NCBI GenBank assembly: GCA_028583405.1
Contig: CM053247.1
Location: forward strand, 11,427,563-11,491,562
Direction of reading: 5' to 3'
Source of the DNA: Pogonophryne albipinna
Taxonomy: Eukaryota; Chordata; Actinopteri; Perciformes; Artedidraconidae
Length of the DNA: 64,000 nt
The position numbers and the translations under genes were made by a program. The notes beneath the pieces were generated by a model that saw only the letters and a list, made by a program, of their open reading frames with translations, searched no databases and was not told the origin of the DNA. Shown in pieces: positions 1 to 64,000 of the stretch. How positions within the stretch are numbered: the stretch's first letter is position 1; the number at the start of each line of letters is the position of its first letter.

Positions 1-2123
1 AGCATCTTTCACACTTGAATTGCCCAAGTGCTTTATGTGCAAAAGTAAACGGATTACAGCAGCAACCACTCTGAGAACACAAACCGTCCCAAAGGCGTCA
101 CAACCCGATTCATTTTCCTGACTAAGTATTCTAATCTCAATTTTCAGTGACTGCCTTTCTGGAGCTTTCTGTATTTATCTTTTTTTGTGATAGGAAGATA
201 TGTAAGAATGCTCCAGAATTTCTTTTTAATTGGATTTGGCTAAGAGGAAAGCTAATAGCCTTTATCAATTTTTTGGGTGTTAAATCCAAAATGAGTCCTA
301 ACATTTCTTCTTGGTAAAGTGAAGTGATAGTTTGATGGCATCATATTTGTGAATTTTCTTTCCCATTTTGGAACAATGTTTAAAAAGAAAGTCTTCATTA
401 GTGAACCTTGAGTTCAGAATATTTAAAAACGGATATGTGTTCCCCAAGGTTCCTGCTCACCTTAGATACATATATGTTTAAACCTCACTCAAAAATAAAG
501 ATATATTTTAAGTGAGTTTAAAAACAAAATCAGCACCACATCGTCTTTTTTGCCCCTTTACATAATTGTCCATCCCCTTATAAAGACAGCCCAATGAGGA
601 TGTTTGTACAGCCTTCTCATCTTTATGTGCTTGTCCTCTTTTCAACCATGGTGCTGAATTGCCTAATTGCTGTTCATGCAGATGACACCAGCTGGCTCTT
701 AAGCATGCAGCACTGTCACCAATTGAAATTACCTGATGGGGTCTGTGCCTCTAGAAAGGAAAATAATTTGAAATGCTTTGACACAAAAGGTCAAAGTCAC
801 CGTCCATCAAGCAGAAAATTAGAGTTAGATTTGAATGGATGAGTGGATAAAGGGCATTTTGTCTGCCCTATTGGCCGTTGTATTAATGCACGGAAAAGCC
901 AGATCCTAACAACTGCATATATTCATATGTGAGCTTATTGCTATCATACCATCATACCTAACATAATCCCCTTTTTCCTCTTATCTTTAACATCAACACC
1001 ATGTATTGAAATTGATCAGCCCAGATGTCTCTGCATGCGTGTGTTCTTAAACTACAAATCAAAAGATCCGAGAGCTCCAAGCAATAAACCTTCTCTCTAA
1101 CATGGTAGTCATCAGTTCTGTCTACTGTCAGTTTCTAATCTAGTCTGAGAACAGACACATGCAGCTGCCTATAATTACACCATGCTTCACGGCACGCAAT
1201 ATCTGATGATGATGTCGACTTTTTGAAAGCTTCCTGTCCTCTTTCCTCCAAACAAGGATTTATATATAGAAACGGATACAGCATTGGAGGCGGGGTCCAA
1301 TTGATTCCCAATAAAGACACTCAGTGGTTCATGAAACCAAAATGGCCCTTATCTTCCACATCCATTGGACCCATTGAGAGAGATAATTGCTAATTTGACA
1401 ACTTTTAGGTCAGAATGTTCCAAATAAGGCCGTTCCAAGTTTTCGTGATGCAAAGGCCATATATAAGGAAGGCAATATAAATGTATGCATATAATTAAGT
1501 CTGTATTAACACAATAATAATGAACACTGTTTTCTGCCATTTTTCCTCCGATTAAGAAACTCTTAAGCCTAAAGTCTTCCTCCCTGCTAGGAGCTCTCTT
1601 AATGGCTAAGAAGTTTAAAGATGAATACATGTTGTATTTAGGCCCCGTCCACACGGAGACGAAACGGAGACGAAGATGAAAACGAACCTTAGTCGTTTTC
1701 AAAAAAGTCTTTCCAAAAACCACGGCACATTTATTGTGGCAACACCAAAAACAACACAAATGATGAGAGGCTGGGCGAGGGGAAAGGATCCCGGCGAGAG
1801 TCTCCCCACAGGAGTCTTGGAGAGAGTGGCGAAGGCCCCTTGACTCCTAACCCTGGGCAGCTGGGCTTAAGTAGAACCTGGGCTCCGGCCAGGTGTCCCC
1901 AGTTATGCTGATTGTCTCCTCAGCTCCACCCCCATCAACACACACGCACACCACTAACAGGCCACAGGCTCTGGGGCCATCACAGCCCCCCCCCCCCCCC
2001 CCCATAAAGTCAGGTCTCGCCAGGAGAATATGTGTATATGTGGCAGCTTCCAGGTAAAGTTAGCGTCAACCCTCACGGGGTGAAAACAGTATTTCCGGTC
2101 TCGAAGTTTTCATAATAAAACCG
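1..2123. other. npffr2 upstream intron or flank, no gene seen
   Basis: No convincing exon is visible on either strand. I looked for the preceding npffr2 exon (TM1 to TM3, ending at the DR of the DRF motif before a gt donor) and did not find it, so the upstream exons probably lie before this window. A stretch at about 1645-1680 (ggccccgtccacacggagac) resembles the terminus of a teleost DNA transposon, but no partner end was found. Confidence 0.5.
1986..2003. repeat. poly(C) tract
   Basis: Eighteen consecutive C residues. Length may be unreliable in the assembly. Confidence 0.95.
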
Positions 2124-4220
2124 GAAGTATTCCCCTCACTGTCAAATGATTACACAGCGATATCTGCATTACTCATCCACTAAAAAACATCAGTTTATCT
2201 TTGTTAATTACACAATATTGATTGGTTTAAATTGTGTACAATGCTCTTGTGTTTTTAACCTTCGATTCGGAGAAACAAATAGTTATTTCGGAGTTTAGAC
2301 ACTACAGAGTTTCCGAAGACACTACACTACCCAGAATCCCCAGCTATCGTTTGGGACTACAACATCCGCCTTGCTTTACAAACCCTGTGATTAGTCCTCA
2401 AGCTCTGTGATTGGATGTTGGAGTGGCAGTGCGACAAGGTTACGCCGAGCATCAACAGCTCTTTGAAATGGAATGGAACCACGGCAGACTTTCCAAAACT
2501 GGACTCGGAATCGGACCCCCCCCCAGAACTACACATGCTGGCTATTGTGTGTTACACAACATGTTCTATGGCACGTCTCTACTGGGAATTGTAGTTTTAT
2601 AAGACGTTTTCGCAATTTCCCACAATTAGAAGTTGCAAGTATTAAACTGTGTACACCCCTGGAGGTTTAGGGGATACCAAACACATTGGTGTTAACTAAT
2701 TTAAAACATATAATTAATAAATGGGTGAAAATTGCTTGTGCCCATAATGGGCAGCATTAATATACCCACATGACAGCTAAGGTCAGAAAAGCTTTATTTA
2801 ACAGCTGGTCTTATGTTTGTGACCCCTCCTGTTGTTCATTGATAAGCCTGAAACATGCACTTGTCAAGGTTCAGAGGCAAATTTTGCAAATATGGCAGTA
2901 GCCATCGATCATCATAAGATAAGATAAAATATACTTTATTGATCCCAAGTTGGGAAATATTTTTGTTACAGCAGCATGTACTACTTTGTTCTATTCCACT
3001 ACAATTCAGAGGTTAACCTGGTATTTTTACTCCAATACATTTATTTTTGTTACTTTGCAGATTCTGATTAATGATGTGAAATATAAACAACCCTTAAATC
3101 AGACTTTAGTTACACCTGAGTCAAATTCAGGGAAGGTGATTGTCAAGTGCCAAAATAAACTATGCAATATATTAGACGCTAAGTACTTTGTCAGACTTAA
3201 TATTTATATGTAGATACCCCCAAAGATTTTTTCTTGTTCAAAAGAAGACTTTAACTTAAAGTATTATTTAATGTTTAAATAAAGCCTTATTAGTGTGTCT
3301 GTTTTGCACATCCTCCTATTAATATCTTTGGACGTCCTGCACTAAACTGTTTTATTGTAGAGATCACTACAGTATCTTCTTGATATTTTATATTCTATAT
3401 TTCTATCATTGACCTTCTACTTTCCCCCTATTTTGTATGTAGGCTACTCTTAATATTTAAATGTTTTCATCAAATATAACATTCAACAACAAAATTCAAT
3501 AACGTGCTTTAACCACTAGGCGGTGCAGGTTAAAAAAACAGTGTTCTAGTTAATAAAACATAATATCAGCTATTGAAATTCTGATTCCATAGATGTGTCT
3601 CCCATCTCCCAAAACCCCTGACTATTCTCTCAACTCAGTATTTACATTCTTTAATTCAAAGAAAATCAGTAATATCTTTAAAAACTATAAGTCCTTTTCT
3701 ATCAGCTGTGCACCGTTATGGTGTAATAACGAGCAAACTAAAGATCATGTACATCCACTGCACACATAATCTGAAATAACAACTCATATTTCTCGCATCA
3801 AATGACATCAAAACGCATTTTAATGGCCAAACTAACTTTAAAATAGGCATTTTCCACCGAGAATAAAACGAAGTTCGGCCATGTTTTTTTTTTCTGCAGT
3901 GAGAAATTTGAAGATCACGTGACATAGACGCCAGCCATTGGAATGAATGGTGAAAAAAAACGGGGTTTGTCAAACAGAGCACATGGTGTAGTCCATACGA
4001 TAGCTGGGGATTCTGGGTAGTGTAGTGTCTTCTGCTATCCTTTACTCCGAAAAAATATTTGTTTCTCCGAATCGAAGGGGAAAAATACAAAAGCATTGCA
4101 CACAATTTAAACCAATCAATGTTGTGTAATTAACAAGGATAATCTGGTGTTTTTTAGTCGATGAGTAGTGCAGATATCACTGTAAAATCAATCGACAGTA
4201 AGGGGAATACTGACTTCCGG
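2124..4220. mobile_element. Inverted-repeat pair, probable DNA transposon remnant
   Basis: The sequence at about 2124-2350 reappears in reverse complement at about 3995-4220. Shared blocks include the ggaagt...attcccct end, the block around gattggtttaaattgtgt, and ctacccagaatccccagcta. The arms are diverged (roughly four in five bases match by eye) and separated by about 1.6 kb of unrelated AT-rich sequence. The layout fits a non-autonomous DNA transposon or two copies of one repeat in opposite orientation. No target-site duplication was identified and no transposase ORF is present. It ends about 570 bp before the npffr2 exon. Confidence 0.55.
2905..3200. repeat. Dispersed teleost repeat fragments
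   Basis: Around 2919-2960 there is a tail of the type 'tactttattgatcccaagt', common at the 3' ends of fish retroposons. The following block (about 3060-3120, around gattaatgatgtgaaatata) recurs in diverged form at about 55025-55080. I cannot assign a family. The 87-codon frame across it is not considered a gene. Confidence 0.45.
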
Positions 4221-4786
4221 GTGTACAATTCTCCGTTATCCAATGAGAATGGACGCTCACATTGCCTTTAAGGGCAGCCGACACAAACGAATGCCGTGCT
4301 TCCATGAGCGTCAAATCCCGCCGCAGATGGGAATACATTGCAATCAGTTGAAAGCTATTTGCGTCCCTTTATGACGCTGAAGGAGCCTAGGAGCGTCACA
4401 ACTGCACGCCACGGACACTGACCAAACGTCGCTCCTGGACTCTGAATATTGACAGGACTCATGAGGTTTGACTCAACCGTTGACAGTTTAACAGTGTTTC
4501 TGCATTTGTATTGTTATATGCATTGAACTATGGATATATAGTTAGTCAAGTGTTGTCTGTTTACTCAATAATAAGGAAAGGGTTGCTTCATAAAAAGGTG
4601 AATAACCACTGCTTTATACATATGACCTAGAGGTTTTGGATAACATCCCTTTGAATACTTATCATTATCAAGTAAATGTTCTTTGCTGTCACTCAACATT
4701 TGTGGAAAACATATTTTTATAAACAGGTTAAATGTCTACTTGAATTTTCCTGATCCCGTCCTTCTTTCCTTATTTTCTTTTTGCAG

Positions 4787-5639
4787 ATTCAGATGCATTG
4801 TCTACCCATTCAAGCAAAAGCTGACTATATCCACAGCCTCCTTGATAATAGTTATTATCTGGGTTCTGGCCATATCCATCATGTGTCCATCTGGGGTGAT
4901 GCTACAAGTTACCAAGGAGCACACCATTCGGGTTTTACTGGGTTATGACAACAAAACAAACCCGTTTTATTGGTGCAGAGAGAACTGGCCAAACCAGGAG
5001 ATGAGGAAGGTTTACACCACGGTTCTGTTTGCAAACATCTATCTAGCTCCACTTTCCCTCATAGTGATCATGTACGCCCGGATTGGCATCACGCTTTTCA
5101 AAACTTCAGTTCCGACAGCAGGAAAGCTGGGCCATGAAAACCGGCACACTGTTTCAAAGAAAAAGCAAAGGGTGATTAAAATGCTTCTAGTAGTTGCTTT
5201 GCTTTTCATCCTTTCCTGGTTACCTCTGTGGACCCTCATGATGTTGAGCGACTACGCCAGCCTGACTGAGCAGCAGTACAGAATCATCAACATTTACATT
5301 TACCCCTTTGCCCACTGGCTAGCCTTCTTCAACAGCAGCGTAAATCCCATCATTTATGGTTTCTTCAACGAGAATTTCCGCAGAGGATTTCAAGCTGTGT
5401 TCAAGTTCAGCCTGTGCACGGCGGACGGACAGCGGAGGAAAACCTACTCACACAGGCTGCAGGGAAACTCTGTGCTCCCAGCTAACAACGCACAGACGTC
5501 CCTGGAGCCTATTTCTCTCAACAGTCTAGATAAGAACACTTCCAGGCGACTCAATCATGTCACTGAACAGGACTTGGTAATGGAGGACCTGGAGAAGGCT
5601 TCTTGCAGCAGCGGGGGGGTAACTGCAGTTTCCATTTGA
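4787..5639 (+). CDS. npffr2: Neuropeptide FF receptor 2-like GPCR, last coding exon
   Basis: Rhodopsin-class GPCR for RFamide peptides (neuropeptide FF/AF), acting at the plasma membrane through G proteins. The exon starts after a pyrimidine-rich tract and acceptor ...ttttgcag at 4786. The first base completes an Arg codon, so the upstream intron is phase 2, cutting the DRF motif at the end of TM3. About 283 codons follow: ICL2 (FRCIVYPFK), TM4 ([13 protein letters not shown]), ECL2 with the disulfide Cys (FYWCRENWP), TM5 ([19 protein letters not shown]), a short basic ICL3, TM6 with the toggle motif SWLPLW, TM7 with NSSVNPIIY, helix 8 (NENFRRGF), and a roughly 100-residue tail containing LVMEDLEKA, like the mammalian NPFFR2 end. 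The tga at 5637-5639 ends it. The reading frame is intact. TM1-TM3 exons lie outside the window. NPFFR1-type is less likely given the tail and the adamts3 neighbour. Confidence 0.9.
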
Positions 5640-8600
5640 TAAAATGTTATCAAAGGTGTTCAAATCAAATGTCTGAAAATTGCCTGCATCATTGAAACAT
5701 TATTCATCCAAAACCGCTTAGTAGTAGTTTGTCCAAGGCAATGAAGATACTTATCCTTGAAATGACATATAAAGCATTCATTTATTATTTGGTTGGTCTT
5801 GAAGCGGGCTACCTGCGATAAATGTGTGTCCAAAACAGATGCCTAAATAACCAATCAAAAAAAATAGAACACTAATTTTGTTGAACACAGTTCCTTATCA
5901 CCTGGAAGCCACATGTTGCACATATTGTGCCATGTTAAAAATGGACGCAGGTTGTGCTGCATGTTGGAATTGTTATTTTCAAAAAGGGGGAAAATCTTGT
6001 TGGATAGTGCGTCCTTTTTCAATTTGGATTGGTAATAAGTGACATGCAAAACAAAAAACCTGTATACATGTATAAAAATCAATCAAACGTGTACAGTATG
6101 TACTATGATGTATGCAGAGCAGATTTCAAAAGTCAAGTCACTTCAACACAAATAATTCAACGTTTTTATAAGATGCACAGTGGATGAATTCATCATGTAT
6201 TCACTGTTACTGATCATGAAAACCTGAGTGGTACTGTGGTCTGTAAACCTGCTTTTCAAGCTTTTGAACAAGGCTTAGAAATCAAGGGCTAAAACATGAA
6301 CTCAAGCAGTTGAACACGGTGACAGAAGTTGAAGTAACAATCTTTCGAGTAGACGTGACAGCACAATTACTTTTTTCAAAACCGTATTTATACTTCGGCG
6401 AACAAAACTTTACAGAGGGAGGATGAACTCAAGCAAGCGATCACGGCTTTACAGTAAATTTGTGAGATCGTTTTCAGACTTAATGTCAATGAGCCCTTGT
6501 TTATGTAATTCAGACTAAAACAGGGCATACCATACACTAATACTTAATTAGTGTAAAGCTTTTCACGCTCCTGGAATTGCTAAACTGCAAATATATTATC
6601 GACTTTTACATTTTACATGGCTATTTTGTATACATTTGCAACAGTCTGATTAAGTCTGCTTTGCCAGCTGCTGCTCTCTTCTAGCCTGTGGTTTTAATCA
6701 TTTGTCTTTTCAGTCTTTCTGAAAAATGTCCCTGTGTTTCCTATCCGTATTATGGGATACAAATGGCATCTGGTTAGTAAATGTGAACATCTTGCCATTT
6801 TAACCAGGATTGCTCATTAGCATTTACCAACTGCAGGCTGCAGCTTTGACAGCATGCCGTTGGCTAACACTCATTATACTGAGAACAAGTAATCATACGT
6901 TCATATAATTACTGTAATGTTGGACACCTCTGTCAGTGGCAATGTTGTTTCTCAAAATCCCACCCACATATCTCAGAAACCAATGAGAAAGATAATGTCT
7001 TTGAATTATGTTTTTCTTTCAATTAACTTAATTTCACTGAAGGGGTTTTTCCTTTGATAACAACATTTGTAATTTAAGTGATTTCTTTGAGTTTACTCAT
7101 CTCATCCACCATGTTTCTGTTGATTGTGTTTTTAGACGGGTAAAACAGCCATCAATATTTGGTACGATAGTCTTTTTTGAATCACTGAGAAAGGAAGGTT
7201 TACAGGGTTTGGAGATAATCCAGCAGATATCATTTCAAACCAATAGCACACAAAATGGAAATGTATATTCTGACAGAAACTGTGAATTGTCACACCATTT
7301 AACAATGGAGATTGTTGTTAATATACAAAACATATAATATAAATTCCTAATTCTGACTATGTGAGCCATCTGTTTCAATTTCAATTTGTATTCTGAAATC
7401 TGCTCTGTAAACATGTACATTGGTTTTTATGATGCTGAATATAGTATTGATTATTCATGAATATCTCATGAGCCTCTTATGAATGTGCCATGTAAATCTC
7501 AGATTAAGTGTTTTGCTGTTATTTTATTTTGTATCTCTCTATGTCTTTTACAGTAAATGGGAAAAACGGTGGGCCTGCATTGGCCCCAAAATATGTATCG
7601 TCTGCTATAAGTATATGTTACTAAGTCTAAAGCTGAAATTACAAGTGATATCTGTCTGTGTGAACTGGCTATAGTATTCTTGCTGGGTAGTGTACTGAAC
7701 GACCTTTGTCTCCAGGCTGTTTTACATTATTTACATTTCTACAGTTGTTGGCGTCAGTAAAATGTTCTCAAAAAGGGGCCCATTTTGAAAAATTGTGCAG
7801 GAAAGACATAACAATTGTAAAGTAAAACCAACCTTAAGGGACATGGTAAACTCCGGTGGTCATTGGATGCCCTTAGCTCTTCAATCTGTACGATGGAAGT
7901 GTAGTAGTGATCCTGCCCTGTTCATAAGAACCTTAACAGCTCGGTTCGATCAACCTCTCTCAGCTTGTTGTAGCAACACCTTGTATGAGAAAACGAAAAA
8001 AATATCTGCACTAAAGGTTAATTCAAGGACACATAATATTGATTGTTCAGAGTGAGGCCGTGTTTAGCCAAACAGCTAAGAAAAAGCTAAGGACAAAGGG
8101 GAGTTTTAGTGGAAACCTGCTTTATGAGGAGGAAATAGTCTGAGAGTAAAAACTCAGACAACAAAGACACACTGATTGTGGTGGAGACTGGGCACTTTAA
8201 AATACATTTTGTCTGATTCTCCTAATTTAGGAGTTTTCATAACTGCAAATTGTGCAACTACCAACCGAGTCGCAAATCAGTGCTTAATCAGAGAGAAGTT
8301 CCCAAAAGCATTGACATTAGCAGTGTGATAATGATGCCAGCAAGTTCTTAAATTATTTTCTACTGTAAAATCGAATAGCTCTTTTGTGACAATGTGCTAG
8401 ACAATATATCTTTTTTACAGGTCGATAAAATAATTCAATTTGAAGGTTGTAATGCAGAGTTGAAACTAAGACCCTTCACATCTATTTTCTCAGGCTTTCA
8501 GCCAAATGTCTTCAGTATCTGGCTGCGCTCCATTTAAAATGTCCACTGGAAATGTGTCACAAGTGGAGCATCTGTTATTAAGCCACGTTTTCTAGACACC

Positions 8601-9329
8601 TTCATTTTGTACCACAGTTATATAGCGGCTCATTTAGGTGCGTAAATGCTGTACTTAGTCATGAGTCATCACAAGCTTTAGTAGTTTCCATATTTTTCAG
8701 TCATTACTTATTTTATATTTCAAAACAGCCAATTGCAAAGCTGCTGACATTAACTTGTAGTTGTTTAAATGTTGTTGATTATAAAGTTATCATTTGTTTT
8801 CTAAGTGCAGTTCAGCAGCTTTGTATTGATTGCAGAGCAACATGGTATTTATGAGACGCCATCAATGTTTAATCTCGCTGTACTATCTGACGACAGAGAT
8901 CATTGGCTGGTAGTCTGCTTGTGTGAGGCGTGAAAGGCGGGTACAAGTGATGCCTTAGCCAGCATTTAAAAATATATTTGACACTTGTCATTAGCAGAAA
9001 CCTTCAATCTTGACAAGTTGTCCACTAAGATAATCATCCCGTTCATTGAACAGCAATAGGAAACCTGGGGAAAGCTTTTTACCACTTTATGGATGCAAGT
9101 TATGAATTGTTAGACTAATTTAGTCTCAATCAATGTTAATTTGTGAAGAATAAAACAATAGGACTTGCCATGTTCATCTATGACGTAAATAAATTGTTTT
9201 AATTGGCAGAAAAAAGGAGACCGTATATTTAATTAATGTAATTCCCACATCAGGTATAATGCGGCTGATTACAACTAGGAGGATTAGATTCATTTACTCT
9301 AATTAAAGTTGACAATTAAAATCGTGCCC
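5640..9329. other. npffr2 3' flank, no gene seen
   Basis: The proximal part should contain the npffr2 3' UTR, but no AATAAA hexamer was found within the first 2 kb, so its end is not called. The remainder is AT-rich sequence with only short unsupported frames on both strands. Confidence 0.5.
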
Positions 9330-9456
9330 TCATTGGTCATGTGTGTGTTGGAGGAGGGGCTCTGTAAGGAAGTGGCAGAATTTTTTTCGGCTGTGAATTT
9401 TCAAATTCTAGCACACTCGAGCTGGTTTCTCCAAAATGACCTACTCCACCTTTTAG
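9330..9456. mobile_element. Diverged end of a TTAA-type element
   Basis: The block containing gtgttggaggaggggctctg and, after it, ctcgagctggtttctccaaa...ctactccacctttta is the degenerate reverse complement of the left end of the elements at 53476 and 55584. Only this one end is recognisable. It is an old, truncated copy of that family. Confidence 0.65.
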
Positions 9457-9764
9457 TCAACCAAAACAAGATGGACAGGGTAAAGTTGACGATACATTAT
9501 AAAAGACAAAAAAGGCTGATTAAAATAATAGCTGACGAAATGAACACAAATCTCAATGCTTTCAAAAGAAATCCCACAGGGATCAGGAAACAAACTGCCA
9601 TTTATTCAGGGAACCTCTTATGGCACCAGACATGGCTGCTAAGAGTTTCCTAACACCAGCCAGCCTCCGTACTGAACTCACACCCATGTTCTTCATGCTC
9701 ATAACTCATTCTGCCGTGGTCTGTTACTGTCTTCAGCAGTCAGACCTCCAGTGAGAGCCCAGTT

Positions 9765-9840
9765 GAAAGGTTTCATGCCTCCCTTTTGGGTATGGCTTTG
9801 ATCACAAAGCCATACCCAAAAGGGAGGCATGAAACCTTTC
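9765..9840. repeat. Perfect 36-bp hairpin with 4-nt loop
   Basis: 9765-9800 is the exact reverse complement of 9805-9840, with loop atca at 9801-9804. The arm begins gaaaggtttcatgcctccct. No mismatches were seen. It could be a genuine recent palindrome made by template switching or an assembly artefact. Confidence 0.95.
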
Positions 9841-9846
9841 GGTCAC

Positions 9847-9886
9847 CATTGCATGTGTTAACGCTAATGCGTTAACACATGCAATG
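9847..9886. repeat. Perfect 18-bp hairpin with 4-nt loop
   Basis: 9847-9864 (cattgcatgtgttaacgc) pairs exactly with 9869-9886, with loop taat. It starts six bases after the preceding 36-bp hairpin. Confidence 0.95.
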
Positions 9887-12519
9887 GGGACCCTGATCTG
9901 ATCCTCCTTTTGAACAGCCGGTTCACATACACCGCTGCTCACCTGGGGCAGAGTGCTATTATTTATTATACATTCTGACTTCCTCTGATATTCTGCCGTA
10001 CCGACCATCTGGAAACCTGGTTCATAAATCCAGATTTTAATTAGATGCCATTTTTGGCTACTAAAGAGTGCATTTGTGTGTGTTAATTGTACGCTTCAAC
10101 GGATTGTGGGCGAAATGCCATGGTAAAGTGTAATTGCATTTCATTTAATTTTTCAGAATCTATTCAATGTGATTTAGCTTCTTGAAATTTAATTAAGATT
10201 TAGAATTACCAGCTCAGAAGTTGTATCACTAACCATACATCCATCCTCATTCACAAGCCTCAGTCACAGCTTAAAAACAACAGGAAGCCATGTTAGTTTG
10301 TTCCCATTTTAGCTCACAGTTCCCAAAATATACCTTTTATAATAATGTTGGTTATGATCGGGAATCATTGCCAACACTACTGTATCCCCGAGTTTTGGTA
10401 CAGATGTTTTAACTAAATAAGCAGGAACTGCTCCATGCAGTTAACTTTGCCTATATATATATATAAAGTCTTACGTTTCATATTTACAGTAAATCATGAA
10501 AATATACCGGAAATAACTACTCATTGTATTGAAATTAGCTTTCCACTTTCTACACAAACGCCAACTTCGAACACCTGATCAAAAAAAGAAAAAATGTCAT
10601 AAAAATGAAAGAAAAAAAAAATGTTGTATTTGTTTTCTAACAGCCGTTATGTGTTTGTGGCTTTTAAGCAGCAACCTTCATTCATTCCTGTCAAATAATT
10701 CAGAGGTAGGCTATTTACAATACTTTTGAACACCTCCAGACTCTTGATGGAGTTCAAAGCATTGCTTATTGGGAATCATTCTGGCACAAACAAGATGTTG
10801 AGTGAATGTAATGAATTTGTACTTTTTGGTGCCTGTGGTAAAAAAACAAAACTTCTCTCTGCTTCAAAGTATGGACTTATTATTGTGATCTTCTTTTGGG
10901 GGGATCTAGAGCCTCTTGGTACCTTTGTATAGTCTGCATGTAAATATCTTGTGTACTAGCACATGAGTTTCTTTGTGTGTCTGCACCTACATGTTCTCAA
11001 AATAATGTTAGAAAAACAATGTTAACGATGTATTTGTTAGGACACAATTGCTGATAGCTGTTTTTACAGGAAGTGATAAAGAAGATTTGTATAGAAAGGA
11101 AGTAAGTGGTGTCCCATTAATATAATTGTGAAGGGCTATTCATCACATTATAAATAACTTCTGTGATTGTCAGGACAAAATATAATTGCAATTGTCAAGG
11201 TTCTGAATATCAAATTACTATTTTTTTGTACATAATCTAACGTAATTAATCTATATAAAGAGATTGAGGATTTAATGAATAGAAGATTTAACTGATGCGC
11301 CTCTGGTAAAAAGAAACTCCTACGATGAAATCCAATTGCAAACAGAATTTGCTCCAAATCTCTTCCACACTGGGAACAAATTGGCAATGTGACAACATTT
11401 ACATAAATGGATAATAAATATTATATTTGCCAGACAGTAATGAAGGCGGGTATGCCTGAGGCATTAAAGTGAATGTGGAATGAGTAAAACAAATGTTATT
11501 CCCTGATTACATTCCTGTAGGTTAATGTTATGCACCGAGCAAGCTAACTGCTTGACAACATGCCTTAATGTTGTTAGATACTGGAGAGACTATTTATCAT
11601 GAAGCAGATGTTTAAAGGCTCATCATAGACCTGAACACTACACAACGATTTCTTATTGCATTACTGCTGTCACAACTAATACTATTAGTCTTGACAATCG
11701 TGACGTTAACAATATAGTGTCTGAGAAAGAGGCTCCATTCAAAGGAATGAGGGCTGTTTTTTCCATACAGGTCTCACATAGGTGTGAACTTTGCCTTACA
11801 GTGTTGCTAACTTAAACCTCATATGTCAAGAAAAACTAACTTCAGCGACAAAGAAAGAGCATTTGAGTTCAAGAGGTTAACACATTTGCGATGATTTGCA
11901 GAGGGTGCGTGCATTAAGTAAGCAACGCATATTTAGTTGTTCTGATTCATATGAAAACAACATACAGGGTGGAGATGAAGAACATTCACTCCACCAGGCC
12001 TGGTATGTCCATGTGTCAGAATAGCTCAGTTTATTATCACTCTTACAAAATAGCCAGAGACCAAAGAAAAAAAACTGATAACACCAGTGGCTTATCTGTG
12101 ATCCAGTATCATGAAACGACTTCAAATGACACAACTATCGATAATGAGAATGTACTGTTATGGTAACAACTTTTGTGAATCAGGCGACACCTAATTAACA
12201 TTTCAGTAATCTAATATGTATAATTCAACAGGCATCCGACAAAAGCTGAAGCATCAAAAGAAAAATATATTCAGAATAAGGTCAATACTCTGATTATCAT
12301 GTAAATGTCAGTGTTTAATTTACCCGAGTCATTTGCCAACCAGATTAGAATAAAACAAGAGTCATTCAAGCTAAATCCTCTTCAACACCCAGCAGGGACA
12401 AAACTATGGAAATCTGGGATTTAGTAATACCAAATATATAAAGCCATTTGTATGGTAACCAGCTTTACATTCAAATTCCTCTTCTTAAAATGATCTTTTG
12501 ACCATTTACAAAACTCAAT
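9887..12519. other. Intergenic, no gene seen
   Basis: AT-rich sequence with a short (ta)n run near 10452-10464 and no ORF with recognisable domains. No RNA gene was recognised. Confidence 0.5.
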
Positions 12520-12797
12520 TTGAGGATTCATTTAAAACTCTTTTATTGACTTTTAAAGCCCTCAATGGCCTGGCCCCGCCCTGCCTCTCTGAGCTGTTAC
12601 ACGCCCACTCGCACTCTCAGGTCAGCTGATCAGTTGCTCCTGAGGGTGCCAAAAACAAAGTGAAAGCTCAGAGGGGACCGTGCTTTCTCTGCTGCCGCCC
12701 CTAAACTGTGGAACTGTATTTTATGTATATCTCTGTACAGCACTTTGGTCTGGAGGTTGTAAAGTGCTTTATAAATAAAGTTGTATTGGATTGGAAA
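12520..12797 (+). mobile_element. L2-type LINE 3' end, 5'-truncated
   Basis: The + strand translates in pieces to the familiar end of L2-clade reverse transcriptase ORFs (FKALNGLAPPCLSELL at about 12555-12600). Frame breaks and a short 3' UTR follow, with cagcactttg...aaagtgctttataaataaag and then ttgtattgg-type terminal repeats at about 12770-12790. The coding part is disrupted and most of the element is missing, so this is a dead copy. Confidence 0.75.
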
Positions 12798-15700
12798 AGC
12801 TAAAACCCAGATATTTTTGTCAGTGTTTTTGTTAGTTTTGCTAATAAATGTATAAATGATAATGATAGGGACAATCATTGTCAATGTGCTGAATTCCTCC
12901 TCAAACGGTAACTGATCCATCATATAATTCATACTTGATGTTGTATTTATTTCCAACAAATACAGGGTTCCCCTTAACATTCAATTATTTTGTCTATGAG
13001 AAACGATTATCTCCAGTGGAACAAAGAGTAATTGTGTCTGAAGTTGTTCCTTATAATGTTTGCAATTTTTACTTGTTGTATCCTGTTGTGCAGTGAGAGT
13101 TCGTATATATTTTGTGTGCTCGAACAATCACAGCAAGATATTTGGATGACGTTCTCCAGAGCCATGAACAACATAATGTCTGATATTGTCCTATGAAGTA
13201 CCAAGAGTCTGTATTTTGAGCGATTTCTGACACAATCTTTTTACTCTTAAGTTCTTTGCTGCCTTGTTGTCAGTAGCTGAAATGCTTGCTTGTTTGCTTT
13301 TTGTTTTCTACATATGCTCAGTAACCAGAAAAACAAACCCCTGGTTTGAACCACTTTTCCACACAAACGAATTTAAAATTATTTGTCTGATATTATGTGG
13401 TAAGACATGATGGGATGAAAGAGGTATTGTCTCTTTCCTCACAAGATGATGGCTGAATGTCAAACATGCTTTGTGTATACCCTCAGTCCCATTAATGCCA
13501 CTCTGATCTCGTCTACTATGTGTTTTAATGTTTGTGTTCTAAAGGCCAATCATCCAATATTCCCATAAAGGCAATACAAGTTTGAGTCACTCCTTCCTTT
13601 GGGGAAACGTAATATCCATGATCAGATGAAGCTGGGCTGTTTCTGAACAGAAAATGAATGATTGGTCCTCTTCAGGGACAGAGCGTCTATTTCTCTGCTC
13701 ACTGAGTATATGTCAACTTTTGTTGTTGTTTTGATAACATGTACTGTAGAAAATATTGAATCAATGGAAATAATAATTGTGGTTGTGTTTACGCTTGAAA
13801 CAAAATTGTCAATCTAATTTCTGTCTTGCCTTTGTACCAAGAGATATTTCAATGTGCCCACACTGTGCCAGGGTGCATCGGAGTACTTGTTAACAGAAAA
13901 ATGTCCAAATGGTCATTAATAAAGATATTTGTCTTAACTCACAACAATAAAGTACTAAAATCTCTCTTCTGCACATCATTTGATTCAGTGAAAACAGAAG
14001 AATAATCCTAAAAAGCTGTGCAAAACATTGCGGTTTATTGTATTATGTCTGATTCATTGGGAAAGAAAAGCCTTCAGTGCATGCAGTGAGTGCATGCATA
14101 TGCAATACACACATTTGGAGCGTACAGTCTTCCACAACTGCTCTGCCCTAATTCGAAGGGACGATCGTTCCAGTTAACTAGCGAACAGGGTACTACTCAT
14201 AGTATCTGGTTCTTATGGGACGCTTTGCCATACTTTGCATTGGGACATACTCAAAACAACGTAAGTCAGAAGTATGAGAGTTGAGACACGATATCGGCCC
14301 AAATCTTCAGGTAGGACTGTCTGTTAAACCTGATGTAATTGTATTTCATTCTAATGAAATACGTTTATTTTCACATAATCTCATGAATCATTAATTAGCT
14401 TTAAGGTTAACAAGGAAGACCGTTAATGTAAAAAACAAAAGGTGTACCCTAAACAGAATACAAGTTTAAATTGGTCAGTAAATAAACATACCATGTTTAT
14501 CACCATTGCTAAGGTTTTCAAATTAAATGTAACCTTATTTTTGTCATGAGATGAAGCTGGTACAGTATACTGCTGTTAAACTGCTTCCTCTGTTAGTGGG
14601 ACTTTACAAATAGAAAATAATATTATGTTGCAATTGACATGCTCAAGTGCAGTTTATACAGGCAACATGTGAAGCGTTGACATGGAGATTATAGCTAATA
14701 ACCACCTAAAAAATAACAGAATAGGTTTGAAATATTGAAATATTAAAGTGTGCAAAAAGTAAGTCAAGATGAATCATATAAAAAGGAAGAGAGGAGGAAG
14801 GGGAGGTTGAGAACACTTCTCTAGAAAAGAGGCTTAACTGTAGAGGCATTCAAAAAGAGTACGGCAGCTGCTGCATAATAGAGCAAATGCAAAATACAGC
14901 CGGTGCACACAGAAATGTAAAGACTGTGAAAAAATACGTCACATGAGATAAATGATCATGTGAGTCATGTTCTGATTAATTTCCTACTCATATAGTATAC
15001 ATTTTTTTAAATAAATTAATTGTACATTTCCAAATCCTTATCCGAAATGGTTTCCAATCACAATGTTTTTGTTAGCACATGGATATAATCTGTGAATAAA
15101 TGGAAGAAGCCATTTCTATTTCATAATTTCAAATGAAAACCGATGCCGTTTTCAAAGCATTTCTTACATCTCTCTGCTGTCTAAAGGAGGATTTAGATGC
15201 AAAAGCATTAAGCTCAATTGGAACCAACGGTTTAGTTTTAGTATAATGCCATTAAAGTCATATTGTCATATGGATTCAATAAACCTAATGATGTGACAAT
15301 GTTCAAGACTAGATAAAAAAAAGGAAAGGAGGAATAGTCCTAAAGTGTGAAATAATCTAAATGTATATCCTGGCAGCCAAAGATAACACCAACATATCAA
15401 TTTCTCTAACAGGATTAGGAACCTTACAAATTACTTCCTTTGATAACAAATAAATCACTTTTATTTACACTTAGTTTAACATCACCTCACCCAGATTGTT
15501 CAAAACATTAATTATAATGTGAATACAGCTTTCCTCTATGGGAAGTCAAGATAATACGGTCACTTGTTTTGTCGACTGAGTCAACTAGGACCTTAAATTG
15601 TATAACTGATATCAGAATGAGAGAAGATGTTTGTAATTTTTTTCAGGTTTTCTTAAATAAATGACAGTCCGGTGCTAACAGTACACGACGATGGTTAACA

Positions 15701-18700
15701 AAGAAATTCCTAAGAAAATAATTGAAAATGTATTGAAAATTAGAACATATTTTGCTGTTATCCTTTTATTCACATGCAAACACAACACAGATCAACAGCA
15801 TTGAGCCATGATGGCCAACAGGGAGTTTAGTCTGCCCTTCCCTCATGTGAAATCTCTTTCTGTCTCTGCGTTGAAGCTTTGTTGAATCATCACGCTCAAA
15901 TGACCATAAAAGTCTGACTGAAAGAACATCATTCTGCATAGGTGGTTTTAAAATCCCATGATGCAGAGGATCCAGCGGTGTGGCCTTTGACCACATGGTG
16001 CCTCAGTGATAAAAACAGCTGTCATTTGTCAGGAGAACAAGGACAGAATCGGATGTTTTTTTATGTGAAGCATGTTTTCTGCCTGCATAGGTTTACTCTG
16101 GATGCTCAATGTCCTTCCATATTTCAAAGAGATAAAAGGTAAGGACTGAAATCTTTGAATCATCCAAACCTGCAAGGGTAAGTATGGCCAAGAGGTCAAC
16201 TGTGACAGAAGGGTTCATTTTCCAGAGCCTGCTTCTTGCTAAACGCCAGCTGGAACAGGTTTCAGCCTCCAGTGACCCTGAACATGAAAAGATGATAAAT
16301 AGAGACTCAGGAGGTAGAGCTGGCGGCCCTTCATCACAGGGTTAGAAAGGTTAAAAAAAAGACGCTATATAAAAAAGGCAAACATGAACTATTTACTCAA
16401 GTGGCCTCGGGAATCTGTGTTTGCTCATAATGAAAATGCAAACATGCCGATGATTTGGTGGTAAACTATCTTATTTTGCCATCCAACAGCTGAGGATTAT
16501 GGGCATTTAATTTAAACTTGGGTAAATCAAAGGGGCTATGTGGGAAATTAATTGAACAGTTGTTAAAACATTTCACATAAAACTATGGATGTTTATATTC
16601 TGTCCGCACAAGAAGAAAAAGTCAGGATTCATCCTCTAGAAACAATGAATGTGTACAAAATGTGTGGCAATCCACTATCTGTGAACAATATTTTTTTTCT
16701 AGTGGTGGACTAACACTGTTGTCTCTAGAGTCCAGAGTACAGATGTATTTGTTTTGGATAAGATGAAACAGAAATGGTTGCTTTCCTATTTATTTATTTA
16801 TTTATTTATTTAGATGTTTATGAAAGACTACAGGGCTATTTTGTGTAACGACACTGATGGTTAATACAGCTGATGAGTGCTGCCCTATGGGGTTAATTAA
16901 GACTTAGATAAACAAAGCCAATGCAGCAGAGAAGCATACATCCAATTGGCAGTTCGTTAGGCTGACCTTGAGGAGGCTGTGCAACCAAATGGAAATGAAA
17001 AACTGTGGGGGAAATTCTCTTTGTTGGCTCATCATCAACATATCCCACTTTTTAAGGGATATGTTTGCATGAGACCACTCTGTCTAAGACACCGCTGTCA
17101 ACAGCATTTAACCACATTCCATTAGAGTCAGCTATACCCTCGGTGCTACATAAACCAAACCACAGTGCAGCGGTGGAAAGAAAGCTGCTACCATGAGTAA
17201 ACCAGCCTCCCCGGGGGAAAAGTGCCAGGACAGATGGAGGAGCAGCAAACCGAACTGGATGTAGAGATTAGCCCAGCCATCCTTGCAGATAATGTACTGA
17301 GATGCCATAACAAATGGATAAAGCACAGCTTTAACATGCACTGAAAGAAAGAAATCATTGTTTGACTAAAAAAGAGCATTTTGGAATCATTTGTCAGCAG
17401 AGCATCAAAAAAAAAACTTTTCATAAATCTAAATAAAGCCCCACTTTTAACCTTAATTCTTACAATTGGCTGCAAGAAAAGGTCTAATCTGTGTTCCAAC
17501 ATCTGTAGTGTCTGTAATTTGGTACATTTGCATAAATACAAGAGCCCAGTTAAAACTCATCTGTGCCTTGCTGTCGGACAACCCTTTTCAAGGGGAAATT
17601 TAAACTAATCAAAACTAACTAACTAACGTAACACAATTACACAAACAAACTAGACCCATAAGTCGAAATCAAAGTAAAGCAATTAGCTGCTGCCCCTCTC
17701 CGTTGTTCATTTATTGTCTTTCGTGCTAGTCCTCTCATCTGATTCTCCAAACAGGGGGCATGCTGCTGTCTACTCTAGGTAATACACCAATTATAGATAA
17801 GTACCTCATACAACCCCACTTAAAAACATACAAACTATACCGTTTAGCAGAATCATCTGGATGTCTAAATACAAATTACACTTCATCATCATATCAAAGT
17901 ATTTAAATAAGTCAAAAATGATTATGAAAATAATGGTTGGTTTTGATGATTTGTCTGTTATCAGTGTTCACATAAAATAAATAATGACTTAAGCCAGTGA
18001 TAAAGAGAGCTAGTCTGAGCTACAGTACAACCACCATGCTACTGTAAGTCTTTGTTCCTAAGGTGATGAATTCAGCAACACATTTAGCTTCAGTTGCCGT
18101 GTAATTATCTCCTCCAACATGTTCCTCAACAATGAACTCTGACAACATTTTCTTCAGGCTAAGATTAGTGGCTCACTTTCAGTCATGGGAGGACACACAT
18201 TAGTTGGCTTGGATTACATACTGTAGATATCAAGTCACAGTGAACTGGCAGTAAGAGGTGACATCACCGTCCCAGCTGGCATACAGTATACATAAACATC
18301 ATGCAGTAATTATGACCAATATCCTTACTTACAAACCCCAGTGTGAATGAATAATGAACTTTCCATTCATATACTGTATAATGAATGTAGTTGTTCAAGA
18401 GCCTGGTTGCTTAAATATCACAGGAAGTTTGTTCCCTATTCCCTTATATGGGCAAAAAGAAATTGGGGCCAAGGGAGAATTATGTGAGAAATAACATTTT
18501 AGAACTTGAGAAAGAACAAAGAAAGTCCAGTTCTCAGCAAATCACGTTTGACAACAAAAATGTCTTCTGCAAATATCCCAAATATTTCTGACCCTCACTA
18601 TTGTCCTTTTCAAAAGATGAGCCACCTACTTTTGCCTGAAGTTGCACAATGGAGTTCTCTCCGCTGTGAATTGTTAATAATCTACATTATGATCTAGTAA

Positions 18701-19207
18701 CCTTTACGAGGATTTAGAGCCACCTTGACCTGTTCTCAAAATGCGTTTTTTTAGAGTCCATGACTGCCTCGAGTTCTGTTCTGTGAAGATGTTCAAATGT
18801 TCTGCAAAAATGTGTGCTAAAACAGCTCTATTCTGTCCTGATGTTTACATTTTTTTGTTAAAACCAACACAATATTGGAATTTCACACAGCTCTATACAT
18901 TTTCCTTAATTTATCTTAAGACATCTCATCAGCTGTATAGAAGAAGATTGTTGTAATGCTCTGCAGGGCTCTATGTGCAACTTTTCCCATACTGCATCCC
19001 ATAAATAAATTAAATACATTTTCTTTTTTGTTCTGACAACCTGGGTAATATATGTCATGTTAGAGGAAACACTGACTTAGATAACGTAATAAACAGTAAA
19101 TACTCATTCATTTTAGAACAGCGAAGCAACGAGACAATGATCAAGTTGGATAATCATGCAAAGAATGGCAGCGAAACATAATGGGCTGTAACACACAGTA
19201 TAGCAGA
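12798..19207. other. Intergenic, no gene seen
   Basis: More than 6 kb of AT-rich sequence with no exon, RNA gene or complete transposon that I can support. A hydrophobic 69-codon frame on the - strand at 17132-17341 has no recognised domain and no splice context. Low-complexity runs only. Confidence 0.5.
16787..16812. repeat. (TTTA)n microsatellite
   Basis: About six uninterrupted tttatt-type tetranucleotide repeats. Confidence 0.9.
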
Positions 19208-19212
19208 TGCAT

Positions 19213-19613
19213 TGATACGAGGAATGAAGCAGGTAGGACCCAAACGCAGATAACACTGATAATACCTTTATTTCAAGGGCTCTTATCTAATATATCACAT
19301 GGAACAAACAAAACACTCCACGGTGAACTCGGTCACAAACAAAAGAAGCACCAACACTGAACACAGGAAGAGACAAGACTAAATACAGGGCGGGGTAATC
19401 ACAAGACGAGAAACAGCCGGGCAGGGGAGGAGAAACACAAGGACCACAGGTGAACACAATCAGATAACTAGACACACCAGGGAACTAACGACGGGAGGAA
19501 AAACACAGGGAAAAAGGACCAGACAATAACCCAGGAGGAAAACATGACAGAGAACAGCAAAAACACCCAAACATACAAAACCACAAACGTGACATAACAT
19601 GAGAATCGTGACA
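19213..19613 (-). repeat. LTR-A 3' LTR
   Basis: 401 bp. About a dozen differences from the 5' LTR fall within 19213-19350, and only about one in the remaining 260 bp. The adjoining c-rich run at 19617-19624 (+ strand) is the polypurine tract of the - strand element. Confidence 0.85.
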
Positions 19614-19716
19614 GAACCCCCCCCTCAAGGGACGGATTCCAGACGTCCCTAAAAACCACAAAAGTCCAAAACCTCAAGCAGGGTGGGTGGAGGGGGTCCG
19701 GAGGAGGGACACAACA

Positions 19717-22700
19717 CTAGGCGCACCAGGGTGGGTGGAGGGGGTCTGGAGGACGGGTTTTGGGCTGACAGCCCAGGAGCACAGCGGAGGGCCCGGAAGG
19801 GATCTCGGGCGGACGGCCCGGGGGCAAGGCAAAGTCCAAGGTGGAGATCTCGGGCGGACGGCCCGGGGGCAAGGTAGAGTCCATGGAGGGGCGAAGACCA
19901 CAGCGGGCAAACTCAGGGGGCCGAGCATGAGGGCGAAGGCAGCGGCAGGAAGAGTCAGGGGGCCGAGCATGAGGGTGAAGACCGCAGCACTCAGGGGGCC
20001 GGGCTCGAGGCCGAAGACCGCGGCTCTCAGGGGGCCGGGCTCGAGGCCGAAGACCGCGGCTCTCAGGGGGCCGGGCTCGAGGCCGAAGACCACGGCTCTC
20101 AGGGGGCCGGGCTCGAGGGCGAAGACCGGACAGCTCCGGAGGCCGGGCAGGAAGGCGCTGACGGGACAGCTCCGGAGGCCGGGCAGGACCCGGTGTCGGT
20201 GGGACAGGCTTTGGCAGGATCCCCCACGGAAGAGGACCAGGAGTTGGCAGGACCCTCGGCGAGACAGGTAACGGCAGGACCTCCAACGGAACAAGACATG
20301 GGATTGGCAGGACTCCCAGCGGGTCCTCCAACGGAACAGGACATACGGCTGGCAGGACCCCCGGCAGAAGAGCAGTCGGCGGGGCCTCCAACGGGACAGG
20401 ACACAGGGTTGGCAGGACCCCCGGCAGGAGAGCAGTCACCGGGACCCCCAACGGCACAGGACATAGGACTGGCAGAACCCCCGGCAGAAGAGTAGTCGGC
20501 GGGACCTCCAACGGCACCGGACACAGGGCTGGCAGGACCCCCGGCAGAAGAGTAGTCGGCAGGGCCTCCAACGACACAGGACACAGGGTTGGCAGGACCC
20601 CCGGCAGAAGAGTAGTCGGCGGGGCCTCCAACGGGACAGGACACAGGGTTGGCAGGACCCCCGGCAGGAGAGTAGTCGGCGGGGCCTCCAACGGCACAGG
20701 ACACAGGGTTGGCAGGACCCCCGGCAGGAGAGTAGTCGGCGGGGCCTCCAACGGCACAGGACACAGAGTTGGCAGGACCCCCAGCGGAACCTCCAACGAC
20801 ACTTGGGTAGGGACTTGAGTGGGAACTCGATCAGAGACTCGAGAGGTGACTCGAGAGGGAACTCGAGAGGTGACTTGAGAGGGGACTCGAGAAGAGACTC
20901 GAGAGGGGACTCGAGAGGGGACTCGAGAGGTGACTTGAGAGGGGACTCGAGAAGAGACTCGAGAGGGGACCTGAGAGGGAACTCGAGAGGAGACTTGAGA
21001 GGGAACTCGAGAGGGGACTTGAGAGGGGACTCGAGAAGAGACTCGAGAGGGGACCTGAGAGGGAACTTGAGAGGGATCTCGAGAGGGAACTTGAGAGGGA
21101 ACTCGAGAGGGGACTTGAGAGGGAACTCGAGAGGGGACTTGAGAGGGGACTCGAGAGGGGACTTGAGAGGGGACTCGAGAGGGGACTCGAGAAGAGACTC
21201 GAGAGGGGACTCGAGAAGAGACTCGAGAGGGGACCTGAGAGGAGACTCGAGAGGAGACTCGAGAGGAGACTTGAGAGGGGACTCGATAGGGAACTCGAGA
21301 GGTGACTTGAGAGGGGACTCGAGAAGAGACTCGAGAGGTTACTTGAGAGGGGACTCGGGTAGGAACTTGAGAGGAGACTTGAGAGGGAACTCGAGAGGAG
21401 ACTTGAGAGGAGACTCGAGAGGGGACTCGAGAGGTGACTTGAGAGGGGACTCGAGAAGAGACTCGAGAGGGGACCTGAGAGGGAACTCGAGAGGTGACTT
21501 GAGAGGGGACTCGAGAAGAGATTTGAGAGGGGACCTGAGAGGGAACTCGAGAGGAGACTCTAGAGGAGACTTGAGAGGGGACTCGATAGGGAACTCGAGA
21601 GAGGGCTTGAGAGGGAAGTCGAGAGGAGACTCGAGAGGTGACTTGAGAGGTGACTCGGGTAGGAACTTGAGAGGAGACTTGAGAGAGGACTTGAGAGGGA
21701 ACACGGGAGGATACTTGAGAGGGAACTCGAGAGGAGACTTGAGGGGGAACTCGAGAGGAGACTCGAGGGGGAACCTGAGAGGGAACTTGAGAGGGAACTC
21801 GAGAGAGGGCTTGAGAGGAGACTCGAGAGGTAGCTCGAGAGGAGACTTGAGAGGGAACTGGAGAGGAGACTTGGGACGGTTGGTTCGCCAACAGAACACG
21901 AGGGGAACGAGGTGCTGGAGTCCGCCAGTACGCCGACAGGACTCTGGGAGCTGGCGTCGGCTGGGGAGCCAGCAGGAGACGAGGTGCTGGAGTCGGCCGG
22001 TACGCCGACAGGCCTCGGGGAGCTGGCGTTGGCCGGTACGCCAACAGGACTCGGGGAGCTGGCGTCGGCTGGAGAGCAAACAGGACTCGGGGAGCTGGCG
22101 TCGGCTGGAGAGCCAACAGGAGACGAGGTGCTGGAGTCGGCCGGTACGCCGACAGGACTCGGGGAGCTGGCTTTGGCTGGAGAGCCAACAGGAGACGAGG
22201 TGCTGGAATCGGCCGGTACGCCGACAGGACTCGGGGAGCTGGCGTCGGCCGGTAAGCCAGTCCTGGAGCCGAAACTGGAGTCGGGACCATGGCTACTGGG
22301 GCCGGTACTGAAGCCGGAACCATGGCTGCTGGGGACGGAACCATGGCTGCTGGGGCCAGGACTGGGGCTGGAACCATGGATGTGTGGGCCGGTTCTGTAG
22401 CCGGAACCATGGCTGCTGGGGCCTGTACTGGAGCCCGAACCATGGCTGCTGGGCACGGAACCGGAACCCGGATCCATGGCTGTGTGGGATGGTACTGGAG
22501 CACGGAACCATGGCTGTGTGGGCCGGTACTGGAGCATGGAGCCATGGCTGCTGGGGCTCGGGCTGCAAGCTTAGCCTTGCGACTCCTTCTCTTAGCAGCC
22601 GCCTGAATACTCCGTGGACCTCCATAAGCCAGCCGAGTTCCAGAATACGACTCCTGGACAGGAGCAGGAACTGGGGCAGAAGCATGGGTTGACTTCAGAC

Positions 22701-22980
22701 GGAACCCCGCGAGGCGTATGGTACCTGGTTGGGAATTGGGAGACAGGGAGCTAGCATGCCTGGGGCTAGCAGGCCGGGAATCACACACCGGGAGGATCTT
22801 TGAAATCCAGCCAGGTAAGAATTTCACCAAACCTGGTTTCTCTCTAGCCATCTGGCGCGCCTCCGACAACACAGCCTCTCGCTGCTGAACTCCGGGTGCT
22901 CTCTTCCATCGATCCGAGCAGTTAGCCAAAAAAAAGGAAAAATTCAATAATTCCAGCTCGAACGGATCTGCTGGGCCCAT
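19717..22980 (-). CDS. LTR-A long proline/serine-rich repeat ORF
   Basis: An uninterrupted frame of about 1,087 codons. I chose the ATG at 22978-22980 (MGPADPFELELL), 19 bases after the LTR; the frame is also open further up into the LTR. Residues 1-75 look like a real domain (FSFFLANCSDRWKRAPGV, then REAVLSEARQMAREKPGLVK), mostly helical and unlike the rest; I do not recognise it. A short basic patch follows, and then five blocks of tandem repeats: APAAMVP-type, APRLLLALQPTP-type, about 90 four-residue units (VPSQ/VSSR), seven or eight 20-residue units (LPGVLPTLCPVPLEAPPTTL), and 12-residue RARPPESRGLRP units. Every period is a multiple of three bases, so unit gain or loss keeps the frame. 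No zinc knuckle, protease or polymerase motif was seen. It could be a Gag-like protein or a captured repetitive host sequence; function is unknown. The 502-codon GDSR-type frame on the + strand (20803-22311) is its shadow. Confidence 0.55.
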   Translation of the reverse strand: MGPADPFELELLNFSFFLANCSDRWKRAPGVQQREAVLSEARQMAREKPGLVKFLPGWISKILPVCDSRPASPRHASSLSPNSQPGTIRLAGFRLKSTHASAPVPAPVQESYSGTRLAYGGPRSIQAAAKRRSRKAKLAARAPAAMAPCSSTGPHSHGSVLQYHPTQPWIRVPVPCPAAMVRAPVQAPAAMVPATEPAHTSMVPAPVLAPAAMVPSPAAMVPASVPAPVAMVPTPVSAPGLAYRPTPAPRVLSAYRPIPAPRLLLALQPKPAPRVLSAYRPTPAPRLLLALQPTPAPRVLFALQPTPAPRVLLAYRPTPAPRGLSAYRPTPAPRLLLAPQPTPAPRVLSAYWRTPAPRSPRVLLANQPSQVSSPVPSQVSSRATSRVSSQALSRVPSQVPSQVPPRVSSRVPPQVSSRVPSQVSSRVPSQVLSQVSSQVPTRVTSQVTSRVSSRLPSQALSRVPYRVPSQVSSRVSSRVPSQVPSQISSRVPSQVTSRVPSQVPSRVSSRVPSQVTSRVPSRVSSQVSSRVPSQVSSQVPTRVPSQVTSRVSSRVPSQVTSRVPYRVPSQVSSRVSSRVSSQVPSRVSSRVPSRVSSRVPSRVPSQVPSRVPSQVPSRVPSQVPSRVPSQVPSRDPSQVPSQVPSRVSSRVPSQVPSRVPSQVSSRVPSQVPSRVSSRVPSQVTSRVPSRVPSRVSSRVPSQVTSRVPSRVTSRVSDRVPTQVPTQVSLEVPLGVLPTLCPVPLEAPPTTLLPGVLPTLCPVPLEAPPTTLLPGVLPTLCPVPLEAPPTTLLPGVLPTLCPVSLEALPTTLLPGVLPALCPVPLEVPPTTLLPGVLPVLCPVPLGVPVTALLPGVLPTLCPVPLEAPPTALLPGVLPAVCPVPLEDPLGVLPIPCLVPLEVLPLPVSPRVLPTPGPLPWGILPKPVPPTPGPARPPELSRQRLPARPPELSGLRPRARPPESRGLRPRARPPESRGLRPRARPPESRGLRPRARPPECCGLHPHARPPDSSCRCLRPHARPPEFARCGLRPSMDSTLPPGRPPEISTLDFALPPGRPPEIPSGPSAVLLGCQPKTRPPDPLHPPWCA
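19890..20130. repeat. 36-bp tandem repeats in LTR-A ORF
   Basis: Units of the form gggggccgggctcgaggccg followed by aagaccgcggctctca repeat head to tail about 3.5 times from 19990, with more diverged copies before. They encode 12-residue units on the - strand. Confidence 0.85.
20290..20790. repeat. 60-bp tandem repeats in LTR-A ORF
   Basis: Seven to eight 60-bp units, each containing ttggcaggacccccggcag. They encode 20-residue units in the - strand frame and also leave a second open frame (SCAVGGPADYSPAGGPANPV units, 20099-20764), which I treat as a shadow. Confidence 0.9.
20803..21880. repeat. 12-bp minisatellite, about 90 units, in LTR-A ORF
   Basis: Units close to agaggggactcg in uninterrupted tandem over about 1.08 kb, grouped into higher-order blocks by g/a and tcg/ttg variants. 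Many junctions contain the palindrome ctcgag. Encodes R-V-P-S / Q-V-P-S units on the - strand. Confidence 0.9.
21900..22570. repeat. Longer-period tandem repeats in LTR-A ORF
   Basis: Blocks built on ctggcgtcggctggagagcc, gacaggactcggggagct and accatggctgctggggc recur with variable spacing. They supply the APRLLLALQP and PAAMVPAP repeats of the - strand frame. Confidence 0.8.
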
Positions 22981-22998
22981 TTCTAGGTTGGTGCTTTC

Positions 22999-23398
22999 TG
23001 ATACGAAGAGTGAAGTAGGTAGGACCCAAACGCAGATAATACTGATCATACCTTTATTTCAAGGGCTCTTATCGAACATATCACATTTAAACACAAAACA
23101 CTCCACGGTGAACTCAGTCACAAACAAAAGAAGCACCAACCCTGAACACAGGAAGAGACAAGACTAAATACAGGGCGGGGTAATCACAAGACGAGAAACA
23201 GCCGGGCAGGGGAGGAGAAACACAAGGACCACAGGTGAACACAATCAGATAACTAGACACACCAGGGAACTAACGACGGGAGGAAAAACACAGGGAAAAA
23301 GGACCAGACAATAACCCAGGAGGAAAACATGACAGAGAACAGCAAAAACACCCAAACATACAAAACCACAAACGTGACATAACATGAGAATCGTGACA
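22999..23398 (-). repeat. LTR-A 5' LTR
   Basis: 400 bp, tg...ca ends on the - strand. It contains a polyadenylation signal (aataaa in ccttgaaataaaggtatg, near 23050) and a TATA-like gtatttag near 23165-23172. It is nearly identical to the 3' LTR except in the terminal 140 bp on the internal (low-coordinate) side. Confidence 0.85.
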
Positions 23399-23410
23399 TG
23401 CATTTGTGTT

Positions 23411-23480
23411 CTTCCTCCACAGACGGTGTTATTTTAACATTAAAGAGTCAAAAATAACCCCGTCTGTGGATGAAGGAAGA
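23411..23480. repeat. Imperfect hairpin next to LTR-A target site
   Basis: cttcctccacagacgg...gttatttt on the left pairs with aaaaataac...ccgtctgtggatgaagg on the right, giving arms of about 25-28 bp with few mismatches around an AT-rich loop. It begins eight bases after the LTR-A duplication. Confidence 0.8.
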
Positions 23481-26400
23481 TTGGTAGCCAATTGGCTTTG
23501 GCCTTAGGAAGAGGGAGTAACCATTTTGATCTCTCCAGAACTCACTTACAGCTCTGTGCTGCTGAGATTTACAGCAAATGATTAAATATTTGGAAACTGA
23601 GTCAGAAAAAAGGTCTACAGTATGTGTGCAGTGATGGATGACATCCAGATGCCCCAAGATATCATTTAACCCTTTTCCTTCAAACTATTGCAATATTAAA
23701 ACGTGTTTGTCATATTTCAGAAATCTGCAGGAGCAGGCCCTTTTTTGCACAGTACATTAATAATGTGAACGTCTAAACCTTTTCCACCAGAGCAAATATC
23801 ACTAATGTGACCTTTGCTTTACATCTCCTGGTAGACTTTTAGAATAAATGGGAGGTTTTGTGGGAAGAGGGTGGGGAAATACCAACAGACAAACAATCAG
23901 CTTCATTGGACGACAGCTTAAAACTAGTCACTCGTCGCAAAGCGCGCTAATTCACGGCCCCATTATGTTTTTTCTTCCATTTATCTCACAACTTAGAACA
24001 GACAATACCACGCACAGCGTTTACTGTTTTGTATATTACTATTTTTGTGTCCAGCAAGAAGGAGTTCTCCATGAGAAGACATCAAATAAAACACAAAATA
24101 ATCAGAGTAAACCCAACACAACTCAATATACCCAAACTAAGTTAGGACAATAATAAACAACACTTCAGAGGTCATTCCAAAAGCATTCCTAAGGCACTCC
24201 AGAACCACTGCTAGACAATTGTAATGAACATTATGCATTTTATAGCATGAACTGATGCTATCCTGTACTAATGATGCAAAGTAAAACAAAGAGAAGCCAT
24301 ATCTCACAGGTACAATATCATTGTTGTATGGTATGAACAACAGAATAGCAGCTAAATAAATGTATTTCTCTTGATCCAACGCAGTGAAAACACTCAGACG
24401 GACTAATGATGTCTGAACATATTGCACATTTAAATACTCAATTTAAACTGTGTCACTTTGAAATGATTACTGATAATCCATCAAAAACATTTATGGCAAT
24501 ACACGTATTTTATTGTAGTGTAACAGAGCTTTTGGTTTTGGGCAAACTGAAGATGGGTGGTCATTGAAAATGTGTTCTGATAAGGTCTTCACAGCAAATG
24601 AGCCAAGGCCATTGAGTGTGGGTTTCAAAAAACAATTTATCACATCATTTTTCTTTAGCTAAACAATGAAAACGGGTCCCACAGACCCGAATACCATACA
24701 AGGGTTAATGAGTACAATTTATGTGGATTTTGATATTGATCATTTTGTTATCACATCTTTAGTTTCATCATGTGTTCACGTTAGATCAATGGACCTCTAA
24801 CTACAGACAAGATGCAGTTAAGGTTGTGTATGATAACTGTGACAGTGGTGTGTAACAAATTTCAGTTAAATGTTTTTCTGCATGCCTCTGATTATTGTGT
24901 AGCATGTAATAGGCGAGGCTTTTGTTTTTTATCGCCATATCCTGGTTGACCACATCAAATCCCAAAATACATTACAAATGCAACCTTAATCCGACTAATT
25001 TGACTCATTACATGTGAAACCTGGGGAATTCCTGCTATTTGATCAATTTGTCGGCAGTGCTAATGCATAATGGATTCATGGCCATTAAATTAAGAGCAAT
25101 ATTTGGAAATGTTATTGGATTATATTGTGTATTTTGTTCATGCCAGAACTCTTTTTTGAAGTCGGCAACTCTTGTCTTTATTTGTAACGTAAAAACATGC
25201 ATGGAACATTTTCTCATTAAAGTGCTAGAAGGCCTTGCATCTGAAAAAATTCCCTAGCCAACTCCACCAGGAAAATCCCCCCCCCCTCCCATTTCATTTC
25301 AAACCTTTATTTATGCAGGTGAATCCCATTGAGATCATTGATCTCTTTTTCAAGGGTGACCTGCTGCAAGTAGGTTCCACATGAACACATATACACATAA
25401 CAGAAAAACAAAAAGGACATCATACAGCATATGTACAGCGACTACAGTTTACATAGCTAGTAACATTTACAGGTTCCAACAGTTTCCGATTGGATAGCAT
25501 CTATCCTTGCTTTAAAACAAACTCTGGCACCTCTGATAGCACTGCTTCCTAACTCCTACTAGAAGAGCATAATAACACACTTAGATACAGTGACATGGCG
25601 CATCACAGCTCAGCTAATAAGGCAGATTAAAGAGAAGCTTTGCTGCGGGGAACAGTGAGGGGAGCAGTGAGGCTGAATTAATTAACTGCATGGAAAAGCA
25701 CCAGCTCTAGTGGTGTGGAGTCATGCACACAGAGTTCACAACAATACTGATACTCCATTATAGATTGAGTCATTCATGTGAAGTTTACATCCACACGTCA
25801 CTATTCAGCTGCGATGAAGCACGGATGGCAGTGAGAAAAATGCAGAGTGAAAGATCACAGCACTGGTTGTTTACATTCTAACACAGCAAGGGGAATATAA
25901 GGTTAAGTTAATAGTATAATATAAAAATATAATAATTTAAATGTATCCTAATTTGTTGTCTGTTGTATCTTATCAAGCCCCATTTTTAACCTGGATAGAA
26001 ATACATTACTTGCCTTTTTTTTCTTCAATTTTTTCATTTATTTGACATTTGACAATGCCGAGGCAGACTGGAAAAGAAGGGAAGAAAGAGATGTGTTGAC
26101 ATGCCCCAAAGATCCTCTTCTGAAACCAGAACAGTGGCATAAGCTGTAAACAAAACCTGGTGAAGACAGGCTTAAATGACAATGAGTTGCAAGCAAGACA
26201 AGAAAGATAAAACATAACCAGAAAAACCCACACATATGATTATAAAATCCTGTTCCTGTGTAACATTTCCAAAGGCGGATTTCATTCTGAAAAAAAAGCA
26301 TTGGGAAGTGCAACATAAATCCTCCCAGTAGCAAACCCAATGATACAACTCCATCGTGAGTGAACACAGCTCTACAGTAAACCTTTCACATGAGGATTTA

Positions 26401-29400
26401 TCAGTCTGAGTTACACAAGTCATCCAAGGTTTATCGGTTTTCATACAGAATGCCCTTTTGTGTCACTTTTCCTCCACTTCCGCTCAGCATGGAAAAACTG
26501 TCTGGGGGAAACTAAAAGAGGGAATTTCATACAAAAAAAAGATTTTACAATTGGAAGTTACCCTCTGACACAAGAAGATAATGCTTGGAAGGTTTTCTTC
26601 ACACAGACAGAAGATTCTGTCCCCAATATCCTTGAATAAGCGACCCTTAAAGTTCACATGGACACACATTTTTAAGACATCCTTTTTCATTTGAGTCACA
26701 TTAAGTGAAACACCGTAACAACACGCCTTGAGTGGAAACCAAAGTGCAGCCTACAAGCCGACGTGTACAACTTTTAACCCTTCCTGCCCCCACCAGCAGA
26801 CCCCAAGGAAGTCAACAATAGGAGACCACAGTTTACTCCTATTGATTTTGTTAAGTGAAGCACTTTGTTTTGATGATGAAAATCCATATCCATGTGCTTG
26901 GAAGGTTAAGCTTGTAATGAGAAACTGTAATTCATCTTCATGGGCCCATAACCGCTTCTATATCAGTAACTGATTCCCCACATTGATCTCCCTAAATAGA
27001 CATTTGTTACCTGCCACAGAAGAAAACGAATTGTCGGTTATTATACAATGTTGATGCATGAGGATATCAAAAAAAATAAAAGGAACACATTTGCGTTACC
27101 TTACAGGATTTACATTGCATAATGGTCCACCGAGGCTACTCTCTCTGTGGAGAAATGGATATCTGCCACTTGCATGAAGAATTTCTCCCTGATTCCCTTT
27201 GCTCATGTCAGAAATGGTTGCAAAATGGTGAACGGATGAAATGTTAACCACTGGATCCACTCCAGTGTGTTTTTTGTTATCATGTTATGTCGGGAGCCCA
27301 AGTGAAATAAAGTGTATGAGCTGAATTGGTCGGTGTGCTTTTTATATTTTTGTTCAAAGTTCATCTGAGTTTAGAGGGCATGCCATCCAGTGGAAAAGGC
27401 CATCCCATAAAGGAGAGCTTATGAGGGAAGATTTACTCAAAATAAGTGGAAGACATTGGGATTGGGAACATGAATTCATGTCCAGATTCTGAATCTCTAA
27501 ATTGGTTTAAGAAGATTTTTAAAGGGGACGAGTTATGTTTATTCTTAACATTCATATTTCATACATATTTTTTATTATGTTTTTTACTAGAACATGTTTA
27601 CATGATTTAATTAAAAAAACGTCTGTCTTAGTATACCTGTATTCACCCTCTATCTGAAACACTCACACACTTTTAATGACAACTTTTTCTAAGCCCTCTT
27701 AGAAAAAGCCCAGTCTGCTCTGATTTAAGAAAACAACTCTTCTCAAGCTATACGTGGAGAAGTTCAGATCCGGGGTGATGTATTGTATAATATGATGTAA
27801 CATTGAAAGGTCAATCAATCAATTAATCAACCAATCAAAATACTTTATTTAACCTAAAGTAAAATTAGGTTTGGTGAAAGTTGCATCATGTTCGAATATA
27901 AAATAAATACATGTTCATACAAACACAAGTTGAAGTAAAATATGCAACAAAAGTCATGGCCACAGGTACGCAGCGTCTGAGGCACAGGAACGAGGCTGGA
28001 CGTCCCACACAGCCCAGGGACCATCATGATGAAGACTCAGGCTCATGATGAAGACATTGTGCAGCTCTCGATGCAATCCTTGTGGGCCCAAACTGTCCAG
28101 AAGCCATCGAAGGAAACGCTGGATATCCTGGTGCAGCTATGTTTCTGTAAAACATATGTGACCCGCTCTATCGAAATCAGTCGGAAGTCGCAACGGCTCA
28201 TTTCAAAATAAACGTGGATTTACGTAAAAAACTATTTTTTCGGGGTTCGGGTGTTTTGTTTGATTTTAAACAAACAAAGTCTTGGCTTTCAGAATATGAA
28301 ACTTTTATTTCCCAAATCACACGATAAATACATTTTTGAAGCTTGTAAAGGGACGAAGACAGGCACCTCTCACTCGCAATCTGCTCTTCCGCTGTGCCGC
28401 CCCCCCTCCCTCCGGCTGAAATTATGAATGTAAGAGTATAGTAATCATAGATAACACGGCAGGGTCCGTTACAGTTTGTTTTCATCTGATTTCAATTAAA
28501 CAAAGTCTTGGCTTTCAGAATATTAAACTTGTTTTGGCAAATTCAGAGGATAAATACAACTATCAAGCTTGTAACGGCATAATTACAAGTGGAGAACGGA
28601 GTAATTTAACGTCACAGCAGGCATAACAACAGCCGGTGTTTCTCGTGAGTGTTTTCCCCGGGAAACAAACACAATACACACAAACGCAAAATTACACAAA
28701 CACACACACGCACACACACGTATACACACACACACACTCGCGAGCTTCCCCTCCAAACAAAAATATCTTCCCTCCGTAGTATTTTGATAATTTGCTCCGC
28801 TAATAATCAATCAGATCGATTGATTCCAGAGAAGAGAAAACTTTGAAGGCCTTTTTCTCAAAATGATGACTCTGTAACAGTCATTATATAATGTGACATA
28901 TTTCGCTTAATATTTGGAGTACAAAAACAATCCTGATATCATTAGAAAGCTAGGAATCTCCTCTTTCCAACAGTGTATACAACTCAAAATGTGTCTTCGG
29001 GTCAAAGCGACTGATTTCGATGGAGCAGGTCACATATTTAACTACACTCCAGATATTCGGTCTGACAGCTAGCTAACGACGTTAGCCAGGAGTTAACATC
29101 AAATAAGAAAAGTTCAAAATTGAGCTTAATAAAGTTGAAAATAGTACATATGTAGCAACTCCAGAAATAACCAAATGTATCTGCACAAGCACTGAAAAGG
29201 CGAGTTTTTCATGAAATGTCCTCTTTAAATGAAATGAAAAGAGTTTTATTACGCCGTCATTGGTCATACATGAAGAGACATTATTGTTTTAGGAGATTGG
29301 GTCTCTCTCCCTACTGATTGAGTAAGAGCAGAGCAAACAGGAGCTGCCAGTTTGTTCAGCAAACAAAAGGACAAACAGTAATCAGTCAAATCACTGTTTC

Positions 29401-30331
29401 TAACCAAATGCTCATGTTCATCAAAAGATCTTGCATGAGTTATCTCTTGGAAACCTTTGGGCGAGCTCCCCCCACATTTGCAGGCACTGACAAAATCATA
29501 CACAGACTGTCATGCAAATGTTCACAGAGGCTGAGCCCATTTGGCCTCCTGCCAATGGGGTGGATTGCTGCTTTGGCTGTTCACGCTGCGAAATCAGTCA
29601 ATACGAAAACTTTCATCCGTTCCCCGACTGGATGAATGCAGTTACCACAGCAACAATGAAGTCACTGCACATGTTTCTCTGTGAGGTGACGCAGCTCTTG
29701 CTGGTTTTTCAGGTGTGTGATGTGAATCCCCAAACTCCTTTGACGAAATCCTTTCATTTTCAGAGCAGACTTGAAAATGCTGTTGATGCTTTTTAATTTG
29801 TTCAACACATTAGCAGACGAACATGTTCCCAACTTAATTTGTATTTGTTAGATGTGAGGCTGAAATGAAAACAATTATATAAATGTTATGCATTACTTCT
29901 TGGTAAATCATCTTAATGTACCTTGCAGTGTAGAATTATACAGAAAATGTGTACTTCAGGGTACTTTGCATTACAAATAACGGCATTTGAAGACCCAGAC
30001 AACTTTTTTTTCTCAAGCAGCCTTATAACACTTCTATATATTCTGTAGCCTAGTGAGACTGTATATTTATATATGTCTTTTCTATTGTATACATGTACAA
30101 GTGCTTATTTTGTATTCTTACTCCACTTACTTGCCACTAATGTTGATTTGTGTTATATTTGTACCTTATTGTATCTATTAAACCTATTTTCTCGTGTAAT
30201 GCTTTGACACTGCTGCTGGAACAAAATGATTTCCCAATTTCTTGTTGGTTCTGGCTTTTTGGTTTGGATCAGTAAGAAGAAGGCGGGTCATTTTGTGGCT
30301 GTCAATCAAATCAGATCTAGTTTCTGATGTT
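23481..30331. other. Intergenic with scattered repeat debris
   Basis: No supported gene. Recognisable items are: a retroposon tail at about 25300-25390 (aaacctttatttatgcagg...cccattgagatc...ctctttttcaagggtgac, family not assigned); a direct duplication of about 90 bp at 28257-28352 and 28493-28583 (acaaagtcttggctttcaga); a CA-rich run at 28678-28738; and a block at about 27640-27740 with caccctctatctgaaac and cccagtctgctctgat, related to the long inverted repeats at 30.3 and 32.1 kb. Confidence 0.5.
28678..28738. repeat. CA-rich microsatellite
   Basis: Interrupted (ca)n with cg, ta and aa substitutions. Confidence 0.85.
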
Positions 30332-32160
30332 TTAAAGGGGCCCTACGATGCTCATTTTCAGGTTTCATATCTGTATTTTGTGCCTCTACTGTGACATGCT
30401 TAAATGTTCAAAAGGTCTTTATTGTTCTCATGCTGCAGCACTTCTTTTCACCCTCTGTGTGAAAACAGAGCACAGTCTGCTCTGATTGGCTGGCCGGCTC
30501 TGTTGTGATTGGTCAACGGCTTAGAGATATCCCCTTAGCCTATCAGTTACAATTTTCCAATAGAAGCGCGAGTGTTACATAGTTATACTTCTCTGTTAGG
30601 CATTTCCAGCAGGGGGTTTGGGGGGTGGGGGTGAGGATGAGGAAGTAGCTCCCTTTGGTGGGAACTTTGGGATTTTAGCCTTTGCAGGCCGTTTATATAT
30701 TACACCATTTGATGTAAAGTTTTTTTTTATTCTTTATTTTTTTTATTCATGAGGACATATTTTAGATTTTACACTTTTAATAAGAACGTCAAAGTAAAAT
30801 GTTAAATATGGAAAGATGGATTACATGGCTAAAGATGATGTGGATGAAATATTAATGTTGGTTTAATACGTGAAAAACAGCCCTCTCATGATCTGTGGTA
30901 GTTTAAACCGATGGTGAATGCAGCTGACATGCGAATGTGAAAGCCAATGAGAAGAGGCGATCTAAAAGCTCCTATGATGTCAAACATTGGGCACAGGCTT
31001 CTGACTTTTTTTTGCAGTAGGCTTACGTGACGTTTTTGCCACATTGCCAAAAGCAGCCACCCGAGTGCAAAGTAGTTTATAGTGTGTCAGCTCGGAGGAT
31101 AAGCCCTCATCAGTCATGCAGGATCCTGGCTCCGTGTCAGACGCCTGGGATCTGAACGCCACGGGGAAAAAAACACAATGACGCAAGTCGTATTGGTTTG
31201 CTGGTTACACATGCAATAACACAAGGACGCAATAAGAAAAGGTTGAACAAGGCACTTCTTGAAATGGTTTCTTTAGCCCCCCTTGGACTAATTAGCTTCT
31301 TTGTGGCTATAATAAAAGTTGACATCGTGTTCTCACTTATAATTTGCCTCCCCCCGCCCCCTTGTACTGTATGCTGACCTGTCTTTCCTGAATTTGTCAC
31401 ACAGCATGGCGGCAAACAGTTGCATTCACCACTGTGTCATCCTCCTTTCTTTTGCTCTATGTTGGTCTCATCCCCTTTTCTCAAGAGAGCGCAGAGGCTT
31501 ACATGCTCTAGCCTCTAATGCCTCCAGATGTGGCATTTTTCTGAGATTTCATTAGAAGTACATTGATGTTTTCAGCCGTAGTACTTTCTAGTGATTTTGT
31601 TATTTTGTTTTTTACAGAAGGCCATTTGAATCTGAAAGGGTTTGTTAATACGTCCTATTTAACCCTAATCCTTTTTAACATGTAAACATTGAATTGCCGA
31701 GATCTAATGGTTATTACTCAAAAGGAAAAAACATGTTAATAATGTAATGCTATTTTGGGGGTTTCCCTTTCCTTATATAGGTTTTTGAGAATGTAAAAGA
31801 TGTGGAAGGGTTCAAATCCAGGAGGGAGTTTCCCCCCCCCCCTGAATCACCTCGTTTGGAGTCCTTCGTTTACTTATGTAAGATAACGACGTCACTATGT
31901 AACACTTGCGATGCTATTGGATAGCGCTCGAACACATTGTATGTGATAGGCTAAGGGGCGGGACATCTCCAAGTGGTTGACAAATCACATCAGAGCAGAC
32001 TGGGCTCTGGTTTCAGACAGAGGGTGAAAAGAGGTGCTGCAGCACAGGCAGTAGGAGAAAAATAAAGAGCTTTTTGAACATTAAAGCATGGAGACATGTC
32101 ACAGTAGAGACACAACATACAGTTATGAAACCTGAACATGAGCATAATAGAACCCCTTAA
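30332..32160. mobile_element. TTAA DNA transposon with about 270-bp inverted repeats
   Basis: The left end (ttaaaggggccctacgatgc...) and the reverse complement of the right end (ttaaggggttctattatgct...) match with substitutions and small indels for about 260-270 bp. Shared stretches include caggtttcata, ctctactgtgacatg, cttttcaccctctgt and agtctgctctgat. Both ends coincide with TTAA, the usual target of piggyBac- and Kolobok-type elements. The 1.3-kb interior has no recognisable transposase, so it is non-autonomous. Divergence between the arms says it is old. Confidence 0.75.
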
Positions 32161-32666
32161 ACAATTTCACAATTGTCCTACATTTACATTTGAACTAGTA
32201 AAAGTGTAATTTCCAAATGAATTGAAATGTCATATGAAAAACTAACAAACTAAATCTCCACTTTTCATCCACACTTAATAAATGCCAATAATGGCTGGCC
32301 GTGGTTACACTGATGCCTCCATGCATGGTACTTCTTTTAGTATATTATTATTGGCTATTGAATGAGCAGGGCATGGAGTGATACTTTTAGAATGGTTACC
32401 GTTACAATTACTAATTATCAGTTACTAATCTAAGTATCATAGTATAACAGTAATGTAACCTTATTATTTTCAGTTTCTTTTGGATAACCTCAATATCAAA
32501 TGCAATGCAAATATATACAAAAGAAAATAAATATGAATAAGATCCAGTTGTATAGGACAACCAAACAATGAAGAAACCCATTTTTTTGGTTTCCTCCTTT
32601 TTCAAGAAACAGAATGCGCTCCAATTTAGTTTCAAACTGTATTTGGATTAAGAACACCCACATCAA
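32161..32666. other. Intergenic, no gene seen
   Basis: AT-rich sequence with no recognised feature. Confidence 0.5.
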
Positions 32667-32880
32667 ACAATCTAGTATTATGAATGAAGTGTGTTATATT
32701 TGGTGCAAAAGTTTGCATTTGGTAAGTGTGTATGTAGTTTTGAGTGCAGTTCTTCATTTAGCAGGAGAAATTAGGTGTTTTGCACTTTGGGTGTGTGGTT
32801 TTGTGAATTGTGTTTAGTGTTCTGAGAAACTGAGCAATTAAAAAAAAAATGTGTGTTAGCAATCGAGAAAAACTGTAATT
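32667..32880. repeat. Dispersed repeat R2, copy 1
   Basis: The block from tgttatatttggtgcaaaag through ttagcaatcgagaaaaactg is nearly identical to 44680-44863. Fragments recur at 46079-46148 and 46969-47000. Part of it is inverted at 33648-33720. Confidence 0.8.
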
Positions 32881-33021
32881 AAAATGTCTCAAATGTCTCG
32901 GCAAGGCAAAACAAGTGCAAACCCTGTTTGAGAGCCAAATGGTAATAAGCCCTTCCAACAGAAATTGGTGATTGTAAATCAATAAACACAGGCTGTCAGT
33001 AAATTCCAACTGTCATTAAGG

Positions 33022-33095
33022 CAGTGGTTCTCAAAGTGGGGGGCGCGCCCCCCCAGGGGGGCGCAGAGGCATGACAGGGGAGGCGCGAGAGACCA
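33022..33095. mobile_element. hAT-type terminus fragment
   Basis: cagtggttctcaaagtgggg followed by a GC-rich stem (ggcgcgcccccccagggggg) is the characteristic end of a hAT/Charlie-type element. Only this end is present before Tc1-like sequence takes over. Confidence 0.6.
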
Positions 33096-33110
33096 GGAGG
33101 AAAAATGGCA

Positions 33111-33650
33111 GTATCTGGTTTGACGGGTTAGGGTTAGGGGTAGGGTTAGGGGTAGGGTTAGGGGTTAGGGTAATGTTGTGAATTGAGTGGCCCATGGTGG
33201 TGGTGGGGTTATGGTATGGGCAGGCATATGTAATGGACGACGAACACAGGCCACTCGATTCACAACATTACCCTAACCCTAACCCTAACCCTAACCCTAC
33301 CCCTACCCCTCACACCAGATACTGCCTGGTTTTCGGACCCCCCCAGACCCCCCCAATAAAGCAAAAATGCACGTTTCAGAGTGGCCTTTTATTGTGGCCA
33401 TTCTAAGGCACACCTGTGCAATAATCATGCTGTCTAATCAGCATCTTGATATGCCACACCTGTGAGGTGGGATGGATTATCTCGGCAAAGGAGAAGTGCT
33501 CACTATCACAGATTTTTTCAGATTTTTGAACAATATTTGAGAGAAATGGTTATTTTGTGTATATAGAAAATGTTTTAGATCTTTGAGTTCATCTCATAAA
33601 AAATGGGAGCAAAAACAAAAGTGTTGCGTTTATATTTTTGTTCAGTGTAC
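33111..33650. mobile_element. Rearranged Tc1-like element with telomere-like arms
   Basis: The right part (about 33330-33650, from actgcctggttttcggaccc to gttgcgtttatatttttgtt) is a high-copy fish repeat end. The centre (33192-33250) still encodes a Tc1-like transposase scrap, VMVWAGIC-GRRTQ. The centre is bracketed by inverted arms: about 33120-33191 (ttaggg/tagggg repeats then taatgttgtgaattgagtgg) and 33251-33312 (the complement, ccctaa repeats). The outer ends cagtatctggt and accagatactg are also inverted. The transposase is a remnant only. Confidence 0.65.
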
Positions 33651-33895
33651 ATAAACACTTTCCAAATGCAAACTTTTGCACCAAATATAACACACTTCAT
33701 TCATAATACTAGATTGTTTGACCACCCAGCTACACACTGCTGAGCATCATCGAAAGCACTTTCATCTGTTATGGGCTATGCTCTGCACAGAGAGGTTTCT
33801 GCAGAGAAAGATTACTTGAGTTTACAGAAATACAGTAAGTGAAGAAATACAAATGAGTTGTTGAAAAAAATCACATTTTATTCAAAAATAACATT
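33648..33895. repeat. Dispersed repeat R2/R3, inverted copy
   Basis: Reverse complement of about 44488-44720, including gcagagaaagattacttgag and the end tgaataaaatgtgat read on the other strand. Together with 32667-32880 it forms inverted arms around the hAT/Tc1 debris. Confidence 0.8.
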
Positions 33896-34043
33896 GTGCA
33901 ACATGCATCTCAGCACATAGTTACTATGCTTCGGATCTCTCTAAGTATGATGCATTGTTTGCCAAAACCCAGTTTGTAACTGCTGCTTCCTGTGCCTCAT
34001 TGAACATCCTTAGCCTTCCACCTTGTTTCATTCTTGCCCCTCA

Positions 34044-34186
34044 TATTACAAGAATGGACGGTTGAAGCACTTTTAGCTGCTTACACTTTATTAAACTTTT
34101 ACACCCTGGCTTCATCCGCATGCCTGCTCCGGTGTGTGTTCCCCTCAACAGGGTCCGTGTGGAAACATATAACAACTATTGTAACA
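34044..34186 (-). repeat. LTR-B 3' LTR
   Basis: On the - strand it starts tgttacaatagttgttatat directly after a purine tract, carries a polyadenylation signal (tttaataaagtgtaagc, near 34085), and ends near ttcttgtaata. The end is approximate. The first 82 bp recur at 44054-44135. No 5' LTR was found. Confidence 0.6.
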
Positions 34187-34200
34187 TCCTTTTTCTTTTT
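34187..34200 (-). promoter_or_regulatory. LTR-B polypurine tract
   Basis: On the - strand aaaaagaaaaagga lies immediately before the tgttaca start of the LTR, the position of the plus-strand primer in Ty3-type elements. Confidence 0.65.
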
Positions 34201-34289
34201 AAGTGTAGGTATAAAATCACTTATTTTTTTTTTTTCTTAAATACAAATTTCAAAATACAATTTTCACTCATCACATCAGTGACCCCATA

Positions 34290-37129
34290 TCAGTGTGCAT
34301 AGTCCTGCAAGTACTGTGGCTTAACAACTGGTCGGCCAGCTCTGGTAGTCACAGTCTGTTGTGTGTCACACATGACTCTGTCAGGGGTTGTAACAGTTTC
34401 TGGAGTCGTGTGAGTGTCAACAGTCACCGTACGGGCTGTCACATTCGGTACTGTGCCCTGGACCCGTCGATTCCTCCTTAGAACACCTCCATTCTCTAGC
34501 TGCACCGTGTAGGACCTGTGGTCAACAGGCTCCACCACAGTAGCCTGTCAATCCGCTCTTGTGTTGTCTCACCCGTTTCACCTCGGGTTGTAGGAGACTG
34601 TTCCGAGCAGGTAGTAGAGTTCTGGTCCTCCTGCTAAGCAGTCCCTGAGCCGGGCTTGTAGTCAGTCCTTGAGTAGGTGTGTTGCGGTGATCCAACATAG
34701 TCAGGTACGGGTCCTGTCCCGCCGCCTTAGCTTTCAGCATCAGTCGTTTTGCAGTTTTCACAGCAGACTCGGTCTTCCCGTTGCTCTGTGGGTATCCAGG
34801 AGACGACGTTTTGTGCTCGAACTCCCACGGGCGACTGAAACGCTGGATGTAGTGTCTCTTTTTGTTGTTTCGTGTCAACTGATCTGCAAATGTCACATTT
34901 CACTATGAACGTTTTTATCTGTTCATTCATTCCCGGCCAGTAGACACATTCTCTCGCACGCCTGAGGCATGCCTCCACACCCAGGTGAGAGGAGTGGATC
35001 CGGCGGGTGATGTCCCTTTGTAGTGTATATGGGATGACAGCTCTCTCCCCTCTGAAGATGATGTCATCCTGTATACTCAGTTCCTCCTGGAATGAGTAGT
35101 AGTGCATAATATCTATCGGTGTGTCTTTCTTATGTTTAGGCCATCCCTTCTGAATGATGTTGCTAAGTGTCTGTAGCGTTTTGTCTCCTTGTGTAGCAGA
35201 GCGGATTGTGCTCAGTCTCTCTTCAGAGAAAGGCAAGTAGGCCACCATATTGACCGTCTCAATCTCAATTTCCACTGTTCCTGCAGATGAGCTCTCTGGT
35301 AAGTATGCTCTACTCAATGTATCTGCAAGTAACATGTCACGACCTGGGACATAAATCACATCAAAATCATATCTCTGAAGTCTGAGCAACATACGTTGGA
35401 GTCTCTTTGGTGCACTTAACAGTGGCTTCTTGACAATGTTCTCCAACGGCTTATGGTCACTCTGTACTGTCACTTTCCGGCCATACGTGTATTGATGGAA
35501 CTTTTCCATTCCATAGACAATAGCTAAACATTCTTTTTCTATTTGGGCATAGCCCCTTTCGGTTGGTGTCAGTGCTCTGGTCCCGAATGCTACAGGTTTC
35601 CCTTTTTGAGTCAGTGCTGCTCCCAGCCCCGTTTCTGAAGCATCACACTGCAATGTCAGTTCCTCTTGTGGGTCATAGTACTTCAGTACTGGTGTTTTGG
35701 CTATATTGTCCTTGAGCCTGCTGAATGCTTCTTCGTGCATTTCTGTCCATTCCCACATATTTTCCTTGTGTGTGAGCTGTCTCACAATCTCACAGTCATC
35801 TGAGAGGTGTTTGTAGAATTTAGAGAGATAATTTACCATGCCCATCAGTCTCTGTACACCCTTCACGTCAGTTGGTCTTGGCATGTCTCTCACTGCCCTG
35901 ATCTTCTCGGGGTCAATTTTCAGTCCATCTGCTGTCAGCAGGTGTCCAATATATGGCACCTCCTGCTGCCTCAACCTGAATTTCTCTGCATTCAGTTTGA
36001 TATTCTTTTCTCTGCATCTGCTTAGAAACTGTCTCAATTTATCATCATGGTCTTTGAAGGCCATTTCTTGTGTGTCACCTTCTCCTGTGATCAATACGTC
36101 ATCAGCTATGATGTAGATGCCTGGCAGACCCTCCAGTGCTTGATTCAGCATCCGCTGGAAAATCTCAGGTGCATGGGCATTCCATAGGCATCTTGAGCCA
36201 CCTAAATCTGCCAAACGGTGTAGCAAATGTTGTTAGATAGCTTGACTCCTCCTCCAATTTCACATGCCAAAAGCCATGTTTGACATCACAGACTGTGAAC
36301 ACCTTCGCTCTCGAAAGGTCTGGAAGGATGTCATCAATGGTAGGAAGTGGGAAATGGCTCCGCTTTAGAGCCTTGTTCAGTGGTCTTGGATCAATACATA
36401 TTCTTGGCTTGCCATTAGGTTTCTGCACTGTGACAAGACTACTTATCCAGTCTGTGCTTTTCTCCACAGGTGTGATGATCTCTCTCCTTTGTAGATCCTG
36501 CAGCTCTAACTTGAGAGGAGTCATCATGGCAACCGGGACTCGTCGTTTGGGGAGTTTCACCGGCTCCACCCTCTCGTCGATCTCGATCTTGTACTCTCCT
36601 TCCAGGCAGCCGTCACCTGTGAACACATCACTGTACTCCTTCTGTATTTGTTGCATGTGTAGACCACCGTGGGCTGATTTCACTTCAGTGACAATACTGT
36701 CAATAGCTAGTATGTTCTCATACTGTACTTTAATGAGTTTCATGGCTTCGCTTGCCTTCTTTCCCAACAGTGGTAGTCTACAGTCCTCATTCACCACCTC
36801 AAACTCCAGGCGGTACTGTTTTTGGTTCCTTGGGTTTCTCACCTTCACCTTGCATTTGCCTAGTGGATGCAGCCTGGTCTTGTTGTACATTACCAGCACT
36901 GTCTTAGTGCTCTCCAGCCGAGTTTCAGGGCTCAATAGATTCACAGGGATGACATTACAGCTAGCTCCACAGTCTATCTGAAACTTCACCAGCTCCTTGC
37001 CGATTAGCATCCCTGCGAAAAGCTGGCTGTTCTTGGCTTTGTCCTCCCCGGCCTCTTTACCAGTCACTGTCAGTATCTCTGTAGTGGTGACACTCAAGAT
37101 GTCCTCATATTCCTCACTGTCCTGTTCAG
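34290..37129 (-). pseudogene. LTR-B Ty3/gypsy pol, broken
   Basis: Pol of a Ty3/gypsy retrotransposon. Reading down the - strand: protease core (FQIDCGASCNVIP, about 36965); RT with FTVCDVKHGFWHVKL and IIADDVLITG (about 36100); RNase H (LTLQCDASETGLG, about 35640; YAQIEKECLAIVYG); and the integrase zinc-binding part (HSSHLG...KCDIC, about 34900-34990). The C-terminal integrase follows (SSPGYPQSNGKTESAVKTAK, about 34790), and a tail ends RAGRPVVKPQYLQDYAH at 34290. Breaks: a frameshift in RT at about 36175-36190, an integrase core deletion near 34850 that removes the first two catalytic Asp regions, and a further frame change near 34540. It is dead. The neighbouring gag is broken too. Confidence 0.9.
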
Positions 37130-37884
37130 TCACTTGGTGTACTTGTCTTCCTCTCTTGTCTTTATCCTGTGTGGTTTTACATTTGACAGCAAAATGATTT
37201 TCTTTACCATATTTTTTGCAGCGCTTTCCAAAGGCTGGACACTTGTTCTTGTCCCTTTCATGTGTAATACCACAGAATTTGCATGAAACTGTGTTTGTGT
37301 TGTTATCCTGCCATGCTGTCTGTTTCATCATGTGCACCTCCTCTACTGTATGTCTTGCAAGGGTTCTACTATTTTCACGTGCCAATTCTGTAGCCCTGCA
37401 CAACTGTAGTCAATTGTCCAATGTCAGGTTGTCCTCTCTGAGCAATCTCTCTCTCAGTCCTGAATCCATAATGCCACATATCACGAATGAGTGAGTCCCT
37501 TATTTGTCCAAAGTTGCATGTGCTGGCTAACATTCTTAGATCAGTGACATATGTATCAATGTTTTCATCCTGTCCTTGATTTCTCACGAAAAACCGATAT
37601 CTCTCCACTGTTTCATTTACCTTGGGGTTGCAATGTCCATCGAATTTTTCAATGATGTTCTTCACTGTCCTCCTGGCTGTAGTCACATCACTCATCAGAG
37701 TTTCACAAAGTTCTCTACCAGTCTCTCCAATCAGGTAGTAGAACAATTTCACCTTCATTGTTTCTTCTGCCTCTGGCAAAGAAAGCTCCAAGTAAAGTGT
37801 AAACTCCTCTTTCCATGATTTCCATGACTTTGCAAGATTGCCAGAGTCCAAACACAATGTTTATGGGGGTTTCAAACCTTCCAT
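37130..37884 (-). pseudogene. LTR-B Ty3/gypsy gag, broken
   Basis: Gag of the same element. The start is taken as the ATG at 37882-37884; a TAA at 37861-37863 interrupts the frame eight codons in. The capsid region follows (KSWKSWKEEFTLYLEL, then VKLFYYLIGETGRELCETL and ENIDTYVTDLRMLASTCNFG). A frameshift near 37484 and an in-frame TGA at 37410-37412 come next. The C-terminal part has two degenerate zinc knuckles at about 37180-37290 (CKFCGITHERDKNKC, and RCKKYGKENHFAVKC, where the second Cys is Tyr). The 5' LTR and leader are missing: upstream sequence becomes another repeat by about 37970. Confidence 0.85.
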
Positions 37885-37969
37885 GGCCGACCGACGAGCG
37901 TCTTCCCCAGCTTGTTATTAGCTACAGGCTAGCTGCACAGCAAAAGTTTGTTTTCTTTTTCTTCTTTCC

Positions 37970-38110
37970 AGGGCCGTATCCAGGATTTCCTAAATACCGA
38001 GGTCCAAACATGCTAGGGGGGTTCGGGGGATACCCCCCGAGATTTTTGGGATTTTCATGATCTAGTTAGGTGCTTTTTAAGTCCTGTGGGGGGGGGGGGG
38101 GGGGGGGGGG
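37970..38110. repeat. Unassigned repeat with poly(G) tract
   Basis: cagggccgtatccaggattt...ggggggttcgggggatacccc resembles a DNA-transposon end. It leads into a run of 23 G residues at 38088-38110. Confidence 0.5.
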
Positions 38111-39212
38111 TCACAAATTGGATAATATATTGATTTCAAACCATGTCAGTGGGCTGACAATGTCAGCATCAATTATTTTTAAAGTGTAATGCATAAGAAT
38201 CAGTTGATTGTTACTATTAATGATCTGGACAAGCAGAAGAGGCTAAAATGATCACAACATATTGTCAACATTCATTTTCCATGTCTCTCTCCTTTCCATA
38301 ACCTGCAGCCTCTCTTCCATCTTCTTTAGTCTCTGTCTTCTTCCTGTTCTTTACTCTCTCTGTCCTCTACTCTTTCTCTTTGTTCAATCTCTCCCTCGTT
38401 GTTCACTTTTTGCTACTCCTCACTTCTCGCTCCTGCCAGTGAATGAAAAGCAATTCAGCTATTTAGTTCATTTCACTTGTTTGTTTGCATTCTTTTTTTT
38501 ATTTAAATCTGTTTTGTTTGATTCTCAAAAGAGAACAAAGATGTAAGCAAATTGTGTTTTATACAATTGTATGTTATTATGACATCATAACTGCAATAGA
38601 TGTATGTTTTAAAATTATGCCTATTGTAAATGAAGGGCTATTGTTATAGATACATAGATATATAAATAGATAGATAAATAGATGGGCTTATTAAGCATAC
38701 ATTATTTTTGTGTGACTCCAGTTCCTCCCTGACTTCCATCACTTTCTCTCTCTCTCTTTCTCTCTGCCTGTCTCTTCCTTACCAAAGCTGAGCATCGACT
38801 GACGTAGTCTTTTCATTATATCTGAGTCAGTGTAAAAAGAAAACAATACAATGTTATATCTTCAATGTTTTACTCAAATCGAAATGAAAGAAAAGCATTA
38901 CAACGTTTGTTAAAAGGTAATCCTTCTGACATTGGATGAACGTAATTAACTGTAGCTCTCTAGCTAGTTTATTCACGCAATTTAAACCAAAGTATAGCCT
39001 ATAGCTGCAATATAAGTTAGTGTGCATGTTGTCGGAAGACCACTGACTAAGGTAGTGAGTTCACACAGGATCTGCTGGTCATAAGATGTCCTGATGAGCA
39101 GAAACACAAGCAGCCCGCTGGTATGAAGGTAGATATGGTGCAAAATGCGAGAGCGTGTAAAACCTGATGTGAGCACTTGCAGAAAAAAAATCTGAGTTTG
39201 TGTGCATACATT
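38111..39212. other. Intergenic, low-complexity stretches
   Basis: Contains a polypyrimidine-rich segment (about 38280-38440), a GATA/ATAG-type run (38645-38685) and a (tc)n run (38745-38766). No gene was recognised. Confidence 0.55.
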
Positions 39213-39332
39213 TACACTTGTATAAAATATCCACGTAACTGTGAACCAAATGTACACTTGTATAAAATATCCACGTAACTGTGAACCAAATGTACACTTG
39301 TATAAAATATCCACGTAACTGTGAACCAAATA
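39213..39332. repeat. 40-bp tandem repeat, 3 copies
   Basis: Three consecutive 40-bp units starting tacacttgtataaaatatcc (39213, 39253, 39293), virtually identical. Confidence 0.95.
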
Positions 39333-39589
39333 TGAAGTTACAGAAGAAAAAAAAAAGTTTTGTAGCTTGTAGAAAAAAAATGAACTTAGTGATGAAATGT
39401 TCACTTGCAGAAAAATACATATTTTATAAATATATTTTCCATTACAACTGCAACTTTATTTATTACAACCTCTCAAATCAGTCATTACAACTTGACGAAT
39501 CTGCTCTGTGGCAGTATAAATCGACGAATCTGCGGTCTTGACTTTTGCTACACTTCTTGCGATAAATGTGTCGCAAAAGTAATTTTCAC

Positions 39590-39745
39590 CTGTAGATGTG
39601 GGGGAGGGAGGGGGGTTGGAGCGAAGGGGCGGAGCTATCAGAACGAGGAGGCTCGGGTGACTGGAGACTGCGGGGCTAACGGTTCGTGTCGCTACCAGTC
39701 CGCTGACATGGCGCATCAATCAACGGTAAATTTTGCCCATTACTT
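39590..39745 (+). promoter_or_regulatory. Possible GC-rich promoter and first exon
   Basis: A locally GC- and CpG-rich patch in AT-rich surroundings: gggggagggaggggggttgg, a GC-box-like ggggcggagc, then ccgctgacATGGCGCATCAA with a consensus-like donor (acg|gtaaat) 18 bases into the frame at 39726. A possible downstream exon lies at about 40456-40533 (ends aacttcagctcag|gtacaa). It could be the 5' end of an unidentified gene or transposon, or chance. No protein similarity can be judged from six codons. Confidence 0.25.
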
Positions 39746-41199
39746 GCCCAGTATTACTTTGAATATTATTATTGTGATTGAGGATTAAATCCGCTTTGAA
39801 GACCACCGTTTTATATCGTGCAGTTTAGCGGCAAAATAACGTCAGTCAGCCAGCTAACGCTAGCATTGTTGAGTTTATGCTAGCTAAACAAGTAGTGGTT
39901 GTAGTCTACAGCAGTATTAATATATTATAGCCTACTGCTTTGGCACTAACGGTTGATAACCGTTTATGAAAATAAAACCAATTGAACTGTACTGAAATAA
40001 TGACAAGTTTTATAATTGTCTTGGGCTCCTGCTATGTTTTTAAAGCCTTTGTAAATTATCCATGCTATTTTCTATTTAGCTAACGTCGAAGTAGTGTATG
40101 TGAAATCAGCCTCACAATAAGATGTGTGTACTGTATATTACAATTATTAATGTCATATTTCAACATGATTACTTAGATATTACAATATGGTTGGTTGAGC
40201 TGGAGTTCATTATTGAGCTTACACGTTAACGTCACAGTCATCTGAAGAACGAACCCAAACCGTGAGGTTTTTATTAATTGCATTACCAAATGGGTTCAAA
40301 TAAACAGTAAGCATTGGTAACAAAACTTCCAAAGTTACAGTAAAATAAAAAGGACCCTGACTCGGACAATACACAATCCAACATGTTCAACAGAAGAGAA
40401 TCAGTTATATTGTTTGTACACATGGTACTTTACATATATATCTGTTTGTTTAAGGTGACCAGGTGATGCAGACAGGCTGGACCAGAGAGTGAGAGACAGA
40501 ACTGGACTCCTCACAGCAGTGAACTTCAGCTCAGGTACAAAGACTCTATTTTTCATACTGTACAAAGAATCAAGAAAGATATTGGTTTAAATGAATGAAG
40601 TATTGACTTTAATACACTGATATACATTCCATTAAACAATACTAAATACTAGATCACCTACACATCAGTGAAGTTGAGCGGTTTTTCCATGCAAAAAGTT
40701 ACATTTAGATGTTAACAAGCACTAGGATTTTGTCAGCTTTCTAATTTAATGTATTGAAGGCAAAGATATTTAACACATAGTGAGAACTGCTACTATTTAT
40801 CTCTCAATATTGTCTGTAAAAAACGTGGTAAAAGTTATTCTTTCAGTGAGACAACAGAGCAAGCTTCTACAGTTGCACTACGTTTTGATAACAGTTCAAT
40901 ATTATTTTGATAATAACATATATTTCAATGTTGATGAACTTAATTCTGTTCATTCATAATCTGATTGTCTTTGTTTCTCTGTTGAATATAAATAACTAAT
41001 GTCATGCAAACATATTAATATTTGCTTGATTCCAGTGTTGAATTTAGCACAATTGCATACAAACGTTAAGGGATTGTACGTTTCTGAAGTATTATGCTAA
41101 AAACTCAATAACTTAGATTATTATTTATAGTTTTGCTGAATAGTTTCATGTCCGCTTACCTTAGAAACGTAAAATGCGACAGCAGATGGGGAGCATGTT
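39746..41199. other. Unassigned, possible intron
   Basis: AT-rich. The only exon-like item is the block at 40456-40533 ending in a gt donor. No domain is recognisable. Confidence 0.35.
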
Positions 41200-41431
41200 A
41201 GCTTAGCTTGGTAGCTTCAGCTAGCTCTGGAACTTCCAGCTCGGTGGCAGGAGGTCCCGCCTCGGCTCCGCCTCTTTGCCCTTATTTGGATCAGGCTGGA
41301 GCAGGCGGGAGTTGAACTCTGACGTCACTGTTGAGCCGTTAGTGGCCCGACTCCGCCTACTAAGGGCTTCTCGGCAACTCTGCAGAATCCTATGGGTGAC
41401 GTCACGGACCCTACGTCCATTTATATATGCG
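41200..41431. mobile_element. Split MITE, left part
   Basis: aggtcccgcctcggctccgc...cctatgggtgacgtcacgga...acgtccatttatata is a familiar teleost MITE whose expected end, acagtctat, is found only after the inserted element (43782-43790). It is therefore interrupted by 41432-43781. Confidence 0.55.
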
Positions 41432-43781
41432 GGCCGTGTCTCAATTCAGGGGTTGTATCCTTCGGGGTACGCAGCCTACACGGTCCACGGAGGACCCAGC
41501 CCACGTAGACCGGGTAGGCTGGACCGAGCGGCCTACGAAATGAGACGGTCTAGCCGGAGGGCTTCGTATTTACGTCACGTGATACGCGCTGTTCGGTTGC
41601 GTCGCTCCAGCAGCCTGCTAGCAAATTCTAACTCAGCTGAAAAGGATCCAGAAACTTCACTTTTACAATTTACATTTTTTTGGAGATCACCGTCGGCGAT
41701 GAATTAAAGAGGACCATGGCCAGGTAAATACGATGAAGCTGTTCCTTTAGCCCCCAGTAATGTTACATTAGTAAGTTAACAAGTACATTTTATATAGCTG
41801 ATGTAATTTAATCATATTATTTCATATTTAAAATAAGTCTTAATTTTTCTGTACTAATAAAACAATGTTTTTTTAAATGAACAAAAGCATGTTGTATAGA
41901 TTGATTGTCAACAATAGTAGTGTTCTAATCTTAATAGCTGTGATTATAACAGTTTATATTCTCCTTCTTCCCCTAAACCTGCCCATATGATGTCCCACTG
42001 ACCCCAGGTCAGCACCTCCAGGTCCAGCAGCACCGTGCCCCCCCGCTCTGCTGAAATACACAATTAAACATTTTCTATGACCTATTTTTTGTATTAATAA
42101 AATTAAACTGAAGACAGTTTAATGACCTAGAGATACCCTATTATTCCACTGCTTATGTACACATGTTGTAAATAATGGTTAAAACCTCAGTAAATGAAAT
42201 AAACAATGTGTTTAACAATTACAATTTAATATTGTATTTTCATCTTATCACAAAGTAGAGGTAAGAATATATCCATCCTCTCTCTGCAGCTTCATGTCTT
42301 CTATTATTATAACTTTCATCATTGAGACAGGAAATCAATGATGTTATTTAACATCACCAGCAGTAACACAAATATCAGCAAAAGTGTGTTTATCAAGTTG
42401 TTTATTTGTATTGTATGTGCAGCAAGTATATAGAAGCAGCTGTTTGGGGAATCAGACAGACTCAAGTTATAATTGTTAAATATCTATTAAAAGAAAGGAC
42501 ACATACAAAATCAAATTCTGAAAGTAAGACACAAGTCTGTAGGACGGCAGTAAGCAGAGGTCTGGGTGGTGGATGCTCCTGATCGCCGTTTTGCTTTATC
42601 CAGCGCCTCGGGGGTCCAGGTGGATGCAGCTCTGTCCTGATGATCCGCTGTGCACTTTTCAGATTAGGGGTCCTTCTCCAGCAGATCCATTTCTCCAGAA
42701 TTGTCCTAATAACAGAGAAAAACAAGAGAAAAATAAAAAAGTGAATTAATCATATTAGACACAGGGTTGCAGAAGTATTATTGCAAAATGTAACTCTCAG
42801 CATTTCAGACAAACAATCCCTAAAGGAACATTTAAAAAGATGTACTGTTCTGGTTTTTTTAAAACTAAAGAGATGAAATGACAGTCACACGTGCATCCCT
42901 TTGACAGCACAAACAAAAATCAAGCAAAAGGCTGCTGTCTATTTGTGATTGTCTTATTATTATTATGGGATTAGGATAAATTAAATACACTTTAACCGAA
43001 ATAAAAGATGATCAAATCTGGTGGAAATATTGAAAATAGGCTTTTCTTTTAGCCCTACCTCAAAGCAGCATGAGCTGAATAAAAAGGTTGTAATGTTGTC
43101 CCAAAGTTTAATAAACAGTAAAACATTGGAACATGTCAGAGAAATAAATAAAGCTAACAGCAGCTACACGTCAGGGTAGCGTTTTATAAATCCCACCGTA
43201 CTGTAGGCTATATCGGTCTAAATGTTTTCACTTTGGTCTATGTATGTAATATAAAGTATAACTTATCTATAACAGAGCCAAGATCTCTGTATGACTTTAG
43301 TAAACTACTGAATTGAATTAAAAAATAAGTGTAAACAACAGTGCAGTACATCCAGCTAGCTAGTTAGCGTCACATATGTATCCGTATTATTTAACGAAAA
43401 TGTACGTTGTAATGCCCCTTGGGTTTGACGTGTGTGACGTCAGTTAATTTAAAGTAAGTTAAAACCCAATACTCACATTTATTAGTGATTCCTCCGCTCG
43501 CAGCTGCTTTTAAATCCACTCTGCTGGGGAGACCGGAATCCATTTCATTTGAAAAAAACTCCCTCTTCCCTGCGCGCATTGCACCCTGGGATATGGTAGG
43601 CCGCGGAGTGTACATCAGATGTATCCTTCAAATTGGGGAAAAGTAGGCTGCATTCGTGGGCCGCATTCGGAGGAGTCTCGTCTTTTTTTTAAATTGGGAC
43701 AGCCTTCTTTCGGCGGAAGTGACGTAAGCGGTCTACGAATGCACCCTTCGAAGTATGCAACCCCTGAATTGAGACACGGCC
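41432..43781. mobile_element. DNA transposon with 24-bp terminal inverted repeats
   Basis: Left end ggccgtgtctcaattcaggg + gttg (41432-41455) and its exact complement at 43758-43781. Subterminal inverted similarity continues (tatccttcgg / cgaagtatgc; tagaccgggtaggct / gtctacgaatgcac). The 2.3-kb interior holds only short frames, such as 41276-41707 across the left boundary, which I do not support as a gene. Superfamily not assigned, because no clear target duplication was seen. Confidence 0.7.
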
Positions 43782-43790
43782 ACAGTCTAT

Positions 43791-44050
43791 TGTCACAACT
43801 CTTTGAAACATCTCTGTTCCCGGAAATGCATCCACGAAGGAGCCGTGGAGGACCGTGGAGGAACCATCAGTGTATCCTCGGTTATAGCTCCTCCAGAGAG
43901 CCTCCTCGACGCTCGATTCTCGGTCCTCGAAGTGCATTTAGAGAAATTAGATGTCCTTCAACATGGCGCGCTGAAATTCATTTCCCGGTCACTACCGGAG
44001 GACCGAGGAGTCGAGGAGTCGAGGAGGGGGATTTGATGAAATGAGAAAGG
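43791..44050. repeat. GC-rich unassigned repeat with internal inverted segments
   Basis: Contains ggaggaccgtggagg, ctcctcgacgctcgattctc and its near-complement gaggaccgaggagtcgagga. It looks like a MITE fragment. No ends were defined. Confidence 0.4.
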
Positions 44051-44053
44051 GCC

Positions 44054-44135
44054 CCTGGCTTCATCCGCATGCCTGCTCCGGTGTGTGTTCCCCTCAACAG
44101 GGTCCGTGTGGAAACATATAACAACTATTGTAACA
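44054..44135 (-). repeat. LTR-B-type LTR fragment
   Basis: 82 bp essentially identical to 34105-34186, including caggcatgcggatgaagcca on the - strand. No internal retrotransposon sequence adjoins it, so it is a solo or truncated LTR. Confidence 0.75.
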
Positions 44136-44163
44136 CACCTCTTTGTTTCTCAGTCCTTCAGAT

Positions 44164-44486
44164 AAACAACAAAGATATAGTGGTTGGTCAGTGTCTGTGT
44201 TGCATAACAGTAAGTTTAGCACAGTACATTGTGCAGGATCTGTGTACAGTTAAAGTATGCAACATGCCAACAATTCAATTACAGTAATGAAGTCAATACG
44301 TTTCACACAACAGATATAAGCACTGATATATCATGAATTATGCAGAGCTACAAACTGGTAACTAACCTGTTTTCAAGTCTAAGTGTCCGGATTACAGAGG
44401 CGACAGTAAATCGGCTTAGATTAGGCTGAACCCTCTGTCCAGCCTCTCATCGTCAAACCATGGTTGATAACATCTCATTTCATTAG
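44164..44486. repeat. Dispersed repeat R1, copy 1
   Basis: From aaacaacaaagatatagtgg to tcatttcattag; near-identical to 46148-46477 with scattered substitutions and small indels. Confidence 0.9.
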
Positions 44487-44487
44487 T

Positions 44488-44935
44488 ATGTTATTTTTGA
44501 ATAAAATGTGATTTGTTTCAACAACTCATTTGTATTTCTTCATTTACTGTATTTCTGTAAACTCAAGTAATCTTTCTCTGCAGAAACCTCTCTGTACAGA
44601 GCATAGCCCATAACAGATGGAAGTGCTTTAGATTACGCTCAGCAGTGTGTAGCTGGGTGGTCAAACAATCTAGTGTGTTATATTTGGTGCAAAAGTTTGC
44701 ATTTGGTAAGTGTTTATGTAGTTTTGAGTGCAGTTCTTCATTTAGCAGGAGAAATGAGGAGTTTTGCACTTTGGGTGTGTGGTTTTGTGAATTGTGTTTA
44801 GTGTTCTGAGAAACTGAGCAATGAAAAAAAAAAGTGTGTTAGCAATCGAGAAAAACTGTAATGCTGCCCATTATGGACACAAGCAATTTTCACCCATTTA
44901 TTAATTATATGTTTTGATAACATTTGATACATTTG
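44488..44935. repeat. Dispersed repeats R3 and R2, full copy
   Basis: 44488-44720 is the reverse complement of 33660-33895. 44680-44863 matches 32685-32880 directly. 44865-44930 (tgcccattatggacacaagc, attaattatatgtttt) is the complement of about 2700-2760. It seems to be the most complete copy of a composite repeat in the window. Confidence 0.75.
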
Positions 44936-46078
44936 CAACCCGGTATCACGGCAAAACGTGAACATGTGACGATTTACCATGCTGGGAGACGTGAAGATGT
45001 CACGATTTCGTCCCTTCAAACGTGACAGTTACACGGTATTGTTAACCCATGTTAACCAGTGGAGAAATAACCGGAAATACCAAGCAAATGCTACCCCGAC
45101 GTAATGATTTATTTTGTAATAGTCACACTCGATTACGCCGATTTTCTTGTTGCCCCAGCTGGTCGACACCTCTTTTAGCAGAAACAAAGGCTACATTAAT
45201 GTATTAAATCGATGTTAATCCATGCGTATAGATGTGGAATTAACGGACGTGACGTTGTGCGATTGAGTTGCCAGGCAACAGCTTTGGTTCATGTTAATTT
45301 ACAAACTCTTCAACTACAACCGTAGTTATATTTAAAAACATGTTAGAAGGCCTCACAAAATACTTTAATGCAAATTAAAATGTAAATTTGAAGGAATGTG
45401 TGTATAACAAAATACATCGGTCATAAACGAAACCGGAAACAGACGTAGGCAAGATCCTCAGCTCGATGATTGGATGGTTTAGTCGCAATGCATGCTGGGA
45501 TTTGGTGTTTATGTGATGTGAAATCTGAAAACGTTTTTTAAAAATGCAATAATACTTTATTCCGAGTGTGCTTGCTTTTCTCTTTGAAATTCATCACATA
45601 ACGGCATTGTAATACACGGTTCGACTGCATTAAATATTACATATCTGCCGTAGTTCTCTATTTATAGAGCCCTGCTGAGAAGACTTCTGGACAAACAGGA
45701 GAACTGCTGCCAAAACTGAAGATGTGACGTGGATCATAAATATATAAGCAATTAAACAACATCTTACATTTCTTTTCACACAATGCGTCTGCTTGCAGTA
45801 TCAACACTAATTCGGCTGACTTTTATATTTGATCCAATTGGTAGATAGGCTGTATTTACACCATAACGGTGCAGAGCTGATAGAAAGGGACACCTGGTGG
45901 TTGAAGAACGTTATTGAATTTTATTATTTTAGAAGAAGATCTGAACACGAGACAAACTTGCCCACTTCCACTTGCACAAGAAACAACATACACTTTAAAA
46001 CGTGTCTCTAGGTCGTAATAAGGGCTTGAACAATCGGCCTATATGGTCGTTTTTTGTAGGAGGACAGGCTGTTCTGTG
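44936..46078. other. Unassigned, probable repeat-derived
   Basis: Includes cccggtatcacggcaaaacg...catgtgacgattt, which looks repeat-like. No gene was recognised. Confidence 0.4.
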
Positions 46079-46147
46079 AATTGTGTTTAGTGTTCTGCGA
46101 AACTCAGCAATTTAAAAAAAAATGTGTGAGCAATCGAGAAAAACTGT

Positions 46148-46477
46148 AAACAACAAAGATATAGTGGTCGGTCAGTGTCTGTGTTGCATAAAAGTAAGTG
46201 CACCACATTAAAGTGTGCAGGATTTTTGTACAGTTTGTACAGATAGTATGCAACATGCCAACAATTCAATTACAGTAATGAAGTAAATAAGTTTCACACA
46301 ACAGACATAAGCACTGATATATCATGAATTATGCAGAGCTACAAACTGGTAACTAACCTGTTTTCAAGTCTAAGTGTCCGGATTACAGAGGCAACAGTAA
46401 ACCGGCTTAGATTAGGCTGAACCCTCCGTCCAGCCTCTCATCGTCAAACCATGGTTGATAACATTTCATTTCATTAG
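46148..46477. repeat. Dispersed repeat R1, copy 2
   Basis: Second copy of 44164-44486, preceded at 46079-46148 by the tail of R2 (gtgtttagtgttctgcgaaa...gagaaaaactgtaa). Another R2 tail lies at 46969-47000. Confidence 0.85.
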
Positions 46478-46487
46478 AGAGTACTCT

Positions 46488-46605
46488 TCTTTGTCCACGT
46501 CCTCTCCCTCCAGCTCTACCTCAACCTCTCATTCTTCCTCCTCTCACTCCCACCCCACCTCTTCCTCCTCCTCTCCTCTTCCTCTCACCCCACCTCTTGC
46601 GCTTG
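46488..46605. repeat. Polypyrimidine tract
   Basis: About 118 bases almost entirely C and T (cctcctctcactcccacccc and similar). Confidence 0.85.
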
Positions 46606-47477
46606 CTTCCATGTTGGCTTCCATTGTTGCTGTAAGAAAGTACTCATCTGTGGTCTTTTTATAGTGCTAACATCCTGATTGATGAGCCAACAATGATGCT
46701 ATCAGGTGTTTGGTTAGATGGAACGTGTTTCTTGATCATTGGTCCATGTGTGAGGCTTTTTGAATATCAGTGTTTTAAACCTGCTAACACGGGACTTTAT
46801 GTCAGAATCCTGTGTCTTACGTGGAGAAACGTGTGCAGTGGTTTGCAAAAAGTGCCATGTTGATTTGCAAATTGTGTGAAAAGCTGAAAACGTGTTTAGA
46901 GTTTTGGAGATTTGAGCCGATGTTTTGCTCTTTGAGTGTCAGTTAAAATAATTGTGCTTTATGTAGAATTTTAGTGTGTTAGCAATCAAGAAAAACTGTA
47001 ATGTCTTTTAATTCATTTTCCCAGAAATCAATTATCCGGGCCCAACTGTTTATAGTTTAACAGGAAATTAGGTTTAAGCTTGCAACCCAGTGCTATCATG
47101 CTGTAAGTGAGGATGTCTTTCATTTAGCCTTTTCTGACGAAACAGTGTGTTACTTTAGAGTCTGTCACAATAAATCAATCGGATATCTCTAAGGACTATA
47201 CTGATAAAACATCTTTCTTTTTTTTTTATGTTTGGTCCGCACAACATTTATGTAACGTTAAATGTTATGTATGTGTACTGTATGTTATGTCATGTTTTAA
47301 GTCACACTTCTATGACAATTGTACATCGTCAGGGAGTTTTTCCTATTTATTTGAACCTGATGAAGGATTGTAGTGATTGGACGTCTGTATCTTAAATTAT
47401 GAAAGAAGCTTTAAAATGTATCCCTTATCTCCTAGCCCCTCCATCCTGTCCTACTTAAACAAGACAGATTATTGACG

Positions 47478-47770
47478 TGAAACTGCTTTATTCAGTGTTT
47501 TTAACAGTTTAACTCACAGTAAACGTTTGTTTTGAAGAGGATCAGACTGCTGCGGATAATTTGGCCTCCGGTGAAATCATCTGAATCTTAAGTAATCAGA
47601 GAAGCAAGCTGAGCAGTTGCCGTGCCCATCTGGTCCGCAGCCCCTCTGAGGAGCTGCATAATCACACATTTTTAACTGCTTCATCCAATGTTTTAACGGG
47701 GTTGCTCACAATGTGTGTTTGTTTTGTAGGACGAGACTGCTGCAGATAATTCGGCTCTTGGTAAAGTCCT
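47478..47770. repeat. Two diverged tandem exon-like copies
   Basis: 47478-47582 and 47674-47770 share the order aactgctt-att...gtttttaac...ctcaca...gtttgttttg followed by agactgctgc-gataat-tggc. Each resembles a pyrimidine-rich acceptor plus a short exon, but the frames close quickly. No family recognised. Confidence 0.45.
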
Positions 47771-49165
47771 GCTGGAATATGAAACTGAAGAAACCCTAAC
47801 CAGGAAAATCTGACAGAAATGGTGTTGAAGACATCCTCCCCCATGATCCCACACTACTTCACAACGCCACCAAATTATAAATTGTGATTGTTTGGATAAA
47901 AAGATCCCTAGTGGCAGAAGATTACATACATTCATTGATATAATTGTAATTTTAAATGATCATAAATGATTGTGATTTACAAGATTAGTTTCTTAAAAAC
48001 TTCAATACCAGTCCTCACTGATGCAGAAATGGTGATGTAGAAATCCTGACAGCAGGCAATCAGAGAAGTTAATCATGTCTTTTATTGCTATGTGCTCCCC
48101 AATACAACAAACAGCATCAGTAGTGTACACTTCAATCTACACAAATACAGAGAAAAGCAAATAGAGCAGAGAGTGACTGACAGTCATGACAATCGTAGGC
48201 TAATACTTCAATGCACAGGTAGCACAGGGGCTATCGTTACAGTACATGGAGAATCCTATGCAGTAATATCTGTCTGAGGCTCAGGGATTGTCAATGTAAC
48301 ATCTACAACTATTTATCATTACAAGCTCTGCGTAACATTAGCAGCAATGTTGTATAGGCAGCAATCGAAAGAACAAGGGGGCAAAATGTCAAATGGTTAG
48401 ACAATACTGACAACTACAAACAGTTACAGCATACAAAAGACTTTACTGGTTACTGGTACTACACTATTAATGTTTTATTGGTTAAAATAAAGCATTTGTC
48501 TGGTCAGTACATGTTGCTGTGATGTAACAGCTCTGTTAACAACTTCAACAAAACAGCTGTGAAAAGACAGCTTTCTGACAACAAGTAAAACATCTCAAAA
48601 TTGAGCATGTATATTTACATCTAATTGTTTGCAAAAAACAATGTAATTTCTATTCTATCATGTTTAAAAAAAAAGTTGAAGTCCATTGAAATCCATGAAA
48701 ATGCGGATGAAAAATGGTCATTAGAAGTGATTCAATGGTTTATCTGCTGCAGCTTATTGACCAGCCGGCACTGCACATATTGTAAAAACAAAGCAGAGCC
48801 CTTTTACTTTCAATAAATACTTACGTACTGAATGCTATATACATGTACTACACATTGGCACACAGGAGTGAGTGTGAATAGTTGTTCATTTGCTGAAAAC
48901 ACAACTGTGTCTTTGCTATTGCAGTCAGATGCATTGTGGTTGTAAAGAAATCCTTTTTTTTCTTTTTTAAATAAATAGCTTCCTCTCTCCTGAACCATTT
49001 TTCACCATAAAAAAGCCATTCTGTAAATAAGTTGGGGGAGGAGGTGGGGGCATGTTCCACATACAGCAAAAACATTTTTAGCATATTGTGCTTACAATGA
49101 GGCTTTGTTCATGCAAACACAACATGTGAAATAAACCTTGTTTTGACTAGTTGGTTGTGACGATC
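47771..49165. other. Intergenic, no gene seen
   Basis: AT-rich, short frames only. Confidence 0.5.
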
Positions 49166-50400
49166 TTAAAGCTCCATTAAGCACGTTTTTTTATATTAAA
49201 TAAAATAAAAATTGATCAAATGATTGTGTCATGTGTGTAAAGACATGAAGCAGCTGAGAATGAAGACCTGCAGCCCCCCACGGTTTATAGAATGATAGTT
49301 CTTTAACAACTCCCAGATAAAAAAAATATGTGTTTGTTAGCACCAAAACGTGAACAATCGGTCAAGAAGCAGATTTCACTTGGGAGTTGGTCGAGACCAA
49401 AACAGAGCAAGCAGGGCCGGCCCTGACCAATTTGCTGCCCGAGGCAAGATTTTAATATTGAAGTTAAAAGCATCAATCTGGTGCACTTTGAGAGCAACAT
49501 TAGGAAATCCATGGATACCTCTCTCAACACCCATATGAAACAGAACTGGAAGCAGATTTTCTTTTTATTTATGGATATTTTACAAATCACTCCCCTTTCA
49601 AACTGTATTCTTGTTTATTACTAACAACTTTTTTGTACTGTCATATAGTATTTTATACCTGTTTTTCACCTATTCTCTTATTTTTTTATAACTATAATGA
49701 TCATATAAAGGTGTGCCTTTACCTCACTGAGCTGAGATTATCAGAGCCTCTCAGTCTTTCAGATGAGAGCTCTCTAAAGCTCTCCCCCACGCGGCCGCTT
49801 ACACAGTAAATTCCAATGTTAATAAAAGCTGTGTACGTTTTTTGGGAGTTTGATTTATTTTAAATTAACACAAATTTAAAACCTATAATTGCACACTAAA
49901 ACCATTATTTCAAAAAAAGAACAATTTCACATAAACCTCTGGTTTTTACTGGGACAGTTCAACTTGATTTGGGGGGGGGGGGGGGGGTGTGCCATAGTTT
50001 ATGGGCGCTCTATGCAATATAGGCGTAGTTCTGTTACTATAAGATAATAAGATGTACTTTGTTGATCCAAAATCGGGAAATTGTGTTGTTATGAAATTTA
50101 AAACATAATCTTTTTTTTTTCCAATTTCTAACTTTAAAAAAAAAAATTCTCCCCAATTTTCGGCGCCCCCTATGGGTTGATGCGCCCTTAGCATTCGCCT
50201 ATACTGCCTATGCCAAGGGCCGGCCCTGAGAGCAAGTACTGAAGAGTGAGTTTTGGATTTTAATTAATCAGGTGAACAAAGATGTTTCAATGTGTTGCTA
50301 ATCAAGCTAACTCTGCTGGATGTGTAAATATGCTAACTGGTAGTTTGTTTGGGAGGCTTTATGCCGCCTAGTGGTCAAAACACGCTTAATGTAGCTTTAA
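49166..50400. mobile_element. TTAA MITE split by a hAT element
   Basis: Ends ttaaagctccattaagcacg (49166) and, on the other strand, ttaaagctacattaagcgtg (ending 50400) form about 20-bp inverted repeats at TTAA sites. Removing the nested hAT element and one duplication leaves about 410 bp. No coding capacity. Confidence 0.8.
49412..50228. mobile_element. Non-autonomous hAT element with 8-bp TSD
   Basis: Ends cagggccggccctg at 49412 and the complementary agggccggccctg finishing at 50228, flanked by a perfect 8-bp duplication agagcaag (49404-49411 and 50229-50236), the hallmark size for hAT. The 817-bp interior has a 17-G run (49971-49987), a fragment of another repeat (ctttgttgatccaaaatcgg, about 50057), and no transposase. 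Confidence 0.9.
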
Positions 50401-52199
50401 GGGAATACAAAATCAACAGTTTGTCATTGTATAAAATAATCCAAAAAAAGCCAAAACCAATTATCAATTTCAAGTTGTGTGTTTGCTTTTCCATTGTCCC
50501 ATCTTCTCAGTTGCATGGTGTTGTTTTTTTGCCTCCATTTTCAATCTGTTCTGGCTGAGCAAGACACTGCTGTATTGAACATACACTATTGAGAACACTT
50601 GTTAAATATGTTCCCTTCTTTGATATGTCTGGGCACACACTTTCACAAGGAGTCGAAAAGGGTCTATGGCTAGCAGTAAACAAACTTCTAATTTGGCGAA
50701 AAGGTCAAATGGATGGATGGAAACATTTGATATTCTCAGAAATTTAGTTATTTGCTTTCTCACCAAAAATAAGAGGAGAAGTTCATACCACACTTGGGTC
50801 TGCACAGTTAAGATGAACTGGCAGCCAGAAGATGATTAGCTTAGTTTAGCCTAGCAAAGACGAGAAACAAATAGAAAACAGCCTGGCTCAATGTTAACCA
50901 AAATCTTTTTGTTTTGTTTTCTACACTTTTTCTGATTAATTAAGCAAAGATAGGACATGTCAAAATTGAGCTTAAGAAGTTTTGAAGCAGAACTAGCTGT
51001 TTCCCCATGCTTCCATTTGTTACGCTAAGCTAAAATAAGCTAAGCTAAGAGTTTTGTTGAACTATTGTCATAGAAACATTCCCCCCAGAGAACTTGGCAT
51101 TCACATACAGGGTAAAATAGTTGTTTATGTCCTTGTAACATAAATGCTTTTATAATTGATTAAAATGTTTTTTGAAAGTGTCCTCAGCTTCTTAAAAATA
51201 ATACTGATATTTTCATACACAGTATTTACAGCATCCTTTATAAATACCCATTTCAATAGAAACTGTAGAGCTTCATTTAACTGACATTGCTGGATCTATA
51301 TAAAAAAAAAATCTATACAACTTCAACCATTTCCAATGGTTGTGCCACTTTGCATTTGTGGCCATATAAAGACTAGTGTTTAGTTTTATAAAATGCAGTG
51401 ACTTCTCACATACTAGGACATGTGGGTTCTCCGTAAGTCAAGCTTCACACTTACGTTTTTTGGCAAGAAATTGGTAGTTTGTAACGTTCAAGTACATTTT
51501 CAGCTGCATCAGAATTACCGTTTTACATCTCTGTTTCCATCAACTGCAACTTTAAATTACATTACATGTCATTTGTTAGATTAATTAATAGCAAATAAAA
51601 CCTCCCATCCAAGGTGAGGGATCAGAGATTTGAAATGGTGGCGTTTAATTAGTCAAAACTTGCTGTAATGCAATGTTAATCAAACGAAAAGCATCTGGGA
51701 TAAACTTTAGGAATAACAAAATGGTGAATGTAACAATTTGCACTCGAGCCGTGTTGTTTTTTGTAACAAGTGCAACATGTATTTCTGTTTTATTCCTGTA
51801 CTGAGTTGTCTTTCTGCAGTGTGCATACATCTTCACAAATTGAATCAGCTGCAATTATTGCACCTATTGACATTTTCTCTCTTGCTGTCTGCTGAAGATG
51901 TTCTGGAGGCTGCGAGGCTCTGCAGACACAGGGGCCCTGATTCATTAAATGACCAGAGAAAAGAGCAACCAGAGGGGGAATATGGACACCTTCGCCCATA
52001 CCTTTCACCTGACTTTAAATAAAAGCTTCAATACTCAGATGGGTAAAAGGGTTCAATTGGAATTAAACCACCATTTCTTTGTTATATATACTGTTAGTCT
52101 GGAGTCAATTAAATGAATAATAATATATCCTTTGGCTATTTTGTATCCCTGAAATTATTCACTATTAACTACCAACACTTGCGGCCCCTTTAATTTGAA
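50401..52199. other. Flank downstream of adamts3, no gene seen
   Basis: Could include distal adamts3 3' UTR if a far polyadenylation site is used. Otherwise featureless AT-rich sequence. Confidence 0.45.
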
Positions 52200-52205
52200 T
52201 TTATT
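52200..52205 (-). terminator. adamts3: Possible adamts3 polyadenylation signal
   Basis: First aataaa on the - strand after the stop, about 260 nt downstream. Other, more distal sites are possible. Confidence 0.3.
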
Positions 52206-52463
52206 GTAATATTTACTGAATGAAATCAAAGAAACTCAATTTAAGTAATAATATACTCTGGGATCTACCTGGAAGATTATATATTAAAAGTCAATACGAG
52301 GGGCATAAAGGAATGGAAATTCTTAACAACAAAGTGAACCAGCACTTTTTCTTTCTTTCTCTGCGTTTCTCTCTGTGGTGTTTTTGGCGTGAGAAGACTC
52401 AGGTTGAAGCTGGATAATCTGCAGTACATTATTGAAAGTCCTGACGGGAAAGGGGCGTTTCTT

Positions 52464-52942
52464 TCATCTCTCCACTTCAGAATACGCTGTAGGCCACCCG
52501 CTATCTGTCACGCTGCCCGACCTTTGACCCTGTGTGGAATCAGCCAGGGGAGATGGTGCCATAGCGGACAGCTTCCTGCCAGTGAGAGCCATGTGTGGTG
52601 GTACCCGCCGTGCTGTGGTAGCGATCTTCGACAGGGTTTTCTTAAGTTGGGCAGGGGTGGTGGCGTGTTTCACAGCATTGACTGAGGCGCTGGATCCCTT
52701 GACTGGTCCTTGTTTTCCTCGCCGAGTGCCGTTGGCCGCTGCAGAGGCCGTTAATGTCTCCAGCAGCTGGGAGGCTGAGCCGAAGCGGACATGATCCTCC
52801 GTCTCAGCCGCTTCCGGGAAGAGGGCTCCACCGCGTCTGGTGCACGAGTCGCAGCACAGTTTGTTGTAGCCTGGAATAGAGCAGTAGCGTGCTAGGACCT
52901 CCATTTGGCAGAAGATGGATTTGTCTCCATTACATGGCTCAT
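52464..52942 (-). CDS. adamts3: adamts3 last coding exon: PLAC domain and tail
   Basis: C-terminal exon of a secreted ADAMTS metalloprotease of the procollagen N-propeptidase group; ADAMTS3 also processes pro-VEGF-C with CCBE1 (family knowledge). Acceptor ...atgcttccttcag precedes 52942; the intron is phase 1 and the joined codon with the 60465 exon is GAT (Asp). It encodes the PLAC core ([18 protein letters not shown], then [13 protein letters not shown]) and about 125 residues of Ser/Thr/Ala/Lys-rich tail, ending tga at 52464-52466. Intact frame. The PLAC core is nearly identical to mammalian ADAMTS3; the tail is diverged, as expected. adamts2 or adamts14 are alternatives, disfavoured by the npffr2 neighbour. 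Confidence 0.9.
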
Positions 52943-53475
52943 CTGAAGGAAGCATAAAGCAAACAGTGTGAGCACTTCACACAGCCCCGAGGAGCTGTGA
53001 GAGATGGCCATGGAAAGAGATCAAACAGGCTGAGAGTAAGTGGGTGCATTACAGATCCCTTATTCATTGTTTTCAACTATGAGAGTCTGACAGATAAGTG
53101 TTTAGGCCATGACACAACCGTAGAACATTCCATCAACAGTATGATGCTCATTCCAATGAAGTCTGATTCACAGCAGCTGCCTCTCAGATACACACCACCA
53201 TACATTAGTGATCAGAATCAAGGTGCGCTCCATTTCAGGTTCAATGTTGGGTGACAAACAGGTGTATTTTTAAGCTTGAACATTTTTTAGGGTTTCGATA
53301 TGTTCACAGTATTCATACAGCACCAAGACCTACTTTATTATATAAAAGGCATACAAATCTTGCTTTCACATAATGTTACATTGTTTGTTCTTCTAACTGT
53401 TGTATCGTCTTTTTTAATTTAATTTTGTATTTTAGTAAAGCTTATTTGACCTTTGCACTGATTAAGGGGTTACAC
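52943..53475. other. adamts3 last intron, proximal part
   Basis: Intronic. Nothing recognised beyond the splice acceptor at its - strand end. Confidence 0.6.
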
Positions 53476-53911
53476 TTAAAGGTGGGGTAGGTGAGTTTCA
53501 GAAACCGGCTCGAGTGCACTAACATTTGAAAGTACACAGCCGACAAGAATCCGCCCCTTCCTTCAGACTTCCTTACAGAGCACCTCCTCCAACACACATG
53601 AACGCGCACATGACGTCAGCAGACTGGTGAAAGTGGCCGCCTGTTGCTGGCGAGTCATTGAAGTACTGCTGCAATGCACGCCCAATGAGGGCACGAGATA
53701 CATTTGTGCGTGCACGAGATGGAAGGCTGACCTAAACGGATTGGTCGTACTTTTTACAGTACTACGGCTTCCACAGATGACATTTTTGTATGGATTTGTT
53801 GTCAAAGCACTTCAGATATTCATTGCTATCGGGATGTTAAGAGCATTCCATGGAATATAACAAAAAGTGTATCTCGAGCCGGTTTCTCAAACTTACCTAC
53901 CCCACCTTTAA
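53476..53911. mobile_element. TTAA MITE, short copy
   Basis: 436 bp with ends ttaaaggtggggtaggtgag and, complementarily, ttaaaggtggggtaggtaag, continuing to ccggctcgag: about 38-bp inverted repeats at TTAA. The interior matches the two ends of the element at 55584-60214 but lacks that copy's coding part, so it is an internally deleted derivative. Confidence 0.85.
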
Positions 53912-55583
53912 TTAAGCAAACACAAAATAAATACCTGATGCTGTTACTTATATGCTTATTGGTTTTGTAAGATATTTCCAGAATCCTCAAAGACTTTTCT
54001 AACAGTCTGAATAAAATGAAGACATTTTATCACCTGTAATGATGGCTTATTATCCGCAATCAACTAGTAGGGGATTACTAAAATCATTTATTTTTGTTTG
54101 ATTTTAAGGGTAATTCAAATGTAAAGCTGACTGAGTTAGAGGCACAAATCGGACACTGCTGTATGAATGCAAAACACAAAAGAAGTAGAGGAGATATTTA
54201 CCGCATCAAATATTCAATGAAATTAAAAACATTGCCGAAAGAGCTCAGAGAATATCTTGGAAGACTTCAAAAGACTTCATTATTCCCTCAAGGGAGCGTC
54301 TGAGGTAAACTTTCTTGCAGACATAAAAACATAAAGATACTCTTACTTTCATTTTGCGCCAAAGGATTAATACGCGGTGGATGATATTTTGCTTTTTTGT
54401 TAGAAAACTGTAAACTATGAACATGTTTTTAGTGAGCATATTGAAACATATTCCTGACCTTTTGTCACTCAATCTTCTTTTTAGCTGTCCCCCATTTCAT
54501 TATATACCTTTATATGTTTATGCGCATACAAATACTATAGGATACTAAGTAAGGCAGAGGGTGTTTTATCAAAAAGTAATCTGAACACACCACGTTTGAA
54601 GGAGCCTGTGTTATTTGTATCTTCATCCTCTGCTGAAAATCCACTAGGCAATGGATGTTTACAGGAAAGAGTTTTAAAAAGTGATTTTCATAGGTTTGAA
54701 AATACGGACATACTCGACTATCGATAAAAGATGCTGTTTTTCAAAAATAAATGCCAGTAAAGGTTGTAGAATAATGATTGCAGTTAAAGCTAGACTATGT
54801 TATTTTTACTAAACAGTAACCCAAGTTGCACTGAAAGCAAAATGCCATATTTAATTCCATTTTAGGATTCCTGTGTGTGTTTACTCCCTCTATTGTGCTG
54901 AAGTCCAACATCAACAATTTACCAAGCTGACATAAATGTCCTCACCAGAGGTGGGAAGGAACTAAGTACATTTACTCAAGTACTGTATCCACTACATTTA
55001 TTTAATACCTTTAGTTACTTAACAGATTTGGATTAATGATGTGAAATATAATGAACCCTTAATTAAGACTTTAGTCAAACCTGGAGTTAATTCACAAGCT
55101 GCAGTATACAAAGTGTATAATGACCAATAATTATAATAATAACATATCATTTATATTATTCTGAAATGGGCCAATCTGCATAATGAGTAGTTTACATTTT
55201 TTATTTTGTGTGTCTAAGTTTGTTGCGTTTGTGTGGTTAGTGTGGACATTTGTGTTTGACTGTGTAGGCCCCCAGGACGAATAGCCAATGTTCATGCTAG
55301 TGCTATCGGGGATCCTAATATAGAAAAAGACCATTTAAGTCCACTCACTACAAGTATGTACTGTAATAATGACTATTCGGCAAACCAGGCTGTTTTTAAG
55401 TGTTATGTTCCTTTCTTCCAGGCAGCAGTTTTTCTATTCATCTCTAATAGAAATATTTGACTCTTTAAACCTGCTAGAGTTGAGAAATTCAGCAGTTTTG
55501 TTTGTGGGGTGAAGGGCAGACATTTTTCAAAACTGCATTTACCACCCGACAATAATGGCACATTAAAATAAATAAATACACAC
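53912..55583. other. adamts3 intron, unassigned
   Basis: AT-rich. A diverged dispersed repeat at about 54950-55100 starts gaggtgggaaggaactaagt and shares the 'gattaatgatgtgaaatata' block with 3060-3120. No gene was recognised. Confidence 0.5.
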
Positions 55584-55826
55584 TTAAAGGGGGGGTAGGT
55601 AAGTTTCAGAAACCGGCTCGAGTGCACTAAAATTTGAAAGTACACAGCCGAAAAGAATCCGCCCCTTCCTTCAGACTTCCTTACAGAGCACCTCCTCCAA
55701 CACACATGAACGCGCACATGACTTAGGTTGGCTATATAGTTCAGGGGAATTGTAAACCATACAAAACCTGTCCAAGAGAAAAAGAGCGACCACGGCGTCA
55801 GATTTCAACTCGGTGTGTATGGGGGT

Positions 55827-56229
55827 TGTGATGCCCCTGTGGGTTCATCAGTAGAGAGGAGGTGGCTGTCCTGTCTGTGCTGTGGTGATTGGTGATTGCA
55901 GTAACTCAGGGCACCTGGGTCTGGTGTCCTGCAGCTATTTAACGCCTCTCTGCTCCTCTCTGTGCTCTCTCTGCTTCTCCCTGCAGGCACACCGGTTTTG
56001 TTGAGTATAGTAGGAGTTTCTTCAGTTGCTTTACTTTGTGCACTTCAACACTCTCACACACATACATGTCCATACAATCCTCACCCTGCATTTACATTAC
56101 TGATACCACTGACATCCACACCTCATACTTTACTGGATTTGATTTGTTTGTCTTAAATAAACACCTTTACCTACCCGTTGACATGTTGTGTCTCCTTTTT
56201 GTTGTGGGCTTTTGAGCCAGGTCGCAACA
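55827..56229 (+). repeat. LTR-C 5' LTR
   Basis: 403 bp. Possible TATA-like ctatttaacg near 55934 and polyadenylation signal aataaa near 56156 support U3-R-U5 order on the + strand. Confidence 0.9.
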
Positions 56230-56231
56230 AA

Positions 56232-56244
56232 TGGGGGCTCGTCC
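56232..56244 (+). promoter_or_regulatory. LTR-C primer-binding site, tRNA-Pro type
   Basis: tgggggctcgtcc, two bases after the LTR, equals the first 13 bases of the well-known tRNA-Pro primer site of gammaretroviruses. The match stops after that. Confidence 0.8.
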
Positions 56245-56798
56245 AACGGGTTATTTGTTTAAAAAGTTTGTGTAGTGCTCAGAGCACATGGTGTCATTGA
56301 GCAGCTGATTCATTGTTGTGGTCCAGCTGTGTGCTGGCTTGTCGCTGCTATTTGGGGGACACATCATGTCTTTTGGGTTTCAGGAAGCTGTAGTGTTTGA
56401 CATGTCGTCAGGTTTTGTGTGCCAATCAGAAGGTAAGATGTTGCTGTTTGGTACGCTTTTGTAAAAGAGATTTTCCCCGCTAGGCTTAAGTGGCGTTTCC
56501 CCTTGGGTTGCGTCTGTTTTTTTTTGTTTTTCATAGTGTTGTGGCGACGTGGTTAGTGTCAGCTGTTTTCGGACAGCTGTCTCGGGGGCACGTCCGCGTG
56601 AGTTCTTGGTGTTACCTGCGTGCAGGTCGCTCCATAACTCCGCCGGGTTCCAGTGCGTAATTACCCACCGCAAGCCACATGAAGACTAGGTGAGATTAGG
56701 AAGATTTTGTTTCGGCAGTTAGGGGGAAATTCTCTGTTGGGTTCATTTTATGCCCATGCGTGTTGGCAGTTTAGTACTTTGCTTTCTGATTGGTTATT
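56245..56798 (+). other. LTR-C leader
   Basis: About 550 bases between primer site and gag with no ORF of note. Packaging signals would be expected here but are not recognisable. Confidence 0.6.
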
Positions 56799-58964
56799 AT
56801 GACTTCTTTGTCAGCGTTTGTGGATGCGCCCTCAGTGTCTTTCTTAGATGATTGCCAGAAGGCGCAGTTGGTCGAAATAGCAGAGCACTATGACATTGCT
56901 GTTGTGGGGAGCAAGCGGAAACATGACATTAAAACTGTCATCGTGTCATCTTTGTTTGAGCAGGGGGTGTTGCAGAAGAGTGAGTCTGGTGCGGCAGGGT
57001 TCGTACCGGTAGTGGTTCAGACAGCTGGTTTGACGTTCGAGCAGCAAAAGGAGCTTTTGGCCATGCAGTTTGAACAGGAGAAGTTGCAGTTGGAGTTGAG
57101 GTTGGAGCAGGAGAGATTGCAGTTGGAGATGAGGGGTCAGCAGCAGGAGGTAGAGAAGCGTTTAGAGGTGGAGAAGGTGCTGGAGGTGGAAAAGATGAAA
57201 TGTGAGGTGGAACATGCTAGATTACGGCTGATTGGAGAGGGCAAGCTTTCTCTGGTGGAGGATGGTTCTGTTAGGTCGGCATCAGGTAGTGGCGATATTA
57301 TTTCTTACTTGCGGTTAGTGCCAAAGTTCAATGAGCGTGACCCTGACATTTTTTTTACTCTATTTGAACGCATAGCAGAGGCAAGAAACTGGTCAGATTC
57401 GGACAAAGTGCTGTTACTTCAGTGTGTACTCACTGGGCGAGCACAGGAGGCCTATTCAGCTGTTTGTGGCGAAAATGCTTTGGACTATGCCAGAGTAAAA
57501 TCAGCGGTGTTAAAATCATACGAACTTGTTCCTGAAGCGTATCGTCAAAAGTTCCGAAGTTGGGTCAAGGGGGATAAGCAGACACATGTGGAGTTTATCC
57601 GTGATTTGACTTCTAATTTTCAGCGCTGGTGTGCGGCAGCAAAGGTTGACAATTTTGACGGTCTTTGTGAACTCATTGTATTGGAACAATTTAAGGATGT
57701 TATCCCTCAGCGTGTGGCCACTTATGTAAATGAGCAGAAACCTTCCACCGCGCTCAGAGCTGCTGAATTAGCAGATGATTTTGTGTTGACACATAAGGAC
57801 AGTTTTACAGAGAAGTGGTCTAGGGGTGATTGGAGACGTGGAGAAGATGGTGGCTATTCCCGCGGTGGTGCAAAGTTCTCACCAGGCTCCTCCCGTAGAT
57901 TTGCAGGTCCAGGGCGATCCGAGGGCGCCAGAGTGGGCCAATGTCATTATTGCCGAGAAGAGGGTCATTGGAAGGAGCGGTGTCCGTTGCTGGAACCTGA
58001 GGGGAAGCCTCGTTCTTCATCACATGCTCCAGCCATGTGTTGTTCTGCCGTTTTGGTTAAAAAGCCGCAGGGTGTAAGATCGGGCATGGTGCCTGTTAAG
58101 AAGCTGGTTTGTGCCGACTTGGAGGTGGGTTCTGTTTTTGAGCCGTTCATAACGGAAGCCGTTGTATCGATGGTCGGTAGTGACAAGTATGTTCCGATTA
58201 AGGTGTTGCGTGACACAGCAGCTAGATACTCATTTATTGTTGAGTCAGTGTTGCCTTTTTCGTCAGAGACAGAAACAGGGGATTTTGTGCTGATGAGGGG
58301 CATGGAGATGGGCTTGATTCCTGTGCAACGTCATACAGTAGTGCTGGATTGTGAGCTGGTACGGGGAGTTGTGTCTATCGGCGTGCGTCCCGCGTTGCCA
58401 CTTGATGGGGTACAGATGATTTTGGGCAACGATCTAGCTGGTAGTGCTGTGTGGGCGGGTGTGCCACCGCCTGTGGTGGTTTCCAGGCCGTTGGCATCTG
58501 TAGAGCCAGATGAGAGCGGTTTGCAATTTCCAAGTGTGTCTCCAGTTTATACTGTTACGCGTGCGCAGAGCCGTAGGATGTCGACTGACCTACCTGTTTC
58601 GGAGTCTGGAAAATGTGGTCCAGCACGGTCCTTTGACTTTGAGATCGAGACAAAGCAGAAGAAGGAGAAGAAAGAGAGGAAACCCTGCAAAGCGAAGAAG
58701 AGGAGGCCGAACAAGAGGAGGCCGAACAAGAGGAGGCCGAAGGAGGTCGGCGCGCCCAAGAGGCCGATGAGCGCCTACATGCTGTGGCTCAACGCCAGCC
58801 AACCCAAGGAGGAGTGGGACAGTGGCGGAGGAGGAGCGTCCTCCAGTCCTAAGAAGGAAATTAAAAAAGCTGGAGTTAAGAAGGAGGATATTGGGTTGTC
58901 GTGGATCCCTTTGGGGCCCCGTCTTAAGGGGGGGGCTGTGATGCCCCTGTGGGTTCATCAGTAG
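56799..58964 (+). CDS. LTR-C Gag-protease fused to SSRP1-like HMG fragment
   Basis: 721 codons from the ATG at 56799 (MTSLSAFVDAPSV). Order: N-terminal SAP-like segment (residues 15-55); Glu/Gln-rich coiled coil (about 80-145, QEKLQLELRLEQERLQLEM); capsid with a SCAN-like region (about 245-330, containing CELIVLEQFKDVIPQRV); zinc knuckle CHYCREEGHWKERC from residue 382; and a protease-like domain with LRDTAARYSFIV (Asp 472; DTA instead of the usual DTG/DSG) and MILGNDLAG. No polymerase follows. From about residue 620 a Lys/Arg-rich stretch with three 15-bp repeats (58698-58742, RRPNK) leads into APKRPMSAYMLWLNAS (58752-58799), KEEWD (58806-58820) and GGGGASSSPKKE, reading like non-contiguous pieces of the SSRP1 HMG region. 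The last codons run over the polypurine tract into the 3' LTR, and the tag stop is at 58962. SCAN domains are thought to derive from Gmr1-type Ty3 Gags, which this resembles. Intact frame. Confidence 0.8.
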   Translation: MTSLSAFVDAPSVSFLDDCQKAQLVEIAEHYDIAVVGSKRKHDIKTVIVSSLFEQGVLQKSESGAAGFVPVVVQTAGLTFEQQKELLAMQFEQEKLQLELRLEQERLQLEMRGQQQEVEKRLEVEKVLEVEKMKCEVEHARLRLIGEGKLSLVEDGSVRSASGSGDIISYLRLVPKFNERDPDIFFTLFERIAEARNWSDSDKVLLLQCVLTGRAQEAYSAVCGENALDYARVKSAVLKSYELVPEAYRQKFRSWVKGDKQTHVEFIRDLTSNFQRWCAAAKVDNFDGLCELIVLEQFKDVIPQRVATYVNEQKPSTALRAAELADDFVLTHKDSFTEKWSRGDWRRGEDGGYSRGGAKFSPGSSRRFAGPGRSEGARVGQCHYCREEGHWKERCPLLEPEGKPRSSSHAPAMCCSAVLVKKPQGVRSGMVPVKKLVCADLEVGSVFEPFITEAVVSMVGSDKYVPIKVLRDTAARYSFIVESVLPFSSETETGDFVLMRGMEMGLIPVQRHTVVLDCELVRGVVSIGVRPALPLDGVQMILGNDLAGSAVWAGVPPPVVVSRPLASVEPDESGLQFPSVSPVYTVTRAQSRRMSTDLPVSESGKCGPARSFDFEIETKQKKEKKERKPCKAKKRRPNKRRPNKRRPKEVGAPKRPMSAYMLWLNASQPKEEWDSGGGGASSSPKKEIKKAGVKKEDIGLSWIPLGPRLKGGAVMPLWVHQ
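58925..58936 (+). promoter_or_regulatory. LTR-C polypurine tract
   Basis: taaggggggggc lies directly before the 3' LTR, the expected plus-strand primer position. Confidence 0.8.
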
Positions 58965-59339
58965 AGAGGAGGTGGCTGTCCTGTCTGTGCTGTGGTGATT
59001 GGTGATTGCAGTAACTCAGGGCACCTGGGTCTGGTGTCCTGCAGCTATTTAACGCCTCTCTGCTCCTCTCTGTGCTCTCTCTGCTTCTCCCTGCAGGCAC
59101 ACCGGTTTTGTTGAGTATAGTAGGAGTTTCTTCAGTTGCTTTACTTTGTGCACTTCAACACTCTCACACACATACATGTCCATACAATCCTCACCCTGCA
59201 TTTACATTACTGATACCACTGACATCCACACCTCATACTTTACTGGATTTGATTTGTTTGTCTTAAATAAACACCTTTACCTACCCGTTGACATGTTGTG
59301 TCTCCTTTTTGTTGTGGCCTTTTGAGCCAGGTCGCAACA
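58937..59339 (+). repeat. LTR-C 3' LTR
   Basis: 403 bp, identical by eye to the 5' LTR except one base. The identical 64-codon frames in both LTRs (55962 and 59072) are not considered genes. Confidence 0.9.
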
Positions 59340-60214
59340 GGGGTTATTCCCTATCTTTATTCAAGAGCGTGGTATTTACATTTGAGAGCATACTTTATTG
59401 ATTTCCTTCACTCAAACCCTGTCATCGCACCAAAGACAAACCAAAGAGTAACCGCCCTTACGGGACGCTGTAATAAGTAAAACGAACGCACCCGCAAGGA
59501 CACCTGGCCTCCTATTGGTTGAGGGATTTTGACAGGATTGTTGCACAAAAGTTTCGAGCGCGCAGAGAATAAATCTGAGAGCAGAAAAAATCCGTAAGCA
59601 GCAATATATCTGAGTGCAAGCGTACAGTTTGAGCAGAAGCAGAGCAAATCTAAGGGTTTGAGGGAAATAAATACATAAAGTATGCTCTCAAATTTAAATA
59701 CCACGCTCTTGAATAAAGATAGGGAATAACCCCCATAGGTGTGTTGCATCAGTTGTCGCCATCGTTGAAAAGCAACTCCGATATTGACTCTGGTTTGAAT
59801 TCTCCTAGTTTCCACTTTGTTTTTGTTCCTAATTTGCTCCGTTACATTATTTCCTTTGCCACCAGTAGACGACGTTGAACCTAACTCTGCCATGGTGAAA
59901 GTGGCCGCCTGTTGCTGGCGAGTCATTGAAGTACTGCTGCAATGCACGCCCAATGACGGCACGCCCAATGAGGGCACGAGATACATTTGTGCGTGCACGA
60001 GATGGAAGGCTGACAGACAGGACGGCAATCCCGGCTAAACGGATTGGTCGTACTTTTTACAGTATTACGGCTTCCACAGATGAATTTTTTTTATGGATTT
60101 TTTGTCAAAGCACTTAAGATATGCATTGCTATCGGGATGTTAAGAGCATTCCATGGAATATAACAAAAAGTGTATCTCGAGCCGGTTTCTCAAACTTACC
60201 TACCCCCCCTTTAA

Positions 60215-60464
60215 CGTTCATTGACATGAATTGCATTACTTGTTATCGGGTACCAACGGCTGCCTGGAAGTTGTGACACAAAATAGCTTTAGGAAGGAAA
60301 TGACATGTAGATTATTTTTGAGGACTTGCTCGAAGGATTTGTTATTCAAGAACGCAAAAGGTGCTGAAATGTTGAACCATACTGTAACATTGAAATAGTG
60401 TTGTGGGGGTTTGTCTGGAGTAGGTATTTGTTTTCCTTTAGTTTTTTATGAAAAACATGCTTAC
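60215..60464. other. adamts3 intron next to the penultimate exon
   Basis: Begins with the 5' splice donor of the - strand exon (g|gtaagcat, 60457-60465). Nothing else was recognised. Confidence 0.7.
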
Positions 60465-60582
60465 CGTGGCAGGGTCCTGGTCTGCACGTTCTCACATTTT
60501 CAGGTCTTTCTCCGTTACATTGATCTCCGATCCGGCAAGAGACCAGACGCCTCTCCAACCCCTCCCCACAGGTCACAGAGCA
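60465..60582 (-). CDS. adamts3: adamts3 penultimate coding exon: thrombospondin repeat
   Basis: 118-bp exon, 39 codons plus one base. Acceptor ...atcttccacag precedes 60582 and donor gtaagc follows 60465; phase 0 in, phase 1 out. It encodes the body of the last thrombospondin type 1 repeat ([16 protein letters not shown], then [14 protein letters not shown] and PGPCH) with six cysteines. The W-x-x-W start of this repeat is in the preceding exon, which ends ...NGAWSE, so the repeat is split across the intron. Such repeats bind matrix and cofactors and sit outside the catalytic part. Confidence 0.9.
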
Positions 60583-62834
60583 CTGTGGAAGATTGCAAAC
60601 ACACTCAGAGATATTGCAGCAAAAGGATTCCGCTTTTCTAGTTGAGGCAGAAGTAAATGTTAGGATAACTGGCTGGGTAACAAGCCCACTCGAAGTTCAA
60701 TATCCACCTAGAGTACAAACTAAATTTGCCGCTGCCAGCTGAGCCGGCAGAAAATAACAGCATGGACACATTTCCTCTATCCCCCTCTTCAGTCTGGTTT
60801 TCACAGGTGAATCTGCAGGAAATACAATCTATCACTTACCAGCAACACAGTTTGTGTCCTGGATAATAGGAAGCTCTCACTGCTGTGGGTTGTTTTCACT
60901 TGGCAACATATTTACTTTACACAGCAGGTTCCTGTGTCTGCATGGTTTTTCCGAACCTGGCTGAAGAGTTTGTGTAAGAAGAAAGGGAAAGCTCAACTTT
61001 ACTTTGATTCTTTTCCCCTACATTTGACGAAAGATCAAATTGGATTAGAGCCCCTAATTTGTATTGCATTTTTGAGGGATGCACCAATGTCATATTTTCA
61101 GCTTATTCTGATATTTAGAGTTACAATTGAGCAGATGCCGATCCATATTTTGCTGTTTTGTCATTGTTTTTTCTTCTTTGTTGCCAGGAAAAACAATTGT
61201 TTAAAAAATATATTAAACTTAGCCATCAATTACACTATCTTTGAATGCGCACCAGCTCTTCAAAAATACTTTTTACAACATTTCTTACAACTCTGCTGTA
61301 CTATTATCCACTCTGAGGAGATTAGAAGTTCCAACAGACAGTGTTGCGTTGATTTCCTTTGTCCATCATAATCCATTATTACTTGTCATTTTTGGATGAT
61401 GATGAATACAAAAAGGATTAGCATAAAGTTGGTGACTGCTAATGTTTAAATCAGCTGAAAGATGATCAGGATTCAGGATCATGAGGAATTTGTATCCATC
61501 ATAAATTATTTTAACATACTTACAGTACAAGGATTTGTCTTCCAACAATAGAAAAACACTCAAAAAATGTCGTTAAAAATATAAATTGTATTTGTAGGAA
61601 GTGATGTGTCAACACGCTGTACAAACTAGTTTATTACAAGCAATTTGTGAACTTAATAAGATAACAACATGTTTTTTACTTAATCAAAAAAATTCACTAT
61701 CAATCTCCAAAATGAGGAGACACAGTTGTTATATATGCTATTACAAGTATTGCAATATTCACTCATATCATATATTCATAAGCAGTTTTATAATTTGGGT
61801 GACTTGGCAACATTGCCAGAAAATATTCAAACATTTCTTACTGCTGCAGCTTCGCATTAAATGCATTTAACTGGTTAAAGTTGATGTTTTAGGATCTAAT
61901 CATAGAAATGTAAGGTTTGTCAGTAAGCTTGAAAATGTTTCCCCGCATATTTTAAAACAATAATAGTTTGTTTTGCTACTCGCAGTTTTTGCTGTTGCTA
62001 TCAGTAATTAGTTGCCAATCAAACATTGAAACGTTAAAAATTACCACTTTAAATAAAGCAGGCATTTAGTAATGTGTAAACCATCAACTGAATCTTAGCG
62101 GGTGATCGTTGGAAAGATGAAAGCAAGGCAGCATGAAACCGGCTTTGGTTGATCTTTCTTTTGATATGACCTTGACTGGCTGCTTGTTTTTGTTTGTTAT
62201 TAGTAATGTGGCTGTTTTTAGACTGATTTCCTGCTGTGGTCACCAACTGTGGGTGAATCAAAATGTCAGGGACACAATTAGTCTGTTTATTCCTCACAGC
62301 TGTAGCCCAAATGAGTCTTTGTGATTATTGACTGATTTCACAAGCATCTAATTGTAACTCATAGATAAATAAAAATACAATTAAACATAATTATAATAAT
62401 TACATTTACAATACTGCTAGCTCAGTGCATACAGTAATTAAATGCATGCATATAAAGAGCTCTCTCCCAATATGGGGACAAACCATGATTTAAAAAAAGA
62501 AAAAAAGATCTGAACCCACACAAATCCGCTGCTAGCATGGCATGTTTCCAGATGAGATGTGACATTGCTTTAAATTAAATATCATTCGCATCATGCTTCA
62601 TTTTTTAACTTTAGAATTACCTGTCATTATCAGTCAAGCTGCTACTGCATCAACACGAATACACACAAAAATGTATTAATCATTAAAAACGAAATCAATC
62701 CGACAAATTGATGATAAATTAGGTTGTAGCTAACTTATACAAGCCCAGACGACAGAATAACAGCGTTCAGCTTCCAGAGATGTGAACGGCTGCACAAATC
62801 AAGCCCTATATAAAGTCATAAGAAATGTTCTCCT
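60583..62834. other. adamts3 intron, no feature seen
   Basis: AT-rich intronic sequence. Nothing supportable. Confidence 0.6.
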
Positions 62835-63269
62835 TTAAAGCTCACCACAATATATTATAGGGCCATATCTATACAAAACATGTCTCTGAAGTGTTTAGCT
62901 CAAAATACCAAACAGATCACCCATTGTAGCCATGCCTCACACCCCTCTATTTCAGCCGTGTTACAAAAGTGCTGATTCTGGGTCAGTAGCTACGGGGCCA
63001 CGCCCCCTTTGGAGCGCACATGCAGCAGAGCTGCAGAGAGAATCAGATTCCCAGCTAAATGCTGCTGTGATTAAACACCATATCATGTTCCAAACCACAT
63101 CAAGGATTATTTCTGTAACATTATGGAGCTCAAACTATTTTTTGGGTACGGAGGAAAAAAGAGAGGGTTTTATTTTCTGACGCTTTGTGAGTCTCCTTAC
63201 ACACCGGGGACACATATGTATGTATTAAAGACATTAAAAAGTGCCTTTTGCATAATCGGGGACCTTTAA
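62835..63269. mobile_element. TTAA MITE beside an adamts3 exon
   Basis: Begins ttaaagctcaccacaatata at 62835 and ends cggggacctttaa at 63269. The short inverted similarity (ttaaagctcacc / ttaaaggtcccc) and TTAA at both sides suggest a 435-bp MITE. It ends 22 bp from the donor of the 63292 exon. No coding capacity. Confidence 0.6.
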
Positions 63270-63291
63270 AATAATCATATGAATACTGCAC

Positions 63292-63499
63292 CTCTGACCA
63301 GGCTCCGTTCCTCCACTGGGCCGGACAGGAGACCCTGTTGCAGGGCCTCCGGCTCTCCGGCTTCTCCCCGCTGCAGTACTTGCTGTGGACGGAGCGGTTG
63401 GTGCCCTCGTGGAGGAACTGCACACAGCGGACCGTCCGGATCTGGAAGCCCAGGCTGCCGCAGGTTTTGGTGCAATGCTCCCATTCCTCTGAGATCCAT
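63292..63499 (-). CDS. adamts3: adamts3 internal coding exon: thrombospondin repeats
   Basis: 208-bp exon. Acceptor ...ttgattcatccag precedes 63499; the first base completes a codon (phase 2). The donor after 63292 is gtgcag, phase 0. It encodes a full thrombospondin type 1 repeat (WISEEWEHCTKTCG, QIRTVRCVQFLHEGTNRSVH, YCSGEKPESRRPCNRVSC) and the start of the next (PAQWRNGAWSE), continuing in the 60582 exon. NRS is a possible N-glycosylation site. Neighbouring phases fit. Upstream exons (metalloprotease, disintegrin-like, first repeats) lie beyond the window. Confidence 0.9.
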
Positions 63500-64000
63500 C
63501 TGGATGAATCAAAAAGAGGAGTATACTGAAGTTATACAACAGGTTTCGCTGGTTATAACGTTACCAAAAGGTACGCATTTAGTTAGAAAACAGCAGAAAA
63601 AGAAATACTCAAATGTAACCGATTAAAGACTGCAAAAAAAGTCCGTCATTTATAATCCCACTTCAATACTCTGTTAAATGAAAATATCACAAGTTCTCAG
63701 TTCTGCGAATGGTGTATCTTTAAACATGACATTATATAACTGCTTTATATACAGTGAGTCAATGGCTCTCGATCGAGGGGTCCGATAAGTTAATTTAAGT
63801 GTGTTGGAAGGGTGAGGAAATAATAGGATTCTGCATCACAACTCTGCACATATATTTACATGTTTATGTATGTCTATATTTGGAACTGTAATCTTTGCAT
63901 TTCTGTCACTAATTGTAATTCATAGACATCTGAGAGGTGATAAGGACAGACTTTAGTGTCTTTCATTTCAAATGTTATAAGCCAAACAAGAGTGATCATT
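63500..64000. other. adamts3 intron at window edge
   Basis: No exon seen in the last 500 bases. Confidence 0.6.

Follow-up and report, generated by a model that had tools for sequence, protein, structure and literature searches.

Probable transduction of host ssrp1 by a non-autonomous Gmr1-like retrotransposon in the notothenioid fish Pogonophryne albipinna

To our knowledge, most known cases of host-gene capture by retroelements come from oncogenic retroviruses and plants. Among LTR elements, uptake of host mRNA has already been described for Bs1 of maize (PMC13317346) and for endogenous retroviruses (ERVs) of crocodilians (PMC4299795). Gmr1-like Ty3/gypsy elements of fishes have been described as well (PMC3587641, PMC4592553), and an integrase placed upstream of the reverse transcriptase is the reported order of Gmr1 (PMC3587641). 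The titles and abstract openings returned by our literature searches described no capture of ssrp1 by a retroelement, although one may already have been published, and the word 'ssrp1' is absent from the main text of a notothenioid genome paper, which dates the notothenioid radiation at 10.7 million years (PMC10256766). Here we analyse a window of 64,000 nucleotides from the notothenioid Pogonophryne albipinna, in which we found an element that is very probably a non-autonomous Gmr1-like Ty3/gypsy retrotransposon with transduced host ssrp1; this grading covers the steps of origin, trimming and enzyme supply proposed below.

The element, at 55827-59339 of the window, is a complete LTR retrotransposon of 3.5 kb and is very young. 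Its 5' LTR (55827..56229, 403 nt) and 3' LTR (58937..59339) are identical at 402 of 403 positions, with a single mismatch, and are separated by 2,707 nt. Comparison of the flanks of both LTRs revealed a target-site duplication, GGGGT, at 55822..55826 and 59340..59344 (these and all further features of the element are given on the + strand). A primer binding site, TGGGGGCTCGTCC (56232..56244), starts two bases past the 5' LTR and presumably represents the complement of the 3' end of a proline tRNA; the same 13 letters also lie past the LTR in two pol-bearing relatives (L097 and L098). The leader (56230..56798) has 96% identity with that of a pol-bearing relative, and a polypurine tract (58926-58935) precedes the 3' LTR. 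Scanning the window for Rfam families and tRNAs gave no matches.

A single open frame (56799..58964) encodes gag, a protease-like region and an ssrp1-derived tail. Its first ATG is at 56799, the ORF called by the tool begins at a TTG at 56790, and its stop (58962-58964) falls within the 3' LTR, which starts at 58937. The first-pass annotation had described this frame with the motifs APKRPMSAYMLWLNAS, KEEWD and GGGGASSSPKKE and with a stop inside the 3' LTR, all of which we found as claimed. Gag includes a SCAN-type capsid C-terminal domain (57531..57800; Pfam PF02023, E 2.8e-17, residues 248-337 as numbered on the frame from 56790) and a CCHC zinc knuckle (57939..57986), which at 16.1 bits for PF00098 is below the Pfam cut-off of 20.8. 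Pfam gave no protease, integrase or reverse transcriptase match on the window frame, and the putative protease is named from its homology to relatives, P0121 and P0126 among them. The SCAN-like capsid in Gag, the LTRs, the primer binding site, the polypurine tract and the short target duplication are those of a Gmr1-like element; by the Pfam results and its internal length of 2,707 nt the element has no reverse transcriptase or integrase of its own and so is not an autonomous retrotransposon.

Other repeats were seen in the window. At 59340-59733, two inverted arms of 81 nt, 93% complementary, lie 232 nt apart, and the insertion site of the element seems to be the very end of this hairpin-like small DNA transposon. 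A further pair of direct repeats (19213-23398; 401 nt, 96.8%) encloses many internal tandem repeats at ~20300-22550, and the - strand at 34811-36719 carries pol remnants with the reverse transcriptase before the integrase, the usual Ty3/gypsy order, at 21-28% identity to Gmr1-like pol.

The tail was compared with the FACT subunit gene ssrp1, its source, which lies on contig C3 of the same genome; the host gene was traced via an HMG match and its exons were read in pieces. An SSRP1-like segment had earlier been placed at 58660..58890. Its ssrp1 origin stands and its extent does not: the derived part occupies 58624-58889, beginning with RSFDFEIETKQ (58624..58658), a piece of SSRP1 middle domain that had gone unrecognised and that matches a middle-domain exon at 35 of 35 nt. 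Next comes a piece of exon A (KKEKKERKPCKA, 58659..58694; best run 31 of 32 nt; exon at C3:26397515-26397647), followed by a piece of exon B (58695..58800; exon at C3:26397743-26397916) containing a 15-bp unit (KRRPN) that is repeated in frame, in numbers that vary among copies; after the repeated unit the match to the exon is 73 of 73 nt. Four letters foreign to the exon at that place, AACC (58801..58804), sit at an internal deletion, beyond which lie the end of exon B (CAAGGAG, 58805..58811), exon C with its middle deleted (58812..58855; exon at C3:26398884-26399026), represented by its first 10 nt (GAGTGGGACA) and by 21 of 21 nt at its end, and the start of exon D (58856..58889, 30 of 33 nt; exon from C3:26399102). 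Gene order, strand and reading frame are preserved throughout.

The element crosses the A/B, B/C and C/D joints at exact exon ends, and the host introns of 95, 967 and 75 nt are absent. Donor and acceptor sites of the host gene, where read, are GT/AG, and the breakpoints of alternative SSRP1 isoforms of other fishes indicate the same exon joints. Since three introns are missing at exact exon joints, the captured sequence is that of spliced ssrp1 mRNA; the first-pass suggestion that spliced host mRNA had been captured is thereby borne out at the DNA level within one genome.

Against the host exons, four stretches are missing from the element: everything that separates the middle-domain exon from exon A; within exon A, a segment flanked by two copies of AAGGAGAAGA; within exon B, the sequence that starts midway through helix 1 and stops just short of KEEWD, with the letters AACC at this break; and the central part of exon C. 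This last deletion would have occurred between GACA and GACA if the serine codon of the Pseudochaenichthys protein P0004 is ancestral. In contrast to SSRP1 itself, with which its exon sequence is nearly identical, the tail is limited to portions of the middle domain, basic linker, HMG helix 1 and post-box region, and it is not a working SSRP1. About the first quarter of the HMG box is left (positions 1-18 of 69 in Pfam HMG_box, scoring 17.2 bits against a cut-off of 25.4); helix 2 is absent, and the three-helix box is incomplete.

Chance similarity is ruled out by the exact stretches of 73 and 35 nt shared with ssrp1 exons of the same genome (E 2e-38 and 6e-16, calculated against small fetched pieces). 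Another HMG gene was also rejected as the source, as the DNA of eight further HMG-box loci from this genome did not match the element at E 1e-3 and SSRP1 was the top match among PDB chains (1.2e-6). The segment is thus closer to ssrp1 than to other HMG genes, in keeping with its first assignment. In protein searches, SCAN proteins of Antarctic fishes ranked first, with P0001 of Pogonophryne (96% over the region) among the top matches, and SSRP1 of many fishes came next.

A 337-nt query gave 353 candidate copies in this genome, of which 40 were scored, the window included; these were 98-100% identical as printed, and 97.6-100% for the 30 that we recomputed. In all 30 loci read, which are on many contigs, the ssrp1 piece is joined to the end of gag, and in 29 of them an LTR lies on its other flank (the exception is L018). 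Two loci, L013 and L014, have common flanks and represent a segmental duplicate. Insertion of the element into an ssrp1 retrocopy or next to one has, like an artefact of assembly, a practically negligible probability, and both are refuted by the recurrence of the same joints at the 30 loci and in proteins of other species. A gene inserted alongside the element was rejected on the joints of the 30 loci, and agreement over many contigs makes artefactual joints unlikely.

A search with the LTR gave 1,210 candidates, and the 40 scored were 99-100% identical; at L080, L083, L084 and L086 no element sequence lies beside the LTR, and these look solo. The solo LTRs L083 and L084 (C1:14428779 and C1:14432119) have the same flanks, 3.3 kb apart, and are a tandem duplication of LTR-carrying host sequence. 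For a comparison of LTRs, the 5' parts of 20 further copies were fetched. In 15 of the 20, both LTRs extend over 350 nt, with 0-3 mismatches and 0-21 gapped columns; an exact 5-bp target duplication flanks 12 of these 15 pairs, L012 has one of 4 bp, and L020 and L023 have none. With the window included, 16 pairs have 15 mismatches, or 0.0023 per site, a value that overstates the youth of the family as a whole because the copies compared were chosen for their likeness to the window. Near-identical copies, near-identical LTRs and target duplications together show that the chimera was mobile and multiplied after the capture, and they indicate that the element spread recently in this genome.

We then compared the element with relatives that bear pol. 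The closest such protein found, P0121, has 83% identity in gag and carries an integrase past the linker, and the more distant P0156 and P0169 have the order SCAN, integrase, reverse transcriptase. The window element has a SCAN-type gag in common with the Gmr1-like elements of fishes, and its relatives have the integrase before the reverse transcriptase; unlike those elements it is without pol, and ssrp1 stands in its place. We also considered whether the segment belongs to the pol or gag native to this lineage. This origin was rejected, the pol-bearing relatives read here having integrase at the position of ssrp1, and the earlier view of the segment as an acquisition holds on this count too.

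A 138-aa piece of P0121 gave 757 candidates in the genome; among the 150 scored, a group at ~92% to the piece has open frames of up to about 1,620 aa. A copy on C746 allowed the boundaries of the replaced region to be placed. Its primer site is identical to that of the window element and its leader 96.4% identical (L097); the LTRs agree at 86% across their first 183 positions and at 97% across their last 75, and ~145 nt of the window element are without homology in the LTRs of the pol-bearing relatives. The C746 copy continues with gag-integrase homology and then RNase H at its 3' end. After RNase H (L099) there is a stop, followed by the pre-polypurine 3' tail of the window element, the end of the parent element's 3' untranslated region (58903..58936), which matches at 36 of 39 columns counted on into the LTR; the second LTR of this copy was matched over its first 14 bases only. 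By this comparison, captured ssrp1 stands where pol had been, with the protease-integrase linker before it and the 3' untranslated region after it; the window frame then closes with residues that come from chance translation of untranslated region and LTR. At C4:25756993, C5:37000273, C17:22137473 and other places, the integrase matches P0121 to its odd end (RYFFLASVKARCCKVY) in frames of 713-744 aa, and this P0121-like group may represent a second non-autonomous type with truncated pol in this genome.

To see the element in other notothenioids, we examined seven related proteins (P0001, P0002, P0003, P0022, P0238, P0239 and P0241). The QPKEEWD break is present and helix 3 is retained in P0002 and P0003 (Gymnodraco acuticeps) and in P0238 (Champsocephalus esox). 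P0239 (C. esox) has more of exon A than the window element and shifts frame only past the basic run, and P0022 has lost the HMG part and retained the basic run. A nearly whole box is kept in P0241 (Trematomus bernacchii), with 61 of 69 HMG positions at 77 bits; past the box this protein continues into element sequence in a shifted frame, and as a gene model it could join pieces wrongly. Its database name, FACT complex subunit SSRP1-like, is likely a misnomer for an element copy, and annotators should be cautious of this Trematomus gene model, which runs into element sequence. The 5' joint is found in six of the seven proteins, P0241 beginning later. The 3' joint is likewise found in six: P0001, P0022, P0238 and P0239 have it in frame, P0002 and P0241 have it in a shifted frame, and P0003 stops short of it.

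The simplest reading of these forms would be one capture before the lineages parted, with transfer between species as the alternative. Judged from the pieces retained, which differ among species and are often longer elsewhere, the original capture appears to have been older and longer, and to have been trimmed since. In the window element, parental sequence borders spliced ssrp1 on both sides: the protease-integrase linker on one, and on the other the last part of the 3' untranslated region, immediately ahead of the polypurine tract. The element has lost integrase, reverse transcriptase and RNase H, and the capture is in frame with gag. Host sequence between parental sequences, without introns and in a chimera mobile after the capture, is what characterizes host-gene transduction. 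Mechanistically, a reverse transcriptase at work on packaged element RNA would have switched to a co-packaged ssrp1 mRNA and then back. The capture would have taken up ~0.8 kb, about residues 389-665 of SSRP1 (P0004 numbering), in the common ancestor of the notothenioids seen; deletions, several of which fell between short repeats, would then have cut it down. The element would make its own Gag, and the signals it shares with pol-bearing relatives suggest that these may supply the enzymes in trans.

We assessed selection on the frame with the window as reference, each place counted once and one segmental-duplicate copy left out, in 38 copies for the ssrp1 part and 33 for gag. Variants in gag numbered 59 N to 57 S against an expected ratio of 2.64 (p 1e-6). 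The ssrp1 part had 23 N to 8 S against 3.26 expected (p 0.83), from just 31 variant codons, some of them in a repeat that aligns uncertainly. The two parts differ (Fisher 0.025 for all variants, 0.008 for variants in at least three copies): gag is under purifying selection and the ssrp1 tail not detectably so. Of 40 distinct copies read, 37 have an open tail and three a frame-shifted one; the tails of L089 and L090 are frame-shifted too. The 37 are more open tails than a pure passenger needs, but the 40 copies were picked for likeness to an open query, and of 12 distinct copies found by way of the LTR seven have an open tail and five do not. We lean towards regarding the tail as a passenger today; at most, and with lower probability, it would be a basic stretch that lends some Gag molecules nucleic-acid binding or nuclear import. 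The copy L090 (C20:6790003-6795003) has ~50 consecutive G in its ssrp1 part, at ~3380-3430, either a true expansion or an assembly error; the extra length that had suggested a longer tail in L090 is this run of G, and that reading was rejected.

Identity to an essential host gene might in principle act as a shield at the level of sequence, as small-RNA silencing of the element would also hit ssrp1. The 73-nt stretch identical to an ssrp1 exon fits this idea, but variable codons make up a similar share of the ssrp1 part (31 of 87) and of gag (116 of 366), so that the DNA of the ssrp1 part is not specially conserved, and we regard such a shield as most improbable. A possible, though rather doubtful, use of the tail is that its Lys/Arg-rich KRRPN run serves Gag as a signal for nuclear localization or RNA binding. 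The number of 15-bp units changes in frame, from two to five among the copies compared, and the run is basic in the translated copies, in P0022 with its HMG part lost and in P0239; expansion of the units is nonetheless possible without selection, and constraint on the run has no statistical sign.

The first-pass annotation had speculated further, proposing a DNA-bending or nucleosome-binding tail that biases integration towards chromatin. For this genome the DNA-bending tail was rejected: with the box truncated, helix 2 absent and the tail free of any sign of selection at the protein level, such a role is unlikely. A functional tether, by which the SSRP1 piece would bring Gag or the pre-integration complex to nucleosomes, with a bias in integration as the result, is in our estimate very improbable for the same reasons, to which the recurrence of frame-shifted forms at several places is added, although the tail is basic and mostly open and FACT has been reported to bind the integrase of avian sarcoma/leukosis virus and to stimulate integration (PMC8149907). 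The nearly whole box of the Trematomus form, which is on the side of a tether, suggests that an older form could have bound DNA. An ancestral Gag joined to FACT SSRP1 with the whole HMG box may thus have been a chromatin hook that aided nuclear entry or integration, its box trimmed after a burst or under host pressure and its basic run retained; we consider this unlikely as well. Overall, we favour a functional Gag with a passenger tail that would have at most a generic basic property, and with enzymes that probably come from relatives.

The reported part played by FACT in avian retrovirus integration (PMC8149907) makes the choice of ssrp1 striking, and random uptake of an abundant mRNA explains that choice equally well. 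Host-gene transduction by LTR elements is a known phenomenon, of which this is a new case: a Ty3/gypsy element of a vertebrate acquired the mRNA of a FACT subunit, multiplied with it and left differing forms across species, and with such a series of forms the capture, its joints and the stepwise loss can be read from genomes. Bs1 of maize is without pol and has a host piece joined to gag. Like the window element, it is an LTR element with pieces of host genes in a chimeric frame, and it differs in being from a plant, in holding pieces of three host genes and in not being Gmr1-like (PMC13317346). The ERVs of crocodilians captured mRNAs of KIT-ligand and nectin3, in one instance at the cost of a viral gene (PMC4299795). 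Whereas the window element is a Gmr1-like retrotransposon with a shrunken host piece that bears no sign of purifying selection, these ERVs are retroviruses with intact receptor or ligand frames, reportedly under purifying selection (PMC4299795).
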